Assembly: GCA_002049455.2 (NCBI GenBank)
Contig: KV919059.1
Span: 1-64,000, forward strand
Source: Porphyra umbilicalis
Lineage: Eukaryota; Rhodophyta; Bangiophyceae; Bangiales; Bangiaceae
Direction: 5' to 3'
DNA: 64,000 nt
This document shows positions 1 to 64,000 of the stretch, piece by piece. Below the pieces are notes generated by a model. That model did not search any database and was not told the origin of the DNA. It was given only the letters and a program-made list of their open reading frames with translations. Both the position numbers and the translations under genes were made by a program. Position 1 is the stretch's first letter. Each line of letters opens with the position of its first letter.

Positions 1-1748
1 CGCGGGGGGGGGAGGGTTTGGGGGCGGGGGGGTCGGGCGCGGGAGGGCACCACCGCCCCAGACGGCGACCAGGCGTCCAAATGCGTCGGGGCGCCGCGCC
101 CCGCGCCCCCAGGCGGGGCCCCCGGCGCAGCAGCCGAGCGAGTCCAGGCAGCATTCGCTCCCCTTCCCACCCCCGCCCTCCCCCGTGCCGCCGCCGTGGC
201 CGCCCAGCCACCCCCCGTTGGCGCATCCGCCGCGGCGGCTCCGCGCGGCGGCGGCGGCGACGGCGGCGGCGGCGGCGACGGTGCCCACTACGGCCCGCGC
301 CGTCGACGACCTGCGGCCAAGCCACCAGGTTGCACGGCGGTGACGGCAGCCGCCAGACCGCGGCGCCCCCGCGCGGGCGCGCCAACGATTGCCCCGCCGA
401 CGCAGACAGTGACGCCGCGGCCAGCACGCGCACGGGCAGCATGGCGCCCCCCTCTCCCCCCCCCCCCCCCCCTTCACCGCCCGCCGCGCGCCGCCGACCG
501 CCCTCTCGTCGGCGCCGCCGCCAATGGCGGCGCCCAGCCGCGGACCCACCGGCGCCGCCGGCCCCGGCGCCGCGCCGGCGGCGGCGCCGACGCGATGCCG
601 GTCGCCGGCGGCAGTTGGGGGGGGGGGTGGGGGCACCGCACGCGACTCTGGGTCGTCGGCAGCCGCCGCCGGCGGCAGCGGGGGGGGAGGGGAGGGCGGC
701 AGCGGCGGCGGCGGCGAGGGGAGGGGGGGGGGGCGACGTACCCGCGGCAGCGGGCGCGGTGGCCAGCTGGTACCCGACCGCGCCGCCCGCCGCGCGCGCA
801 TCATTAGCCAATGGCGGCGGCGGTGGCGGTGGCGGTGGCGGCCCGCCGTCGGCCGCCGACGCTGTCGGCAAGCGGCGGCGGGGTGTGCTCGTCGGCGACA
901 GGGGCGGTCGGCGGTCGGGGAGGCCGCCGGTGGCCACGACGGCGGCAGCGTGGGCGGGATGGAGCCGGGCCGCACACGGGCGCGCCCGCCGGCCGCCGAC
1001 GGGCGGCGGTCGGCGGCGGCGGAGCGGCGGCCGACGGGCGTGGCAACGGCGACGCCGACGGGCGGGGCCGACACAACAGCTCACGGCCGCTGCGCCAGTG
1101 GCGGGCGGCGCTCCTCGTCGCCGCCGACGGCGGCGCCTTGCCCAACGCGCTCGCGCCGCCGCCCACGCGGTTGCTGCGGCGCCGCTGACCGCCGCGCGCG
1201 ACGACCGCCACCACAAGCACTGTGGCCGTCGGTCGGCCGCCTCCTCACCACGGCAACACCCGGGCGGCCGCCCCGTCGGCCAACGACCTTGTCACGCCGC
1301 ACGCGACAAACGCCGCCACGGTGGGGGCGGCGGCGGGTGGCCTGCCATCCATGGCGGGCGGGGGGGGGGGGGGGGGGGGTGGAGAAGAGGAGGGTGTACC
1401 ACAACACGACGGGCGCAGGGGGGGCGGCGGGGGGGGGTTTGGGCGCGACGCCGCCCCGCAGCGAGGTGACTCGCGCGGCGGGTACTGTACCGCTGAAAAA
1501 AACGACTTTTTTTTCCATCCGTGGTTCGGATCCGTGTTACCATCGAATCGATCGTATTCCACCCCTGCCGGCTTTGCCGCTGTCCGCGCACCGTGACAGT
1601 CGTCGGCGGGTCGATGCGGGTGCACGGCACCCCGCCCGCGTCGACCGCCTCCGCCATCCCCGACGCAGCGGCAGCGGCGGCGTCTTCGTCGGCTTCCCCT
1701 CCTTCTCCCCCCGCCTCTCCCCCCTTTGCTTCCTTATCACTTCCCCCT
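1..1748. other. GC-rich low-complexity DNA upstream of CCT4
   Basis: This stretch is dominated by CGG/GCC triplets and G or C homopolymers, for example a long G run at about 1361-1379. All frames on both strands stay open for hundreds of bases and give only Ala/Arg/Gly/Pro-rich sequence with no recognisable domain, so I do not call a gene. The last 250 bases are less extreme and include A and T runs at about 1496-1513. They probably hold the CCT4 promoter and 5' UTR. Confidence 0.6.
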
Positions 1749-3455
1749 ATGGCGCAAGCCAATGGCGGCTCGGCGTCCACCGCCGCCGCGGCGCCCGCCA
1801 CGGGCGCGTCGGGGCGCCAGGCGGGCGCGTCGGAAAAGTCCAAGGACGTGCGGCTGAACAACATCACCGCCGCCAAGGCGGTGGCCGACGCGGTGCGTAC
1901 ATCGCTGGGCCCCCGCGGTATGGACAAGATGATGCAAACGGCGTCTGGGGATGTGCTCATCACCAATGACGGGGCGACCATCCTGGCCAAGATGACCGTC
2001 GAGCACCCCGCCGCCAAGATGCTCGTGCAGCTGTCGCAGGCGCAGGATTCGGTGGCGGGCGACGGCACCACGTCGGTGGTGGTGCTGGCCGGCGCGCTGC
2101 TGCAGGTGTGCACGGGGTTGTTGGCCAAGGGGATCCACCCGACGAGCATTTCCGACGCGTTTGCGACGGCCTCCCGCCTGGCCGACGACGTGCTCAAGGG
2201 CATGTCCTTCTCTGTTGAGCTGGAAGATAGGGAAACGCTGATCAAGGCGGCCTCCACGTCCCTCAACTCCAAGGTCGTCAGCCAGTACGCGGGTCTGCTG
2301 GCGCCCATGGCGGTCGACGCTGTCCTCGCCGTTGCCGTACCACGGCCGCCGACGAGCAGCGCAGCAGAGATTGGGGTCAATGGCGTCGGCTCGACGCCCG
2401 GCACGAGCATTGATGGCGACCTGGTCGTCGACCTCAACAACGTGCGGACCGTGAAGAAGCTGGGCGGCACCATTGACGACACGTGCCTCGTGGACGGTCT
2501 GCTGCTGACGCAGCGCGCGGCGACGGGCGGCTCGGCGGGGGTGCGGCGGGTGGCCAACGCGAAAGTGGCGCTCCTGCAGTTTTGCCTCTCTCCCCCCAAG
2601 ACGGACGTGGAGAACAGCGTCGTCGTGCAGGACTATGCGGCGATGGATCGGATCCTCCGGGAGGAGCGGCAATACATCCTGGGGCTGTGCAAGAAGATCA
2701 AGGCGTCTGGCGCCAACGTGTTGCTCATCCAAAAGAGCATCCTCCGTGACGCGGTGACGGAGCTGAGCCTCCACTTCCTGGCCAAGCTCAAGATCATGGT
2801 CGTCACCGACATTGAGCGCGGGGAGGTGGAGTTTGTGTGCAAGTCCCTCGGCTGCCTGCCCGTCGCGTCCATTGACCAGCTCAAGGCGGACAAGCTCGGC
2901 AAGGTCGACCTCGTTGAGGAGATTTCCCTCGGTTCGGACAAGGCCGTGCGGTTGTCGGGGGTGACGCTGCCGGCGGGCGTGCCCCGCACCGTGTCGCTGC
3001 TCGTGCGTGGCTCCAACAACCTGATGCTCGACGAGGCGGAGCGCTCCCTCCACGACGCCCTGTGCGTCGTACGGTCGCTGGTGCACCGCCGGTTCCTCAT
3101 CCCCGGCGGGGGCGCACCAGAAACGCAGGTGTCGGTGGCGCTGGCCAAGGCGTCCAAGGCCATGTCGGGGATGCAGGCCTACTGTGTCAAGGCGTACGCC
3201 GAGGCCCTCGAGGTCGTACCCTTCACCCTGTCGGAGAACGCGGGGTTGAACCCCATTGAGATTGTGACGGAGCTCCGGCGCCGCCACGCGGCGGGCGAGA
3301 CGACGGCGGGGATCAACGTGCGGAAGGGGGCGGTGACCGACATGGCAGAGGAGAATGTGCTCATGCCCCTGCTCGTCATCTCGTCGGCGTTAGGGCTCGC
3401 GACCGAGAGCGTGCGGATGATCCTCAAGATTGACGACATTGTCATGGTGCGGTAA
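1749..3455 (+). CDS. CCT4: T-complex protein 1 subunit delta (CCT4)
   Basis: One subunit of the cytosolic group II chaperonin TRiC/CCT, which folds actin, tubulin and other proteins in an ATP-driven double ring. From the chosen start the protein is 568 residues, close to the roughly 540 usual for the family. Visible signatures are [11 protein letters not shown] (residues 51-61), NDGATIL (73-79), the ATPase motif GDGTTS (104-109), and near the C-terminus GGGAPE, ENAGLNP and AGINVRKG, ending in [10 protein letters not shown]. Long stretches read like animal and fungal CCT4, which separates it from other CCT subunits. The frame is open upstream to 1521, but that part is Ala/Pro/Ser-rich with no family similarity, so the Met at 1749 (G at +4) is preferred; a Met at 1614 is possible. 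A Ser/Gly-rich insertion of about 20 residues precedes the [10 protein letters not shown] block. No intron. A G run follows the stop. Confidence 0.96.
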
Positions 3456-5032
3456 TGGGGGGGGGGGGGGGGGTGAGTGCCGACGTCCATTGTATTGCGC
3501 AGCGCGTGCACGTGTGGGACGTCATCCGAAGCAAACTGCATTGTTCTGTTGTTTGCGCGAGCTCTGCTCACCACCACGCCCGACGGGGCGGCAAGGGGCT
3601 CGACCGCTTTGAGTGCGTGCGCCGGCCCATCAAACCGATTGCTGCGGGTTCCCTCATCCACCGCCAGTCCGCTGGAGAGGGGGCAGTGTGGGACCTCAAC
3701 GGCACTGGTGGACCCTCCGCCTGGGGTCACCCTGCCCGATGGCATGCTCCGCGCGCCATCGTCGAGCACCCCATTTCTGGCGTACATGGCAACGGTCTTC
3801 TGCGCTGAGAACAGCCGCCTGTTCCTGGCCACTCCGTCGGCCTGTGACGGCATCTGCCCGTGGAGTCCATTGCTACGCCTCGGTCGCGGGCGAGTCCCAA
3901 GGCAACGCCTTGGACATCCGAAGCTGGTTGGGTATGGGGTGGTTTGTCCAGCCGAAACGTCTGACCCCCGCCGTGAACGGGCGGCGACACAGGCGGCGGC
4001 AACGGCGACGGCCGCCCGTTGCCTGGTGGGTACGTGACTCCGCACCCGCACCCGCACTCCTGCCAGCGTCGGCACCCGCTCCGACGGAGCGCGGGCGGGG
4101 CAGGTCCACATTATCGGCTGCGGCCTCAAGTCTGTATCACTTTTTCAGTGACCTGAGACCAAAGCCAGCAATGTCGGGACTATGTTGGTAATTTCTCAAT
4201 TGGGCATGCGACGTGGCGCCCTCCCAGAGGTCGCCTAACTGCGAGACCTCAAATGGACGATATACTCAATAGACTTACTCATGAGCAGGCTACTTTCTCG
4301 CCGATAATCATGTGTATCTCACGCCTAAAGGTATATGGCGCGTCGCCTAAGAATGATCGGATCTGAGAAAAGCTCACAGCAAGTCACAGCAAGTCACATC
4401 AAGTTCGGGCGAGGCACTGTAATGCGGGGCCGGTCAATCTCAGCCGCTCGATGCCGATCCTGAGAATCACAGTGTTCACCAGGCCTCGTGCCAGTGTACG
4501 ACACGTAGAGGCACGACAGGAGCGCAGGATCCCCGACATGTGGTTCCCGTATCATACTCGTGCAAGCGAGGAAAAACAGAGAACAACAGACGAAAACTGA
4601 TCCTTTCCGCGCCATCGGTTGTGGGAGGACGCCGGGATGGGGGAGGCCAGTAGGGCACGGGTGAGGCCGGGGAAGCAGGCTGCCCCGATGGAACAGAACC
4701 TGGTCACGGGAAAGCGATGCCCGCGGCTGGGGGAGCGCGCACGTGGCGGGCGCTGCTTTCCACCGCCAGGTGGGCGGAGGCCGCAAGAAATCTCGATGGG
4801 GCAGCGAGCATCGCATTGGGAGGTAATGAGTATGCCGTCGGATTCTAGCGTCGGCGGTAGCGAGCTCCTCGACTTGCTTCTTAATACTGCGGTACTGCCT
4901 TGTATGCCTCACCTCTATCACGCTCTGCGCGTGGACACTCCGCAAGTGCATAGCCATGGCACCACAGGCGCCCATCAGCTGTTTGGAAAAAGATCAGAAA
5001 AGAACGAAGACAAGCAAGCAAACAACACAGCA
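3456..5032. other. Intergenic DNA between convergent genes
   Basis: CCT4 and the gene at 5033-6483 converge here, so both 3' UTRs should lie in this stretch. It starts with a run of G directly after the CCT4 stop. Open frames at 3477-4037 (+) and 3179-4129 (-) overlap each other, and the second also runs antisense into CCT4; neither shows a domain. A 60-bp dispersed repeat lies at 4333-4392. I see no other gene. Confidence 0.5.
4333..4392 (+). repeat. Dispersed 60-bp repeat, copy 1
   Basis: The reverse complement recurs at 18522-18581 with about 58 of 60 positions identical. The unit begins ATATGGCGCGTCGCC and ends in two TCACAGCAA steps, which continue for one more unit just downstream. It may be the end of a mobile element, but no partner terminus was found. 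Confidence 0.75.
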
Positions 5033-6483
5033 TCACAGTGCGACGCCCTTCCGGCAGTGGCGGAAGAAGATATCCAGGGACCGCTTGTGTCCAAAGGACC
5101 ACTGGTTGGCGTCCTTCAGCGTACTCTCAAAAATCCCGACGAGCTCTCCAACGGGGGTGTCTTCATCAATCACGACTGCCCCTGATATGCCCTCCTCCAC
5201 AAGCACCTTCTTGACCAAACCGAGGTAGACAGCGTCGTCCTTGATCGTGTACTGCTTCTGAAACAAGTCGAAGACACCGCTTGGGTTCAGCAGGCCTGCC
5301 GCGTTCACCGCGGGCCGCACGACCGCTGCATCTTGTGCGGTAGCAGACGGCTCTTGGTCGGCGTCAATGGTGTTGACAACGCCGTTGGCCACTAGCCGAC
5401 TACCGGGCGACGCTGTCGGCGCGCGCAGGCGCATGGGGGAGGCCGCCAGCGCCAGCGCCCGCGAGGTTGAGCGGGCTGCCCCATGCGCAGACAGCGCCGT
5501 CTGGATTTTCTTCAGCGGCGTGTCAACGCCAAGCAGGACGTCACGTCCACGACGAGGGCCGCCGTCCGGCAATGCTGGCAAACCACCCGCCTGGTCCGCC
5601 GCCGCCAAAATTTTCGCGCTGGTGGAAGAGTACCCCGCCCCGCGGTAGGCAAAGGCCGCCCGCAGCTTGTCTTTGTTCTTCTCGTGCGTAGCAGCCGTGG
5701 CCTTGCCTCGGCGGCTGGCGATGGCCATGAGGTTGTCCATGTCCACAGCGGCGTAGCCCGGCTCTGCCGAGGCCCCGGCGGCACTTGAGCCCGCTGCTGC
5801 ACCGTCGCGTCCGACTACCAATGGGTGGGCAGTGTGGTACGCCTTGTTGGCGGCCTTCTCTTTGCGGTGGTTGTTGTCCTTTTCCGCATACCGCTTCTGA
5901 GCGGCCTCCCGCGCGCACGTGACGTACTCGTCCGTCATAGTGGCCGCCTTGCCAATCATCACTGAGGCAGACATCACGAAGTTCCGTTTGTGGCGGTAAA
6001 CGACTTTGCCTTTCTGGGTGGCCTGAAAGAGAAAAACATGACGGGGGGCCGGCCATCCACAATCCAGACGTAGGAGAGCCAGAAGAGAATTGGAGAAGTA
6101 CGAAAAAAGATCGCATATTAGAGCAAAGTCAGAAACAGCAACGGGACCCATGGCAGTCCACATGCTCTCCGCTCGTCGTCTCCCGGAATAGAAGGGGCTT
6201 CAACGCTTACCTTTTCGTAGAGCGAGTCGTATTTGATCGTCATGGCCGTGTGCCCCTCCTGGACGCAAAGGTCACAGTGCGGCGTAGGAGGACCACTTGC
6301 TTGAATCTTGCACGACTTGATGTGGCGCGGGGGCGTCTCAAACAGGGGGCTCTCTGGGCTCAACAGGCAAGGACACTCGATGGTGACCATGTCGCAGTTG
6401 CGAGCATCGTGCTTGGCACCGCCCTCCTGCGACTGATAGCCACAAAACTTGCACTTGGCAAGCGCCCGCTGCCGGCTACTCAT
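5033..6483 (-). CDS. Cys/His-rich protein of unknown function, two exons
   Basis: Two exons on the minus strand, 6483-6211 and 6022-5033, joined in phase 0 across a 188-nt GTAAGC...CAG intron, give about 420 residues. The product is not recognised. Exon 1 holds C-x2-C-x10-H-x4-C (C11, C14, H25, C30), then a C-x-C pair at 37-39, and H-C-x2-C-x4-H further on, suggesting two small zinc-binding modules, possibly TRAF-like. Exon 2 starts with a basic, helix-prone stretch rich in Lys, Arg and Glu, passes through a long Ala/Gly/Ser-rich linker, and ends in about 80 well-ordered residues (from VFDLFQKQY to HCRKGVAL) with acidic and hydrophobic alternation. Start: the Met at 6483 opens just before the first Cys pair; an in-frame Met at 6603 would add 40 residues. 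Base composition is less extreme than the flanks, which supports real coding. Function unknown. Confidence 0.72.
6023..6210 (-). other. Spliceosomal intron of the Cys/His-rich gene
   Basis: Donor AAG|GTAAGC and acceptor TTTCTCTTTCAG|GCC with a good polypyrimidine tract. Removing 188 nt joins TACGAAAAG to GCCACCCAG in phase 0, linking the Cys-rich N-terminus to the basic C-terminal part. Confidence 0.75.
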
Positions 6484-6759
6484 GTCGAGAAGCCTTCGGG
6501 TGCCGACGTATCTGCGGGTGCAGAGCCCTCGTGCACAAGACGGCACAGCACAATGACAGAAAACAACCAGGCGGAGCACGACACCCCGACGACGTCGGCA
6601 CACGTCACAACGGCATGCACAACGGCGCCCGCCCGCCTCTCAGAGCCAGCAGGACCACAGGCGAGCACAATAACTCCATACGTGGGCGACGGGGAACCAA
6701 CGGAGGGAAACCCGAAAAAGCGCGCACGTCTGGTTTCGGAGCTCGGTCTCAGTTTCGAA
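6484..6759. other. Upstream region of the Cys/His-rich gene
   Basis: Likely promoter and 5' UTR of the minus-strand gene. It ends at the outer edge of the large inverted repeat. A small stem, CTCGGT/ACCGAG, lies at the boundary (about 6742-6765). No gene seen. Confidence 0.4.
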
Positions 6760-8468
6760 ACCGAGTGCATCCTGCGCGGGACGGTGCCGCCCTTCTGTCA
6801 CCAGTCTCACTGCGAGAGTCTGTAAGCTTCCCATTGCTCTCATTCTCCCTGCTTTTTCCCAGCCGACGGACGCTGACGGGTGCGCCACGACGGCTGATTG
6901 AACTTGGTTCCCGTTCATTTTGGAGGGCCACGAAAAACTCGCCTCTGACTGCGAAAGCTAGCAAGCTGCACCAAGATGCGGATTTCTTTTGAAATAAAAG
7001 GGCCCTTCGGCTTGATTCCTGCCCTCTTTCCTGGAAAGGCAAGCGACCCCCTGACAACCGCGCTTGTGAAACAAGCGTAGAGCTGATCAGGAGGCACTAC
7101 GTGAACAACAGACTGGCCCAACAAGAATGACCGGTTGGCTTCTGGCAGACGGTGTCACACGTGCGCCACGTAGATGGCCCTGTGGGTCACGACTGGCACA
7201 TCCCGTCCAGACGAGTCAGTTGCAGGCCCGATGGCCCCACACCCCACATAAATTGTGTGGTGGTGTGCCAGCGCAACTGATGGCCCACAAAATCAGCCTG
7301 TAAACGTGCTGTCTGACACCACGTCTCCTTGCACCCTCTCAGGGCCGGCATTTGTGCCAGGCAACCCTCTCTGACGGCATTGCAAACCGCCAATTCTGCC
7401 TCATGGCCCCGTGCCATGCGTTGACAGCGCTCCGTGCCCATCCCAGTACCATCCACCATCGTCGTGGCGTCCATTCTCCGAGTACGCGCCACCGTCGAGG
7501 CGCTGTTCGTCCCCCGATCCTTCCTTGTATCATGTTTACCGCTACCCTATTGACTACCATCACCAACACCATGCAGTTCACGTTTGATCGGGTATGCCGA
7601 CCCCTGATCGGACGAACACAGGTATGAGACAAGACAGGAGAGTGTTTTCAATCACGTTTTCATGCACGGCTGCACCAGCAGGGCGGGGGTAGTTGTCGCG
7701 GTCGGTGTCATTGATTCGCATGCGATAGTTGGGAACACGTGCTGACCGCCTCAGGTGCGGCTGCGGCTGTGGCTTTGGCGGTAGGGGCAGAGACGGCCGC
7801 CATGGAGGCGGTCACCATTGAGCACCTGTACAACTGTAGGAACCATGGGAAGGACGGGCGAGGGGGCAGGCTTCCCTCCTTCAGCAGAGGGGAGGGCGAT
7901 TGAGGTCACATAAGCTTCTAATGCTCTCGTTCTTTATTGATTCTATGGGTCATTGGCATATTGATGTGAAGTGAGACGACTACTACGAGCAGTGGGGTTG
8001 CTGTGTGTCCCGTGTCTTTTCCTTGTGCTGGTTTCCCCGCCCTTGTAATATCTTGTAGGACTCCTTACACTTTACTTGCTTTTTTCGCTGATTTTCACAT
8101 CCCGCTCCTGCCGACGCATCCTGGGTCTCGCTCCAACATGTGCGACCTCTACTGCGGTACGCTGACCGCGTATCATACAGGTCTGGGATTGTTTGTAGCT
8201 CCTGTGAGTCTGTAGCATTGACATTCGCATCCCCCATGAACTGCTGTGGCAGGTGCGGCGTCGACAGCAAATAAAGCTGTTGAGTTTTTAGTACAGCAAC
8301 ACATGCTGCGAGTATATTTGGTCATAGGGCGACGCGACTGGTCATGACCCACGTCCAGCGGCAGGCAAACCAAAACAAATAACAGGACAGCGAGATTTCC
8401 ACAGGCTGGGGTGTTTGCTCCCGGCAGGCGCAGATGGCGTCCTCACGGAGGGGGGGGAAGGGACACCC
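6760..8468 (+). repeat. Left arm of large inverted repeat
   Basis: Position p in this arm pairs with 17212-p in the right arm. Open frames are duplicated with opposite orientation at matching positions, for example 7187-7492 (-) with 9720-10025 (+), and 8173-8373 (-) with 8839-9039 (+). Compared stretches differ by only isolated bases. Similarity fades within about 20 bp at the outer edge and just after a G run at the inner edge. No open frame in the arm has a recognisable domain. Confidence 0.93.
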
Positions 8469-8743
8469 CAAAGGAGTGTAGCGCAACTCCCGGAGTCTCT
8501 CCGCCCCCCCCCCGCGCGCCGCAGCGCGGTGCTCTCGTCGCCGCGCCAAGACGCGGCGCGTCCTCCTGCCCGCACCCGCCGAGGCTCCGTGCGCCGCAGC
8601 CCCAGCCGAGTACCCATGCGGCCCCTTCCGGAACGGCACTGTATTGCTCTTCCAAAGCTGCGCGCGGCTCCTCCGCGCTGAAGCCGACACAGCAGCCATT
8701 GCGCACGTAGCAGACGCCACATCAGGCGCGGCAATCCGCGGCC
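8469..8743. other. Spacer of the large inverted repeat
   Basis: About 275 bp of unique, more GC-rich sequence between the arms. Open frames run both ways through it but look like composition artefacts. I see no gene or motif. Confidence 0.6.
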
Positions 8744-10452
8744 GGGCGTCTCTTCCCCGCCTTCCGTGAGGCCGCCATCTGCGCCTGCCGGGAGCAAACA
8801 CCCCAGCCTGTGGAAATCTCGCTGTCCTGTTATTTGTTTTGGTTTGCCTGCCGTTGGACGTGGGTCATGACCAGTCGCGTCGCCCTATGACCAAATATAC
8901 TCGCAGCATGTGTTGCTGTACTAAAAACTCAACAGCTTTATTTGCTGTCGACGCCGCACCTGCCACAGCAGTTCATGGGGGATGCGAATGTCAATGCTAC
9001 AGACTCACAGGAGCTACAAACAATCCCAGACCTGTATGATACGCGGTCAGCGTACCGCAGTAGAGGTCGCACATGTTGGAGCGAGACCCAGGATGCGTCG
9101 GCAGGAGCGGGATGTGAAAATCAGCGAAAAAAGCAAGTAAAGTGTAAGGAGTCCTACAAGATATTACAAGGGCGGGGAAACCAGCACAAGGAAAAGACAC
9201 GGGACACACAGCAACCCCACTGCTCGTAGTAGTCGTCTCACTTCACATCAATATGCCAATGACCCATAGAATCAATAAAGAACGAGAGCATTAGAAGCTT
9301 ATGTGACCTCAATCGCCCTCCCCTCTGCTGAAGGAGGGAAGCCTGCCCCCTCGCCCGTCCTTCCCATGGTTCCTACAGTTGTACAGGTGCTCAATGGTGA
9401 CCGCCTCCATGGCGGCCGTCTCTGCCCCTACCGCCAAAGCCACAGCCGCAGCCGCACCTGAGGCGGTCAGCACGTGTTCCCAACTATCGCATGCGAATCA
9501 ATGACACCGACCGCGACAACTACCCCCGCCCTGCTGGTGCAGCCGTGCATGAAAACGTGATTGAAAACACTCTCCTGTCTTGTCTCATACCTGTGTTCGT
9601 CCGATCAGGGGTCGGCATACCCGATCAAACGTGAACTGCATGGTGTTGGTGATGGTAGTCAATAGGGTAGCGGTAAACATGATACAAGGAAGGATCGGGG
9701 GACGAACAGCGCCTCGACGGTGGCGCGTACTCGGAGAATGGACGCCACGACGATGGTGGATGGTACTGGGATGGGCACGGAGCGCTGTCAACGCATGGCA
9801 CGGGGCCATGAGGCAGAATTGGCGGTTTGCAATGCCGTCAGAGAGGGTTGCCTGGCACAAATGCCGGCCCTGAGAGGGTGCAAGGAGACGTGGTGTCAGA
9901 CAGCACGTTTACAGGCTGATTTTGTGGGCCATCAGTTGCGCTGGCACACCACCACACAATTTATGTGGGGTGTGGGGCCATCGGGCCTGCAACTGACTCG
10001 TCTGGACGGGATGTGCCAGTCGTGACCCACAGGGCCATCTACGTGGCGCACGTGTGACACCGTCTGCCAGAAGCCAACCGGTCATTCTTGTTGGGCCAGT
10101 CTGTTGTTCACGTAGTGCCTCCTGATCAGCTCTACGCTTGTTTCACAAGCGCGGTTGTCAGGGGGTCGCTTGCCTTTCCAGGAAAGAGGGCAGGAATCAA
10201 GCCGAAGGGCCCTTTTATTTCAAAAGAAATCCGCATCTTGGTGCAGCTTGCTAGCTTTCGCAGTCAGAGGCGAGTTTTTCGTGGCCCTCCAAAATGAACG
10301 GGAACCAAGTTCAATCAGCCGTCGTGGCGCACCCGTCAGCGTCCGTCGGCTGGGAAAAAGCAGGGAGAATGAGAGCAATGGGAAGCTTACAGACTCTCGC
10401 AGTGAGACTGGTGACAGAAGGGCGGCACCGTCCCGCACTGGATGCACTCTGT
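8744..10452 (-). repeat. Right arm of large inverted repeat
   Basis: Inverted copy of 6760-8468 with isolated mismatches, for example one base in the CTGCCG(C/T)TGGACGTG stretch. Its outer edge lies about 480 bp upstream of the IS630-type transposase ORF. Confidence 0.93.
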
Positions 10453-10934
10453 TCTGTCTTTGAGGCAGCAACCTGTTGAGCCGCTACCTGTGCCTGCGTT
10501 GTGGAGCTTGGCGGTGGGCGATTGGATAAGGCGGCGTGTGGGGGCGTGCTGTGTGTTTTGTCAACTCGCTCGTACGCATCTTCTGCGAGTACCCCTTAGG
10601 TTCTCCATTTATGCGGGACTGCGTACGTTCGTCATTTGTTGGTCGAATGCGTGGGCAGCGGGGAGGTCTGGGTGTCTGCGCGTCAGACCACCTCAGCCTG
10701 AACCCGCCCGCGGTCGTGCGCATGCACCACGTCATCCCCACTTGACCGCTGTTCTCTCCGGCGGCCGTCTCATTCGGATTTCCTGCTGTCACAGGCTTTG
10801 TACTGACATAGTGGAGAGCGGGCCTCATTGCAGTGACGAGTGTCCTCGTGTCTGGTGGTGGCGGAATTTTGCATGTGCGCGTCTATGCAGTGTTGTAGTG
10901 GACTGCGGGTCCGTCGGGATTTTTAGCCGCCGAC
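10453..10934. other. Upstream region of the transposase gene
   Basis: Unique sequence between the inverted repeat and the transposase start. It probably holds the transposase promoter and possibly the left end of its element, but comparison with the sequence after 12119 showed no convincing terminal inverted repeat. Confidence 0.4.
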
Positions 10935-12119
10935 ATGACGTTTGCGGAGGATCGACGCGTGCTTGTTATATCCTGGTTGGTTGGGGGCAGGATGACTTGG
11001 GAGGACGCTGCAGAGCTGGGGGGTGTGAACGTTGCGACCGTGGGGCGGTGGTACCGGGTGTTCCGTCGCACAGGAGCCTTTTGGCCTGATGATGCGCTCG
11101 GTCAACAGCACTACGACAATGCCCTTTTCAACCCCAACTTTCTCGCAGCCGTGACGTCGCTGATTGTAGACTCCCCAGAGGCCTTCTTGGGTGAAATTTC
11201 TGAGACGTTGCGGCAACTGTCGGAACTACCCGGCTGGGAAGGGCTGTCGCACTCGCCGTCGACCGTGTCACGCGTGCTGCGTGCTGTTGGGTACACCCAC
11301 AAGCGTATCATCACCCACATCCGCGAGCGCTGCGCCCAACGACGTCGGGCGATTGCCAGGCAGATACGCCGCGTGCCAATCAAGTGCATCGTGAGCATGG
11401 ACGAGGTGCACAAGGACGGCTCTTCCAGCTACCGTCGCTACGGCTGGGCGCTGCGTGGCGTTCGAGATGAGGTGCTCGTTTCAGACCCACAAAAGAGCCC
11501 CCGCTACTCGGTGATGGCCGCTGTGAGCATCTATGGAGTCGTGGAGACGATGACCTGCGCCGTGCCGCCAGCCTACACCGCGCTAGACTACACGCTGTTC
11601 ATCCACCAACTCGCGCCGTCAATGGGCAAGTGGAATCCAGACATTCCTGCCGAAGATTGGGAGGCGCAGAATGCTCGCTCCGTCCTCCTCATCGACAACG
11701 CCGCCATCCACTCCGACGAGGCGGATGACCTGGCGCGCGACTACGGCATCCTCGTGCTGCGTCTCCCTCCGTACTCACCGGACTTTGCTCCAGTGGAGGG
11801 TGTCTTCTCCATCCTGAAGCAGTGGATAGCGGCCGAGTCGTCGGAGGACAGGTTGGGCGGTGTTATCATGCCCAATGGGGAGCGCATGAGCAAGCATGTT
11901 GGATTGATTGTTGAGGTGGGATTAGGGTCGTTGACGATGGCGCAGTGTGCGAGCCAGTTTTGGCGGGTGTATTGGGAGTGGCTTCGTCAAGACGCAGATG
12001 TTGCGGGCGATGGCGGCGGTGGGGACGGGGAGGGAGAAGAGGACGACAACCATGAGCAAGGAGAAGAGGAGGGGTTTGATCACGGTGGAGCAGACGAGGA
12101 CTTCATGGATGGAGAGTGA
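10935..12119 (+). CDS. IS630/Tc1-mariner superfamily DDE transposase
   Basis: A 394-residue intact ORF. Residues 1-50 resemble a homeodomain-like helix-turn-helix (WEDAAELGG, VNVATVGRWYRVF); a second DNA-binding segment follows to about 145 (SPSTVSRVLRAVGY). The RNase H-fold core has D156 in SMDEVHKDG, D254 in LLIDNAAIHSDE and E288 in PPYSPDFAPVEGVFSILKQW, the LPPYSPD...E block being diagnostic for the DDE_3 family. Thirty-three residues separate the last two acids, so all three catalytic residues are present. The C-terminus after about 355 is a Gly/Asp/Glu tail with no family counterpart. Family members cut and paste DNA at TA dinucleotides. No stop or frameshift interrupts it, unlike the other transposases in the window, so it is either young or domesticated. 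I could not find terminal repeats around it. Confidence 0.92.
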   Translation: MTFAEDRRVLVISWLVGGRMTWEDAAELGGVNVATVGRWYRVFRRTGAFWPDDALGQQHYDNALFNPNFLAAVTSLIVDSPEAFLGEISETLRQLSELPGWEGLSHSPSTVSRVLRAVGYTHKRIITHIRERCAQRRRAIARQIRRVPIKCIVSMDEVHKDGSSSYRRYGWALRGVRDEVLVSDPQKSPRYSVMAAVSIYGVVETMTCAVPPAYTALDYTLFIHQLAPSMGKWNPDIPAEDWEAQNARSVLLIDNAAIHSDEADDLARDYGILVLRLPPYSPDFAPVEGVFSILKQWIAAESSEDRLGGVIMPNGERMSKHVGLIVEVGLGSLTMAQCASQFWRVYWEWLRQDADVAGDGGGGDGEGEEDDNHEQGEEEGFDHGGADEDFMDGE

Positions 12120-12761
12120 GCTGTTCGTTTTTTCTTTTTTTTGCTGCGCCAATATCTGGGTTTTCTCTGCATGTCTACACTTTCCTTTTTTTTCTTTATC
12201 ATTTCTTGCTGTTGACGTACGCGGCTATTGGGAGCGGATAGCGGCGCGCAAGGCAATCCAATAAGAAATGTGGAGAGCCTTCTAGGTGTACAAGGACTTT
12301 GTCTTGATAATCACAGCGCTCTCATCGCCAGTGAGGGCATCTGGCTTTCTGCTTGTTGATGTTTTTTTTTTTTTTGTTTACCTCTTTGATGAAGGTGGCA
12401 ACTATTTTTGCGTCCCTTTGGTCGGTCGCGCCAGCGGGGGGGGAGCTGAGGCGTGCCAGATGTGCCACACGTTCTGGCGGATGCCGTCAAGGAGACCCCG
12501 CGGCTGCCCCCTGCCCACCTCCTGCCCCCACTGGAAAATTGGGTTGGATAGGCGGTATGCTTTGTGACGGTTACGCCATTGGGCTGGCCGCCACAGCGCA
12601 GGCGACAAAAGACGCTACCGTGCGGACCTCCAGCCGACCACGTCCGATGGCAGGGAGGGTGAAAAATCCATGGAGACGACGGACAGGCACTGCTCTGGGA
12701 CAGCGGAGGACAACAGAGGCAACCGACCAGGAGCACGCATATGCCACCTGACAGTACCCGA
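12120..12761. other. Intergenic DNA after the transposase gene
   Basis: T-rich tracts (12128-12140 and 12181-12200) directly follow the transposase stop and suit a 3' UTR. A T run at 12363-12375 and short open frames follow. No supported gene. Confidence 0.45.
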
Positions 12762-13035
12762 TTGGCTCAGAGGCGTCCAAATAATCTTCGGCTGGCAGCC
12801 CGTGGGAACGGTTGGCTCACAGCAGTCCAAGAAACCCACTGACAGCCGTCTGGATGGCCTCGTCTCGCTTTGAAGCGCCGCAAAGGACTTAAGAACGGCA
12901 CCATGTGCCGTAATTGGACCTGCCCCCAACGCACGCGCATAGCATACAGCATGACAGAGCTTCATTGGCTGAGATTCGTCCAAAGAATGTTCCGGAGAGG
13001 CGGCCCGCGGGAGCCATTGGCTCACATTGGTCCAA
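12762..13035 (+). promoter_or_regulatory. Cluster of four TTGGCT-N7-GTCCAA elements
   Basis: The pattern TTGGCT, seven bases, GTCCAA occurs at 12762-12780, 12812-12830, 12965-12983 and 13017-13035, always with the same spacer length and on the same strand. Three are preceded by A, giving ATTGG, the inverted CCAAT core. The outer bases TTGG/CCAA form a dyad. Copies come in two pairs about 50 bp apart, 205-480 bp upstream of the putative dioxygenase start at 13240. This looks like a binding-site cluster for a dimeric regulator; the factor is unknown. Confidence 0.6.
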
Positions 13036-13239
13036 AAAACATCCTTACTGGCAGAGCAGTGGGCCCAGCGTTTGTCCGAGAGGACTTATTTGCTCTCTGT
13101 TCAGCGCCTGCGTGAAGCGCCGAAGTCGGGCTGAGCACCTTGGCCGAATGCGGCAACCTGTGTCTCCTCGGCGGGCGCTGCAGAAGACGACGCGGCGTTG
13201 TCCGTAGCCCGTTGTCGGCCAATCCCGGCCTCGGCCATC

Positions 13240-14685
13240 ATGGCGGCGGGGCGACCTCCTGTGGTGACGGGTATGACTGCGGAGGAGAAGGCGGTCTGGG
13301 CCCGCTCGTACAACTCGGCGTACAAGCGGGCCTGGAACGCTAGCGCCAATGCCTACAAGCTGGAGCGCCGCCGGGCGCTGCGCGGCGATGCCGTCGAGAG
13401 CTCTTCCTCATCCTTATTGGCTCCCAAAGAAGTCGCCACTGTTGCGGCCCGACAAGAACTCTCCCGTTTTCGGGCGGCGCGGCAAGACCGCCCCCCGTCC
13501 ACGCCGGCGGCAGATTCGCGCGCCACCACCCCTACCGCCCCTCATGATCGGCTTCCTCCCACACAGTCGGTTCCGCTGGTTTTCGGCGCGGCACCACCTA
13601 CCGATTCCCCCACCCCCCCCCCCCCCCGCACCTTCTACCGTCGACCCCCTGCTTGAAGGAGGAACCGGAGCTGTTACAATTTGCGGCGCTCTGTGGCGTA
13701 GGAGCCCGCAAGCTGCGGCAGGCCCTTGCACTTTGCGGCCCTGTTGCTTGCCCGCAGGCCGTCTTGGTGCGCTGCGTTGACAGCGCTTTTGCGGCCTCTC
13801 TCGCAGTTGACGTGATGCGATCCGGGACCTGGGCCCTGGGCGGTCCCGTGGATGTGGTGCGCGGGGCGCTGAGCAGAGGCGGCGCCGGATTTTGGGTGTT
13901 CGGCGGCGGCTTGTGTGAGCAAAGGGCGGCTCTCGCCCTTGGAGAGGCGGCAGAGGTGGTGCAGAGTATGCTGGAGGTCATCTTCAACACGACGTCGGCG
14001 GCGGAGGCGAAGGAGCTCGGCGCCGACGGTGACAGCGGTCGCCGGCAGCTCGCCATGGACGCTGAGTGTCTGGCGCGGCTGGGGCTTGTACCGGGATTGA
14101 GGGCCGGACTTGCCGCGATGGATGGTATGTGCTCGGTTCTGTCACATATCTTTTGTATCCCCTACTTTTCCTACTCCCCCGTTTTGCTCTTTTCGGAGCC
14201 CGGTGCTGAGGAGCAGCTTGCGCACACTGACGCAGCGCCAGTGTCACTTGTCGGCACTGGTGCTCCCCGGGTCCTGGGGGGGCTGCTAGCCATCCAGGCG
14301 AACACCCAACTGCGTACGTGGCCGGGCGTGCAGCTGACCCCTGTTGTGGGTGCGGGGGGGGAAGGGGAAGGGGGGGAACGAGCGGGACCCGAGGGGGCGG
14401 GGGAGGTCGTTGAGAAGGGGAGGCGGGGGAGAAAGAGGACGGGAGGGAGGAAGAAGGCGCTTGAGGCGGTCGTGGAGAACGAGGCAACGTGCGCTGCGAC
14501 GGAGGACGACTGCTTTGTTCTGCGTGTGCCGGTAGGCTGCTGTGTCGTTTTCCGGGGGGGATGCAGTCCACGCTGGTGCTGGGAACCCATCTTCCCGGTG
14601 CCATTGGCGTATGCATGTGTACCTCTTGTCTGAGGGTTTCACGGAGTTCGACCTGCTCAAAGACACCACTCTGATTTCCTGGTGA
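13240..14685 (+). pseudogene. Putative 2OG-Fe(II) dioxygenase gene, frame broken twice
   Basis: Three consecutive frames read as one protein. The first runs from Met 13240 (ATCATGG context) through an Ala/Arg-rich N-terminus and ends just after a C run at about 13612-13627. The second continues from there (EEPELLQFAALCGVG) and contains QLAHTDAAP, resembling the H-x-D metal motif, followed by LGGLLAIQANTQLRTWPG. The third begins at a G run at about 14553-14559 and reads FRGDAVHAGAGN...HWRMHVYL, resembling the distal His and the Arg that binds 2-oxoglutarate in phytanoyl-CoA-dioxygenase-like enzymes. It ends at 14685. The total would be about 480 residues. Both breaks fall exactly in homopolymers, so sequencing error and real inactivation are equally possible. 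A Lys/Gly-rich insertion precedes the last motif. A GTATGT at 14125 looks like a donor but no acceptor keeps the frame. Substrate unknown. Confidence 0.62.
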
Positions 14686-16249
14686 AGGTCATTTGTCGAT
14701 AAAGAACCCAGTGTGTCTTTCGCTGTTTGTCTTCCTACCTGACGGGTCTCCCACGTCCCAGCGACATCTCCCACATGCAGCCCCCCCCCCCCCCCCCCCG
14801 CCGGAAGTCGAAAAGGTAGAACCAGAAGCGCTCTCAGCTGCCACCGCCGCCGCCCCCTCGACAGCGGCCAAAGGCAAGATGTGATGGAGGGGGGTTCGCG
14901 GAGCGAGAACGTCTCGGCGACCGCGGGGGCAGCCGGGAAGTTGCCGCCGCCGCCGCCGAAAGGTCTTGGGGGGAGGCGGGGGTTGACCGAAAGCGGACAG
15001 CGGGACGGTAGGGCGGACAGTAGGGTGGCGGGAAGGAAACGGGGGGGGTGGGACGGAGAGGGAAGGGGAGGGTGCGAAGACGGGAAGGGGCCAAGCTGCC
15101 ACCCGGATCGGGAGCTTTCGTACGAACGGGGAGCGGACGGGGCGGGCAAGGGGTCTGCGGGGGTCGGGAAGCCCCCGCGGGCCGATATGTGACGGCAGGC
15201 GCGCCGCTGCGGCGGCGGCGGCGGCCAACGTGCAGCCAGCTGTATGCCGGCGGCACGTTAATGCCGGCACGGCCACCCACGTGGGAGCCTAACCCCGCCC
15301 CGTCAGTACGGCGACCGCTGCCGCCGTCGCCGCCGCCACCGTCGTAGCCACAACCACCGCCCCCGCCATCTGCCAGTCCACAGCCCGCCCCGCGTAGGCG
15401 GCGGCGGCGTACGAGCTGCCGGAAGCACGGCCGTCCCCCCCCACGCCGACATCACGGCGGTGGCCGCCGCAACGCGGCCGCCTGCCCAAGCCGCCTCGCC
15501 CCCCACGATGGCAGCCTCCCCCCCCCGGCCAGCACAGCGACAAACGCCGCCGCCGCCGCCGCCGCCACCGACGCCGCCGTTGCCACTACCACTGCTATAC
15601 GCCCGTCCCAAGCCCGCCCCGCGTGGGAGGCGGCGGTTAACGCGCCGCCGGCGACACGGCCACCTTCTCCCACACCTTCATCGTTGCGGCGGTGGCCGCC
15701 GCGCGGCCGTCCGCCCAGCTACCGGGCCCCCCCCGACGGCATTCACGCCCCCCCCCGCCAGCAAGGCTATCAGCGCCGCCGCCGCCGACGCCGCCGCGAT
15801 AAGCCCGTCCCCCACCCGGCCTGCATCGGCGGCGGCGGTTTACGAGCCGCCGGCGACACGGCCGTCCCCCCTCACGACGACATCAAGGCGGCGGCTGCCG
15901 CCCCGCGGCCGCCCGCCAAGCCGCCACGCCCCCCCGACGGCACCCGCCCCCCCCCAGCCAGCTCGGCTACCGGCCGCCGCCGCCGCCGATGCCGCCGCGA
16001 CCCGCCTGTCCTCCTCACGCTCCGCATCGGTGCCGGCGGTTAACGGGCCACAGGGGACTCGGCCGTACCCCCCCACGCCGATATCTTGACGGTGGCGGCC
16101 GCCACGCGGCCGTCCGCCCAGCCGCCGTGCCCCCCAAGAAGGCACCCGCGACCCCCCGGCCAGCACGGCGACCGCCGCCACCACGGAGACCGCCACCGCC
16201 GCCGCCACCAACACCGCGCGGCGACCGTCCCGCCGGGCTGCGCGGCCGC

Positions 16250-16910
16250 GTTGCCCCCCCGCCGCCATCGTGGCGGCGGTGGCTACCGCAGGGTCGGGAG
16301 CGCGGCCGCCGCGCCGCTCCCCAATAGCGCGGCGACCGCCGCCGCCGCCGCCGCCGTCGACGCCGCCACTGCTGCCGCGACCACAACAACCCCGGCCGGC
16401 GGCCGGTCCCCCGCTTGCCCCACGTCGGCGGTGGTGACCAACGTGCCGCCGCCAGAACGGCCGTCCCCCCCCCCCCCCGCCATCGCGGTGATGGCGGCGA
16501 TAGTGCGGTCTGCCGCACGTCCGCCGCCCCGCCCGCGAGGTTGGCGACCGCCGCCGCCGCGACCACCACCGCCTCCGCCCGCCGTCCGTCCCCCGCCCAC
16601 CCCTTGTTGGCCGCGACGGCGACCGTCCCGCCGGGCGGCGCGGCCGCGCCGCCCCCCCGCCGCCATCGCGGCGGCGGTGGCTACCGCAGCGTCGGGAGTG
16701 CGGCCGCGGCGCCGCTCCCCGATAGAGTGGCGACCGCGGCCGCCGCCGCCGCCGCCGACGCCGCCACCGCTGCCACGGCCACTACAACCCCGGCCGGCCG
16801 CCCGTCCCCCGCTCGCCCCACGTCGGCGGTGGTGACCACCGTGCCGCCGCCGGAACGGCCGTCCCCCCCCCCCCCGCCATCGCGGTGATGGCGGCAATCG
16901 TGCGGTCGGC
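16250..16910 (+). repeat. Tandem duplication with a period of about 398 bp
   Basis: The block around 16250-16510 recurs at about 16650-16910. GGCTACCGCA occurs at 16281 and 16679, and CACGTCGGCG at 16421 and 16819, both 398 bp apart. Copies differ by scattered substitutions, so the duplication is not recent. Confidence 0.8.
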
Positions 16911-16916
16911 GGCATT

Positions 16917-16918
16917 GC

Positions 16919-16951
<33 letters not shown>

Positions 16952-17040
16952 AGCCACCGCCGCGGCCGCTGCCGCCACAGCCGCTGCCGCAGCCGCCGCC
17001 GCCGCAGTCGCCGCTGCCGCAACCGCCGCCTGCCGACGGG
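16917..17040 (+). repeat. CCG microsatellite
   Basis: A run of CCG trinucleotides interrupted by CAG and CTG steps; near-uninterrupted (CCG)n lies at about 16918-16950. Confidence 0.8.
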
Positions 17041-18175
17041 TACAGCCCCCCCCCGAGAGGTAAAGGCTGGAGACGTCACGGCGGAGGGAGGAGCTTCGGC
17101 AAGCTGTGCCTGCGGGCAGGTGGGTGGCGCCTAGGACTTGCCAGTTCGCGCGACGCATGGATAACTACAAAAATCGTACTCAGCACACCAATTGCTCGTA
17201 GTTTCCGTAGGAATTTGATTCTTTATCTCTCCGTCGTGGCGACCATCCTCGTCTGGGCGTCCTCCTCTTCCAGCTCGATCGCCGATGAAAACTTCCACCC
17301 CCCCTCCCACCGACTGCTCGGCGCATGGACCACACCATCACAGGCAGCCATCGATACGAACAGGGCTTTCACTCAGTTTCTGGATCTGGATCACATGGTG
17401 TGGATTTGGACGCTTTGATCTGAGACTTGCAATCGCGATCCTTCGCTCGATTTTCGGCCACTTTGAGCCTCTTGTGCATCCCAGCGGGTGGGTACGTATG
17501 CCCAGGCGGGAAGGGCGGGGGAGCGGGTGGTGGGGGGGGGGTGATGGCTGGGGGCAATGGGGGCGGCTGGGAGGGGGGCGGATGGCGGGGGGGACGGCTG
17601 AGGGGGGGGGGGGGGTGGCAGGGGCAAGGAGGGGTGGCCACCGGGGGGGAGGGGTGGCAGGAGGGGGGGGGGGGTCGTTTCGCTGACTGTCCAGTCGGCG
17701 ACCGCGCAGGGGGCGGGGGGGGCACTTGGGCCCAGCCGGCCACGGAGAGAGGTGGGGCAGCGCGTCGTGCTTCAGGCAAAGAAGACGGGAGGGTGGGCTC
17801 TGAACGTGCCGAGCGCCGAGAGGGGAGCAAAAGTGGGCGCTTGGGAATGAGCGAGACGGCGCGCGGCAGGAAAAACAGAGACCTCCGAGGCGGAAAAGCC
17901 TTCTGTAGCAGTTTCATGCGCCCGTATTCTCACGGGGGGGGGGTGTGCGTCCCCTTCAGGGGGCCTCTGGGAGATGGCTGATGACGGCTGGTGACATTAG
18001 GGAGGGGAAACGGTGGGGGAAAGGACGACAACGAACGACCAGAAGACTCCGCTTCACAGCACAGCAGGTGCAGCAAAGCGAGCCCATTCATTGGCCAACG
18101 TGGCACCAAGCAATGTGCTTGGATGTCCGCACCAGCGACGCGTGAATAAATTACTTCCTCTGAAGCATGCTGTGA

Positions 18176-18199
18176 GTTGCTGTGGGATTCCACAGCAAC
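18176..18199. repeat. Perfect 10-bp hairpin with CACAGCA arms
   Basis: GTTGCTGTGG, a 4-nt loop, then CCACAGCAAC. The arm contains the CACAGCA word that recurs over the next 350 bp and in the 60-bp dispersed repeat. Confidence 0.8.
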
Positions 18200-18521
18200 C
18201 CACAGCATCCCTGAGCAGGGAAGATGAAACACGATGCACGAGCCTGGCCAATCACGGGTCCACGATTGCAGCCGATTCCGAAGATGTCGACGACGGCTGA
18301 TCACAGCAAGGCACAGCAGACAACAGCATCCCACAGCAAATCTGAACAAGCCGGAAACCTGTCTCCGCCGCAGCACCCGTCATCTGTCGGATCAAAAAAC
18401 TGTTCACCGGCCTCACATGCGGCCAGATCTTGCAGCGTTGCAGAGATCTAGAGTCACCATGCAACCGCAGCCAATCACATGTTTGGGAAAGTGCTGACAG
18501 AGGATGGAATTATGTACAAGT

Positions 18522-18581
18522 TTGCTGTGACTTGCTGTGAGCGTTTCTCGGATCCGATCATTCTTAGGCGACGCGCCATAT
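18522..18581 (-). repeat. Dispersed 60-bp repeat, copy 2
   Basis: Reverse complement of 4333-4392 with two differences. It ends a region dense in CACAGCA words (about 18170-18540), which may be the body of the same degraded element. Confidence 0.75.
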
Positions 18582-19399
18582 CTCATGCACTAAAACCTGT
18601 CCGAAAAACGATGTGGGAGTGTCGGAACTGGTCCTTCAGGAGCCAAAGTCCCTCAGATGATAGATATGGGAGTTCCGGCGGTACTCCGAAAAAAAGGGGC
18701 TGTGAGTGCGAGAAGCGCCGGAATGCGCGTGGGTCGCGCGACACGGGTGAAGCGCTGCGTCCGGTTTCCAGCTCAGCAATAGCCGTTGCAACAATGATCC
18801 AGCTGATAATTACAGTCCACTCAAACTGATAGGGCGGATCAAGCCGGCTGGCTTGCATGAGACGAAAAAAAGAACATGCAATCAAACAGTAGCCCCCGCT
18901 TCAAAATCTGTGCGACCAGATACGGCCGAGTCCAAGGGCCGGCGCTTCACTTTCGGTCACGACCGCCAGCGCTGCCGCAATGCTCAGTTTCGACTTCTGA
19001 TAAGCTGTAAGGCTCGTCATGTACATGCTTACAACATTCCCTGGTCGAGCACGCCTCACATGCCCATCATGGAAGCATGGCGTCAACGAGAGCGCAAAAA
19101 GTACCGCAAAATCGGCACCCTACTTTTTCTGCACGCACGACAAAGCTCCAAAACACAGTCCACACATCGGGACAGCGCGCATTGACTGAAAGCTTGCGAG
19201 TTGGTGGTTCTTTCAATAGCGAAACATTCTGCATTGGGTGTGATGATGTCCGTCTCTGGCGGGATTGAACATGCGTCGCCGCCAGAGGTTTTAATGCGTG
19301 AGATCCACCTTTAGTCAAGCCGGCTCTTCTGGGTCTGAGACTGACAGTGACCTACTGAAAACGGTGATGCAACGTGCAGAAATCTGAGTGGTCAAAATC

Positions 19400-19421
19400 C
19401 ATTTGGGTCGCGACCCAAATG
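19400..19421. repeat. 22-bp perfect palindrome
   Basis: Its inner 20 bases are ATTTGGGTCGCGACCCAAAT, flanked by C and G that extend the symmetry. It has no spacer, so it resembles a dimeric protein-binding site more than a transcript hairpin. Confidence 0.85.
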
Positions 19422-20626
19422 CGACCCTGCCACACCAGCCTCTCTGACGGGGTTTCGACACAGCTGGGTTTCGATCGGAGTCTTTCGTCTCTCGATAACG
19501 CAATGGCTTGCATCGCCCTGCCCAGACCGCGCCATCTGTTGGCACCAACAGTGTCCTCACACCCCTCCCCTGTAACCGTGGCCGATCGGAGGTTTGCAAG
19601 GTGGTCGATACGAAGGATTGCGGCATGTAAGTCACTATTCTGCGTCTTTTTGCGGGAGGTGAGTGTTGTGCACTGCGTGTATGCACGCCTCTATGGCCCC
19701 CTTGGCGCTGTCTGTTTCATCTGTGCTGCAGACACATATGGCTGACGGTTGCTTGCGTTCCCCCACGCTCCAAATGCTGCTGTGGCCTCGATGCTGCCCT
19801 CGAGTATCTCTATTCCTACAGGACGACCGCAGGAGACGTCGCCACATAATTTGACGGGTCTGTATGGGCTTACAAGTGCGTCGGTTGTGCCTCTCTTTTT
19901 CTTAAAGAGGGCGGATAAGGTGTTTGCTGTGGCGGCTCAGACCGTCGCCACGTACGAGGGTCGTCTGCGAGAGCACTCCCGGTGACCAGGTGCCATTATT
20001 TTGCTCTGTGTGTTCATGGTAGTTGCAGTGGGGAGGACGTCGAGCAGCCAGACTGGCTGAGGTCCTGTGGTTTGGTGGCCACGGCAGTGAGCGAGCCAGG
20101 ACTCGTCCGTCATTCGCTCCCCTCAAAAAGCCAGCACTCGCCCTTCATGAGCTCCTCTCCGTTGAAAAAGGGGCGGATCGGTGCCGATTCTCCGAGGTAC
20201 AGGTCCCTGCAAGGAACCCCCCCCCCCCCTCGAGGCCCCACTGGTGCGGTTGACCTGCTCCACGTTGCGATTCTGAAGAAAGGAGACGGGTTTGGCGCGC
20301 AATGTGAGGACAGGCTTACAATTTTGGAACTGACCAATGGATGAATGCATTTGGACCGAGAAGCCAATGGGACGTCGCCGTTTCTGTCGCGACCCAGAAG
20401 AGCCGGTACACTGCGTCTTGACTAAAGACGTGATCTGTGGGTCGTTTGTGGTCTATTCCAATTGAGTAAATCTCAGTGAAATTATAGAGGCGCCAGCAAG
20501 GCGAGATCCCTGTGATCCTTCCGAGACTCCTATTCTCCCGCTCGTAGAAGGTGGCGATCGTCTGCCACGACGCAGACACGAAGCACATATCCTACACGAC
20601 GCGAAGTGGCCGATCGTGCTGATATA

Positions 20627-21025
20627 TTGCTGATCCCCGAATTTTGTCCTGGTGGACAGAGACTGACTCGCGGACCGACTCTCTCCACCAATCAGATGCG
20701 CCCCTGGTACTCACTTGGTGCTCCTGATTACTTACATGTGCCCATACAGCCTGGAAGTAAACATCAGCTCCTCTTTTTTTCTGCACTTCTGGCCAGGAGA
20801 CAGTAGAAAATCTCAAGATCTCGCGTGGACAGCTTGCTCCGTGCCAAGGAAAGCGGATCAAGCGGTAACAAACAGTGAGTTCTGCTGGATGCAAGGTCAT
20901 GGTACCGAATGCGGGCTTTCTATTGGCTTCGATGCCTTCTTACTGTTGTTTTAAACCAATAGAGTGCACTTGTTCAGACTCAGTCTCTGTCTCGGTCCCC
21001 CAGGACAAAATTCGGGGATCAGCAG
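20627..21025 (+). mobile_element. MITE with TA target site, copy 1 (399 bp)
   Basis: Non-coding element bounded by terminal inverted repeats starting TTGCTGATCCCCGAATTTTG and ending with the complement (CAGC instead of CAAC-type last bases), flanked by TA on both sides. A second copy of identical length lies inverted at 31396-31794. The TA duplication and lack of coding fit a Tc1/mariner-type MITE. Inside each end a longer sub-terminal repeat includes CAGAGACTGAC. Confidence 0.9.
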
Positions 21026-21744
21026 TACGATAATAATTTGACACAAGGCAGCACCCCAGGCTGCCACCGTGCCAGGTTTTACAGCCTCGGCTCACTCCTT
21101 TGAGCAACTCATACTCGACCACAAGAAAGGAGCCAAAGAAGCACCGAGAGGAGTTCTACGACTGTCTCTCGACTCGACATACACGCGACGGCAGTGTATT
21201 GCACCTGACGCGTGTTTGCATCACTTTTCTCGCTATGGAGCATAGCGTCGTGGGATGATGTCAGAAAAGAGATCTGAAGGCAGATCTGAGAAGGCCGTGA
21301 GGAGAGCGTTCTTTTCCCTACGGCATGTGCCGCCTTTTTCTTTGTGATTCTTGCCATTTCTGTAGGCCGAAGCTGCGTTTCATTGACGTCGTTTTGTGAC
21401 ATCAGCGACGCGAAGATGGACCTCTCACAATTGGATTGATTATACGGGCAACTTGATAACTGATGGCGATCATGATTCTGAGCAGTCCGATCGCGTCTTT
21501 TGCATCGATGGTCGACCACGCGGACGCCGCGCCCTTCTCACCGAGTTTCTGCTGTTCCTCGCCAAGCGCCATCGCCCGCCCACACCCCCTCCCATTCCTT
21601 CCTTCCCTTCCTCCCTCGCGGCTCCCCTCCGCGTTCGTCCCCCCCGCCCCCCCCCTAGACGTCTTTCGAACATTGTCAGCGGCCGCCGGTGGGGGGCAGA
21701 TGCCGGCAGCTTGATCGCACACAGCTACGCTGTGGCCGTCGCCG

Positions 21745-21915
21745 GCGGTCGGCGACGGGGGGGCGAGGCGACAGCGACGGCGGGGAAACGCGTCTGGGAC
21801 GGGCGGGCGAGGCGGTGGCGACGGGGGGGCGAGGCGGTGGCGACGGGCGGGCGAGGCCGCGGCGACGGGCGGCAAGTGGGCGGCGACGGGCGGGCGAGGC
21901 GCGGTCACGGGGGGG
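21745..21915 (+). repeat. G-rich minisatellite, unit about 22-24 bp
   Basis: Units resembling GGCGACGGGCGGGCGAGGCG recur about seven times with variation in the G runs. Confidence 0.75.
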
Positions 21916-22009
21916 CGTCAGTTGCGGGATGACGGTGCTGTCTTGCAGGTGTCGGTGGAGCCAATTGCAGCCCCATCGCCACCGTCTCCGCCCCACCGCC
22001 TCCGCCCCA

Positions 22010-22215
22010 CCGCCAGTGCTTCCGCCACCCCCGCCACCCCCACCACGGCCGCCGCCACCGCCTCACCGCCATCGCGCCACCGCCATCGCGGCACTGTCAT
22101 CGCGCAACCGCCATCGCGCCACCGTCAGCGCCCCACCGCCATCGTCAGCGCCCCACGTCCACGGCCACGGCCAAACCCGCGGCCACGGCCAAAACCACGG
22201 CCACGGCCACTGGCC
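22010..22215 (+). repeat. CCGCCATCG and GGCCAC short tandem repeats
   Basis: CCGCCATCGCGCCA-like units repeat at about 22065-22150, followed by ACGGCCACGGCCAAA-like units at about 22156-22212. Confidence 0.7.
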
Positions 22216-25200
22216 TGCGCACTTATGTCTTGCACCCCCGCTGGCAGCGGGCGCGTGACCCCCCCCCCGAACTCCGTTTGTGCACGAGGACTGATGACTC
22301 TCAGTGTGGCTGCCCATGTCCCGCCACCAGGCTCTCGACGGTGACAACGCGCCGGCCGTGACGAATGGCAGCATTATTGCCGCCATGTGGAATGCGACCG
22401 CTCCGATGGTGGCGGCTAGCACGGCGTTGCAATGTCGGCTGCCCCGTGCTGCGTTGCGGGTAGGTACGAGGTGGGAGGTATGAGGTGGGACCTGGCGCGG
22501 AGTTTGGGGCGGGGGGCATCGGACGACGAGGCGGCATGCTGGGTTTTATCGCCGTCGAGCCATCTTGTGTGGACTAAGAGAGTGCAGGCTGTGTGGGGGG
22601 CGGTGGGGGCGAGGGATGCAGCGGCGGCGGCGAGGGAGACAGTGGTGGCGGGAAGGGGAGACTCCTTCTCGGCAGGATAGGCCGCGGTTTTTCGTATAAA
22701 AGTTTCATGTTGAGCCGCCGCTTGGCAAGTGAGGAGGCTGGGCAAGTGGGGAGGACCGAGCGGAAGCGAAGGTTGGAGCGGGAGGGTGCGGCTGGCGGAA
22801 CTGTCGTTTTGTCTGTCGGCTGAGAGTCAATGGCCAGTGCCGCACAATGTGCCGACGCTGCCGCGAGAAAGCGCGCGCGCTCGCAGAATGCCACCACCTG
22901 GTGTGAGCTTGATCCCGATCGATCGACTTGATCCGTAATGTTTCGGGCACTTCGACGTTAAGAAGCGCTTTGTGCGCTCAACCCATCGATCACTGCCCTT
23001 TTTCTTCGAGCCTACGAGCGCAACTGACACGAAAAGAAGAGTCTTTCCTAGAGCTTCCTGCAGGTCTGTTTATTTCCTTTTCGGATATGTATCGAGGCAA
23101 CGGCGTTCGTGGGCAAAAAAAGCGATGGGCAAACAAGCTGGAATCGACGATTCTGGTGATCCACTTTGGGCGTCGTTGATCCAGAATCGCGTCAGGGACA
23201 ATAGGAGGCTCAGAATCATCGGATAAGACCCGGGGGGACGCCAAGTGGCCACAGGAGACGAATGTGTGTCGCCGCGATACGTCACGGCGTCTCACGTCGA
23301 TTGCGTCTGCGTCCGTCGAGGAAGGAAGTGTCGATTCTTGGGTCACCTGTCGTTCCCAACCTTGGCGTGAAGCGGCGATCGTTTCGAGGTCGTCATTTGA
23401 CACGGTCGTTTGTCAACAGACATGTTTTATGTTGCAACAGTTGGGTGTCCAGCCAATGAGAGGGCATGTAGCATAGTCCAACGGTCCCGAATAGGGTGCC
23501 CGTGCCGTATTTTGGCTTCGAACATGACATGAGCGTTCTATCGTGACACTCGGACTATCGAACCGAGTTGGAATTATCAAAATTCGAGGAGGTGGTTCGA
23601 TGTTCAATAGTGCACGTTCACATTGACACACAGCCGTCTGCAGCCTATTAAGCGAATCTTGACACGTTTCACCAATAATATTGACACGTTGTGATAGACC
23701 GACATTGGTGGCTTTGCTCTGAGAAACGTTTCTAGGGGGCGTGGGCTACAAGTCGGCCGGATCGACACGTTTTGAAATACAGTTTACTTCGCCAGGATTG
23801 AGGTCCTCTCTGCCTCTTTTCGTAACTAGTGCCCTTTGGCTCATGGGAAGGACATGGACACAGTGCCGCTACGCAGAAACCATAAGAGAAGCGCAGGTGA
23901 TTTCCGTGTTGGAAAGTAGCCCCATGTATGGGTATGACAACCGATTCTAGCTAAAAACTGAATCTGCAGTACACCGATCCTGGCTGTTCGAATTCTTCAG
24001 GCCACCAGCGAAGGATACAACAGAGGGCGCACACGCCAAAACGTCGGCGCTACTGCGCTTCTCGCACTCATTATTCGTTCAGCAGACCCGGAAGCCATCA
24101 GCTGGGACTTTGGCCAAGTTTGGAGCTGGCCAGAGCACCTGGCCAAGGACAAGTTCTCATGTACAAAGTGACTAACAAGATGGGATAGATTTAATTAGGG
24201 GAGGACATCCACGTGTAGATGAGCGACGGCAGAGGGAGGGCGGGGTGGACATGGCCGACAGCGCCACGTGCTCGCCCGTCTCGCGAGTGCCCCAGCGGGA
24301 GCATCTGGGCGGCGAGTAGCCACAGCGGTGCCACCCTGTCGCTGCGCCCCCGGCGGCGCGCGCCCGCATCCCCGGTAGACAGGCAGGAAATCGGTCACGG
24401 CCGCCGCGCGGCATTTCCCTTCCCCACAAAAGGATTGACAGGGCAGGCGGCGGCGGGGCACTGGCGGGGCGCCATCGTCAATGAGCCGCTATGACGTCGG
24501 CGGTCGGCGGTAAACGCTTGCACCACCCGCCATCGTTGCTGTTGCCGTCAACGGCAACGCCCGCCGCCCCGCGGGCACCCCGCCTCCCTGTCGCCCAATC
24601 CACGAGAGGTGAGTGGGCTCGACGGGCAGAAGGAAAAGGGCTGGCCACCCCCCCCAAACGTGCCGGCAAAGACAATGCTAGCAGCGCGGGCGGGATGGTC
24701 GTCTGATGACCGCCCCGCCTGACAGCCAGGAGGACGCGGGGTGGCGAGGCGGTTTTTGCCCATCCAACGTGGGGGATCCCTGCACCCCGGACCCGCTCTA
24801 GGGGAAGGATGAAGAGCCCAGCGGCGTGGGGGCGGCAGGCGCCGGCGCCGGCGCCACCAATTCGATGACGCCAACGGCAGCCGCATCCTCCGGAGAGAAA
24901 GGGAACACGGCTTGCCGGGCGGCAGCGATACGGTGGTCAGGAGGTGGGGGGAGGGGCGCCCACCTAGGCAAAGACCGAGAACAGCGGTGGTAGCGGCGAA
25001 AACGGCATGCCTCGACCGGGGTAGCAATCGCCATTGACGACGACGTCGGCGCCACCTCGTCGAGCGCAGGCCAAGTGCCACACAGGGGGAAAAATGGAGA
25101 GAGAGGGCTGGATTGAGGACGAGGGCAAAGCGTGGATACCGAGGCGGCGCCAGCAGTGGGGATGGCGTGGGCTCGTCCGCTTCGTGACACCGTAGTGGGT

Positions 25201-25349
25201 ATATGGATGCAAGGAACTAAGTAACACTTAGACTGAGTAAGTAACGCTGTTTTCACATACTACTCACTGCCGGACACTTTTACAGCCTTTAGTCCACCGA
25301 ACCTATGGATGTACCACCCACCTCCAGGTGGGTCAAATTGGCGGGTGCA

Positions 25350-25418
25350 AAAAGTGCGCACTTTTCGACCGCTCCAAACAGCTGTGTTGTGCCACACCAG
25401 AAAAAGTGCGCGCTTTTT
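25350..25418. repeat. Twin palindromes around GTGCGC
   Basis: AAAAGTGCGCACTTTT at 25350-25365 is a perfect 16-bp palindrome. AAAAAGTGCGCGCTTTTT at 25401-25418 is the same motif with one mismatch pair. Centres are about 52 bp apart. Confidence 0.8.
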
Positions 25419-25424
25419 GTCGAC

Positions 25425-25860
25425 CACCGCCACCGTCGTCCCGCCCCCCGCCCAAGCGTCGTGACCACCACCACCCCACCACCGACCGTCCTCGCCTCTC
25501 CTTCCTCCCCATCATCATATCCGCCCCCCTCCCCTTCCCACTGTCGCCACTATCCCCACCTCCCCCCACTGTCGTCACCTCTCTTGCCCCCCCCACTGTC
25601 GTCTCCACCGCCCTATCATTTCTCGTCACCACTCGCCCCCCCCAGCTGTCGTCATCATCACTCCCCCCCCCCCGCTGTCGTCACCACCCCTCGCCTCCCA
25701 CTGTCGTCACCGCTTCCCCCTCCCTACCCTCGTAACTACCACCCCCTTCCTTCCCACCATCGTAAGCGCCCCCGTCTCCCTCCCTGTCGACTTTTCTTGC
25801 CCCTCCCACCGCTACACTGTTCACCCCGTCCTAACTTCCACAGCACCCCCCTGTCGCATC
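25425..25860 (+). repeat. Pyrimidine-rich degenerate tandem repeat
   Basis: One strand is nearly all C and T. The phrase CACTGTCGTCACC or close variants recurs about eight times at uneven spacing between C runs. Confidence 0.7.
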
Positions 25861-27832
25861 CTCGTCGCTGACTGTCCGGCCCAATCGTTTACGCTGCCCT
25901 CCACCACCATCATTGCCATCGCCGCCGTCTCCGCGCAGGTGTGCTGCATGTGTGACTCCTGATCACTAACGTGCTGTTGCTGCTCGATCTCATCGTGGCT
26001 CTCTACCCCTGTCTCGCTGTGTCTATTCTCTTGCCACTGCCTCTTCTTGTTCCTCATCCCTCCGCGCGCGCTGACACCACAGGTTTTCGCGTCATGAACG
26101 GCATTGCTGCCTCCGGGGGGTGTGTCCAGGCGGGGCCGGGCGGCCGCGCGACTGAGGTTGTTGGCGACCTCGCCGCCCCCTTTGTTGTCGCCGCCGACAT
26201 TCTGAACGCCGCCACCACCACCCCTCCCTCAGGGTGGCGACGTCGGCGGCGGCGGCTCGTCGCCGCCCCCCCCGCGCGCTTTAGTCGGCCTCGGCGATCA
26301 AGACAAGATGGGTGCCTGGAACGAGCAAGACAGCATGAATAAACCTACATTGCTATTGAAGCTTCTTGGCCTAGGCTGCCCACCCCCCTTCAGAGCTGTC
26401 GTCCTCAATATCACTGCCGCCGTTTTCTTACGAGCCGGTGGGCATGTGCGTCTCCTCACCGCTTTGCTGCACCATGTGTTGCTGAGAAGTCGACCACAGG
26501 CGCGAAAGTAAAGTGCGCCTCACAGAGTTCCACCTTAATTGCTTCTGAGGACCAGGTAAGGTACTTCGTTTGGCAGCGAGTAGTATGGCTCCGTTACTCA
26601 CTAGAAAATTCCATACTTACTCACTCTATCTGTTATTTACTTCATTGGAGCGGTGACCCCCACGGTCGTCAGGAGGCGTGGAGGGGAATTTCCGCCGACG
26701 AACAGGCTGACGGCGGTGGCAGCGGCGACGGCGGCGGGGGCGGCGGTGGCAGCATGATTTGGCCATAGTGGAGACAATGGACGCTACCGTCTCGTCGCGT
26801 ACAGGCCACGAGTCACACGGGGAGTCGGTTGACAAGGGGCCACGGAACGGCAGACCCATGTCGAGGGAAACGCATGGCAGCCGACGCGACGCCAGGCAAG
26901 GACGGCGTGCGCCTTTCATCCTCGCCGCTTCCTCGCGCGCTCGCCGTCGTGCCGCCGCCGCAATGGTGACGGTGGCGGGAGCGCGACGGCGGCGAGCGCC
27001 AACGCTCATCACGCACCCGCCGCACCGCGCAGCACCCGGTCGACATGCGCAGAAAGATACAAACAAGAGCAAAAGCGGACACCCCGGCGCGGTCGCATGG
27101 CCAGCGGCGCGCCGCGGAAGGGCGTCACCCCGCCCCCTGAATGAGCCAGTTGCGCCGGCCAGCAGCGAGACGGCCGCCGCCGCTGCCACGCGTCCGCCAC
27201 GTCCGCAGCTGCGGGCGTCGCGTACGGTTGGAGAAGAGGTCGCCGCTTTGGCGCCTGCATGGGGAAACAGAGAGGGTGGCTGGAGGGAGACGAGGTGCCG
27301 ACGGGGACTTGAAAATAGCCGCAGGGAAAAGGGGGCCCACGGGAGCCCGTTGAGGCCGGCGCAAGAGGAGCGGCGCGTGGCGGCCGCGACCGCCGCGGTA
27401 GCAGAGGTTGCATCCGTGGGTCGACGCCCTCTCAGTCGACAGGACCCCGCCGGGCGGGCGGTGGGCCGGCCGTGGAGACAGACGGGGGGTGGGTAGACGG
27501 AGCAGTTGGACACAGGCGGTGAAGAGGGGAGTTGGGTGGAAAAAGATTCCCGCTATGAGAAGGCCCGAGGTACGCAAGCAGGCGCAACGGCGTGCGGCTG
27601 GAAGGAAGAGCGGCGGTGGGGAGAGGAGGCAGGCGAAGGCAGTGGCAGTCGCCGAAGACCTCGCGGGAGGGGGCGCGGCACCCGGCAAGTACCGCGTTGA
27701 AGCCTTCGTCATCGAAGCGACGCGACACGCCAGACCGCCGTCGGCGTCGAAGTCCGTCGGCGAGGATGTGAAGGTTGTCGAGGCACGGACGCCATGGTGC
27801 ACTAGTGCAACAGCAGCGGATGCCACGGACAC

Positions 27833-29174
27833 CAGCTGCGCAGTGCACCTCGTTGCTGGACCCACCGGGAGCCCGGTTCTGACTCAAACTGCTCGTTCAG
27901 AAACTGCCGGAATGCTTGTAAATGCCTCCGTGGGGCGTGTTTCTCGTGCAAGCAGTGTTTTCACTTGCACACATTTTAAGTCAAGCATTTTACACCGATT
28001 TTTTGGCTGCATCAGAAGCGTCTCTGGAAGCGCCTCCTATGGTGTACAGGGCCATAGTGTGAATGCCCGTATACATACGTCTTCAGATGCTCAAGAAGCG
28101 CGTCCGAGCTCTTCGTTTCTCTCAACGACATTTTTGCGCGATTTCTGGGCGCTGCATTAGGACAATCGTGTCGAGGCGCTAGGATTCAGTAGATCACGGG
28201 TGTCGAGGAGCTGCACGAGTACCGTTTTTTCACTCTCAGCTCCCTCTTCTCTGCGACTGTAAAGTATTTAATACCAGCCACCCCAGCGGAAACTGTCCCG
28301 CCGTGACCGCCAAAAGGGAATGGTCTCGGTTTTCTGAACTCACTTCTCACCAATTTCTGTGACACTTGCCAAAGAACTGTGCATCCTGTACGCAGAAAGC
28401 GGGTTCCGACGCCCGCCACCCCGGGTAGGGTTGCGGGGCTTGCGGCACGATTTCCGCGTCGCTCTGCCGACTCTGTGCCGGTCGCCCGCTGCTGTTTCCA
28501 TGCACCACCTCGTGAGGGGGGGGCGAAGGGGGGCAGCGCTGGAAAGGAGAGAGCCGGGACTGCACCGTCGCTTGCGAGGCCACGTCCTACCTGTTCTATT
28601 GGTACTTGAGACGGGTGCTTGCGAGGGGAGGGGGGGGTTGGGCAGTACCGGAAAGGAGTGAGACAGGGCTGCACCATCGCTTGTAAGTACACGTCCTTCT
28701 CTATCGGTACGAGAGAGGGGTGCTTGCTTACCCTCGCAGGCACGGGAGGCCGCGAGAGGGGGGCCGGCTGCGGCGGCGGCCAGAGCGAATAACGCCGGTA
28801 GAAAGGGGTCAAGCTGCGAAAACTGCTTGCTCTCTTCCCACCCACCGCTGTGGAGTGGGAACAGCCTTCCTCTCCTCGAAGGCTGCACGATGGTGTCTTT
28901 CTGCGTATTTCTCGCCCGACACGGCTCAATTCCGGTACTGAGCACCGCACCCGTTTAGTGTGTCAAGTCGCACTTGAAAGAATTTGAGCGGACTTCATAG
29001 AGCTCTTAATAACGCCCTAGTTTCGTCGCCACCACGCCACAACAAGTGTGTTGAACGGGATAGGAGTAAACACTCTCAGCGTGCGAGCAGAAGCCCGTTT
29101 TTAACGAGCGTTTACGAGCAATCGAGACAAAACAGGGCTCGTGGTGAATCCAGCAACGAGGAGCACTGCGCTGG
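27833..29174. mobile_element. Candidate 1.34-kb element with about 62-bp inverted ends
   Basis: 27833-27895 and the reverse complement of 29115-29174 share an ordered series of blocks (CGCAGTG, CTCGTTGCTGGA, ACTGCTCG/ATTGCTCG) over about 60 bp with roughly 80% identity by eye. They point inward like terminal inverted repeats. The body has no recognisable transposase. No target duplication was found, so this may instead be two inverted copies of a shorter repeat. Confidence 0.4.
28541..28735 (+). repeat. Direct repeat, offset 109 bp
   Basis: GGAAAGGAG at 28541 recurs at about 28650, followed in both by GGCTGCACC/GACTGCACC, ATCGCTTG/GTCGCTTG, ACGTCCT and GGGTGCTTGC. The copies are diverged. 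Confidence 0.75.
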
Positions 29175-30367
29175 TCCTCGCTCTCGGAAAACAGCCCACA
29201 ACCAAACAAATTTGCAGACGGTGATGGCCAGAGAAAACAGCAGAATTAACGTGCAAATGCTTGGAGGTCTGCAGGCCTTTGAACTTCATTACAGCGCTCA
29301 CCTTTTGTTTGTAAGTCAGCACTGTCTTGCAATAATTTCCAAGTATCCAATCCATGGCCGAGAGCGATACGCATTATCATCGGTCGGCCATGTGTTCCAA
29401 ATCTATGTTTTTTTTGTTCCCTTCGCCAATACAAGCATGATGTGAAGTGCGGCTAAGGACCTGTGTCGTTCAAGCGCCGGGAGGCAAACTAAATAGTACG
29501 AACACTCCACATGCACAGGAACCCCCTCGTGGCGAAATACGGCAGAATGTCCTGGATACCCTGTAGTACTGGAATGAAAAGCTCATGTTTGTACGCTGGT
29601 AGAAGTCACCAGCTCTGGTCGCCGTGCGAGTGGAGCGTCGTATTTACTAAATGTGGGGAGCAGAACGCCGCAAGCGTCGTCATCTGTCACTCGTGCGACA
29701 AGTGCATGTTTATGATCCCCGCTCCGAGTTGGTCCCTGTGGGGTACCGATGACGCTTCCGAACGCTATTGGATTCGGAAGTAAGCGGCGGCATAGCAAAC
29801 CGTGACTGTTAATGTTGTAGTCCCACAGTGGGCTTCTGTCTGCCCGCCTGAGACCAGCTTTTTCCGCAACAGTTTTGCCTTTCTACGTCCCCCATGCGGC
29901 TGCCATTTTCTGAACTAGACAGATGAGGTGCTGGAGTGGCGCACTTGTGTGCTGCAGTCAGGGGACGGCGTCATCCCCGCCACGACTGCTGACGCTGCCG
30001 CCTCCGTGCCAATCGGACGGTGCAAGCGCGGTGGCACATTCACAGACTCCCGCGGGACTCTCTACCGCACACGTGACCCATGTGTGTCGGCGAAGAAGCG
30101 GTGGCGACGGCGCGCTGGCGGGTCATGCGCCGCAGACTGTAGTACTACGGGGCCCCCTATGCGCCAGGGGGCCACCGCGGGGACGTCGGCGACGACGGGG
30201 GACGCGGTCCCCGACGTGGGGTGGCGACGCCAGCGGCGGTGGTGGCCGACGGGGCGGCGACGCGGGGGCCGGGGCGAGGGGGCGGCCCCGCTGACCGGCT
30301 CGGGCCACCCGGGGAGCGTACCCGACCCGCCGCGCCCGGCACGCGGGCCCCGCGGGAGGCCGGATTG

Positions 30368-30407
30368 GCGCGCCCGAGAGGGCGCTGGCGCGCCCGAGAG
30401 GGCGCGG
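30368..30407 (+). repeat. 20-bp tandem duplication
   Basis: GCGCGCCCGAGAGGGCGCTG is followed immediately by the same 20 bases with CGG at the end. Confidence 0.85.
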
Positions 30408-30608
30408 CAGGCGACGGCCGACCGGGCGCCACGCGGCGGGTGCAGCGCGTTGCGCGCGGGACGGTTTCTGCCCCTCGTCTGTAATGATCGCCTCGGGGGA
30501 CTTGGCATGCATGGAGGGAATTATCTGCATTGGTAGGTGACGGCCCGGGACAATTCCCATTTGGGGAAATTGGGCCCTGGCGACGGTTTCCGCCCTTTTA
30601 GGACGAAG

Positions 30609-30639
30609 GGCGACGACGGTGGGAGGCACCGTCGTCGCC
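30609..30639. repeat. Perfect 13-bp hairpin
   Basis: GGCGACGACGGTG, loop GGAGG, CACCGTCGTCGCC. Strong stem-loop; no adjacent T run, and no gene clearly ends or begins beside it. Confidence 0.85.
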
Positions 30640-31395
30640 GGCAAGTAAACCGTGTCTCGATGTCTTGGCGTTTCGATCGGCCCGACTTCCCGGACCTCGA
30701 GTCCCATAGCGGGTGTCGCGTGAGCGGCAAAGACGGCCGTTACTTCCCTCCTTCTGAGGTAACCCCCTAGATTGTGGTGCTACACAGACTATGCAACCGC
30801 GAAGGCGGCGGCGACACATCGTCAGCTTGCCCTGAAATCTTCAGCTTGCCCCGCATTGGATTGGGGCTGGATCAGGCCGTTCAAAGGGCAATTAAATGGA
30901 CATTGCTGATGATTCTTACGGGGCATTTGAGGATGGGGGTACCGCCCATCGGCGGACGGGCCCCGGTCTCGTAAGAACACGCAGAGACGGTCGACGAGAG
31001 CACTGTTCGGGAGATTAGAGGCTGTCGTCGTGGGACTGAACTCAAATTCTCATTTGAAAACGGGAGTGGACTGAGGACGAAGCCCGGACAGCCTGAGGCG
31101 CCACCGTTCCTCCTTTACTTCTCTATCGCTTGTAGGAGCTCTTGCAGGTGTACCCATCGCAGTGGCTTCGTCATACCGGTGGAACACGGATAGGAAATTG
31201 TACAGGCACAGATAGAAAAGCTCAAGCATGAGAGAGGAGGAGCACTACGACGCACCGAGAAAGCTAGTGGGGGACCAAAGGAGGGGCCGCACGAACTACC
31301 AAGAGAAAGAGGCTGCCAGGCGCCACAATACGATCCGAAAAACCGCGACGCACAGACGCACTGCCCGTCACACTGCTCCCTCAGTGTCTGTTCTA

Positions 31396-31794
31396 TTGCT
31401 GATCCCCGAATTTTGTCCTCGGGAACAGACACAGAGACTGACCCTGAATAAGAGCACCCTATTGGTTTAAAATGACAGTAGGAAGGCATCGAAGCCATGA
31501 GAAAGCCCGCATTCGGTGTCAGGACCTTGCGTCCAGCCGAACGCACTGCATGTTGCCGCTCGATCCGCGATCCTTGGCACAGAGCAAGCTGCCCAAGCGA
31601 GATCTTGAAATTTTCTTCTGTCTCCTGGCCAAAAGTGCAGAAAAAAAGAGGAGCTGATATTCATTTCCAGGCTGTATGGGAACATGTAAGTAATCAGGAG
31701 CACCAAGTCAGTACCAGGGGCGCATCTGATTGGTGGAGAGAGTCGGTCCGCAAGTCAGTCTCTGTCCACCAGGACAAAGTTCGGGGATCAGCAA
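31396..31794 (-). mobile_element. MITE with TA target site, copy 2 (399 bp)
   Basis: Same element as 20627-21025 in reverse orientation, identical in length, with TIRs beginning TTGCTGATCCCCGAA and flanked by TA on both sides. The interior differs by many substitutions and small changes, so the two insertions are old. Confidence 0.9.
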
Positions 31795-34700
31795 TACCAC
31801 TAGCATCTGTTGAAGCCGAATGCATCAATTGACGCCGTTTTTGGACCGGCTCTGCGCACCGAACAGCTCGTTGGGTTGCAATGCTGAGAACAGAAATGAG
31901 TCCAGCGGCCTCGCTTTGGTCTTGGGTCAGCAGAAGACGCTTTAAGTCCTGGCAAATCTTCATCAGGAAGTGTGTAGCGCCAATGTTTTCCTCGCCCCAG
32001 ACGTCATCACAGAGGGGGGGGTATGCGGGTGTCTACCCTTAATTTGGGGCTACTCAGCAGCTCAGGGGCCGGGGATCATTATAGGAACAGCTCAGGGTCG
32101 GGGCAGCCTGCGCTTTTGGCGGTCACCCCTGCTTCTTGCGGTGGTTCGTGGCGACAGGTCTTACAGTACAGGGGCGACCTACAAGGGTACTCTGGGGCGG
32201 CGGCGCTCAGCACAGGGGCGCAAATCAAAAGACAAAGGGTCTTTCAGTCTGCTGGAGTGGTATGACGGGGCATGAAGGAACATAACTGTGGGGGGGGGGG
32301 GGGGGGGGAGGGGGAGGACGCCGGCTGGCCTACGGCCTCGGCCACCTGTTCTCTAGTCTTGCTTACGAGTCCGCTAGCGGGAAAGGTACCTGCTCCTGTG
32401 ACACGAAAAGCCTCTATAAAGTGTACACATAGCCGTGTTAGCACTTCGTGGCTCGCCTCTATGGCCGTGTGCGTCTGAGGCGGAACCGACCGTGATACCC
32501 ATCGAAAAAGCCCGTGTGATCGTTGCAAGAAGAAATTATCGTTTCTGGCGTTTCTGGGGGGTGGGGGGCTGGAAGGGTCGACGTCGGGCCTGCTAAAAGA
32601 GGCGTTTCTTGTGCGATCGTGCCAGGGGTTCTGGGCAGATGTTAAGCTGAGAGGGTTGCCTCCCTGCAGAGCTTGATCCAATGATTTAAACTCTAGGAGT
32701 TTTGCTGGGAAGCGCAACCTCGTTTGTTCGTGGGCACCAAATCGTCCATTCTTAAACGCGGGCGAGCTCGAATCCACGATTTTCGCGAGACATTAATTGA
32801 GCACAGCAATGGCTTCAATTGATGCTACGGCATGGTGGAATAGACACTAGGAGCCAAAGTCGCTGCCCGAGTCTCCAGCGAGCCGCACCAGAAAGTCACC
32901 ACTGCGCTGACACCCGCGACCGCGGGAATTTCTGCCGCTCCCATCGACATCGCCCATATCCACGTTGTCGCAGCGCTGGTGCCCAAGTACCTCGCCGAAA
33001 GTCGCGCGCACGTCGCTGTCGCCACCAGTGCGTAGGTCTATGGTCAGCTCAGCCGCTGCCGCAGCGACGAGAGCGTCCCCGTCATGGCCGACGGAACCGG
33101 CTGGCGCATCGCCGCCGGCGAGCGGCCCCGATCCGCCACCGATGATGCTGCGAGCATCTGCGCCTTGACCGGTGCCACATCACGCTGCTGCCCGCAACAC
33201 GGTGTCGGACACCACCTCCTTGGAAAATGTATTGGTCCGTTGCACGTGCTTTCCGTCCATCAGTCGGATGCGCACGTGCACCATTTCATGCAAAGGGTTG
33301 TCCAAGTCATTTGCATTGGTCTCGTCCCGCCAAACCGCGTGAAGCGTCCGAGAGTTGCCCTTGTGCGCGGCGACGCGCACTTCAGCGCGCACCTCCAGGT
33401 GCCAGCGCTCCGCGACGCACGCGAGGCTGACGTGGCCGAGCACGCACGCGACATGGCCCTTCCCACCACTGGACGATCGCGTCGCACTGCGCTCGCGCAA
33501 TCCCGCGAAAACGAGGAAGGACTCAATGGCTCAATTGACCGCGGTCCTGCTGCGCGGAGAGGTCTGGTACCAGAAGCGCTACAGCCAGTTCTGAGCCGCC
33601 ACTTCGAAGGTACGACTGGTATCCCCCAAGGAGTAGAAAAAGGCGTTCACCATGACATTGCGCTACTTTTCTATCAAGCGCGGCACGCATTTGGTCAGGC
33701 ACGAGAAGAGCGTTGTCAGTTTGATGGTCACGCCGTTTCAGGTCGGGAAGAGGCGCGCATTGAGATTATACGACTTGACTTCCTTGACCGACAGCTTGCT
33801 CTACAAGAAAAAAACGTCTTAAAAGCCCCAGGTTCTGCATCGAAACATCCCGGGTTATGCGTCGCAACATCTTGGGTTCGTCGAACAGAAACTGCGTCCA
33901 GACAGTCACCAGGCACACTAAAAATACCGGCTTTCCCGGAATATACATGGATACAGGGTGCTCCACAGGCCTCCAGGTGTGCCATGGAAAGTCCGGGATA
34001 CTTTGGACTGCGATTCGCTCCCAGGCCGCCACGTTGCTTACTGGTTGGCGACCAGTGGTCCTCACGACACTGTCCAGCTTGGACGAAGTGAACAAGAACG
34101 GGCACAGGAACTTCACATATTGAAAAAGAAAGCATTGCCGTGGCTGATGAGATAATTATTATCTTGGTAATATTGGGTCGTGGCCCATGGCCACCCGCCG
34201 GCAGAGAAGTAGAAGCGTCTTCTCAGTTTTTTTTTGTGCACCTAGCTACTGAGCCTTGAAGACAGTAACCCAATTCTGACCGATTAGAGCAAGCCCAGCG
34301 GTGCCCGGCAACGCCATAGTATAGCGTTCTCGACTCGATTTGTGGCGCATGGTGAGTGGCTCCTCCAAATTATGGAGCGGCCGATGGTCGGTGTCATCCA
34401 GCGGTTCGGGCGCCAGAGTATAGCGTAAAATCCGAATTCCTCGGGACCGCGCCAGGAAGTGGAGGATGAGCCCTGCCTGCGCAATCCCAGCTGCAAACAT
34501 GCGTTTTCGGCCGGCCGGGCGCCCGCTGCGGAAGAGTAAAGATATGTAATCCCTCCCCTCTCCATTCGCATATTGCCCCCCAGCCCTGCACCCCCCCCAC
34601 ATGAGTTGAAGGGCGTATTTTGGGGGACTCGGCCATCACGCTCGCCAGGAAGAATGTATGGGTTCAGCGCCACCCCACCCCCCGACTCTCGGCCAGCTGA

Positions 34701-34933
34701 AAGGAACTGAAGATGTCGACGAAGAAACAGACGTATTAGATTGCTCCTCTGTTTATGTAGATTACAGTGGCGGTGACTGGCAAAAAGACGACAGCATTTG
34801 AATTCTCCCTGTTGAACAGTGCTTCCAGGAGGAGGGAATGTCTGGTCGCTGGGCTCTTAGGAGATGGTCATTCTGTCGTTCAGATTTTGCTGTATGAATG
34901 GTCCGTGTATGGTTTCCATGACAAAAACTATGA
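31795..34933. other. Intergenic region with unresolved coding-like fragments
   Basis: A G run lies at about 32288-32308. Both strands of 32820-34130 show short protein-like stretches, for example around 33180-33360 (-), but each is broken by stops or frameshifts and none is recognised. A 177-residue frame at 32244-32777 (-) has no domain. I call no gene. Confidence 0.35.
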
Positions 34934-35410
34934 TTATGAAATGGTTGCCAAAGAGTCCGGGCCGGTCCGCGGCTGCACCGTGGCACCGCCAGCGCTGTCA
35001 CTCGACGCACCCAGAAGAGCGGGCGGTTCCGGTCCCCGAGAGCCCGACAGCGGCACCGTCACGGACGTAGACGTCGCTGGTGGTGGCTCGAGAGGGCTGA
35101 CCCTCCCAGCCACATGGCCGGCGTAGTCAAACGCGTTGGTAGTAGCCCTCGAGAAGAGGGCGCACGCCTCCCAGGACCGCTCGCAGGCGGCGAGGCGGGG
35201 GTCGTTGCGCTCTCAGTAGGCAATCGCTTTCTCCGTCGCCGCCCGAGTCTTGGAGCAGAACGTGTGGCGCTCGCCCTCGCCGCGGGCAAACTCGGCGGCG
35301 GCCCGGCGCGCCAGGGCCCGCAAGCGGTTGGCGTCCGTCGCCGCTATTCCAAGCGGCGACGCACCGACGACCTTCATTCGGTTGATCGATCGCGCTACCG
35401 GAATCGCCAC
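34934..35410 (-). pseudogene. Degenerate ORF remnant, one in-frame stop
   Basis: On the minus strand the frame from 35410 reads through an Ala/Arg-rich helical stretch, meets one TGA near 35213, and continues in the same frame to a TAA at 34934-34936. The single stop in an otherwise continuous frame suggests a recently dead gene piece, possibly the distal part of the Cys-rich remnant upstream. No family recognised. Confidence 0.35.
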
Positions 35411-35486
35411 TGTCCGCCGACCTGCATGAAGATCGGGATCCAGCTAGAACCCATCTGCTAGTTAGAGCGAGTCTGCCGACGCCCCT

Positions 35487-36250
35487 TCAGAGAGTTGGAT
35501 GGCGTTGGAAGCGAAACCGACGACGGCAACAGCTGATTGGATGAGCCACCGGCGAAGCTGTTGACGTTACGTGTAGTAGGCGTCGTTGGGTTCGCTTGCG
35601 TGGCGCCCACCCTAGGCGGTTGCCGCGTTTATCGAGATGCGCGTAAATTGGCTGCCTCGTCACACTAGCGAGCCACGCACCCACATCTGAGGCATATGCA
35701 CTTGAAATGCGAGGAGCAGGTCTCGAGGCCCCAGCATCTTGGGCCGCTGCTGCAACGCCCACAGCCGTGCTAACGGCCGTCGTTGCGGCCGCACCCCCCA
35801 TACCAGTCAGACCGATAACGTCCGACTGAGCCACATGGGCCCGAAGCCGCTGCCCGTCTATTGGGTGAATCTCCGTCTGCGCCCACTTGTGCTCGCTGGC
35901 AGCCTCATTCTGCTCACGAATTTTTGGTGGAATGCTCTTGATCGCCCCTCGAAGGCGCACCTGCATGCCCGTCATGTCATGCTTTTCACACGACCACTGA
36001 GGTGAGGCCCTGGCGACAATGGCCACGTCGACGTTGTCGGGCTCATGTCCCGCGACGTCGCAGACGGCGCACATCGCCGATCAGGACATGCAGGACTCGT
36101 CGTTGCAGCCGCAACGATTGTTCTGCGCCTTGTTGACGAGACAGCGCGTCATCGTGGGGCCTGCCACACGGCAAGTATCGCACTTCCGCTCGTTCCCTGA
36201 GTCGCACGTGCCACAGACGCACAGAACCAGCACGAGAGGAAAAAAGCGGT
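35487..36250 (-). pseudogene. Degenerate Cys-rich ORF remnant
   Basis: From about 36220 the minus strand reads C-V-C-x2-C, C-x2-C, then C-x-C and further Cys residues, meets one TGA near 36079, and resumes in the same frame with CAVCDVAGHEP and a Cys/His pair before an Ala-rich stretch ending at 35487. The arrangement (Cys/His modules, then Ala-rich linker) resembles the intact gene at 5033-6483, but I cannot align them convincingly. Function unknown. Confidence 0.35.
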
Positions 36251-36596
36251 CACAGAGCTCAGCGACGTGAGTATAAAAAGGAACAAATTTTGGTCATCAC
36301 TATGCGTGGACCTCTCGGGAAGACATGCAAGGAGACGGCAGAAATGCAGATAATTCAAAACAAACTCACTGGCAAGAGCACCAAAGTTCGTGATCCATAC
36401 CGCTCTGTACCAACCCGCAAGCAGCAGGTGTGGCACCGGCATCCGCAGCACCAGCCGGTCCAGGTGTCCTGGCGTAGGAGACTGGCGTGTGATGCTGTAC
36501 CGGGGACATGAGTTCGAGGATAGAGGAAACGAGGAGCCGCCTGTGTCTCGTCGTGCGCTGTGCTGAGCTGGGGGTCTCGTTACGCTGCGATCCCGG

Positions 36597-36762
36597 TTGG
36601 AAGAACGTGACGCTGTCGTCGTTGCAGATGATCCAGCCCTGTCTTGCGCCACTGCATCAGATGTCTTTCTCGTCGTCAATTGGAAGAACGTGACGCTGTC
36701 GTCGTTGCAGATGATCCAGCCCTGTCTTGCGCCACTGCATCAGATGTCTTTCTGACGTCAAT
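36597..36762 (+). repeat. 83-bp tandem duplication
   Basis: TTGGAAGAACGTGACGCTGT begins at 36597 and again at 36680; the two 83-bp units are nearly identical apart from CTCGTCGTCAA versus CTGACGTCAA at their ends. Confidence 0.9.
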
Positions 36763-36844
36763 TGGAAATTGACGTCTCAAGCTGGGCTGACGCAAAGAAT
36801 GTAAAAAAGTTGATTTTGACACTGAAAGTACCCCTTGTGTTCGG

Positions 36845-36905
36845 GTTCCTGTTCGGATCGGCCAAAATTGAGCGTTCTGCAATATATGCATTGCGAGTTT
36901 GTCGA
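36845..36905 (+). repeat. Dispersed repeat fragment (related to 47.9 kb)
   Basis: GGATCGGCCAAAATTGAGCG with the following TCTGCAA and TATGCATTG resembles 47960-48010 (GGATCGGCTAGAATCGGGA, ACTGCAA, TATGCAAGC). The copy is diverged and short. Confidence 0.45.
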
Positions 36906-39900
36906 GTGGGATTCAACTGTGAGGCCTTCGAACTGCCGGTTTTAGACGTCATGATGCACGTGGAGGCCGAAACCAAGAAACGTCTGTGCTAAATCGGCGC
37001 AGATGGCCCTGCCAAGTTGACTAAGAAGAGCGAAGCGCCGATTGACGGTGACGTCTTTCGTCTCTCACACATGGACATGCACAGAAAGGGACGGGGCAAA
37101 GTGTTTTGGGGCTTACATGTATTCAGAGATAGTCATGTGTGTCCGGGTCGTCACCCGTAACCCCTGGGGTTTGCAGCCTCGTTCCCCGTGCGTTTTCGGG
37201 GACGGGCACTTTGGTGATCAGTGAGTGAGGGAGTTTGGGTGTTTTCGAACACTTACGATGGGACCTCGGCTCGCTTTCTCTTTCTTTCGTTTCTGAATTC
37301 CTTTTGTGATTGTTCTGCTCCTCTCCATTCGCCACAGCCCATACACTGTACGCAATCCGGATTCGCATTGTCGGCGTTGTTACCAAAGAACGGCTGTGGG
37401 TGACTTACGCGTACCTGCCGGTCTTCAAGCAGCTCAGCGAGTCGGCGGCAGACGAGTGCGCTAAATTGCGGCGCAGCGCCGTGTTGTAGCGCGTTCTTTA
37501 CATGGCATTCAGATGGTTTTGCAACGCGAGCAACTCGGGCGTGGCGGCGTTCACGAATGATGGCACGCCGCTGACGGCATTTTTCCGGCTCTTATCGTAC
37601 ACTGCCGACCAACTCGAGTAAAGGGCAGTTTTGGCTCTGAAGCAATGCTGGTGCCATCACCACCGCTCACACTGTGACATGGCACTGAATGACTGCGGCA
37701 CGGCCAAGGTGGTCAAGGTTAACAAGCGCCAAGTGTTGCGCACCCTGCGTCGGCACTCAGAGGCGACTCCAAATCATCACTTGTCGCTCCGAAGCGCAAA
37801 GAGCATTGAGCTTGAAGTCGACGGTAGCCTTACGAGCTTTATTGCAGCATATCTTCTGAATCATTGATGTTCAGTCCAGGGAGCCCCCCTGTCTAGTCGC
37901 TGTTCTTGCGGAGGAATCAACCGACTTGCGAATGGCTTTTTGGGAGGCTGCTGCCGTCTTCATTATCTTTCCTTTCTTCGTCGTCCCTGCTTCGGTGGTT
38001 TGTTCGATCCTTCCGATCGCTCGGTCAATCCACCCCGCCCCTTCACCATCAAACCATTAGAAGCACTATGGGACCGCGTATGGCCATTGTCTGCGTCCCC
38101 GGCTCCCCATCAGAGATTGCACGCACAAAAGTCCCTCTTCCTCTACTCTTGGGCGATAGGGCTCGCTTTATCGTGCGTCTGCGGTCGGTCACTATCGACT
38201 GGTTAACGAAGCAACGTAATAAATCCCACACTTGTGCCTGCCATCGCGGTGATGGATGCGCTGAGCACCGGGCTCATAATGATCAAGCAGGCGATCGGTT
38301 ATGACATGCTTCATGTGCGTGGCGTGCGTTTCTCTTCTCTGTCGAGCATTTTTAAGCGTTCGGTTCCGTGCTGCTCTATGAGCTGCTTCTGACGAGCTCC
38401 TCTGCCAATTTCTACTACCACCTCTGACGGAGAGTCTGCGATGTTGTGGCAGAAGTTCGTTAATCTGGTGTCTCAAGGGCATTGATGCGCCTGCTCGTGC
38501 ATGTACTCCCCAGCCTTTGTGCCGTCTGTCCCCCCGCTTTGCGCTTCCCACCCACTGTCTACCGGATCTTCAATGTTCGGATTTGCACGCTCATCCGGCG
38601 CAGAAAAGCGTAGAGGACGGCAACAGGGCAAGTTTTCACTTTTTTCTGTCGCCGGAGTCTCCATTAATTCAGTACGAAGGCCGCTCAATACGGAGATGGT
38701 ATTGCTGACCTCCACGAAAGGGCGGTTGCACAGTACTTGCAGTTATTCAACAGCGTACGTGAACATGTGAAAAGACGTTTAATCCTCAGCGCTCATCACA
38801 GAGTCTCGCCATGCAGCTTTGCGCACTGAGAACGCACGTCATGATCTCAAAATGTCTCAAGAAGTTTGTTGATCTCATGAAAAATAATCAGTCTTGTTCA
38901 GAATCCTCTCCATGCTGTTTTCGGGCCCAAGCAGGCAGCCCCAAATTCTCAGGAACTCTCATTGTGGATGTAAATGGCTCTGCGTGACTCCTGCGAGATA
39001 TGATGACTGGCTTGCAAAATTACAGGCGGTAGCTCTCTGCTAATAGTTCGACCTGGGTTGTCAATCAACCGGCTCGACTTTATCTCTACGCCGCGTCCTC
39101 GGCTCTGCCACCTTCCTTTTTGGAACTGTCAATTTTCGGAGGTAAGCAATACTCGCTTCATGAACGAGATGCTCATATTGAAGAATTTGTCTCCTTTTTG
39201 TTTTATTCTCGATTGCCAATTTTCGTGTTTCTTCCTGGTTATTTTTTTTTCATATACATTGTCGGTCCAAATGAGACGCAGGTCACTTTCATGGGACAGG
39301 AACAACACCAAGGCGTTCACATGGTGCCATTCGCTGTCCCGGACACGTTCAAGCTCCAATATGAGCCGCCTGCTTCCACAGCTGACGGCGACTCGCCAGC
39401 AGGCGTGCCCGACAGTGATACTTCCGCGACTGTGACGCAGACCGGGCGCCTCGGTGCAGTCCCGCGACAAGAGCGGCTATCAGGCTGGTGACGATAAAGC
39501 AGCCACTCGCGTGGATAAAAGTTTCACGTACCACTGGGCGGCGTGTCATCTCGCCTTCGGCGACACGCGGTACGACAAAGCCGTCACTGCTATGTTTCTT
39601 GCAATTGTGCTTTTGTACAAGCGGTTGACCGGGTACGTAAGCGACTCATTCCACCTCGCCGATGACCCTGATCGACGCCCGCAGCATCCAGAACGAGGCA
39701 TCGCTGTTTACAAACCAGTTTACAACGCCCGTCATGCGGCCAATGTACGGCTCCAAATTTACCCGCTTTTGCGCCACGTCCTCGAAGCAATAAGCGACCA
39801 CGGTAGCCAGTGCAACAGCAGCACGGCGATGAGTGCATTTAAGGGCAAGAAGCACAAAGCCCAATGCATGCGCACCAACCAGCAATCGAAGACGAACGCC

Positions 39901-40589
39901 CTCAAAGTCGTCCGGAACATTCTCCCGCCTAGTCGGCGTTCACACTCGAAGCGGGAGATGCCGCCGCGGTCGCTGGAAAGACCACCCGCCGGGCGGAACG
40001 TGCAGCCGCGGTGGCCGCTGCTGCCCGTGCGTGCGAAGGCTGCGACGTCAGGAGCGCCGACGACTCGGATGTCACTGTGTCGTCTCTTTCCACAGGCGCA
40101 CCTGTCCCCCGCGCCTAGAGTCTATACGTGTCTGTACGTTGCGCGGCGGCCGTGAGGTTCATAGCTGCGGGCATATTGCCCCAACACAGCACAGAGCCAA
40201 AGAGCTCACGCCCTTTGCTTCTCCGACACTTCACGCAGCACCTCGTTCCGTTGTTCGGATTGATCATGGAAAAGGGACCAATCGATAGGACCATCTGTTT
40301 CATTTCTGTGCCGGTAGTCCTCGCATGTGAGACATACATGTGAGACATACGCTGCACTACGATTCATGTGATTGAAAGCTGACGATGGTCCCGCAACGCC
40401 TGATGGCGCGGGTGCACCCACCGTCACCACGTCCCCGCCCTCTCGGCGGGACAAGCCGCCCTACCCCGAGTTGCGTAGGCAACGGCCCTGCTGTCGTGGG
40501 ATCGCCCGCTGTAGCCGGTATGCCTGATACCGTGACGGCACCGCAAGGCGTCGATTTGCCCCCGCCCATCATATGGCCCCGCCGGAAGC
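36906..40589. other. Gene-poor region with unresolved ORFs
   Basis: Open frames at 39120-39491 and 39454-40155 (+) are protein-like in places but overlap each other and alternative frames, and donor-like sites (GGAG|GTAAGC at 39139, GGGTACGTAAGC near 39630) suggest broken multi-exon coding. Nothing is recognised, and no domain can be named. Confidence 0.35.
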
Positions 40590-40770
40590 AATTTACTCAA
40601 TGGGTGACCTATTTGAGTCGTGGGGTGCAGCTCGAGGCCCCAAGGGTCGTCCGTCAGCCGTCGGTCGATGGCGGGAGCCATGCGACCGAAAGTCTCTCAC
40701 ACGACTGGTCTAATCTCGTGTGGGATGGCGGTCTTGATCAGAGGCGGGGAGTTTTTATTCCGCGCAGCAC
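40590..40770 (-). pseudogene. Fragment of the retroelement 3' end (copy 3)
   Basis: The minus strand reads IPHEIRPVV, stop, ETFGRMAPAIDRRLTD, matching the complete copy at about 54550-54650 (TPHEFTPLMWEAYGRVAPATDRWLTE) with a Trp codon turned into a stop. DNA similarity is also visible. Only the end of the endonuclease region is recognisable; the rest is lost or too diverged. Confidence 0.7.
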
Positions 40771-41394
40771 ATACAACAGCCCCACGTCACCACTCCCGAC
40801 GTGCCGTTTGTAGTATCTGCCTTCCCCCAGTTTGTGACACCTGTACCGGTTCCTGACAATTTGGGGTTGCGTGGGAAGTCCACTGTGTATTCCCATAAGA
40901 TCGCAGTCGAATCGACACCGGGAAGCCCCCGACTGTTTGTAGAAACTTTTTAGGAAATCCGTAAAATCGGAACGGAAACAGTGTCGCCCACCGTTGTACG
41001 CGCCAACTCAAGGGCTCATCATCGGTATAACGCCCGCGCGGAAAGCGGGGCGAGGCACCACGGGGCGTCGTCTGGTGACAAAATCGGGCGCACTCGTGGT
41101 AATCAAACTAGTTAGTACATACAGGTACTGGCGACCCGACCGAGCAGTATTGCCCGTATTTGTCCACCCACACACAGGTGACGGCGCCTCTGCAACCGCC
41201 CTCATCAGGTGTTTTCACCCTCAGTGCTGCGGGCTCCGCTCCCCCCTCGCGGGCACTCCCCTCGAGGAAGGCCGCTCAATCTGTAATCCCCCCCTCCCCC
41301 TCGCGTGCTCCAAGATGGCACCCGGCGGGCGCGCGACCCTAGAGTAGGATGATCATGCGCTCCACGAAAAAGTAATCGCCGGTTTACCTCTCGT
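40771..41394. other. Intergenic stretch before the pogo-like remnant
   Basis: No recognisable gene. It may contain the left end of the pogo-like element, but I found no terminal repeat. Confidence 0.35.
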
Positions 41395-43004
41395 TCACAG
41401 CAGCGCGTTGACGACCGCGGTTCTTGCGCAGCGCTTTCGGCGGGCGTCCTCCCATGTCCGCATAATCATCCTTCGTGACGAGGACCTGCGCAAGCAAGGT
41501 CCCGGCCCCCTGTTCACGCCGGCCGAGTAGTACCTGCTGGACGAATATTTGATCATCAATGCGAGCATCGGCCGCAGTCTGTCACAAGATGCTCAGTCGC
41601 GAGTTGTTGCTTGCTACCTGTCGAAGCTATCTGGCGAGCGTGCGGCTACGGCACGTGTTCACTTCAACGGCTCCCGTTCGCCTGGCGCAGCTCGGTGATG
41701 TTCTTTTTGTGTTGACGCCTGCAGCTGAGGCGCATGTACGAAGGCACCCTGGAGCACGGCCGGGCGCTGAAGTCAAGGTTTGACGTGGTGGCGGGCTGGT
41801 ACGCCCTGTTGCGTTCAATCTACCGCGATTACAGCATCACCTCTTCCATTCAGGTCTGGAACATGCATGAGACCCGCATCTACTCGCGGACGTTCAAGAT
41901 TGCGGGTACAAGCAAAATGATTGAGGGCGTCGGCCTCACCGAGCCGGAGATCATCCTGCAACCCTCTGCGTCTGGGGCGGGCGCGTGCACGGCCGCGTTT
42001 GGCGTGTCAGCAGCGGGTTTTGTGGCGCCTCAGTTTGTGGTGGTCGATTGTCAAGTTCCTGGGTACGCATTGCTTCTGTTTTCGAACTGAACGGCTCTAC
42101 GCGCGACGTGGCGCTTGCATCGCACCTGAGTGACTGGGCGATTGTGTGGCGTCGCTTAGACTCTGGCTTCAACAAGGCCGTGTTTGATGTTTGGGCGGAG
42201 CAGTTTGCCAAGCTTGCGCGCTCATACTGCCCGGAGGCGGCCAAGATTCTATTACTAGATGGTACCAAGGTCCATCTTTCCTCTACGGATCTGCTGAATC
42301 TACTACGTGCGAACGTGCATGTCATCGCCGAGCCGTCAAAATTTGTCGCTCATCCTGCAGGCGCTGGACACTTCGAGCGTGTTCGGGCGCTATCAACCCA
42401 AAATCCGGTCACGAGTCCGCAAGATTGCGCGTGAGTGTCGCGACGCCGGCACCCAGTTCAACACGCCAGAGTTGATGCGCTGTATTGCGCGCGCGGCATC
42501 AGACGCGCTGACGGAAGACGCGTTGCTGACAGTTCTTCGTCGTGTCGGCATGTGGCTATTGGACCCCACGGTCGTGAGCGTGGAGGAACTCAGCAAGATG
42601 GCCGATGCGCAGGTCACGACCGTCGATCTCGAGTTGATGAAATGGCATCTTATCCAGACTGTGCGCTAAGATTCCGTGCACCCGTGAGTAATAAAAGGGA
42701 CACTCTCAACTGCCAGACGTGGAACAATACTGACTGTACCTGAGGTGCTTGCCGTTTTAGCTGAAGGGGCGGCTGCCAAATAGGCGGTAAAGATTGTAAT
42801 GACGCTTCCAAGGGCGCCCGCGAGAAGAAGGTGCAGCAGAAGAAGATCTTGGCGGCGGCGGCTGCACAAGCGCAGCACCTCACGCGGCAGGAGAAGCAAA
42901 ACCAGGTTCTGCAAGAGGTTTGGACGAAGCTTTCCAATGATTCGGCGCGTGAGGGTGAGGGCCGCCTGCGTGCAATCGGAATGGTTGCCTCGTCGGCGGC
43001 CTAA
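41395..43004 (+). pseudogene. Degenerate pogo-like (DDE_1) transposase
   Basis: The parts fall in family order over three frames. First comes a CENP-B/pogo-like N-terminus around 41497 (PGPLFTPAE, stop, YLLDEYLI...FNGSRSPG). Then the frame 41734-42090 has the NMDET-like motif as NMHET, with the first catalytic Asp replaced by His, and AFGVSAAGFVAPQF. Next, 41985-42434 has ILLLDGTKVHLS with the second Asp, and the shifted frame from 42307 has LILQALDTSSVFGRYQP, the counterpart of the QPLD-GVF block. A Lys/Gln/Ala-rich tail ends at 43004. At least one stop, two frameshifts and a lost catalytic Asp make it non-functional. Such enzymes move DNA by cut and paste at TA. Terminal repeats were not identified. 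Confidence 0.8.
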
Positions 43005-43129
43005 CTGCATCGGCGGTCATTGGCATCTCATGCACGTCTTTCAATGCCGCCGTCCGTTGTTGTGTGGCGCTTCGTTTCTGCCCAGTGTGTGCAAGCGGCC
43101 AAACAACAATCGCGTGAAAGTTTCTGGGG

Positions 43130-43590
43130 TGCGGAATGGACAGCGCATGTGGCGCGGCGGGACAGCTGCAAAGCCATTGCGGGAGGAGACATGTTCAGAC
43201 GGCGGGCAAAGTATTGGGGAGGCAGCGTGGAGGGATGATTGGAAAGTCATCAGGAGGGGAGCGTGGCGGGACGGCGGGCACGTCGTCGGGAATGGTGCGT
43301 GGGAGGAAGGCAGGAAAGCTATTGAAGGAACGGATTTCGGGCGGACTGCGGGCACGTTGCAAAGCCAGAGTCGTTGAAGTACGACAGGAAAGTCATTGAA
43401 TCGAGGAGGCGTGGCGGAACGGCAGACAAATCATCAGAAGAGAGCGTGGCGGGAAGGCGGGCAAATCATCGGAGGAGGGAGTGTCGCGCGGCGGCTGGCC
43501 TGATATTGAAAGGAGCAGCCGCGTTGGGTGTGCGGGCATGTCGTGCGGCGGCAAGCGCGTTAGGACAGCGGGGTAGGCACTCTGAGCGAG
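43130..43590 (+). repeat. Minisatellite, unit about 38-40 bp
   Basis: Units like GAGCGTGGCGGGACGGCGGG followed by (C)AAATCATCGGAGG or GTCATC recur about ten times between 43130 and 43590, with substitutions and small indels. It starts shortly after the pogo-like remnant. Confidence 0.8.
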
Positions 43591-44372
43591 GCGTGGAGAG
43601 ACATCCTCACGCGATCAGTCATGGTGTCACGAACTAGTACAGTTATTCCACAAATTTTCCGGCACTCTGGCTTCATCAGCAGTGATCGGCACATGTGGCA
43701 ATTCGAACATGTTCCAATGAAAGCGTATCAGCGTGCACGCGCCCGACTGCTGACGGATTCAAACCATCCTCACGTCCTACCGAACTTCTGATCGGAGGGG
43801 ATGGGCCCTCTCGAGGTCTTCAGGTCTGCGCGACAAGAGGAAGATTGGTGTGGAAAAACGGGCTGCGGGAACAGTGATGCCAAGAAGTGGAGGGTGAGCG
43901 AGCAGACCTCATCGCGCTATGTGGCGCAGGTGGAGCTCCAAATCCGCAGCAAGGCATCGACGGCCTCTCGCTTGGACGTGACAGGTCACATTAAGTGAAA
44001 CCGGACAAAGACGTGGAGGCCTACAAAATAATGACACCCTCTCGCGTGAAAGCTGAGGGTCAGAAGAGCAGCTGCTCGGCCTGCTGGTCCTCTTTTTAGC
44101 AGGCTCTGGAAAAATCGAAAAGGCATCCCGCTGTTCCGAGACCTTCCAGTGTTTCGCCAGAATGCTGGTCCGCCCTTGGTCCGATGGGACATTGAAATCA
44201 GTATACTTACCGCTCCTCCGGCATCCACTGTGCTTCCACATCTTAGCCATTGAAACCATCACACCGCCGAGGACACTAAATCCCGTGGTTGTAACTACTT
44301 CAACATCGCCGTGTCCATCCGTTCCGAGTTGTCCAGGCCCCCCCTCACCCCTCCCAACCCCCCGCCAGCATC
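43591..44372. other. Intergenic stretch before the Plavaka-like remnant
   Basis: No gene recognised. It should contain the left end of the tnp2-type element if one survives. Confidence 0.35.
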
Positions 44373-47300
44373 ATGCAGTCCTCCGACGGAGAGGACAGAT
44401 ACCCCTGCTCCTGCTTCGCGTGTACGGACAGTGGCCGGGCCGGCCCGCAGGTGATGTGGCCTGCGCCGTGGTTCTTGCGCAGTACGCCCGAGAAGCGCCG
44501 ACGTTTGTCCCTTGGAGGTACGACAGCGAGACAACCAGCAAGTCCAAGTTCACAGACGGTGTCAGCCGGAGGCTCGTCAGGTGGGGGCGCGCCGGCCACT
44601 CCTGGCTTTTGCTCAGCATCTGGCGCTGCCGTGATTCAAGGCGGATTAAGGAACGTCCGGCGATGCGATGCAGACGAAACGCCAGAGTCAAGAGTCGCAG
44701 GTGGCGATGTTTGCTCTGATGAAGGTCCACAAGATATTCCACCACCCGAAATTTTCCAAGATCCCGAACCGGAAGCACACGATGAAGCACCACTTGCGCC
44801 GAGATATCAGACAACCATATATACAATCGAGATTAAACTCTTGGAGCAAGAGTTCAAGGACCGCGCAGCCGATTTGGCCTTGTAATCCTATACGGTTCCT
44901 CACGATCTGACGCAGACGGCGATTTCAGATTTACTTGAGTTGAGCACGTCAGCTGCCAAGCACCGATCTCCCTACCTCATGGAGCAGATTATTGACGCAG
45001 GTGTTAACATCCAGACGCGGGATGTTGACTGCTATGTGAACGGCTGTCTCACCTTCACGTTCATACGCGCGTAGCGAACAGCGTGCGGTGCATGGAGCGC
45101 TCCACGCTTCAAAAGCAACAGGAATTCAGCGAGACAGGTGACGTACTGGTCCCTGGCTTCATGGCTAGTTTACCTTCTTGGCGACCCCGTCATCAGAAAA
45201 TCCATCCTGGGAAACATTTAGTAGGCCCGCCTCGCCGCGGATGAGGATGCCGACGGAGCACTCGACTACTACCACTTGAAAAAGTTCCATTTCCTAAGGG
45301 ACCGAGGGGTACTCGGCAGCACCTTCGTGCCCGTCAATTTAAGCACCGATGGCCTTCAAGTTTAGCGGCAGAACGGATCTGAAGGCTGGCCGATTGTTGC
45401 CACCCCGCTTAGTCTGAGCCCGAAACAACGATCCAACAACAAGTGCCAGCTTTATCTCTCCGTCACGCGAGGGCGTAAGAGCACGTCTATCGGTGGACCA
45501 TCCCACCGTCGCCAAAGTACAATATTTTGGGCAGTTTGAGGATGGCGCTGACGCGGCATCTCTATCGGTGTGGCCTGGTGGCAAGCCAGATTTTTGCTCA
45601 CGAAGTTTCTCGGAAAAGTACGACAGGATCACGAGGCACGAGGGAGAGGTGGATTGTTCAGGACCCTGGGTGATTCTGTTGAGCGTCGGTGATTAGGCTC
45701 ATATGATTGGTTCCTGTCGTTCGGCGCATCGCGATCCCCATCCCCAAAAGTCATTATTTTGGGGATGGCGATGGCGATCTGAGGATGGCGCATGACATTT
45801 TGAGGATCCGGTAGAGATGCCTCATCGCCAAAATGCCATCTGAGATGGCTTTTTGGCGCACCGATAGACGTGCTCTAAGCAACGAGTCGACCTCGAATCA
45901 TTTTTACACCCTATCGTCGAGGAGGTAAACTAGTTGGCACTCGGGATTCCTGGGATCAAGTTCCCTAATCTACCAACTACGCAAGTATTCAAAGCCGAAG
46001 TGCTCAACTTTACTACGGACCAACCAGGTGGCGACAAGCGACAAGCTCTCTCGATTCTGAGGGCTTAAACAGCTTGATGTACAACCAGCTTCGCGAATTT
46101 GCAGGTGTAAACATGGCGGCAAGCAACCACGTCTACTGCCCACCCCATGATCCCACGCCGGGTAGGGCCAACCAGCAGCTAATTTCAGTGTAAACCCTCG
46201 CGACGCGGCAGCACACGGTAGCAAACATCGCTGCTAACGCGTCTGCCGCGGAAAATGCTCGCTCGGAGGGAAAGAGTGTGGCGGTTCAAACCCGTCTGCA
46301 GCAGAAGGCCGGTGTCAAGGGCTACTCCCTTCTCATTGTGCCGAGCACAGCAATGCGCGCGGCGTACCCGCACCTTCAGCATGTGTGGGACATCGGTCCG
46401 ACGGCTGCCCCGTACAACTTCATGCACCTGATTCTGCTCAACGTCGTACCTCATATTTGGAAGCTGTTTGCAGGCTGAAAAAGGGTGGAAAAGGACATGG
46501 ACGAAGTGAATATCGTTTCCTAGGCCACCGTCGCCCTGATCGGGCAAGAACTTCTATTTTCCCGACGGACAGTGCCAAGGACCCAAGCAAGGTCCATGCG
46601 AAACATCGACGTGCACCGGAAGTCGATCAAGGCCGTTGACTGGATGCACTTTATTCTGTTCTCAGGACCAGTACTTCTGGCTGGACGCATGCCAAGCGCG
46701 TCCTACACGATATTTGTGGCGCGAAGCCGGGCTTTCCGTTTGCTTCTCCGACCACGAGGTCTCTTCGAGGCGGACATTACGGCGACGGATGTCGACGTCA
46801 AGTACTTTGTTGCTAACAACTACACCAAGTTCTACCGCGGCAAGTCCGCGAGACTCTCTCTGTGTCTGTCGACAATCACAACTCTTTTAGACGATGTTCC
46901 GCTGCTGCGGGCGTGTACCCTGGCCTGGTTGTTCTGGCTATTTCCCGATGGAGCGAAAGATCAAGACGCTCAACTAGCTCATCCGATCTCACTCGGGATC
47001 TCATGCAAGTGTGCAGGAGAATCTAATGCGACGCTGCAAAGCTAACCTCATCAAGTTTTTTGGTGACAACAATCTGCCGAACGAGTGGGCACAAAGACCT
47101 GGCCAGCGGCCAGTTGCTCCTGGTCTTTCTTGTGGAAACGTACTAGTGCCTCAAAGTCCTGGTCCCGACTGCACTCTTCTGCCACCAAGAAGTGCACATG
47201 CCGCGTTGGTCGGCACTGAACTGGCGGCAATGCGCACGGTGCTTATTCAAGAAGATGCAACCCAATTTCCACTCATGTTATGGCGAAGAAGAACTTCCGA

Positions 47301-47657
47301 GCTAATCTGGCTTCGGACCTAATTTCTGGTTCAAAGCCGGTTGAGTCGGACTGTGACACACACCGATGTCGGAACTACTTGGTGCGCATCAGTTTAACCG
47401 AGAGGGTTTTCTTTCCCGACGGGACTGTGGCAGTACGCCCCGTATCGACCTTTCGAGCAGTGCCGCACTACGCTGCTGGCTTCATTGACGGGCGCTCCAT
47501 GGGCTTTGCGTATGTGGAATGTGTCAAGCCCGCTAAGGATCGGCGTGGCCGGTATCGATACGCCTCGTCCATGTATGGGATCGAGTGCTTCATCGGGCAA
47601 GCGGGGATGCCGTACTATGTGCCCACCTGTGCTGTTGGCGACGTTGTTAGCATATGA
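44373..47657 (+). pseudogene. Degenerate Plavaka/tnp2-like (EnSpm/CACTA-type) transposase
   Basis: Conserved blocks of the fungal Plavaka/KDZ-related tnp2 transposases appear in order but in changing frames. The N-terminus at 44373 has a C-x-C-x2-C zinc signature. About 44886-45060 has VPHDLTQTAISDLL and DVDCYVNGC. About 45345 has LSTDGLQV, stop, then WPIVATPLSLSPKQR. About 45900 has FLHPIVEEV. About 46340-46470 has PYNFMHLILLNVVPHIWKL. About 46640 has DWMHFILFSGPVLLAGRMP. About 46930 has FWLFP followed after a 1-nt shift by MERKIKTLN, then LMRRCKANLIKFFGD. The end at 47657 has CAVGDVVSI. Several stops and frameshifts and a 399-bp insertion (45478-45876) show a dead element. CACTA-type termini were not found. 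Confidence 0.82.
45478..45876. mobile_element. Nested 399-bp TIR element inside the tnp2 remnant
   Basis: Perfect 18-bp terminal inverted repeats, AGAGCACGTCTATCGGTG at 45478-45495 and its complement at 45859-45876. The element splits the tnp2 coding similarity between the SLSPKQR block and FLHPIVEEV. The interior is palindrome-rich: an 11-bp stem with a 7-nt loop at 45739-45767 and a longer imperfect hairpin at 45826-45858. No transposase is encoded. Flanking duplications are unclear. It is unrelated in sequence to the two TA-flanked MITEs although the length is the same. Confidence 0.75.
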
Positions 47658-47832
47658 GAGAGGGGTGGGGAGCACTTTGCAATATTTACTAGGGAGCATT
47701 CTTTTGCGGGACAGTAGGTCTGCGCTCGAGAGCGGCGTTCTCGAGATTTTCATCACTTGCAGGTAGTTGCTCTCTCTCTTGATCCATGACATGCTTTGTG
47801 CTTAAAGGCATGTTTACCTCAAGGTTTGTATT

Positions 47833-47990
47833 GCAGTCTCCCCAATTGTGGCCGATACCAACAAGAATAACTGTGCAGAACAGATGCACGACAGCCATCC
47901 ATCCGGCCGGATACGACCTCTCGACCAATCAGAAGTTGTGCGGACCGTAGGTTGTTCTTGTCCGGATCGGCTAGAATCGGGAAGACTGCA
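47833..47990 (+). repeat. Dispersed repeat, copy A
   Basis: About 75% identical by eye to 53559-53715 in the same orientation, sharing GCAGTCTCCC, CAATCAG/AAATCAG, AGTTGTGCGGAC and GTTGTTCTTG/GTTGCTCTTG. A shorter relative lies at 36845-36905. Confidence 0.65.
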
Positions 47991-48365
47991 AAAGACTTAT
48001 CATATGCAAGCATCCATTTGAAAGTCGGCGACAGAGTGATGTTAGGGCGCTGCAGTAGTCTTTGTCGAGTCGTGTTGGGCCATCTCGATCTCGGCGAGCC
48101 CGGGCAACGTCGAAGAATCTCCGCCGTGGAATCTCAAAAGCGACGCGGAGCGCGCCGCACACCATAGAGCCTGTCCAATCAGCGTGAGTGCCGTACGGTC
48201 TTCTTTTGCTGTGAACGGCAGTCTTCTGTGTTGTGACAAACGCGGGCAGCACTTCCAGTCACAGTTGCTCGACATCGTGATGGGCCAACCGGAATCTTTT
48301 TTTTTATTTTGCTCGTATGTTTGCTGGTATGTGGGTCTTGTGCGTGACTTTTTGCACGTGCGTTC

Positions 48366-49336
48366 TTGACAGGCGATTTGGCTGTTGCTGCAACGGCGGC
48401 GTCAGGCTTGCCTGCCGTGCCGGCGGTCGAGGAGTCAACCCACCAAACCACGAGGGCAACATCTCCCCGCCGCAAGTCGCCAAGGACCAGGCCGCAAAGC
48501 ACGCTGTCGCAGGCCGCGTCATTGGCGGGACATCCAGCTCCCATCCGGTCGCAAACAACACCCCGTCCTCCCCAAGAACGGTCGCTGCCGCCCCACCAGA
48601 CACGACCACGGCCACCCCCTCACCGCTTGGTGGCGTCCAAGCAGCATAGGCATCCGACACCACCTGTCACGGGCCGACTGAGATCCCACCGGGCCCAGCC
48701 TCGGCGGAGTGTATGAATGGGGCGGCCGTATCCGGCCACCACGGGGACTATCTCTGTGGCGGCCACTCCGGCATTTGCGGTTCCTCCTGGCGGTGCGCAT
48801 GCCGCAGCGCAGCCGCCGCAACCGGCTCGGAGGCTGGGGAATACCGACGGGCGGATGGGTTTTGTCCTCGGTATTGACCCCCACGCCGCGCGGTGGAGCG
48901 TAGAAATGCCTGAGAACTGCCCCTCTACTAACTGCATGAGAGTGTTCGACGAGCTTGACTTGGGCATCTCCAACGCTGACAAGAAGCAACTGCGCCTTTT
49001 GCTGTCCAGCGCGATCGAGTACTGTCAGAATGACCGCTCCTTCTGCCAACCAGCGCGCCACATCTTTGCTGGCGCCACCACCCATGTCGAGCTCCACGAG
49101 CGTTGTGTGTGTGCTCGTGGCGCAGCTGCTCGCTGCTGTCAAAGAGGGTCAACAACGCCTACGAACACCACCGACACATGAATGCCAAGCGCCTGGCAGC
49201 AGGCACGCCGCCCGCTGCGGCACCACCACCGCAGGCCCCGCCCGGGCAAGCAGCAGCGCTGGCCGCACAGGTTGCGCATGATGATACCGCCGCACTTGCG
49301 ACGGCGCAGCGTAACGGTTTTGCATCAATTGCGTAG
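48366..49336 (+). pseudogene. Degenerate ORF of unknown function
   Basis: The frame from 48366 runs to 49181 with only one stop (TGA at 48714-48716). A first Pro/Ala/Ser-rich part is followed by a better-ordered stretch (VFDELDLGISNADKKQLRLLLSSAIEYC) and then breaks; after frame changes at about 49100-49150 an Ala/Pro/Gln-rich tail (RVNNAYEHHRHMNAKRLAAG to NGFASIA) ends at 49336. An acceptor-like TTCTTGACAG precedes 48374. No family is recognised; the graveyard context suggests another transposon protein, which is inference only. Confidence 0.35.
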
Positions 49337-50588
49337 GCTAGCTAACTTTAGTAAACGATCGCTCATATCCTATCCATCCACAAATGTACAATACCGATGA
49401 AACGTTACAAAAACAGTAGCCAGCACACATCATCATTACTAGCACATGTTCAGTATTGGCCAACTATGACCCAGTATCTACATCAGTGCACTCCCGATGA
49501 CCTCACTATATGTTGAAGTTCGTAAAGTCAAATTATGCGCTGCATTGAAGTTGCGGCTGCTGATCAGACAGCTGACTCTGAGCTTTCTTAGACCAACAGG
49601 TCTACACGTGGATGCCTGTGAGCAAGTGTAAGTCCATCGCCATTCGTTCTTAGTAGCTGACAGTACTTAGGCTCCTTTCGCTCGACTTGCGATCGGCTGC
49701 CGTGAGGTGATTTCAAAACTGATGGGAAGAAAGAAATGTACGAAAGACAGCATTTACGGGGAACTTGAACGAGATAAAATCCAATTGTACTTGACTTCAC
49801 AGAACCTGATCACGCGAGAGTGCGCCTCGTACCAACCCACCATGCCCCATCACTCTTAATCGTACACCCCAGCCAAAACCACGTCAACCGTCTCATCGCC
49901 AGCCTCAACGACGGTCCCAGCCACCACCCAGCGACGTATCACCTGCGCACGGTCTGGACCGCTGACGCTCTCGAACTCGCGCTGCAGCGTCGTGTTGGCC
50001 ATGATGGCTACTGGAGAAGACACGTCCAACTTTTCGTTGTCAGCAGCAGGATGAACGTCATCAGGTTGGCGTCTGAGCTCAGCGTTGGCCCTGTTGCGCA
50101 GGCAGTCCGCCTTCAGGCAACCCGGCGGGCAATCTGCGCGGGCCACATTGCGTTGCATTCCTCCGGGATGAGCTCGGACTCGTGTCAGTTGATCCTGTTT
50201 AAGAATATGTTCAACAGATGGAATAAAAATCTGTTTGCAGTCCACATTGCCCGTTCTCTCGGCGCCTGTGGTGCGTTCTTCGGCCCTCTCATATTTACTG
50301 CGGATATAACCGGGACGGATTTATCCGAATAACGACTGTTTGGCCAAATACCTTGGAAGCATGCGTCAGAGGGTGTGTCCCCGTGATTTTCAGCACGGAC
50401 GACGTCCGAAATCTTAGGTATGCCAACGTGTCATGCGACTCTCAGGGGGGTGTGTGGGCGGAGTATTATGGCCGTTCGACCTGAGATATCAGGTTGACAC
50501 GTGCCCGGTATATACCGACACATTTTTCTTGTAGGGCGGTGCTCTACTAGGCGGTCCACCCTGGCGGAACTGCCGCGACTGAGGAGAA
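49337..50588. other. Intergenic region
   Basis: AT-richer than its surroundings. A 129-codon frame at 49856-50245 (-) and a 170-codon frame at 49820-50332 (+) overlap and lack recognisable domains. No gene called. Confidence 0.35.
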
Positions 50589-51345
50589 CTAACCGACACA
50601 TCCCTTCGCGGCCAACTCTGCGTCCAACTTTCCACCCTGCCGAGCCGTATTGGCGAGCACGGCTCGAAGCTGCTCCGGCGGCCCGACGACGCCGACGCTG
50701 TCGTGAGATGCCCTGACAAGGACCCACGGGTGGTTGGTGGGCAGCCGCCCCAGAACTGCCTCATGGTGGCGGTGTTCAGAAGTAGCCGAACGCGTCGCTT
50801 TGTTGGGCGCCCCGCTCGGCACGCAGCCATCAGGGCGGCGGAGGCAGCGGCGAGACGCCGCCGCCTGCGCCCAAGGGCGCAACGCCGCTCGCTTCCGGGG
50901 GCAGCGGTGGCGCCGCCTCGTGGACCGCCCACACGAACAAACACGGAACCCATCTACAGTACGCCCACTTGAGGTAGCGTGTCAGAAGGGGTAGGCCCGG
51001 CAGGCTGTCGGTGCCCACGCCACCAAGCTTCGCCAAAAATAGCACGCCCAACCCGGCCGGCGCGTGCGTGGCGACAGGCATCAGCTTAAGAAAGAGCCAG
51101 GCTGACTGCCTATCCGGCTCCTGCCGGACCCATTTAAGCGCCTCGGGTCCCAACAATCTCCACGAGCCGAAAAGTGCCGACGGCATGCGGCGCAGCGATC
51201 GCGCACGACGCAAGAAGCGGCGCCGACGACGCGCCGTCAGCACTGCCGCGCAGCAGAAGCGCGTCGCGTGCGCTCGCCCTTTCAGAGGGGTTCTTTGCAA
51301 ACAGATTGGCGGCGTCCGAAACGGAGGTGACAGCAGCCGGGCCAC
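50589..51345 (-). pseudogene. Degenerate reverse transcriptase fragment (copy 2)
   Basis: Reading the minus strand, ATHAPAGLGVLFLAKLGGVG matches the complete copy's ATHALAGADLLLLAKPGGVG. The sequence then jumps to CLFVWAVHEAAPP, which matches CVFGWAADAAEPP further on, so the segment with RT motif A is deleted. Downstream a shifted frame (50882-50589) reads GAPNKATRSATSEH and VLVRASHDSVGVVGPPEQLRAV, matching GAQQGDPLGPLLHA and VLVRAFHDDVVVGRPPGALRA. The second Asp of the catalytic DD pair has become Ser. It cannot encode an active enzyme. Confidence 0.78.
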
Positions 51346-53266
51346 CGGCCTTCGGCGGCGGCGGCGGCGGCGCCTCTACTGCCGAGACCTGGCGGCCGTG
51401 GCTACTGTGTAGTGGGTTGCCCGTGCGGCCCGCGCACTGCCCAAATTGGGCGCTGCACGAGCGGGGCGGGACAAGGCCGCTCCGCCATCACCGTCCCTGG
51501 ACCCTGTGACGCCACGTGCGCGGAACGCCATTGGACCAGTAACAAGTGCTCCATCAGCAGCGGCGACAGCCACGTCGTGCATTGTGCGGCGAGGCACACA
51601 CCCGGCGCCGTCATGCTCGCGCACGCCGGGCCGCCTGAGGGCCCCCCCCGGCAGATGCCTTGTCGGCAACTGCCCGTCCTTCGGTGCATCGCGCAGATGG
51701 GAGATCCCCCACGCGCGGCATCGCGGCGCTGCGACGCGTGTCGGAGAAGGCACGCGCGTCGATAGCATGCGATGGTGCCACATTTTCAGGGGCACGTTGG
51801 GCGATGTGTTATCTTGTCCCTGCACCAGCCGTGCGCGAAGGTGAGCGCTGGCACGGATGCGCCAGTGAGATGAGTACGGATGCAGATGTAAATATCTGCT
51901 CTGTCACTCGTGGACGTCTCGGGACCAGTCCTCGCACGATTCCCTTCTCATACACCCACAGGGCGGCGCCCGCTTTGAAATGACGCCCCGCCTGCTTTGC
52001 CCCCATGAAATGGTCGGTCCGATTGAACGACCGCCGCCAGGCAGGCTCCACCTACAGCGCATACGAAGCCCGTAAGCTTTCACCCCACACACGCACACTG
52101 CCACCTACGGAGCGGGCACGTCCGGGTGAGCTCATCGCGCCACGCCCCGCCGTTCCCGCAGCTTTATTGTACAGGCGCCGAGGCGGGGAGACGCGCCGGG
52201 GTAGAGCTCAGTCACAGCTCGCCCCCATCCGACGTCCTACTCACGGGTGGGACGCCGAAAGACGGGGGAAGTAGGGCACCGGGAAACATCCCGCGACTCC
52301 CCGGCCACCCCAAGTGCCGGTGTGGGATTAATCACGTTGGTTGAATTACCTGTGTGTTGAGAACGACCGTAGCCAAGCATTAGAGAGAGTTCTATCGCCG
52401 TAGAGGCGAGGAAGAAGGAAGTTTTGTGGAAGGGCATCCGATGGGGAGCCGGGTGGTGCCCACGACGGCGACCCCGGGCCCATGGTGATTTAGTACAAAC
52501 GAGGGCACTGGTCGATCGACCGTCCGATCGCAAGCGATCGCAGTGAGTGCCGGCATGCAGATAGGACAGGCAAAAAAAACAATACAAAAATAAACAAGGC
52601 GGAAGTAACCCCCCAAAGGGCATGCCACAGGCCAATCCACACAGTACGTGGATTTGACAAGTCAAAGGGGGCTACCGATGGCAATCGCCGATTGCAGGCA
52701 AAGACATGCTGCAGCTGGCGCGTGAGAGGGAAGCAGTTGACAGTTCGTCCCCGCGCTGGCGCGCCAACACGGTGAGCGGCGCTGCGCCGGCTGTCCGTGC
52801 ACCGACCGCTGCGGAGGGTAACGCGCGGGTCGGCGGCGTGGCTGGCGGCAAAGTAGCCCCCTCAACCCGGGCCGCCGGGTTGGCTGTATCCGCATATCTG
52901 CGCGCAGCATTGGCGGTCGCCTCCGCCACCATGCGCTGGACGGCGCTTGGCGGTGGCAGGGGTGGTGGCGGCGCAAAAGGCGGGGCGGTGGTACTGCTAG
53001 AACGGGCAGCAGCAGTCAACGCCCCAGCAGCCAAGCCGCCGCAGATGGACGCGGCAGCGCCCCGAGGGGTCGCGGCGGCAGTCAAGTCTCTCCCCACCGA
53101 GCTACAGGCTGGTGCGGCGATGGGGCAGGCGTCGCGCCGGACATTGCAAACCTGTCGCTCGTGCCGCTGGCGCCGTTGCGGCCGATACCACATCCATACC
53201 AGCGCAACCGCGCAATTCCAGTGCATCCTCTACAATCGCGCGCGCGTCGCTACCAGGGGTTGGTGA
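51346..53266. other. Region upstream of retroelement copy 2
   Basis: On the minus strand this should correspond to the 5' part of copy 2. An open frame at 52672-53226 (-) is Ala/Arg/Thr-rich and could be its ORF1 remnant, but I cannot align it to the complete copy, and a plus-strand frame overlaps it. No other gene is seen. Confidence 0.35.
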
Positions 53267-53291
53267 GGATAAATCCTAAGAGGATTTATCC
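53267..53291. repeat. Perfect 10-bp hairpin
   Basis: GGATAAATCC, loop TAAGA, GGATTTATCC. The word GGATTTATCCG also occurs at about 50314, on the other side of retroelement copy 2. Confidence 0.8.
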
Positions 53292-54264
53292 GTACAGGAT
53301 ACTCGTATCCATCCGGGATATGGGCTGAGGCTGGAAGCTCGTAATGTTCTCAACTCGGAGACAAAAGAGTAGAGCCGTCCTTATCGGAGCCCTTGTGACA
53401 GAGTAGACAGTACTCAGATCGGACTTGGGACACTCCGCTTTATCCGGTAAGAATATCTGTAAAAGCGATAGCGGCAGTGGCGCCTAGAGATTCATATGCA
53501 GGCGTGCAATCGAATCGTCAAACAAGCCACCTGTCCTATTCGTGCTAGCACAGTTAGCGCAGTCTCCCGAGCTTTGGCCGATCCCGACGAGAAGAACTGT
53601 GCTGAACTGATGTAAGGCAATCATGCATTAGGCCGGATAAGAGCTCTCGGCAAATCAGCAGTTGTGCGGACTGCAGGTTGCTCTTGCTCCCATGGTCCAG
53701 AATTGACAAGATTGCAATACGCATCTCGACTGCTGATGTGAGGCTCTGAAATGGGGCCAGCGAGAACTGGTTCCAGCCTCCAGCTTTTGTGTTTCTGACA
53801 GTCGTGCCGAGGGCACCGGATGGCGACAGAACCAGGGCAGTCGCCTCTCCGGCCAATCTTTCTTTGTTCCCCGCCCCGCTCGCGATGCCAGGAGAGTTGC
53901 GATCGTATCGAATGTCGCGATCGGATTTTATCCTAGATCGTTGCAAATGCTCAATCCGATTTGACTCGAGATCTTCTCCAGAAATTCTCATCTATTCGAT
54001 ACTTGAGCTTTCGCTATTGTCATGAGCCCGGTATGCAATCATTATGTATTTCCATGGATTGTATCGGAGTACTGGCGAAATCTCAGATTCCACCAATCCC
54101 TGGTCGCTACGCGATATGACCGACGTCACAGGCCTCGCAGACGCGGCCCTCTCGCCAAACTCCGGATCGTTTCGCTCCCCCACCACCTTTCGTCATCCCG
54201 CGCGACCGGAGGGTACTCTGCATCCCCCCGCACGTACCTCTCCCGTCAAAAGGAGAGAAGAGTC
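53292..54264. other. Intergenic stretch after the retroelement
   Basis: Contains the dispersed repeat at 53559-53715 and the natural downstream flank of the tRNA target site. A 145-codon frame at 53554-53991 (-) covers the repeat and is not a convincing gene. Confidence 0.4.
53559..53715 (+). repeat. Dispersed repeat, copy B
   Basis: Same repeat as 47833-47990 in direct orientation, about 75% identical by eye. Confidence 0.65.
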
Positions 54265-54307
54265 TAGCACCAGGTGGTTTCGATCCACCGCCGTCTGGGT
54301 TATGGGC
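54265..54307 (-). repeat. Partial tRNA-iMet copy: 43-bp direct repeat at the retroelement 3' edge
   Basis: On the minus strand it begins GCCCATAACCCAGA and ends CACCTGGTGCTA: the anticodon loop, the 3' side of the anticodon stem, variable loop, T arm and acceptor 3' side with discriminator A. It matches 58491-58533 at 42 of 43 positions and similarity stops sharply on both sides. A TTTT run follows 13 nt later (54248-54251), consistent with the original Pol III terminator of the target gene. It has no 5' half, so it is not a tRNA gene. Confidence 0.9.
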
Positions 54308-54312
54308 TCTGT

Positions 54313-57300
54313 TTATCGGAATCTAAGAGACGACACATCCCCTGACCATCTCCCGCGGGAGTTACCCCCTACTCTCCAATTCCAGCCAAATGTGGGCTTA
54401 CACCCTCCACAGTAGCACCCCCCCCCCACTGGGGGTGCCTGCAAAGCAAAGCAGCGGGCGTAACGGTCGGCCACGCCCCGCGCGTGTGATCGCCAGATGG
54501 CGACCGACACGTCACGCAGGAGCCCAGCGCGAACCGCCGCCAGCGTGGGGCCCCGAAACGCCTCTGTCAGCCAACGGTCGGTGGCAGGTGCCACGCGTCC
54601 GTAAGCCTCCCACATGAGTGGTGTAAACTCGTGTGGGGTGGCGGTCGCGGGCAGAGACGGGGAGTACTTGGCCGATTTGGCCGCCTCCCGCGCCTCGCCC
54701 GTGACCACCCGCAGCGGCGCGTCCGCCACCGGCGCCACCACTCGGGCGGCGAACGGCCACGCGACGGAGACGTCGGCCTAGGTGACGACGCCCGACGAGC
54801 CGTTCTTCGCCCGAAGGTCGGGGCGGAGCACGCTGTGGGCGTCGTCACGACCGGTCTCCACCACCACGTCCTCCAAGCCCGGGGCGCGGCGCAGCGCCGC
54901 CGCCACCAACCCCACGATCGGGTGGTGGAGGCGGGCGCGCCGTAGCTCCTGCTGCGGGCAGGTAAAGAGGAGGTGGCGGCCGTCCGAGTCAACGTCGGCG
55001 CCGCAGCGGTAGCGCGGCGCCGGCGGCGTGGAACGCGGCGCCACGTCAAGCCACAGGCGCACCGCCGCCCGCATGGCGGCGCCCGAAAAATGGCGACCCC
55101 CCCCACACCCGACGCGGGCAGCGCAGAGAGCCAGAGCGAGGCACGGTGGCCCCGGCACGCGGCCAGGCCCGCCCAAGCCCACAACGACAGCTCCGCATAC
55201 TGCCACGCCCGCCGTGCGGCGTGCGCGGGTACAGAGAGGTCGCGCTACACGCGCTGCTTCAGGCAGTCGCCCGTCCCCTCCACGATCACCCGCCACAATG
55301 GCACCGAGTGTAGCGCTGGGCCGTGTTGGCCATTGGCCGGATGCAGGGTCGCTCCAGGGCCACACTCGAGGTCGGGGGGGGGGGGGGTGGCAGAGCATCG
55401 CCCGAGCGCCGGGGCGGCGGCCACAGCAGCCCCGTGTTGGGCGCTACGGCGTGCGCGGTGGCGGCGTCGCGCAGGTCGAGCAGGTCGCCACACAGGGCGG
55501 CCACGGCTGGGGGGACCGGCGGTGGGGCCGCCGCCGCCGCCGACGCCGCCGCAAGGGGGCGAGGCTGTTCGCTGTCGGCCGGCGGCGGCGGCGGCGCGGG
55601 TATCGAACGCAGCCTTCGTATGGCCGAGTGACCCGCGGTCGCGCTGCCTCGGCGGGGGGGGCTCAAATCGGGCAGAATCGCCCCCCACCGCCGGCGGAAC
55701 CGACACATTCGGAATGACGGCGGCGGTGGGCGTGGCCGACACCCCAGTTGCCCACGGGAGCGCCGCGCCGGCGGTAGCGCCCCGCGCTGGCGGGCCACGA
55801 GACACGGGCGGGGCCAGCGCAGCAGGAGGGGCGACCCGCGCAGCTCGAGGCCGGCACGGGGCAGCAGGGCAGTGAGGCAGTGGGGCGGCTGGCGCCACCC
55901 GGCGCGGAGGACTGCCTTCGTCCCGGCCAGAACGAAAAGAGGGGCAAGGACCACCGGCAAGACAGCCCCCCGCCTCCCTACCCGCACCAGGCAGCCGCAG
56001 CAGCGCGTCCGCGGACGCTCGGAGGGTGGGGGAGTAGGACCGCCCGGCCCGCAGCGCGTCCACCCACGAGGCGAGGGCGGCCGCAGGCGCAACAGCAGTC
56101 CGCCTCCCGATTCCTAGCCCCCCCATCGCGACGGGGAGGGCAGCACGCGCGACATCCGCCGCCTGCGTGGCGGCGTCATCACGCGCGTCACACAGAAGGA
56201 CACAGAGCGCGCGCTGCGCCCCGCGGTCGACGGCGCCGGCGAGCTTGGCGCCTTCGGCCAGCGGCAGGTCGCGTAGCAAATAGATGGCCTGCGGCTTCGC
56301 GCACAAGCGCAGCAGAAGCAACTGCACATGCAGCGCGTCTGGCGGCAAGGCCGCGATGGCGTCGCACAGGGCCACCTGCTCGGTAGCGAGCCCGTCGACG
56401 GCCGCCGCCAAATAGGCTGGGGTGCCCAGGGGCACCGAGAACTGTGTGAGGCCCTCTGCGTGCCACTGGGCGGTCCACCTGGGTGGTGCCCCCCCCCCCG
56501 CCGGCGACCACCCCACGCACTTGGGTGGCTCCAGCACCGCGTCCGCCTCCCCCTCCAGCCGTGCGGCGCCGTCCAGCACGCGCGCAGCGCGCCCGGCGGC
56601 CGTCCGACGACCACGTCGTCGTGGAACGCCCGCACGAGCACCGACGGGTGCTCGACGCGGATCCGCTCCAGCAGTTGCCACATGGCGGCCGCGTGCAGTA
56701 GCGGGCCAAGCGGATCGCCCTGCTGGGCGCCCCGCTAGGCGTGCAGCCACCAGCGCGGCGGCGTTGTAGGGAACACACACGCGGCCGCGGCTGCGGGCAC
56801 AGCGCCGCGCGCCCCCGGCTGTGGCGGTGGCTCGGCAGCATCCGCCGCCCACCCGAATACACAGAGACCCTCCCCCCCGTACATTCAGGTAAGGTACGGT
56901 GTGAGGAGGGAGAGGGAGCGGTGGAGCACCGCGGCCGCCGCAGACCGATAAACAAGGTTAAAGGCATTTCTGAAGTCTAGCTGCAGGACCGCGTGGTCGG
57001 GGTGTTGGGCAAGGTGCGCTGCCAACTCGTGGAGAATTCGCTCACACGCGTTGGCGACGCCCACACCCAGCTGCACTGGGGCCAGCAGGTCCGCCGCAGC
57101 GGCACGCGCTGTCCCCGCCAGGGCCGACGCGGCAAGCTTGCGCAGGGCCTTCGGCATGCCAATAGGCCGGAGGCCCGGCATCCCGTCCGCGCCCACGCCG
57201 CCAGGCTTGGCCAGCAGCAGAAGGTCTGCGCCGGCCAGCGCGTGCGTTGCGACGGCGGGCACGCGCGTCGTCGCCGCGGCGCTGGTGAGCAGCACGCCGA

Positions 57301-57850
57301 CGCTGAACAGAGCGTCACGGCCAGCCTCCCCCGGCGCCCACAGGTGCTCCATACCTTCGAGCCGACGGCCAAGCTGTGCGCGCTTGGCCGTCAGGCGGCG
57401 GCGGCACAGGTCGGCCGCCATCGCCGCGGCCGCCTCCGCCGACAGCTGGCGGTGGCGGACAGGCCCCAGCACGGCGGGGCTCCACGAGGACACGCCGTCC
57501 AGCAGCGTGAGCCCCGCCGCCGCCGGCAGCCCCCGCACTGCCGACGCAAACGCTGCCGCCGCGGACACCTCGAGGGTGACCGCGGCGGTCGACCCGAAGC
57601 GGTCCAAGTCGACGAGACGGTCGACGTGGACCCCCGTCAAGTCGGCCACGAGGCCGCGCAGGCAGTGCGCGCGCGCCTCACGGCCGACCCCGGACACCAA
57701 CACCGTCGTGAGGGTGATGGGGGTGGGCGGGTCCCCACCCCGCCCCCCGCCACCAGCACGCAAAGCAACCGCCGCCGACACTCGCGCGGCCGCCGCCGCG
57801 GCCGCCCCAGCCTCGGTGGCCGCCGCCGGCGGCACCCCACCAGCCGCCAA
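54313..57850 (-). pseudogene. Retroelement polyprotein: reverse transcriptase plus restriction-like endonuclease (frames broken)
   Basis: The frame 57850-56885 has a small alpha/beta domain (TTVLVSGVG...), then KPGGVGADGMPGLRPIGMPKAL and RT motif A, QLDFRNAFNLVY (56948-56983). After frame changes near a G run at about 56870, GAQQGDPLGPLLHA and motif C, AFHDDVVVG (about 56602-56632), follow; another shift leads to PPKCVGWSPAG, FSVPLGTPAYL, YLLRDLPLAEG and LPVAMGGLGIG (to about 56050). Further on, C-G-x8-H-x4-C (about 54955-55015), then LRPDL, stop (TAG near 54778), ADVSV and AAKSAKYSP resemble the CCHC and R/KPD...D/E motifs of restriction-like endonucleases. The RT catalytic Asp residues and the RPD are intact, but at least three frameshifts and one stop interrupt it; two breaks lie near G or C runs. 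It ends near 54313. Confidence 0.8.
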
Positions 57851-58270
57851 GACGCGCCGCCCGACAGGCGCCGCCCCCCCCCGTCCGCCGTCGCCGCCCC
57901 GCCTGCCGCCGCGCCGCCCGCCGTCGACGCGTTGGCGGTCGGCCGGCGGCGGCCACGCCGGACGTCAGTGGTCCAGCCGCCGCCGTCGGCCACTCTACCA
58001 CGTGGCACCCCCCTCCCCTCAGGGGAGGCAGAAAACACAGGGGCCCCGGCCAGCCCAGCCACAGCACCGCCAGCACCAACAGACACCGCCGCCGGTGTCG
58101 GGGGGAGGGGGGAAGAAGACCCCCCAGGTCGGGGGGCGGGGGGAACGCGATCCCCCCCCGCGGCGGAGAGGACGGCAGTGTCCCCCACCGGTGGCGGCGG
58201 CAGGACACCCGCCGCCGCCGACGAAGACGACGGCGGCGCTAATCGCAACGCCGCGCAATCATTGGCCCGT

Positions 58271-58318
58271 ATTAGGCGAACGAGCGAATCAAAGAGTCTG
58301 ATTCGCTCGTCGCTAATT
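58271..58318. repeat. Long hairpin near the retroelement 5' end
   Basis: A 12-bp perfect stem, ACGAGCGAATCA / TGATTCGCTCGT, with a 7-nt loop. The stem extends outward with ATTAG-G-CGA / TCGCTAAT to about 20 bp with one bulge. It lies about 170-220 nt into the element. Confidence 0.8.
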
Positions 58319-58473
58319 CGGACCCCGATCGCGACGCCGACGATCGCAACGACACCGCGCGCCGCCGCCTCAAACGTCGCCCGTTCCACCTCCCCCGCAC
58401 CTCCCCCCGCAATCCCGCGCGACAGGGGGGCGCCCCGCACCCCCCCGCACCCTGCCACACGCACCTGGCCGAC

Positions 58474-58478
58474 AAAAA
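58474..58478 (-). terminator. T5 run, likely Pol III terminator of tRNA-iMet
   Basis: TTTTT on the minus strand, 12 nt after the tRNA 3' end and, if the duplication marks the insertion point, inside the first 17 nt of the retroelement. The TTTT behind the partial tRNA copy (54248-54251) would be the terminator of the uninterrupted locus. Confidence 0.6.
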
Positions 58479-58490
58479 TGAGACAGCTTG

Positions 58491-58574
58491 TAGCACCAGG
58501 TGGTTTCGATCCACCGCCCTCTGGGTTATGGGCCCAGCGCGCTTTAGCGAATTGAACCACTGCGCTATGGTGCT
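58491..58574 (-). tRNA. Initiator tRNA-Met (CAT) with a 12-nt D-loop insertion
   Basis: Acceptor AGCACCA pairs with TGGTGCT, with discriminator A and first pair A-T, an initiator feature. The anticodon arm CTGGG-CCCATAA-CCCAG with C33 and three G-C pairs, and the T arm GGTGG-ATCGAAA-CCACC with A54 and A60, are the eukaryotic initiator hallmarks. The A box TAGCGCAGTGG and B box GTGGATCGAAACC fit Pol III consensus. The D arm GCGC/GCGC has a 19-nt loop instead of 7: relative to canonical AGTGG-AA, TTCAATTCGCTA is inserted after the A box. It could be a D-loop expansion, an intron-like insert or a mark of a decaying gene. CCA is not encoded, as expected. A retroelement follows directly. Confidence 0.85.
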
Positions 58575-59076
58575 CGCATCTGATGACAACCAGCCATACG
58601 GATACACTGTATCACAAAATGCTGTAATGGCTCTCTCCATGAAATCGTCAGCTTGAATAGCGATTCTTATTTTAGTCAATCTGATGTGATCTTCGGATAA
58701 TTCTAGCTGTTTCGATTACATGTTCGACTGCTTCTGAATATCCTGCATTTCGGTTAGGCACTGCGAGTCAAGAATCGGACACATGTATAAGTTTGGATTT
58801 TCTTTTCTGAAATGTTCGTGTGTGGCATATCCTACAGCACATACATAAAATGGCTGAGCAGGAAAGAAAATATTGACTATTTCGGACTTACAATGGGATG
58901 CTTTGTATGTACGGTCGTCGAGGAGCAGAGTGGAGAGGTGCCAAGCCCACGCAGCTTGCATTGCAGCCCTATACATCTTTGCGAAGACGGCATTTACGGC
59001 GAAAATGTCGACGTCCCCCTACTCGTCCGGCTTGTCCCCAGTGTATTCCTGCACCGCTGCCACAGTTCCCTTCTTA
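58575..59076. other. Intergenic DNA between tRNA-iMet and MsrA
   Basis: AT-richer sequence holding the upstream region of the tRNA gene and the 3' UTR of MsrA. No gene is seen. Confidence 0.5.
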
Positions 59077-59991
59077 TCACCCCTCCCCGTCACTGACCGA
59101 AGGTAAAGGTAGTGCCAATGGAGGTACGTACACAGTATTGGCGTTGGTCGGACACGTCGCCCATGGGTTTTCTGCAAGGTACTGCTGGTGGTACAGCTCC
59201 GCATTGTAAAATGGGTACACCGCTGCGTCGGCGACGGCGCTGACCACCGCATCGCCTTCCACGCCACCGGGGGGGCGCGAGCGACGGCGACCGTGGCCGC
59301 TGCCGCCCTCTCCGCTCGACGTGGACACGGCCACGGCCGCCTGTGACGTGTCGCCTTCTGGTGACGCCCGTGCCTCCCCTTGCTGCTTGGTCACTGGTGC
59401 CGACGCCGCCGCTGCCGCCGCCGCCGCCGCCTCCTGCCGCTTCCGCAGTAGCGCGTCAAAATGTGCCAGACGCTCCCCGGCCGCCACCCGCTGGACGGCA
59501 CCTACACAAAACACAACCGACCGATACTGCACGCCTGTGTCCCCCCCTTGCCGGTTGACCGTCGTCGGGTCGTGCGAGGCGAGCCACACATCGACGGCCG
59601 CGGCGTAGGGTAACACATTCGGATCAATGACGACCTTGACGACTTCGGCAAAGCCCGCTTCGCCGGCGCAAACCGCGCGGTAGGAGGGGTTGACGACATC
59701 GTCGTCACCCCCCTGAAATCCCACGGCGGTTGTGACAACCCCGGGGGTGCCCCAAAAGGTGCGCTCGAGGGACCAAAAACAGCCCCCTCCAAAGTAGGCA
59801 ATTTCATAGCCGCGTGCGAGGTAGTGGGCATCTGCGTGGATGGGCGAGCCAAGCACCCGGTGGGTCTCCAACTTCAGAGTTGGGAAAAGCGGGGGGGGTG
59901 GGGAAAGCGCCGAAAAGAACTGCAGGCGGTCAAGCCGCAGTACGCTTGCGTCCAGGGTGAGTGGTCGGGGGCACACACGGGTCGGTCGCAC
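59077..59991 (-). CDS. MSRA: Peptide methionine-(S)-sulfoxide reductase MsrA
   Basis: Reduces methionine-S-sulfoxide in proteins, using an active-site Cys regenerated by thioredoxin. The 304-residue product has the catalytic GGGCFWSLE with C71, then VGFQGG, PSYRAVCAGEAGFAEVVKV, the HDPTTVNRQGGDTGVQYRS block and, near the C-terminus, YNAELYHQQYLAENP. All core MsrA motifs are present, and the order is standard. The N-terminus up to about 60 is Leu/Pro/Arg-rich and could be a mitochondrial targeting sequence. An Ala, Gly, Ser and Arg-rich insertion of roughly 75 residues separates the core from the YHQQYL block, longer than usual in the family. The C-terminus after CPTNANTVY differs from typical MsrA and contains no obvious resolving Cys. 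The start at 59991 is the only Met before the core. Divergent from glycerol kinase. Confidence 0.94.
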   Translation of the reverse strand: MRPTRVCPRPLTLDASVLRLDRLQFFSALSPPPPLFPTLKLETHRVLGSPIHADAHYLARGYEIAYFGGGCFWSLERTFWGTPGVVTTAVGFQGGDDDVVNPSYRAVCAGEAGFAEVVKVVIDPNVLPYAAAVDVWLASHDPTTVNRQGGDTGVQYRSVVFCVGAVQRVAAGERLAHFDALLRKRQEAAAAAAAAASAPVTKQQGEARASPEGDTSQAAVAVSTSSGEGGSGHGRRRSRPPGGVEGDAVVSAVADAAVYPFYNAELYHQQYLAENPWATCPTNANTVYVPPLALPLPSVSDGEG

Positions 59992-63107
<3,116 letters not shown>

Positions 63108-64000
63108 GATGCAGCAGGCTGGGGACGCGGAGCAGCGCGGCACGCCTCGCGCCTTCTTGTTTCTGCACCGCTTGGTGGCAGCGGGAGTCATTGTTGTGGT
63201 TGCGCCGGTAACTGTTTCTGTTGCGTACCGATGTTGCTGTCGCAGGTGACCCCCACACCACGGTCACCGCCCTGTCTTGACCGCCAGACGCAGCGGAAGA
63301 GGGTTTGTTCAAAAAGACAGGTAGCGACAAAGCAATTGGAGCTCGGGGATTTTCGACACAGTGGCCTTGAAAGCTCTAAACTTTTCTCTTTGCTGCTCTG
63401 ATCCGAGGCAGGTTTGGCCTAAATACTTTAGTGTCTATTGCCCTGATCTTGAGGATCAATTGACCCTACTTGCGCGAAAAAAATGAATCTCTCTTCCTTG
63501 CCGTGCACATTTTGGTGCCCTCAGGGGCCCTTGAACGGTAAGACGGGCTTTCTGCGTTCGCCTGTGTCGAAAAAAAACAGAACGGACGTCAGAAAGGTTC
63601 TTTTTTGAGGTGCACCATATGACGATCAATTGATTCTTAGAGGATCAAATGATCCCCTCAGGGGAATAACACTAGGAAGGTGTCTGGTGGAATCTGCCGC
63701 CGGTGGCCACACGTGGAGGTCGTGACGCCGCGCGGCCACACGCTTCGCGCCGGTTCGGCGACACAGCCGCCCACGCCGTCTGTTTGTGAACGGAAAGTGC
63801 AGCGTGGGGACAACGTGCACTCCCCGTTGCTGTACTGGACGCCGATTGGCTCCTGCCCTTGTTTCGGCGCTATCTCCCCCGCCGCCGCCGGTGGCCGTCG
63901 TGAGCCGCCGCCCCAACAAGCCTCCCAGACGAAGGCTGAGCGCCCTGCTCGTTTTACGGAGCTCAGCGGGGCCGCCTGTTTTGTCCCACTCCGTAGCCTT
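63108..64000. other. Region downstream of glycerol kinase to the window end
   Basis: A 3' UTR is expected at the start. Short A and T runs, and GATCAATTGA words at about 63454 and 63625, followed by the near-palindrome GGATCAAATGATCC at about 63642. GATTGGCTC at about 63845 resembles the half-site seen in two other upstream regions and could belong to a gene beyond the window. A 97-codon frame at 63626-63919 (-) is not supported. Confidence 0.4.

Follow-up and report, generated by a model that had tools for sequence, protein, structure and literature searches.

Putative RLE-type non-LTR retrotransposons, probably specialised for tRNA genes, in the red alga Porphyra umbilicalis

How does the 3' half of an initiator tRNA gene come to stand, in unchanged orientation, at both ends of a retroelement? 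We examined this question in a window of 64,000 nucleotides (contig KV919059.1, positions 1 to 64,000) and in the red algal assembly of 83.8 Mb (assembly sequence only). All window features described below lie on the minus strand. A repeat search confirmed the 43-base repeat with one mismatch reported in the earlier note: 54265-54307 and 58491-58533 have the same orientation and are identical at 42 of 43 positions (98%). The outlying piece (54265-54307), a putative 43-bp target-site duplication, runs from the last base of the 5' strand of the anticodon stem to the discriminator base of tRNA-iMet. Between the repeats lies the retroelement (54308-58490), oriented in the tRNA direction, with its 5' end at 58490 and its 3' end at 54308 fixed by the tRNA pieces; its length of 4,183 bp is that first read.

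The candidate target is a whole initiator tRNA-Met gene upstream of the element (58491-58574; Rfam RF00005, 32.2 bits), 84 nt long, made up of a 72-nt tRNA and a 12-nt intron-like insert in the D-loop (58544-58555). We take A1:U72 and CAU to be the features that mark it as an initiator tRNA. A 72-nt gene on contig C180 is free of the insert (65.5 bits), and the insert sequence varies among copies whose tRNA parts agree. Sister copies on C488 and at C50:314k both scored 54.6 bits, and the one at C50:291k scored 28.8 bits, slightly under the 29-bit cut-off; the C15 copy, in which the anticodon loop is damaged, was not among the Rfam tRNA matches listed. ARAGORN missed the window tRNA-iMet whether or not introns were allowed. 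A whole-genome search with this tRNA gave at least eight matches, with the 43-bp piece in the window at E = 3.1e-13. The proposal that insertion left the tRNA intact holds for the sequence only, which is whole with its D-loop insert; functional intactness is putative.

The RT motifs first noticed in the element are present as LRPIG, DFRNAFN and FHDDVVV in a broken reading frame; the core with FHDDVVV (56117-56734) lies in one of several frames and is followed by frameshifts. The window ORFs alone gave no Pfam RT match. Of 12 relatives, 9 gave an RVT_1 match, the best at E 6.5e-6, and the L028 copy scored 20.2 bits, below the curated 29.6. The C-terminus (54436-55098) shows 54% identity over 221 aa to an open copy on C596. 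It carries the motif RPDL..D..K.AKY, which together with a Cys/His knuckle is common to the subfamilies (judged by eye, against known motifs); in the copies of the window and C50, Tyr replaces the first Cys of the knuckle. No Pfam match to an RLE (restriction-like endonuclease) domain was obtained, and PDB sequence and profile searches returned no RT or RLE relative, only chance-level hits (E 2 and 1.3). The RLE-type C-terminus of the earlier note is retained as a putative assignment, by motif only. In a scan of viral contigs the RT profile had 64 pattern matches, and no relative was confirmed among them.

Open copies such as L021, L024 and L028 have two Cys/His patterns, read by eye as N-terminal zinc fingers, before the RT. 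These fingers are absent from the window copy because of an internal deletion, whose junction (57352-57358) joins ORF1 to the RT and was placed by piecewise matches: positions 1-1133 of the element match the C15 element, and positions 1139 onward match the C50 element from 3008. In a tRNA-Gly element on C210 the same two segments lie at 2053 and 4820, and the stretch missing from the window copy, the N-terminal zinc-finger region, measures about 2.8 kb there. The deletion leaves an open frame (56885-57850) in which a conserved ORF1-type segment is joined to the beginning of the RT domain, and an in-frame stop at 54778-54780 lies within the RLE-type C-terminus. With its deletion, frameshifts and stop, the window copy is judged to be dead. 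Its 3' end (54308-54382) contains a GC-rich hairpin with 4-5 base pairs, which can be aligned between the subfamilies. Among 22 aligned sequences individual pairs are broken in up to 3 and two-sided covariation was not found, and for that reason we do not claim the hairpin as a proven RNA structure.

Long terminal repeats were not found in 53500-59500, where the end-to-end direct repeats were the tRNA piece and a 57-nt resemblance to an older 5' end, the others being short and GC-rich. An LTR element primed by tRNA-iMet was ruled out on the lack of terminal repeats, and on the nature of the piece, which is no short primer site but a 3' half oriented as in the target. Both the duplications and the precision of the 3' ends are consistent with the RLE-type non-LTR class.

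We then surveyed 76 merged 3' ends of RLE-type relatives, obtained from 80 matches. A tRNA 3' piece lay downstream on the same strand, 4-236 bp away, at 30 of them (Asp 13, Ile 10, Gly 5, initiator Met 2), and on the upstream side a piece of these four tRNAs was present at 0 of 76. The earlier note had raised the prospect of copies at random sites. In a partial check, the ends of iMet type that came to light sit at iMet genes; other targets are used in the wider family, and none of the four tRNA pieces accompanied 46 of the 76 ends. Element 5' ends, where read, start immediately after the final tRNA base. At three iMet loci (window, C50 and C15) they abut the same tRNA base, and at two (window and C50) the same element 3' end abuts the tRNA half; the window element shares its 5' end with the C15 copy (93% over 1,138 bp) and its 3' end with the C50 copy (92% over 261 bp). 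The 3' ends vary by subfamily, one type being common to Gly elements and some Asp elements, and each subfamily joins tRNA sequence at a fixed point. Many contigs show the same junctions, which occur in either orientation and at four families of tRNA genes. Arrays with a period of about 8 kb occur on C57, C210 and C394. A single red algal clade displays four tRNA specificities, with some copies keeping long open frames, and its elements pile up at the same tRNA genes, which have been hit repeatedly.

We consider it likely that these elements form a lineage of RLE non-LTR retrotransposons specialised for tRNA genes, which enter by target-primed insertion with a long duplication (about 43 bases at tRNA-iMet), and that the window copy is an internally deleted, inactive member. 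The D-loop inserts, which are locus-specific among the tRNA-Asp genes of the genome, serve as natural barcodes that reveal what is copied at insertion, a chance rarely available. Six of the parsed Asp pieces share their contig with a whole tRNA-Asp, and in 6 of 6 the insert was nearest to that of the contig's own gene (nine genes compared; 0-1 edits to the own gene and at least 3 to the next). The elements themselves are mixed among loci: in the RT tree, the elements of C394 fall into two Asp subclades, with supports of 96/91 and 99/99. Since the inserts match the own-contig gene even so, the barcodes indicate that the tRNA pieces are copies of the local target, that is, target-site duplications at genes repeatedly hit. 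Together with the C50 and C15 junctions they support the proposal, made from the window alone, of target-primed insertion into tRNA-iMet with a long duplication.

One tRNA-Ile array and one two-barcode contig misfit this simplest model, and both could be taken to mean that the element includes the tRNA piece as a tRNA-like 3' tail, which is copied from RNA, with insertion at the tRNA 3' end and no duplication. The whole tRNA-Ile gene at 70,585 on C57 contains a D-loop insert of 18 nt; this is missing from the 71-bp piece at 78,705, behind the first element, as though that piece came from spliced RNA or had been carried along; the remaining 71-bp Ile pieces are likewise insert-free (21k, 37k and 46k as read, 29k by a 100% match). 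On C271 the pieces at 5.8k and 12k match a gene on C438, and the piece at 21k (and, by eye, that at 30k) matches a gene on C179; an own whole tRNA-Asp gene of C271 was not found among the matches listed. The Ile exception could be explained by exchange between two arrays on C57, and the two barcodes of C271 need recombination between loci or an assembly join. A carried tail is at odds with the Asp pieces, which keep the insert and match the local gene in every testable case, and with 3' ends that differ by subfamily yet each join the tRNA at a fixed point. We regard it as unlikely.

Considerably less probable is the multiplication of a unit made of tRNA and element, by tandem duplication or by unequal crossing over, with transposition accounting at most for the first insertion. 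The 8-kb-period arrays would fit it, as would 5' end variants common to neighbours within a locus (by eye). It does not fit the two RT subclades behind the same tRNA on C394 with pieces matching the local gene, nor the identical 5' junction of the lone insertions at different loci (window, C50, C15); crossing over may add copies but cannot create junctions. Bacterial genomic islands, too, are marked by a tRNA 3' end that recurs on either side of the element, and a circular DNA copy might have recombined into the tRNA 3' end, site-specifically or homologously. We think this very improbable: a circle from elsewhere would leave unlike D-loop inserts at its two ends, the testable Asp cases match (at C394 with elements that come from elsewhere), and Pfam scans of the element frames (part of all frames) gave RVT_1 and no integrase. 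The joining of unrelated contigs at a repeat is the least credible reading: repeats of this type do disrupt assemblies, contig ends are close to some of the arrays (C36, C628) and C271 could be such a join, but the junctions recur across contigs, orientations and tRNA families.

The flank beyond the 43-bp piece contains older remnants of the same kind of element, which the first reading had missed. Directly after the piece lies a degraded element 5' end (54177-54264), of which 54177-54233 matches the 5' end of the window element (75% over 57 nt, E 1.4e-6), with a T4 at +14. A further remnant at 52769-52986 resembles the first C50 element (69% over 218 nt, E 7.5e-21) and is of an older C50 type. 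Because of these remnants, the window tRNA-iMet gene was probably hit at least twice.

A T5 run at 58474-58478, beginning 13 bases after the tRNA, is a candidate replacement RNA polymerase III terminator carried by the element. Where the tRNA end was exact, T4 or longer followed it in 41 of 41 distinct sequences, and in 42 of 43 with looser matching of tRNA ends; in the bodies of three elements, by comparison, such a run occurs in 2.8-3.9% of 40-nt windows; behind a degenerate Asp piece at C271:30k a T-run was absent within 45 nt. The T-run may replace the terminator, which suggests a concrete way for an essential, low-copy Pol III gene to survive repeated insertion. Transcription of the element by Pol III read-through from the tRNA promoter was judged unlikely because of this run.

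Under target-primed insertion, the protein of an intact relative would nick the lower strand inside the tRNA gene, near tRNA bases 29-31 for iMet, and the nicked end would serve as the primer on which the element RNA is reverse-transcribed. A cut in the upper strand after the final tRNA base would leave a stagger of about 43 bases, whose repair would duplicate the tRNA 3' half. The whole tRNA gene would stay upstream and open to further hits, giving stacked elements with tRNA pieces between them, and the first 10-20 bases of the element (to about +38 in Gly elements) would supply the T-run, probably in place of the lost Pol III terminator. For the window copy the protein was presumably supplied in trans, or before the copy decayed.

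More tentatively, and with real doubt, the clade may have turned into a commensal of tRNA loci: the duplication would rebuild the tRNA, the first bases would replace its terminator, and the arrays would be dated stacks of successive insertions. Since the elements begin exactly after the last base of the tRNA, host RNase Z would, on this account, cut the element RNA from a longer transcript and so set its 5' end, a task that in R2 falls to a ribozyme. There are few site-specific non-LTR elements, and they now serve as templates for RNA-driven gene insertion; four specificities in one clade permit a direct comparison of how target choice changes between relatives.

NeSL-1_TV belongs to a trichomonad host. 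It targets tRNA-Pro genes and, with LIN15_SM (tRNA-Arg) and LIN25_SM (tRNA-Glu), is among the RLE elements in tRNA genes described in the available part of one publication (PMC4640811), so that the novelty suggested in the earlier note can apply at most to the initiator tRNA. Like the red algal elements, the NeSL-related ones are RLE non-LTR elements specific for tRNA genes with several targets per lineage; they differ in tRNAs and hosts, the LIN families being planarian (PMC4640811), and the likeness by itself does not place the red algal elements in the NeSL clade. Utopia elements, in the same available text, likewise keep several lineages at a low-copy small-RNA target, the U2 snRNA genes, and have the domain order read here by motif, with zinc fingers, RT, then a zinc finger and RLE; a supplement title refers to element-U2 tandem arrays in Phytophthora, similar to the red algal arrays (PMC4640811). 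Their duplication is given as none in arthropods and 20 bp in reptiles (PMC4640811), compared with 43 bp (iMet) and roughly 80-95 bp (Asp with insert) in the red alga.

R2, in 28S rRNA genes, resembles the red algal elements in its precise site and, as those elements are read here, in its single polyprotein with zinc fingers, RT and RLE and its target-primed reverse transcription. R2 interrupts its 28S rRNA gene, unlike the red algal insertion, which restores the tRNA gene. R2 frees its own 5' end with a ribozyme, according to the portion available of a further paper (PMC3414825). Dictyostelium TRE5-A and yeast Ty3 are retroelements that also use tRNA genes as landing sites, and Ty3 lands upstream of the gene, whereas the red algal elements insert inside it and rebuild it. 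TRE5-A lands upstream as well. Dada elements have separate families for individual tRNAs and for 5S rRNA, and also use snRNA genes; they are DNA transposons with a transposase, unlike the red algal retroelements (PMC8869645, in part). Against this background of a few known tRNA-targeting relatives, the target set of iMet, Asp, Ile and Gly and the repeated use of the same genes look new.

A repeat search of the window bore out the 43-bp repeat of the earlier note, with its orientation and sharp ends: the 3' half of a tRNA gene (58491..58574, minus strand) recurs at 54265..54307 (minus strand), and this piece starts at the final base of the anticodon stem's 5' strand and ends on the discriminator base. 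By A1:U72 and CAU, marks of initiator tRNA, the gene encodes tRNA-iMet. It adjoins a peptide methionine sulfoxide reductase gene (59077-59991, minus strand; Pfam PMSR, E 9.8e-39) and carries a 12-nt D-loop insert; the 72-nt iMet gene on contig C180 has none.

The retroelement between gene and piece (54308..58490, minus strand) reads in the direction of the tRNA. The reverse transcriptase (RT) motifs and the restriction-like-endonuclease (RLE) type C-terminus noticed earlier were both found, the RLE identity coming from the motif only. The RT motifs are spread over several frames and the endonuclease-like end is interrupted by an in-frame stop. Element bases 1-1133, counted from the 5' end next to the tRNA, are 93% identical to the C15 element; from base 1139 on, the sequence aligns with the C50 element at the start of its RT. 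The same two segments lie ∼2.8 kb apart in the tRNA-Gly element of C210 (7,891 bp from its tRNA to its piece), so the window copy has lost its middle, zinc fingers that fuller copies have among it, and is dead. Since the C15 match ends at the deletion point, C15 gives no sign of the deletion. Sequence comparison revealed a conserved ORF1-type segment of ∼130 aa at 57352-57800 (minus strand) and at 1673-2053 of the C210 element; the window ORF containing it had no Pfam match. A weak remnant of a related endonuclease end lies at 40646-40768 (minus strand; 51% identity, one stop, E 4.4e-5).

The single genome assembly (83.8 Mb, 665 contigs) gave at least 124 matches to the window RT and at least 80 to the RLE end. 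Pieces of tRNA-Gly(CCC), tRNA-Ile(AAU) and tRNA-Asp(GUC) were read in 3' flanks. The 80 RLE hits were merged to 76 ends and compared with matches of four tRNA queries (Asp, Ile, Gly and iMet). At 30 ends (Asp 13, Ile 10, Gly 5, iMet 2) a same-strand piece followed at a distance of 4-236 bp, and none of the 76 had one upstream; the other 46 had no piece of these four tRNAs, the only ones covered by the tally. An Rfam scan of 26 flanks detected a tRNA in 7 (two below gathering score), a complete 5S rRNA gene in one, and neither in 16, several of which enter satellites; Gly and Ile pieces were seen by other means in two more. This 5S gene (79.7 bits) lies at C241:103500-104110, 3' of a related element (L085), possibly marking a 5S-targeted subfamily. 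The 3' ends of another subfamily, on C9, C119, C260 and C226 (L050, L053, L083, L084, L086, L090), enter tandem satellite repeats. The 3' end type of tRNA-Gly elements (L051) was found on some tRNA-Asp elements (L103, L080, L108), hinting at Gly/Asp recombination or a target switch.

The D-loop inserts of tRNA-Asp differ in sequence at each locus and serve as barcodes. Of 23 Asp loci, 20 were parsed, as 9 whole genes and 11 pieces; C457 was not, and C271:30k and C24:261k were off pattern. All six parsed pieces that share a contig with a whole gene (three on C394, two on C36, one on C24) were nearest to that gene, at 0-1 edits vs. at least 3 to any other. The remaining five lie on contigs without a whole Asp gene: C271:5.8k and C271:12k are identical to the C438 barcode, and C628:3.9k (1 edit), C271:21k (3 edits) and C628:13.6k (6 edits) are each nearest to the C179 gene. 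Two different Asp barcodes on C271 (pieces at 5.8k, 12k, 21k and 30k; L100, L081, L080, L101) would be unexpected from a single undisturbed array and suggest that loci have recombined or that the assembly contains a false join. The RT tree had 28 rows from 30 loci (one was left out for its length of 109 aa, and C15 had no match over the RT core). It divides the C394 elements between two Asp subclades, supported at 96/91 and 99/99; both also contain members from other contigs. Barcodes thus follow loci and elements do not, so element and piece histories differ, as target-site duplication predicts; the duplication proposed earlier is supported. The tree groups by target (Gly 100/97, Ile 100/100, iMet 88/81, and Asp 93/90 including one row of unread target, C187), and 21 tRNA-group rows split from the other 7 at 92/92, below the program's required 95.

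One Ile locus departs from this pattern. The C57 gene at 70,585 has an 18-nt D-loop insert and its piece at 78,705 has none (L066, L067), which counts against simple local duplication. We would guess at exchange with the adjoining insert-free array; alternatively, the piece was copied from spliced RNA.

The 5' ends that were read begin directly behind the tRNA. The 3' junction is at about base 8 in Asp elements and close to it in one Ile group, and in Gly elements it is at about base 13. The second Ile group and the iMet elements have it in the anticodon arm, with the window copy at base 31 and C50 at about base 29. Behind exact 3' ends of tRNAs, in occupied and unoccupied genes alike, all 41 distinct sequences have a run of at least 4 T that starts at +9 to +32 after the last tRNA base. 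Under looser matching the figure is 42 of 43, with starts between +7 and +36; only the degenerate piece C271:30k lacks a run. In three element bodies such runs occur in 2.8-3.9% of 40-nt windows. At a given target, the 5' sequence from +1 onward is common to the occupied loci, and the trailers of unoccupied genes mostly differ (those of Ile are partly similar), and the T-run is therefore taken as the element's own. We infer that it acts as a replacement terminator.

C50 has, in order, a whole iMet gene, a 6.45-kb element, a 48-bp iMet match and the 5' end of a second, broken element. Beyond the window piece lie older-element remnants: a stretch at 54177-54233 resembles the element's 5' end, and one at 52769-52986 is similar to the C50 element. 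Occupied genes have thus been hit repeatedly, with each new element arriving between the tRNA and the older one. On C15, the window-type 5' end directly follows an iMet gene whose anticodon loop is damaged; no window-type element was found beside the C488 gene, the second C50 gene or the C180 gene.

Ten of 11 matches to the phycobilisome family are on C665, which also has many tRNAs and the RuBisCO large chain (best PDB match 8bdb, 1,002 bits, presumably a red algal form ID enzyme). C665 is taken as the plastid and the host as a red alga. An ApcE fragment is nearer to cyanobacterial chains than to red algal ones; the reading was kept because the RuBisCO result and tRNA density were judged to outweigh it. 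Intron-like D-loop inserts occur in nuclear tRNA genes, among them iMet genes (C299, the window contig; C50, C15, C488), the Gly gene of C147 and Asp genes (C394, C36, C24, C438, C179, C188, C334, C491; T-loop only in C137). Ile genes at C57:70585, C169 and C122 also have inserts, the last two in both D-loop and T-loop. The tRNA parts agree from copy to copy, the inserts vary in sequence, and insert-free copies exist for iMet (C180), Ile (C507) and Gly (C17). Introns in the D-loop and T-loop of tRNA genes have been described in the red alga Cyanidioschyzon merolae (PMC3978253).

In searches of an open-access library with few subscription papers, neither an initiator-tRNA target nor RLE elements directed at red algal tRNA genes came up. 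The suggested novelty would apply to the initiator target at most, since both the targeting of tRNA genes and the formation of arrays are already known: PMC4640811 describes RLE elements that occupy genes for tRNA-Pro, tRNA-Arg and tRNA-Glu, and Utopia arrays with U2 genes. The red algal elements, assigned to the RLE type by motif, resemble those RLE elements in occupying tRNA genes.
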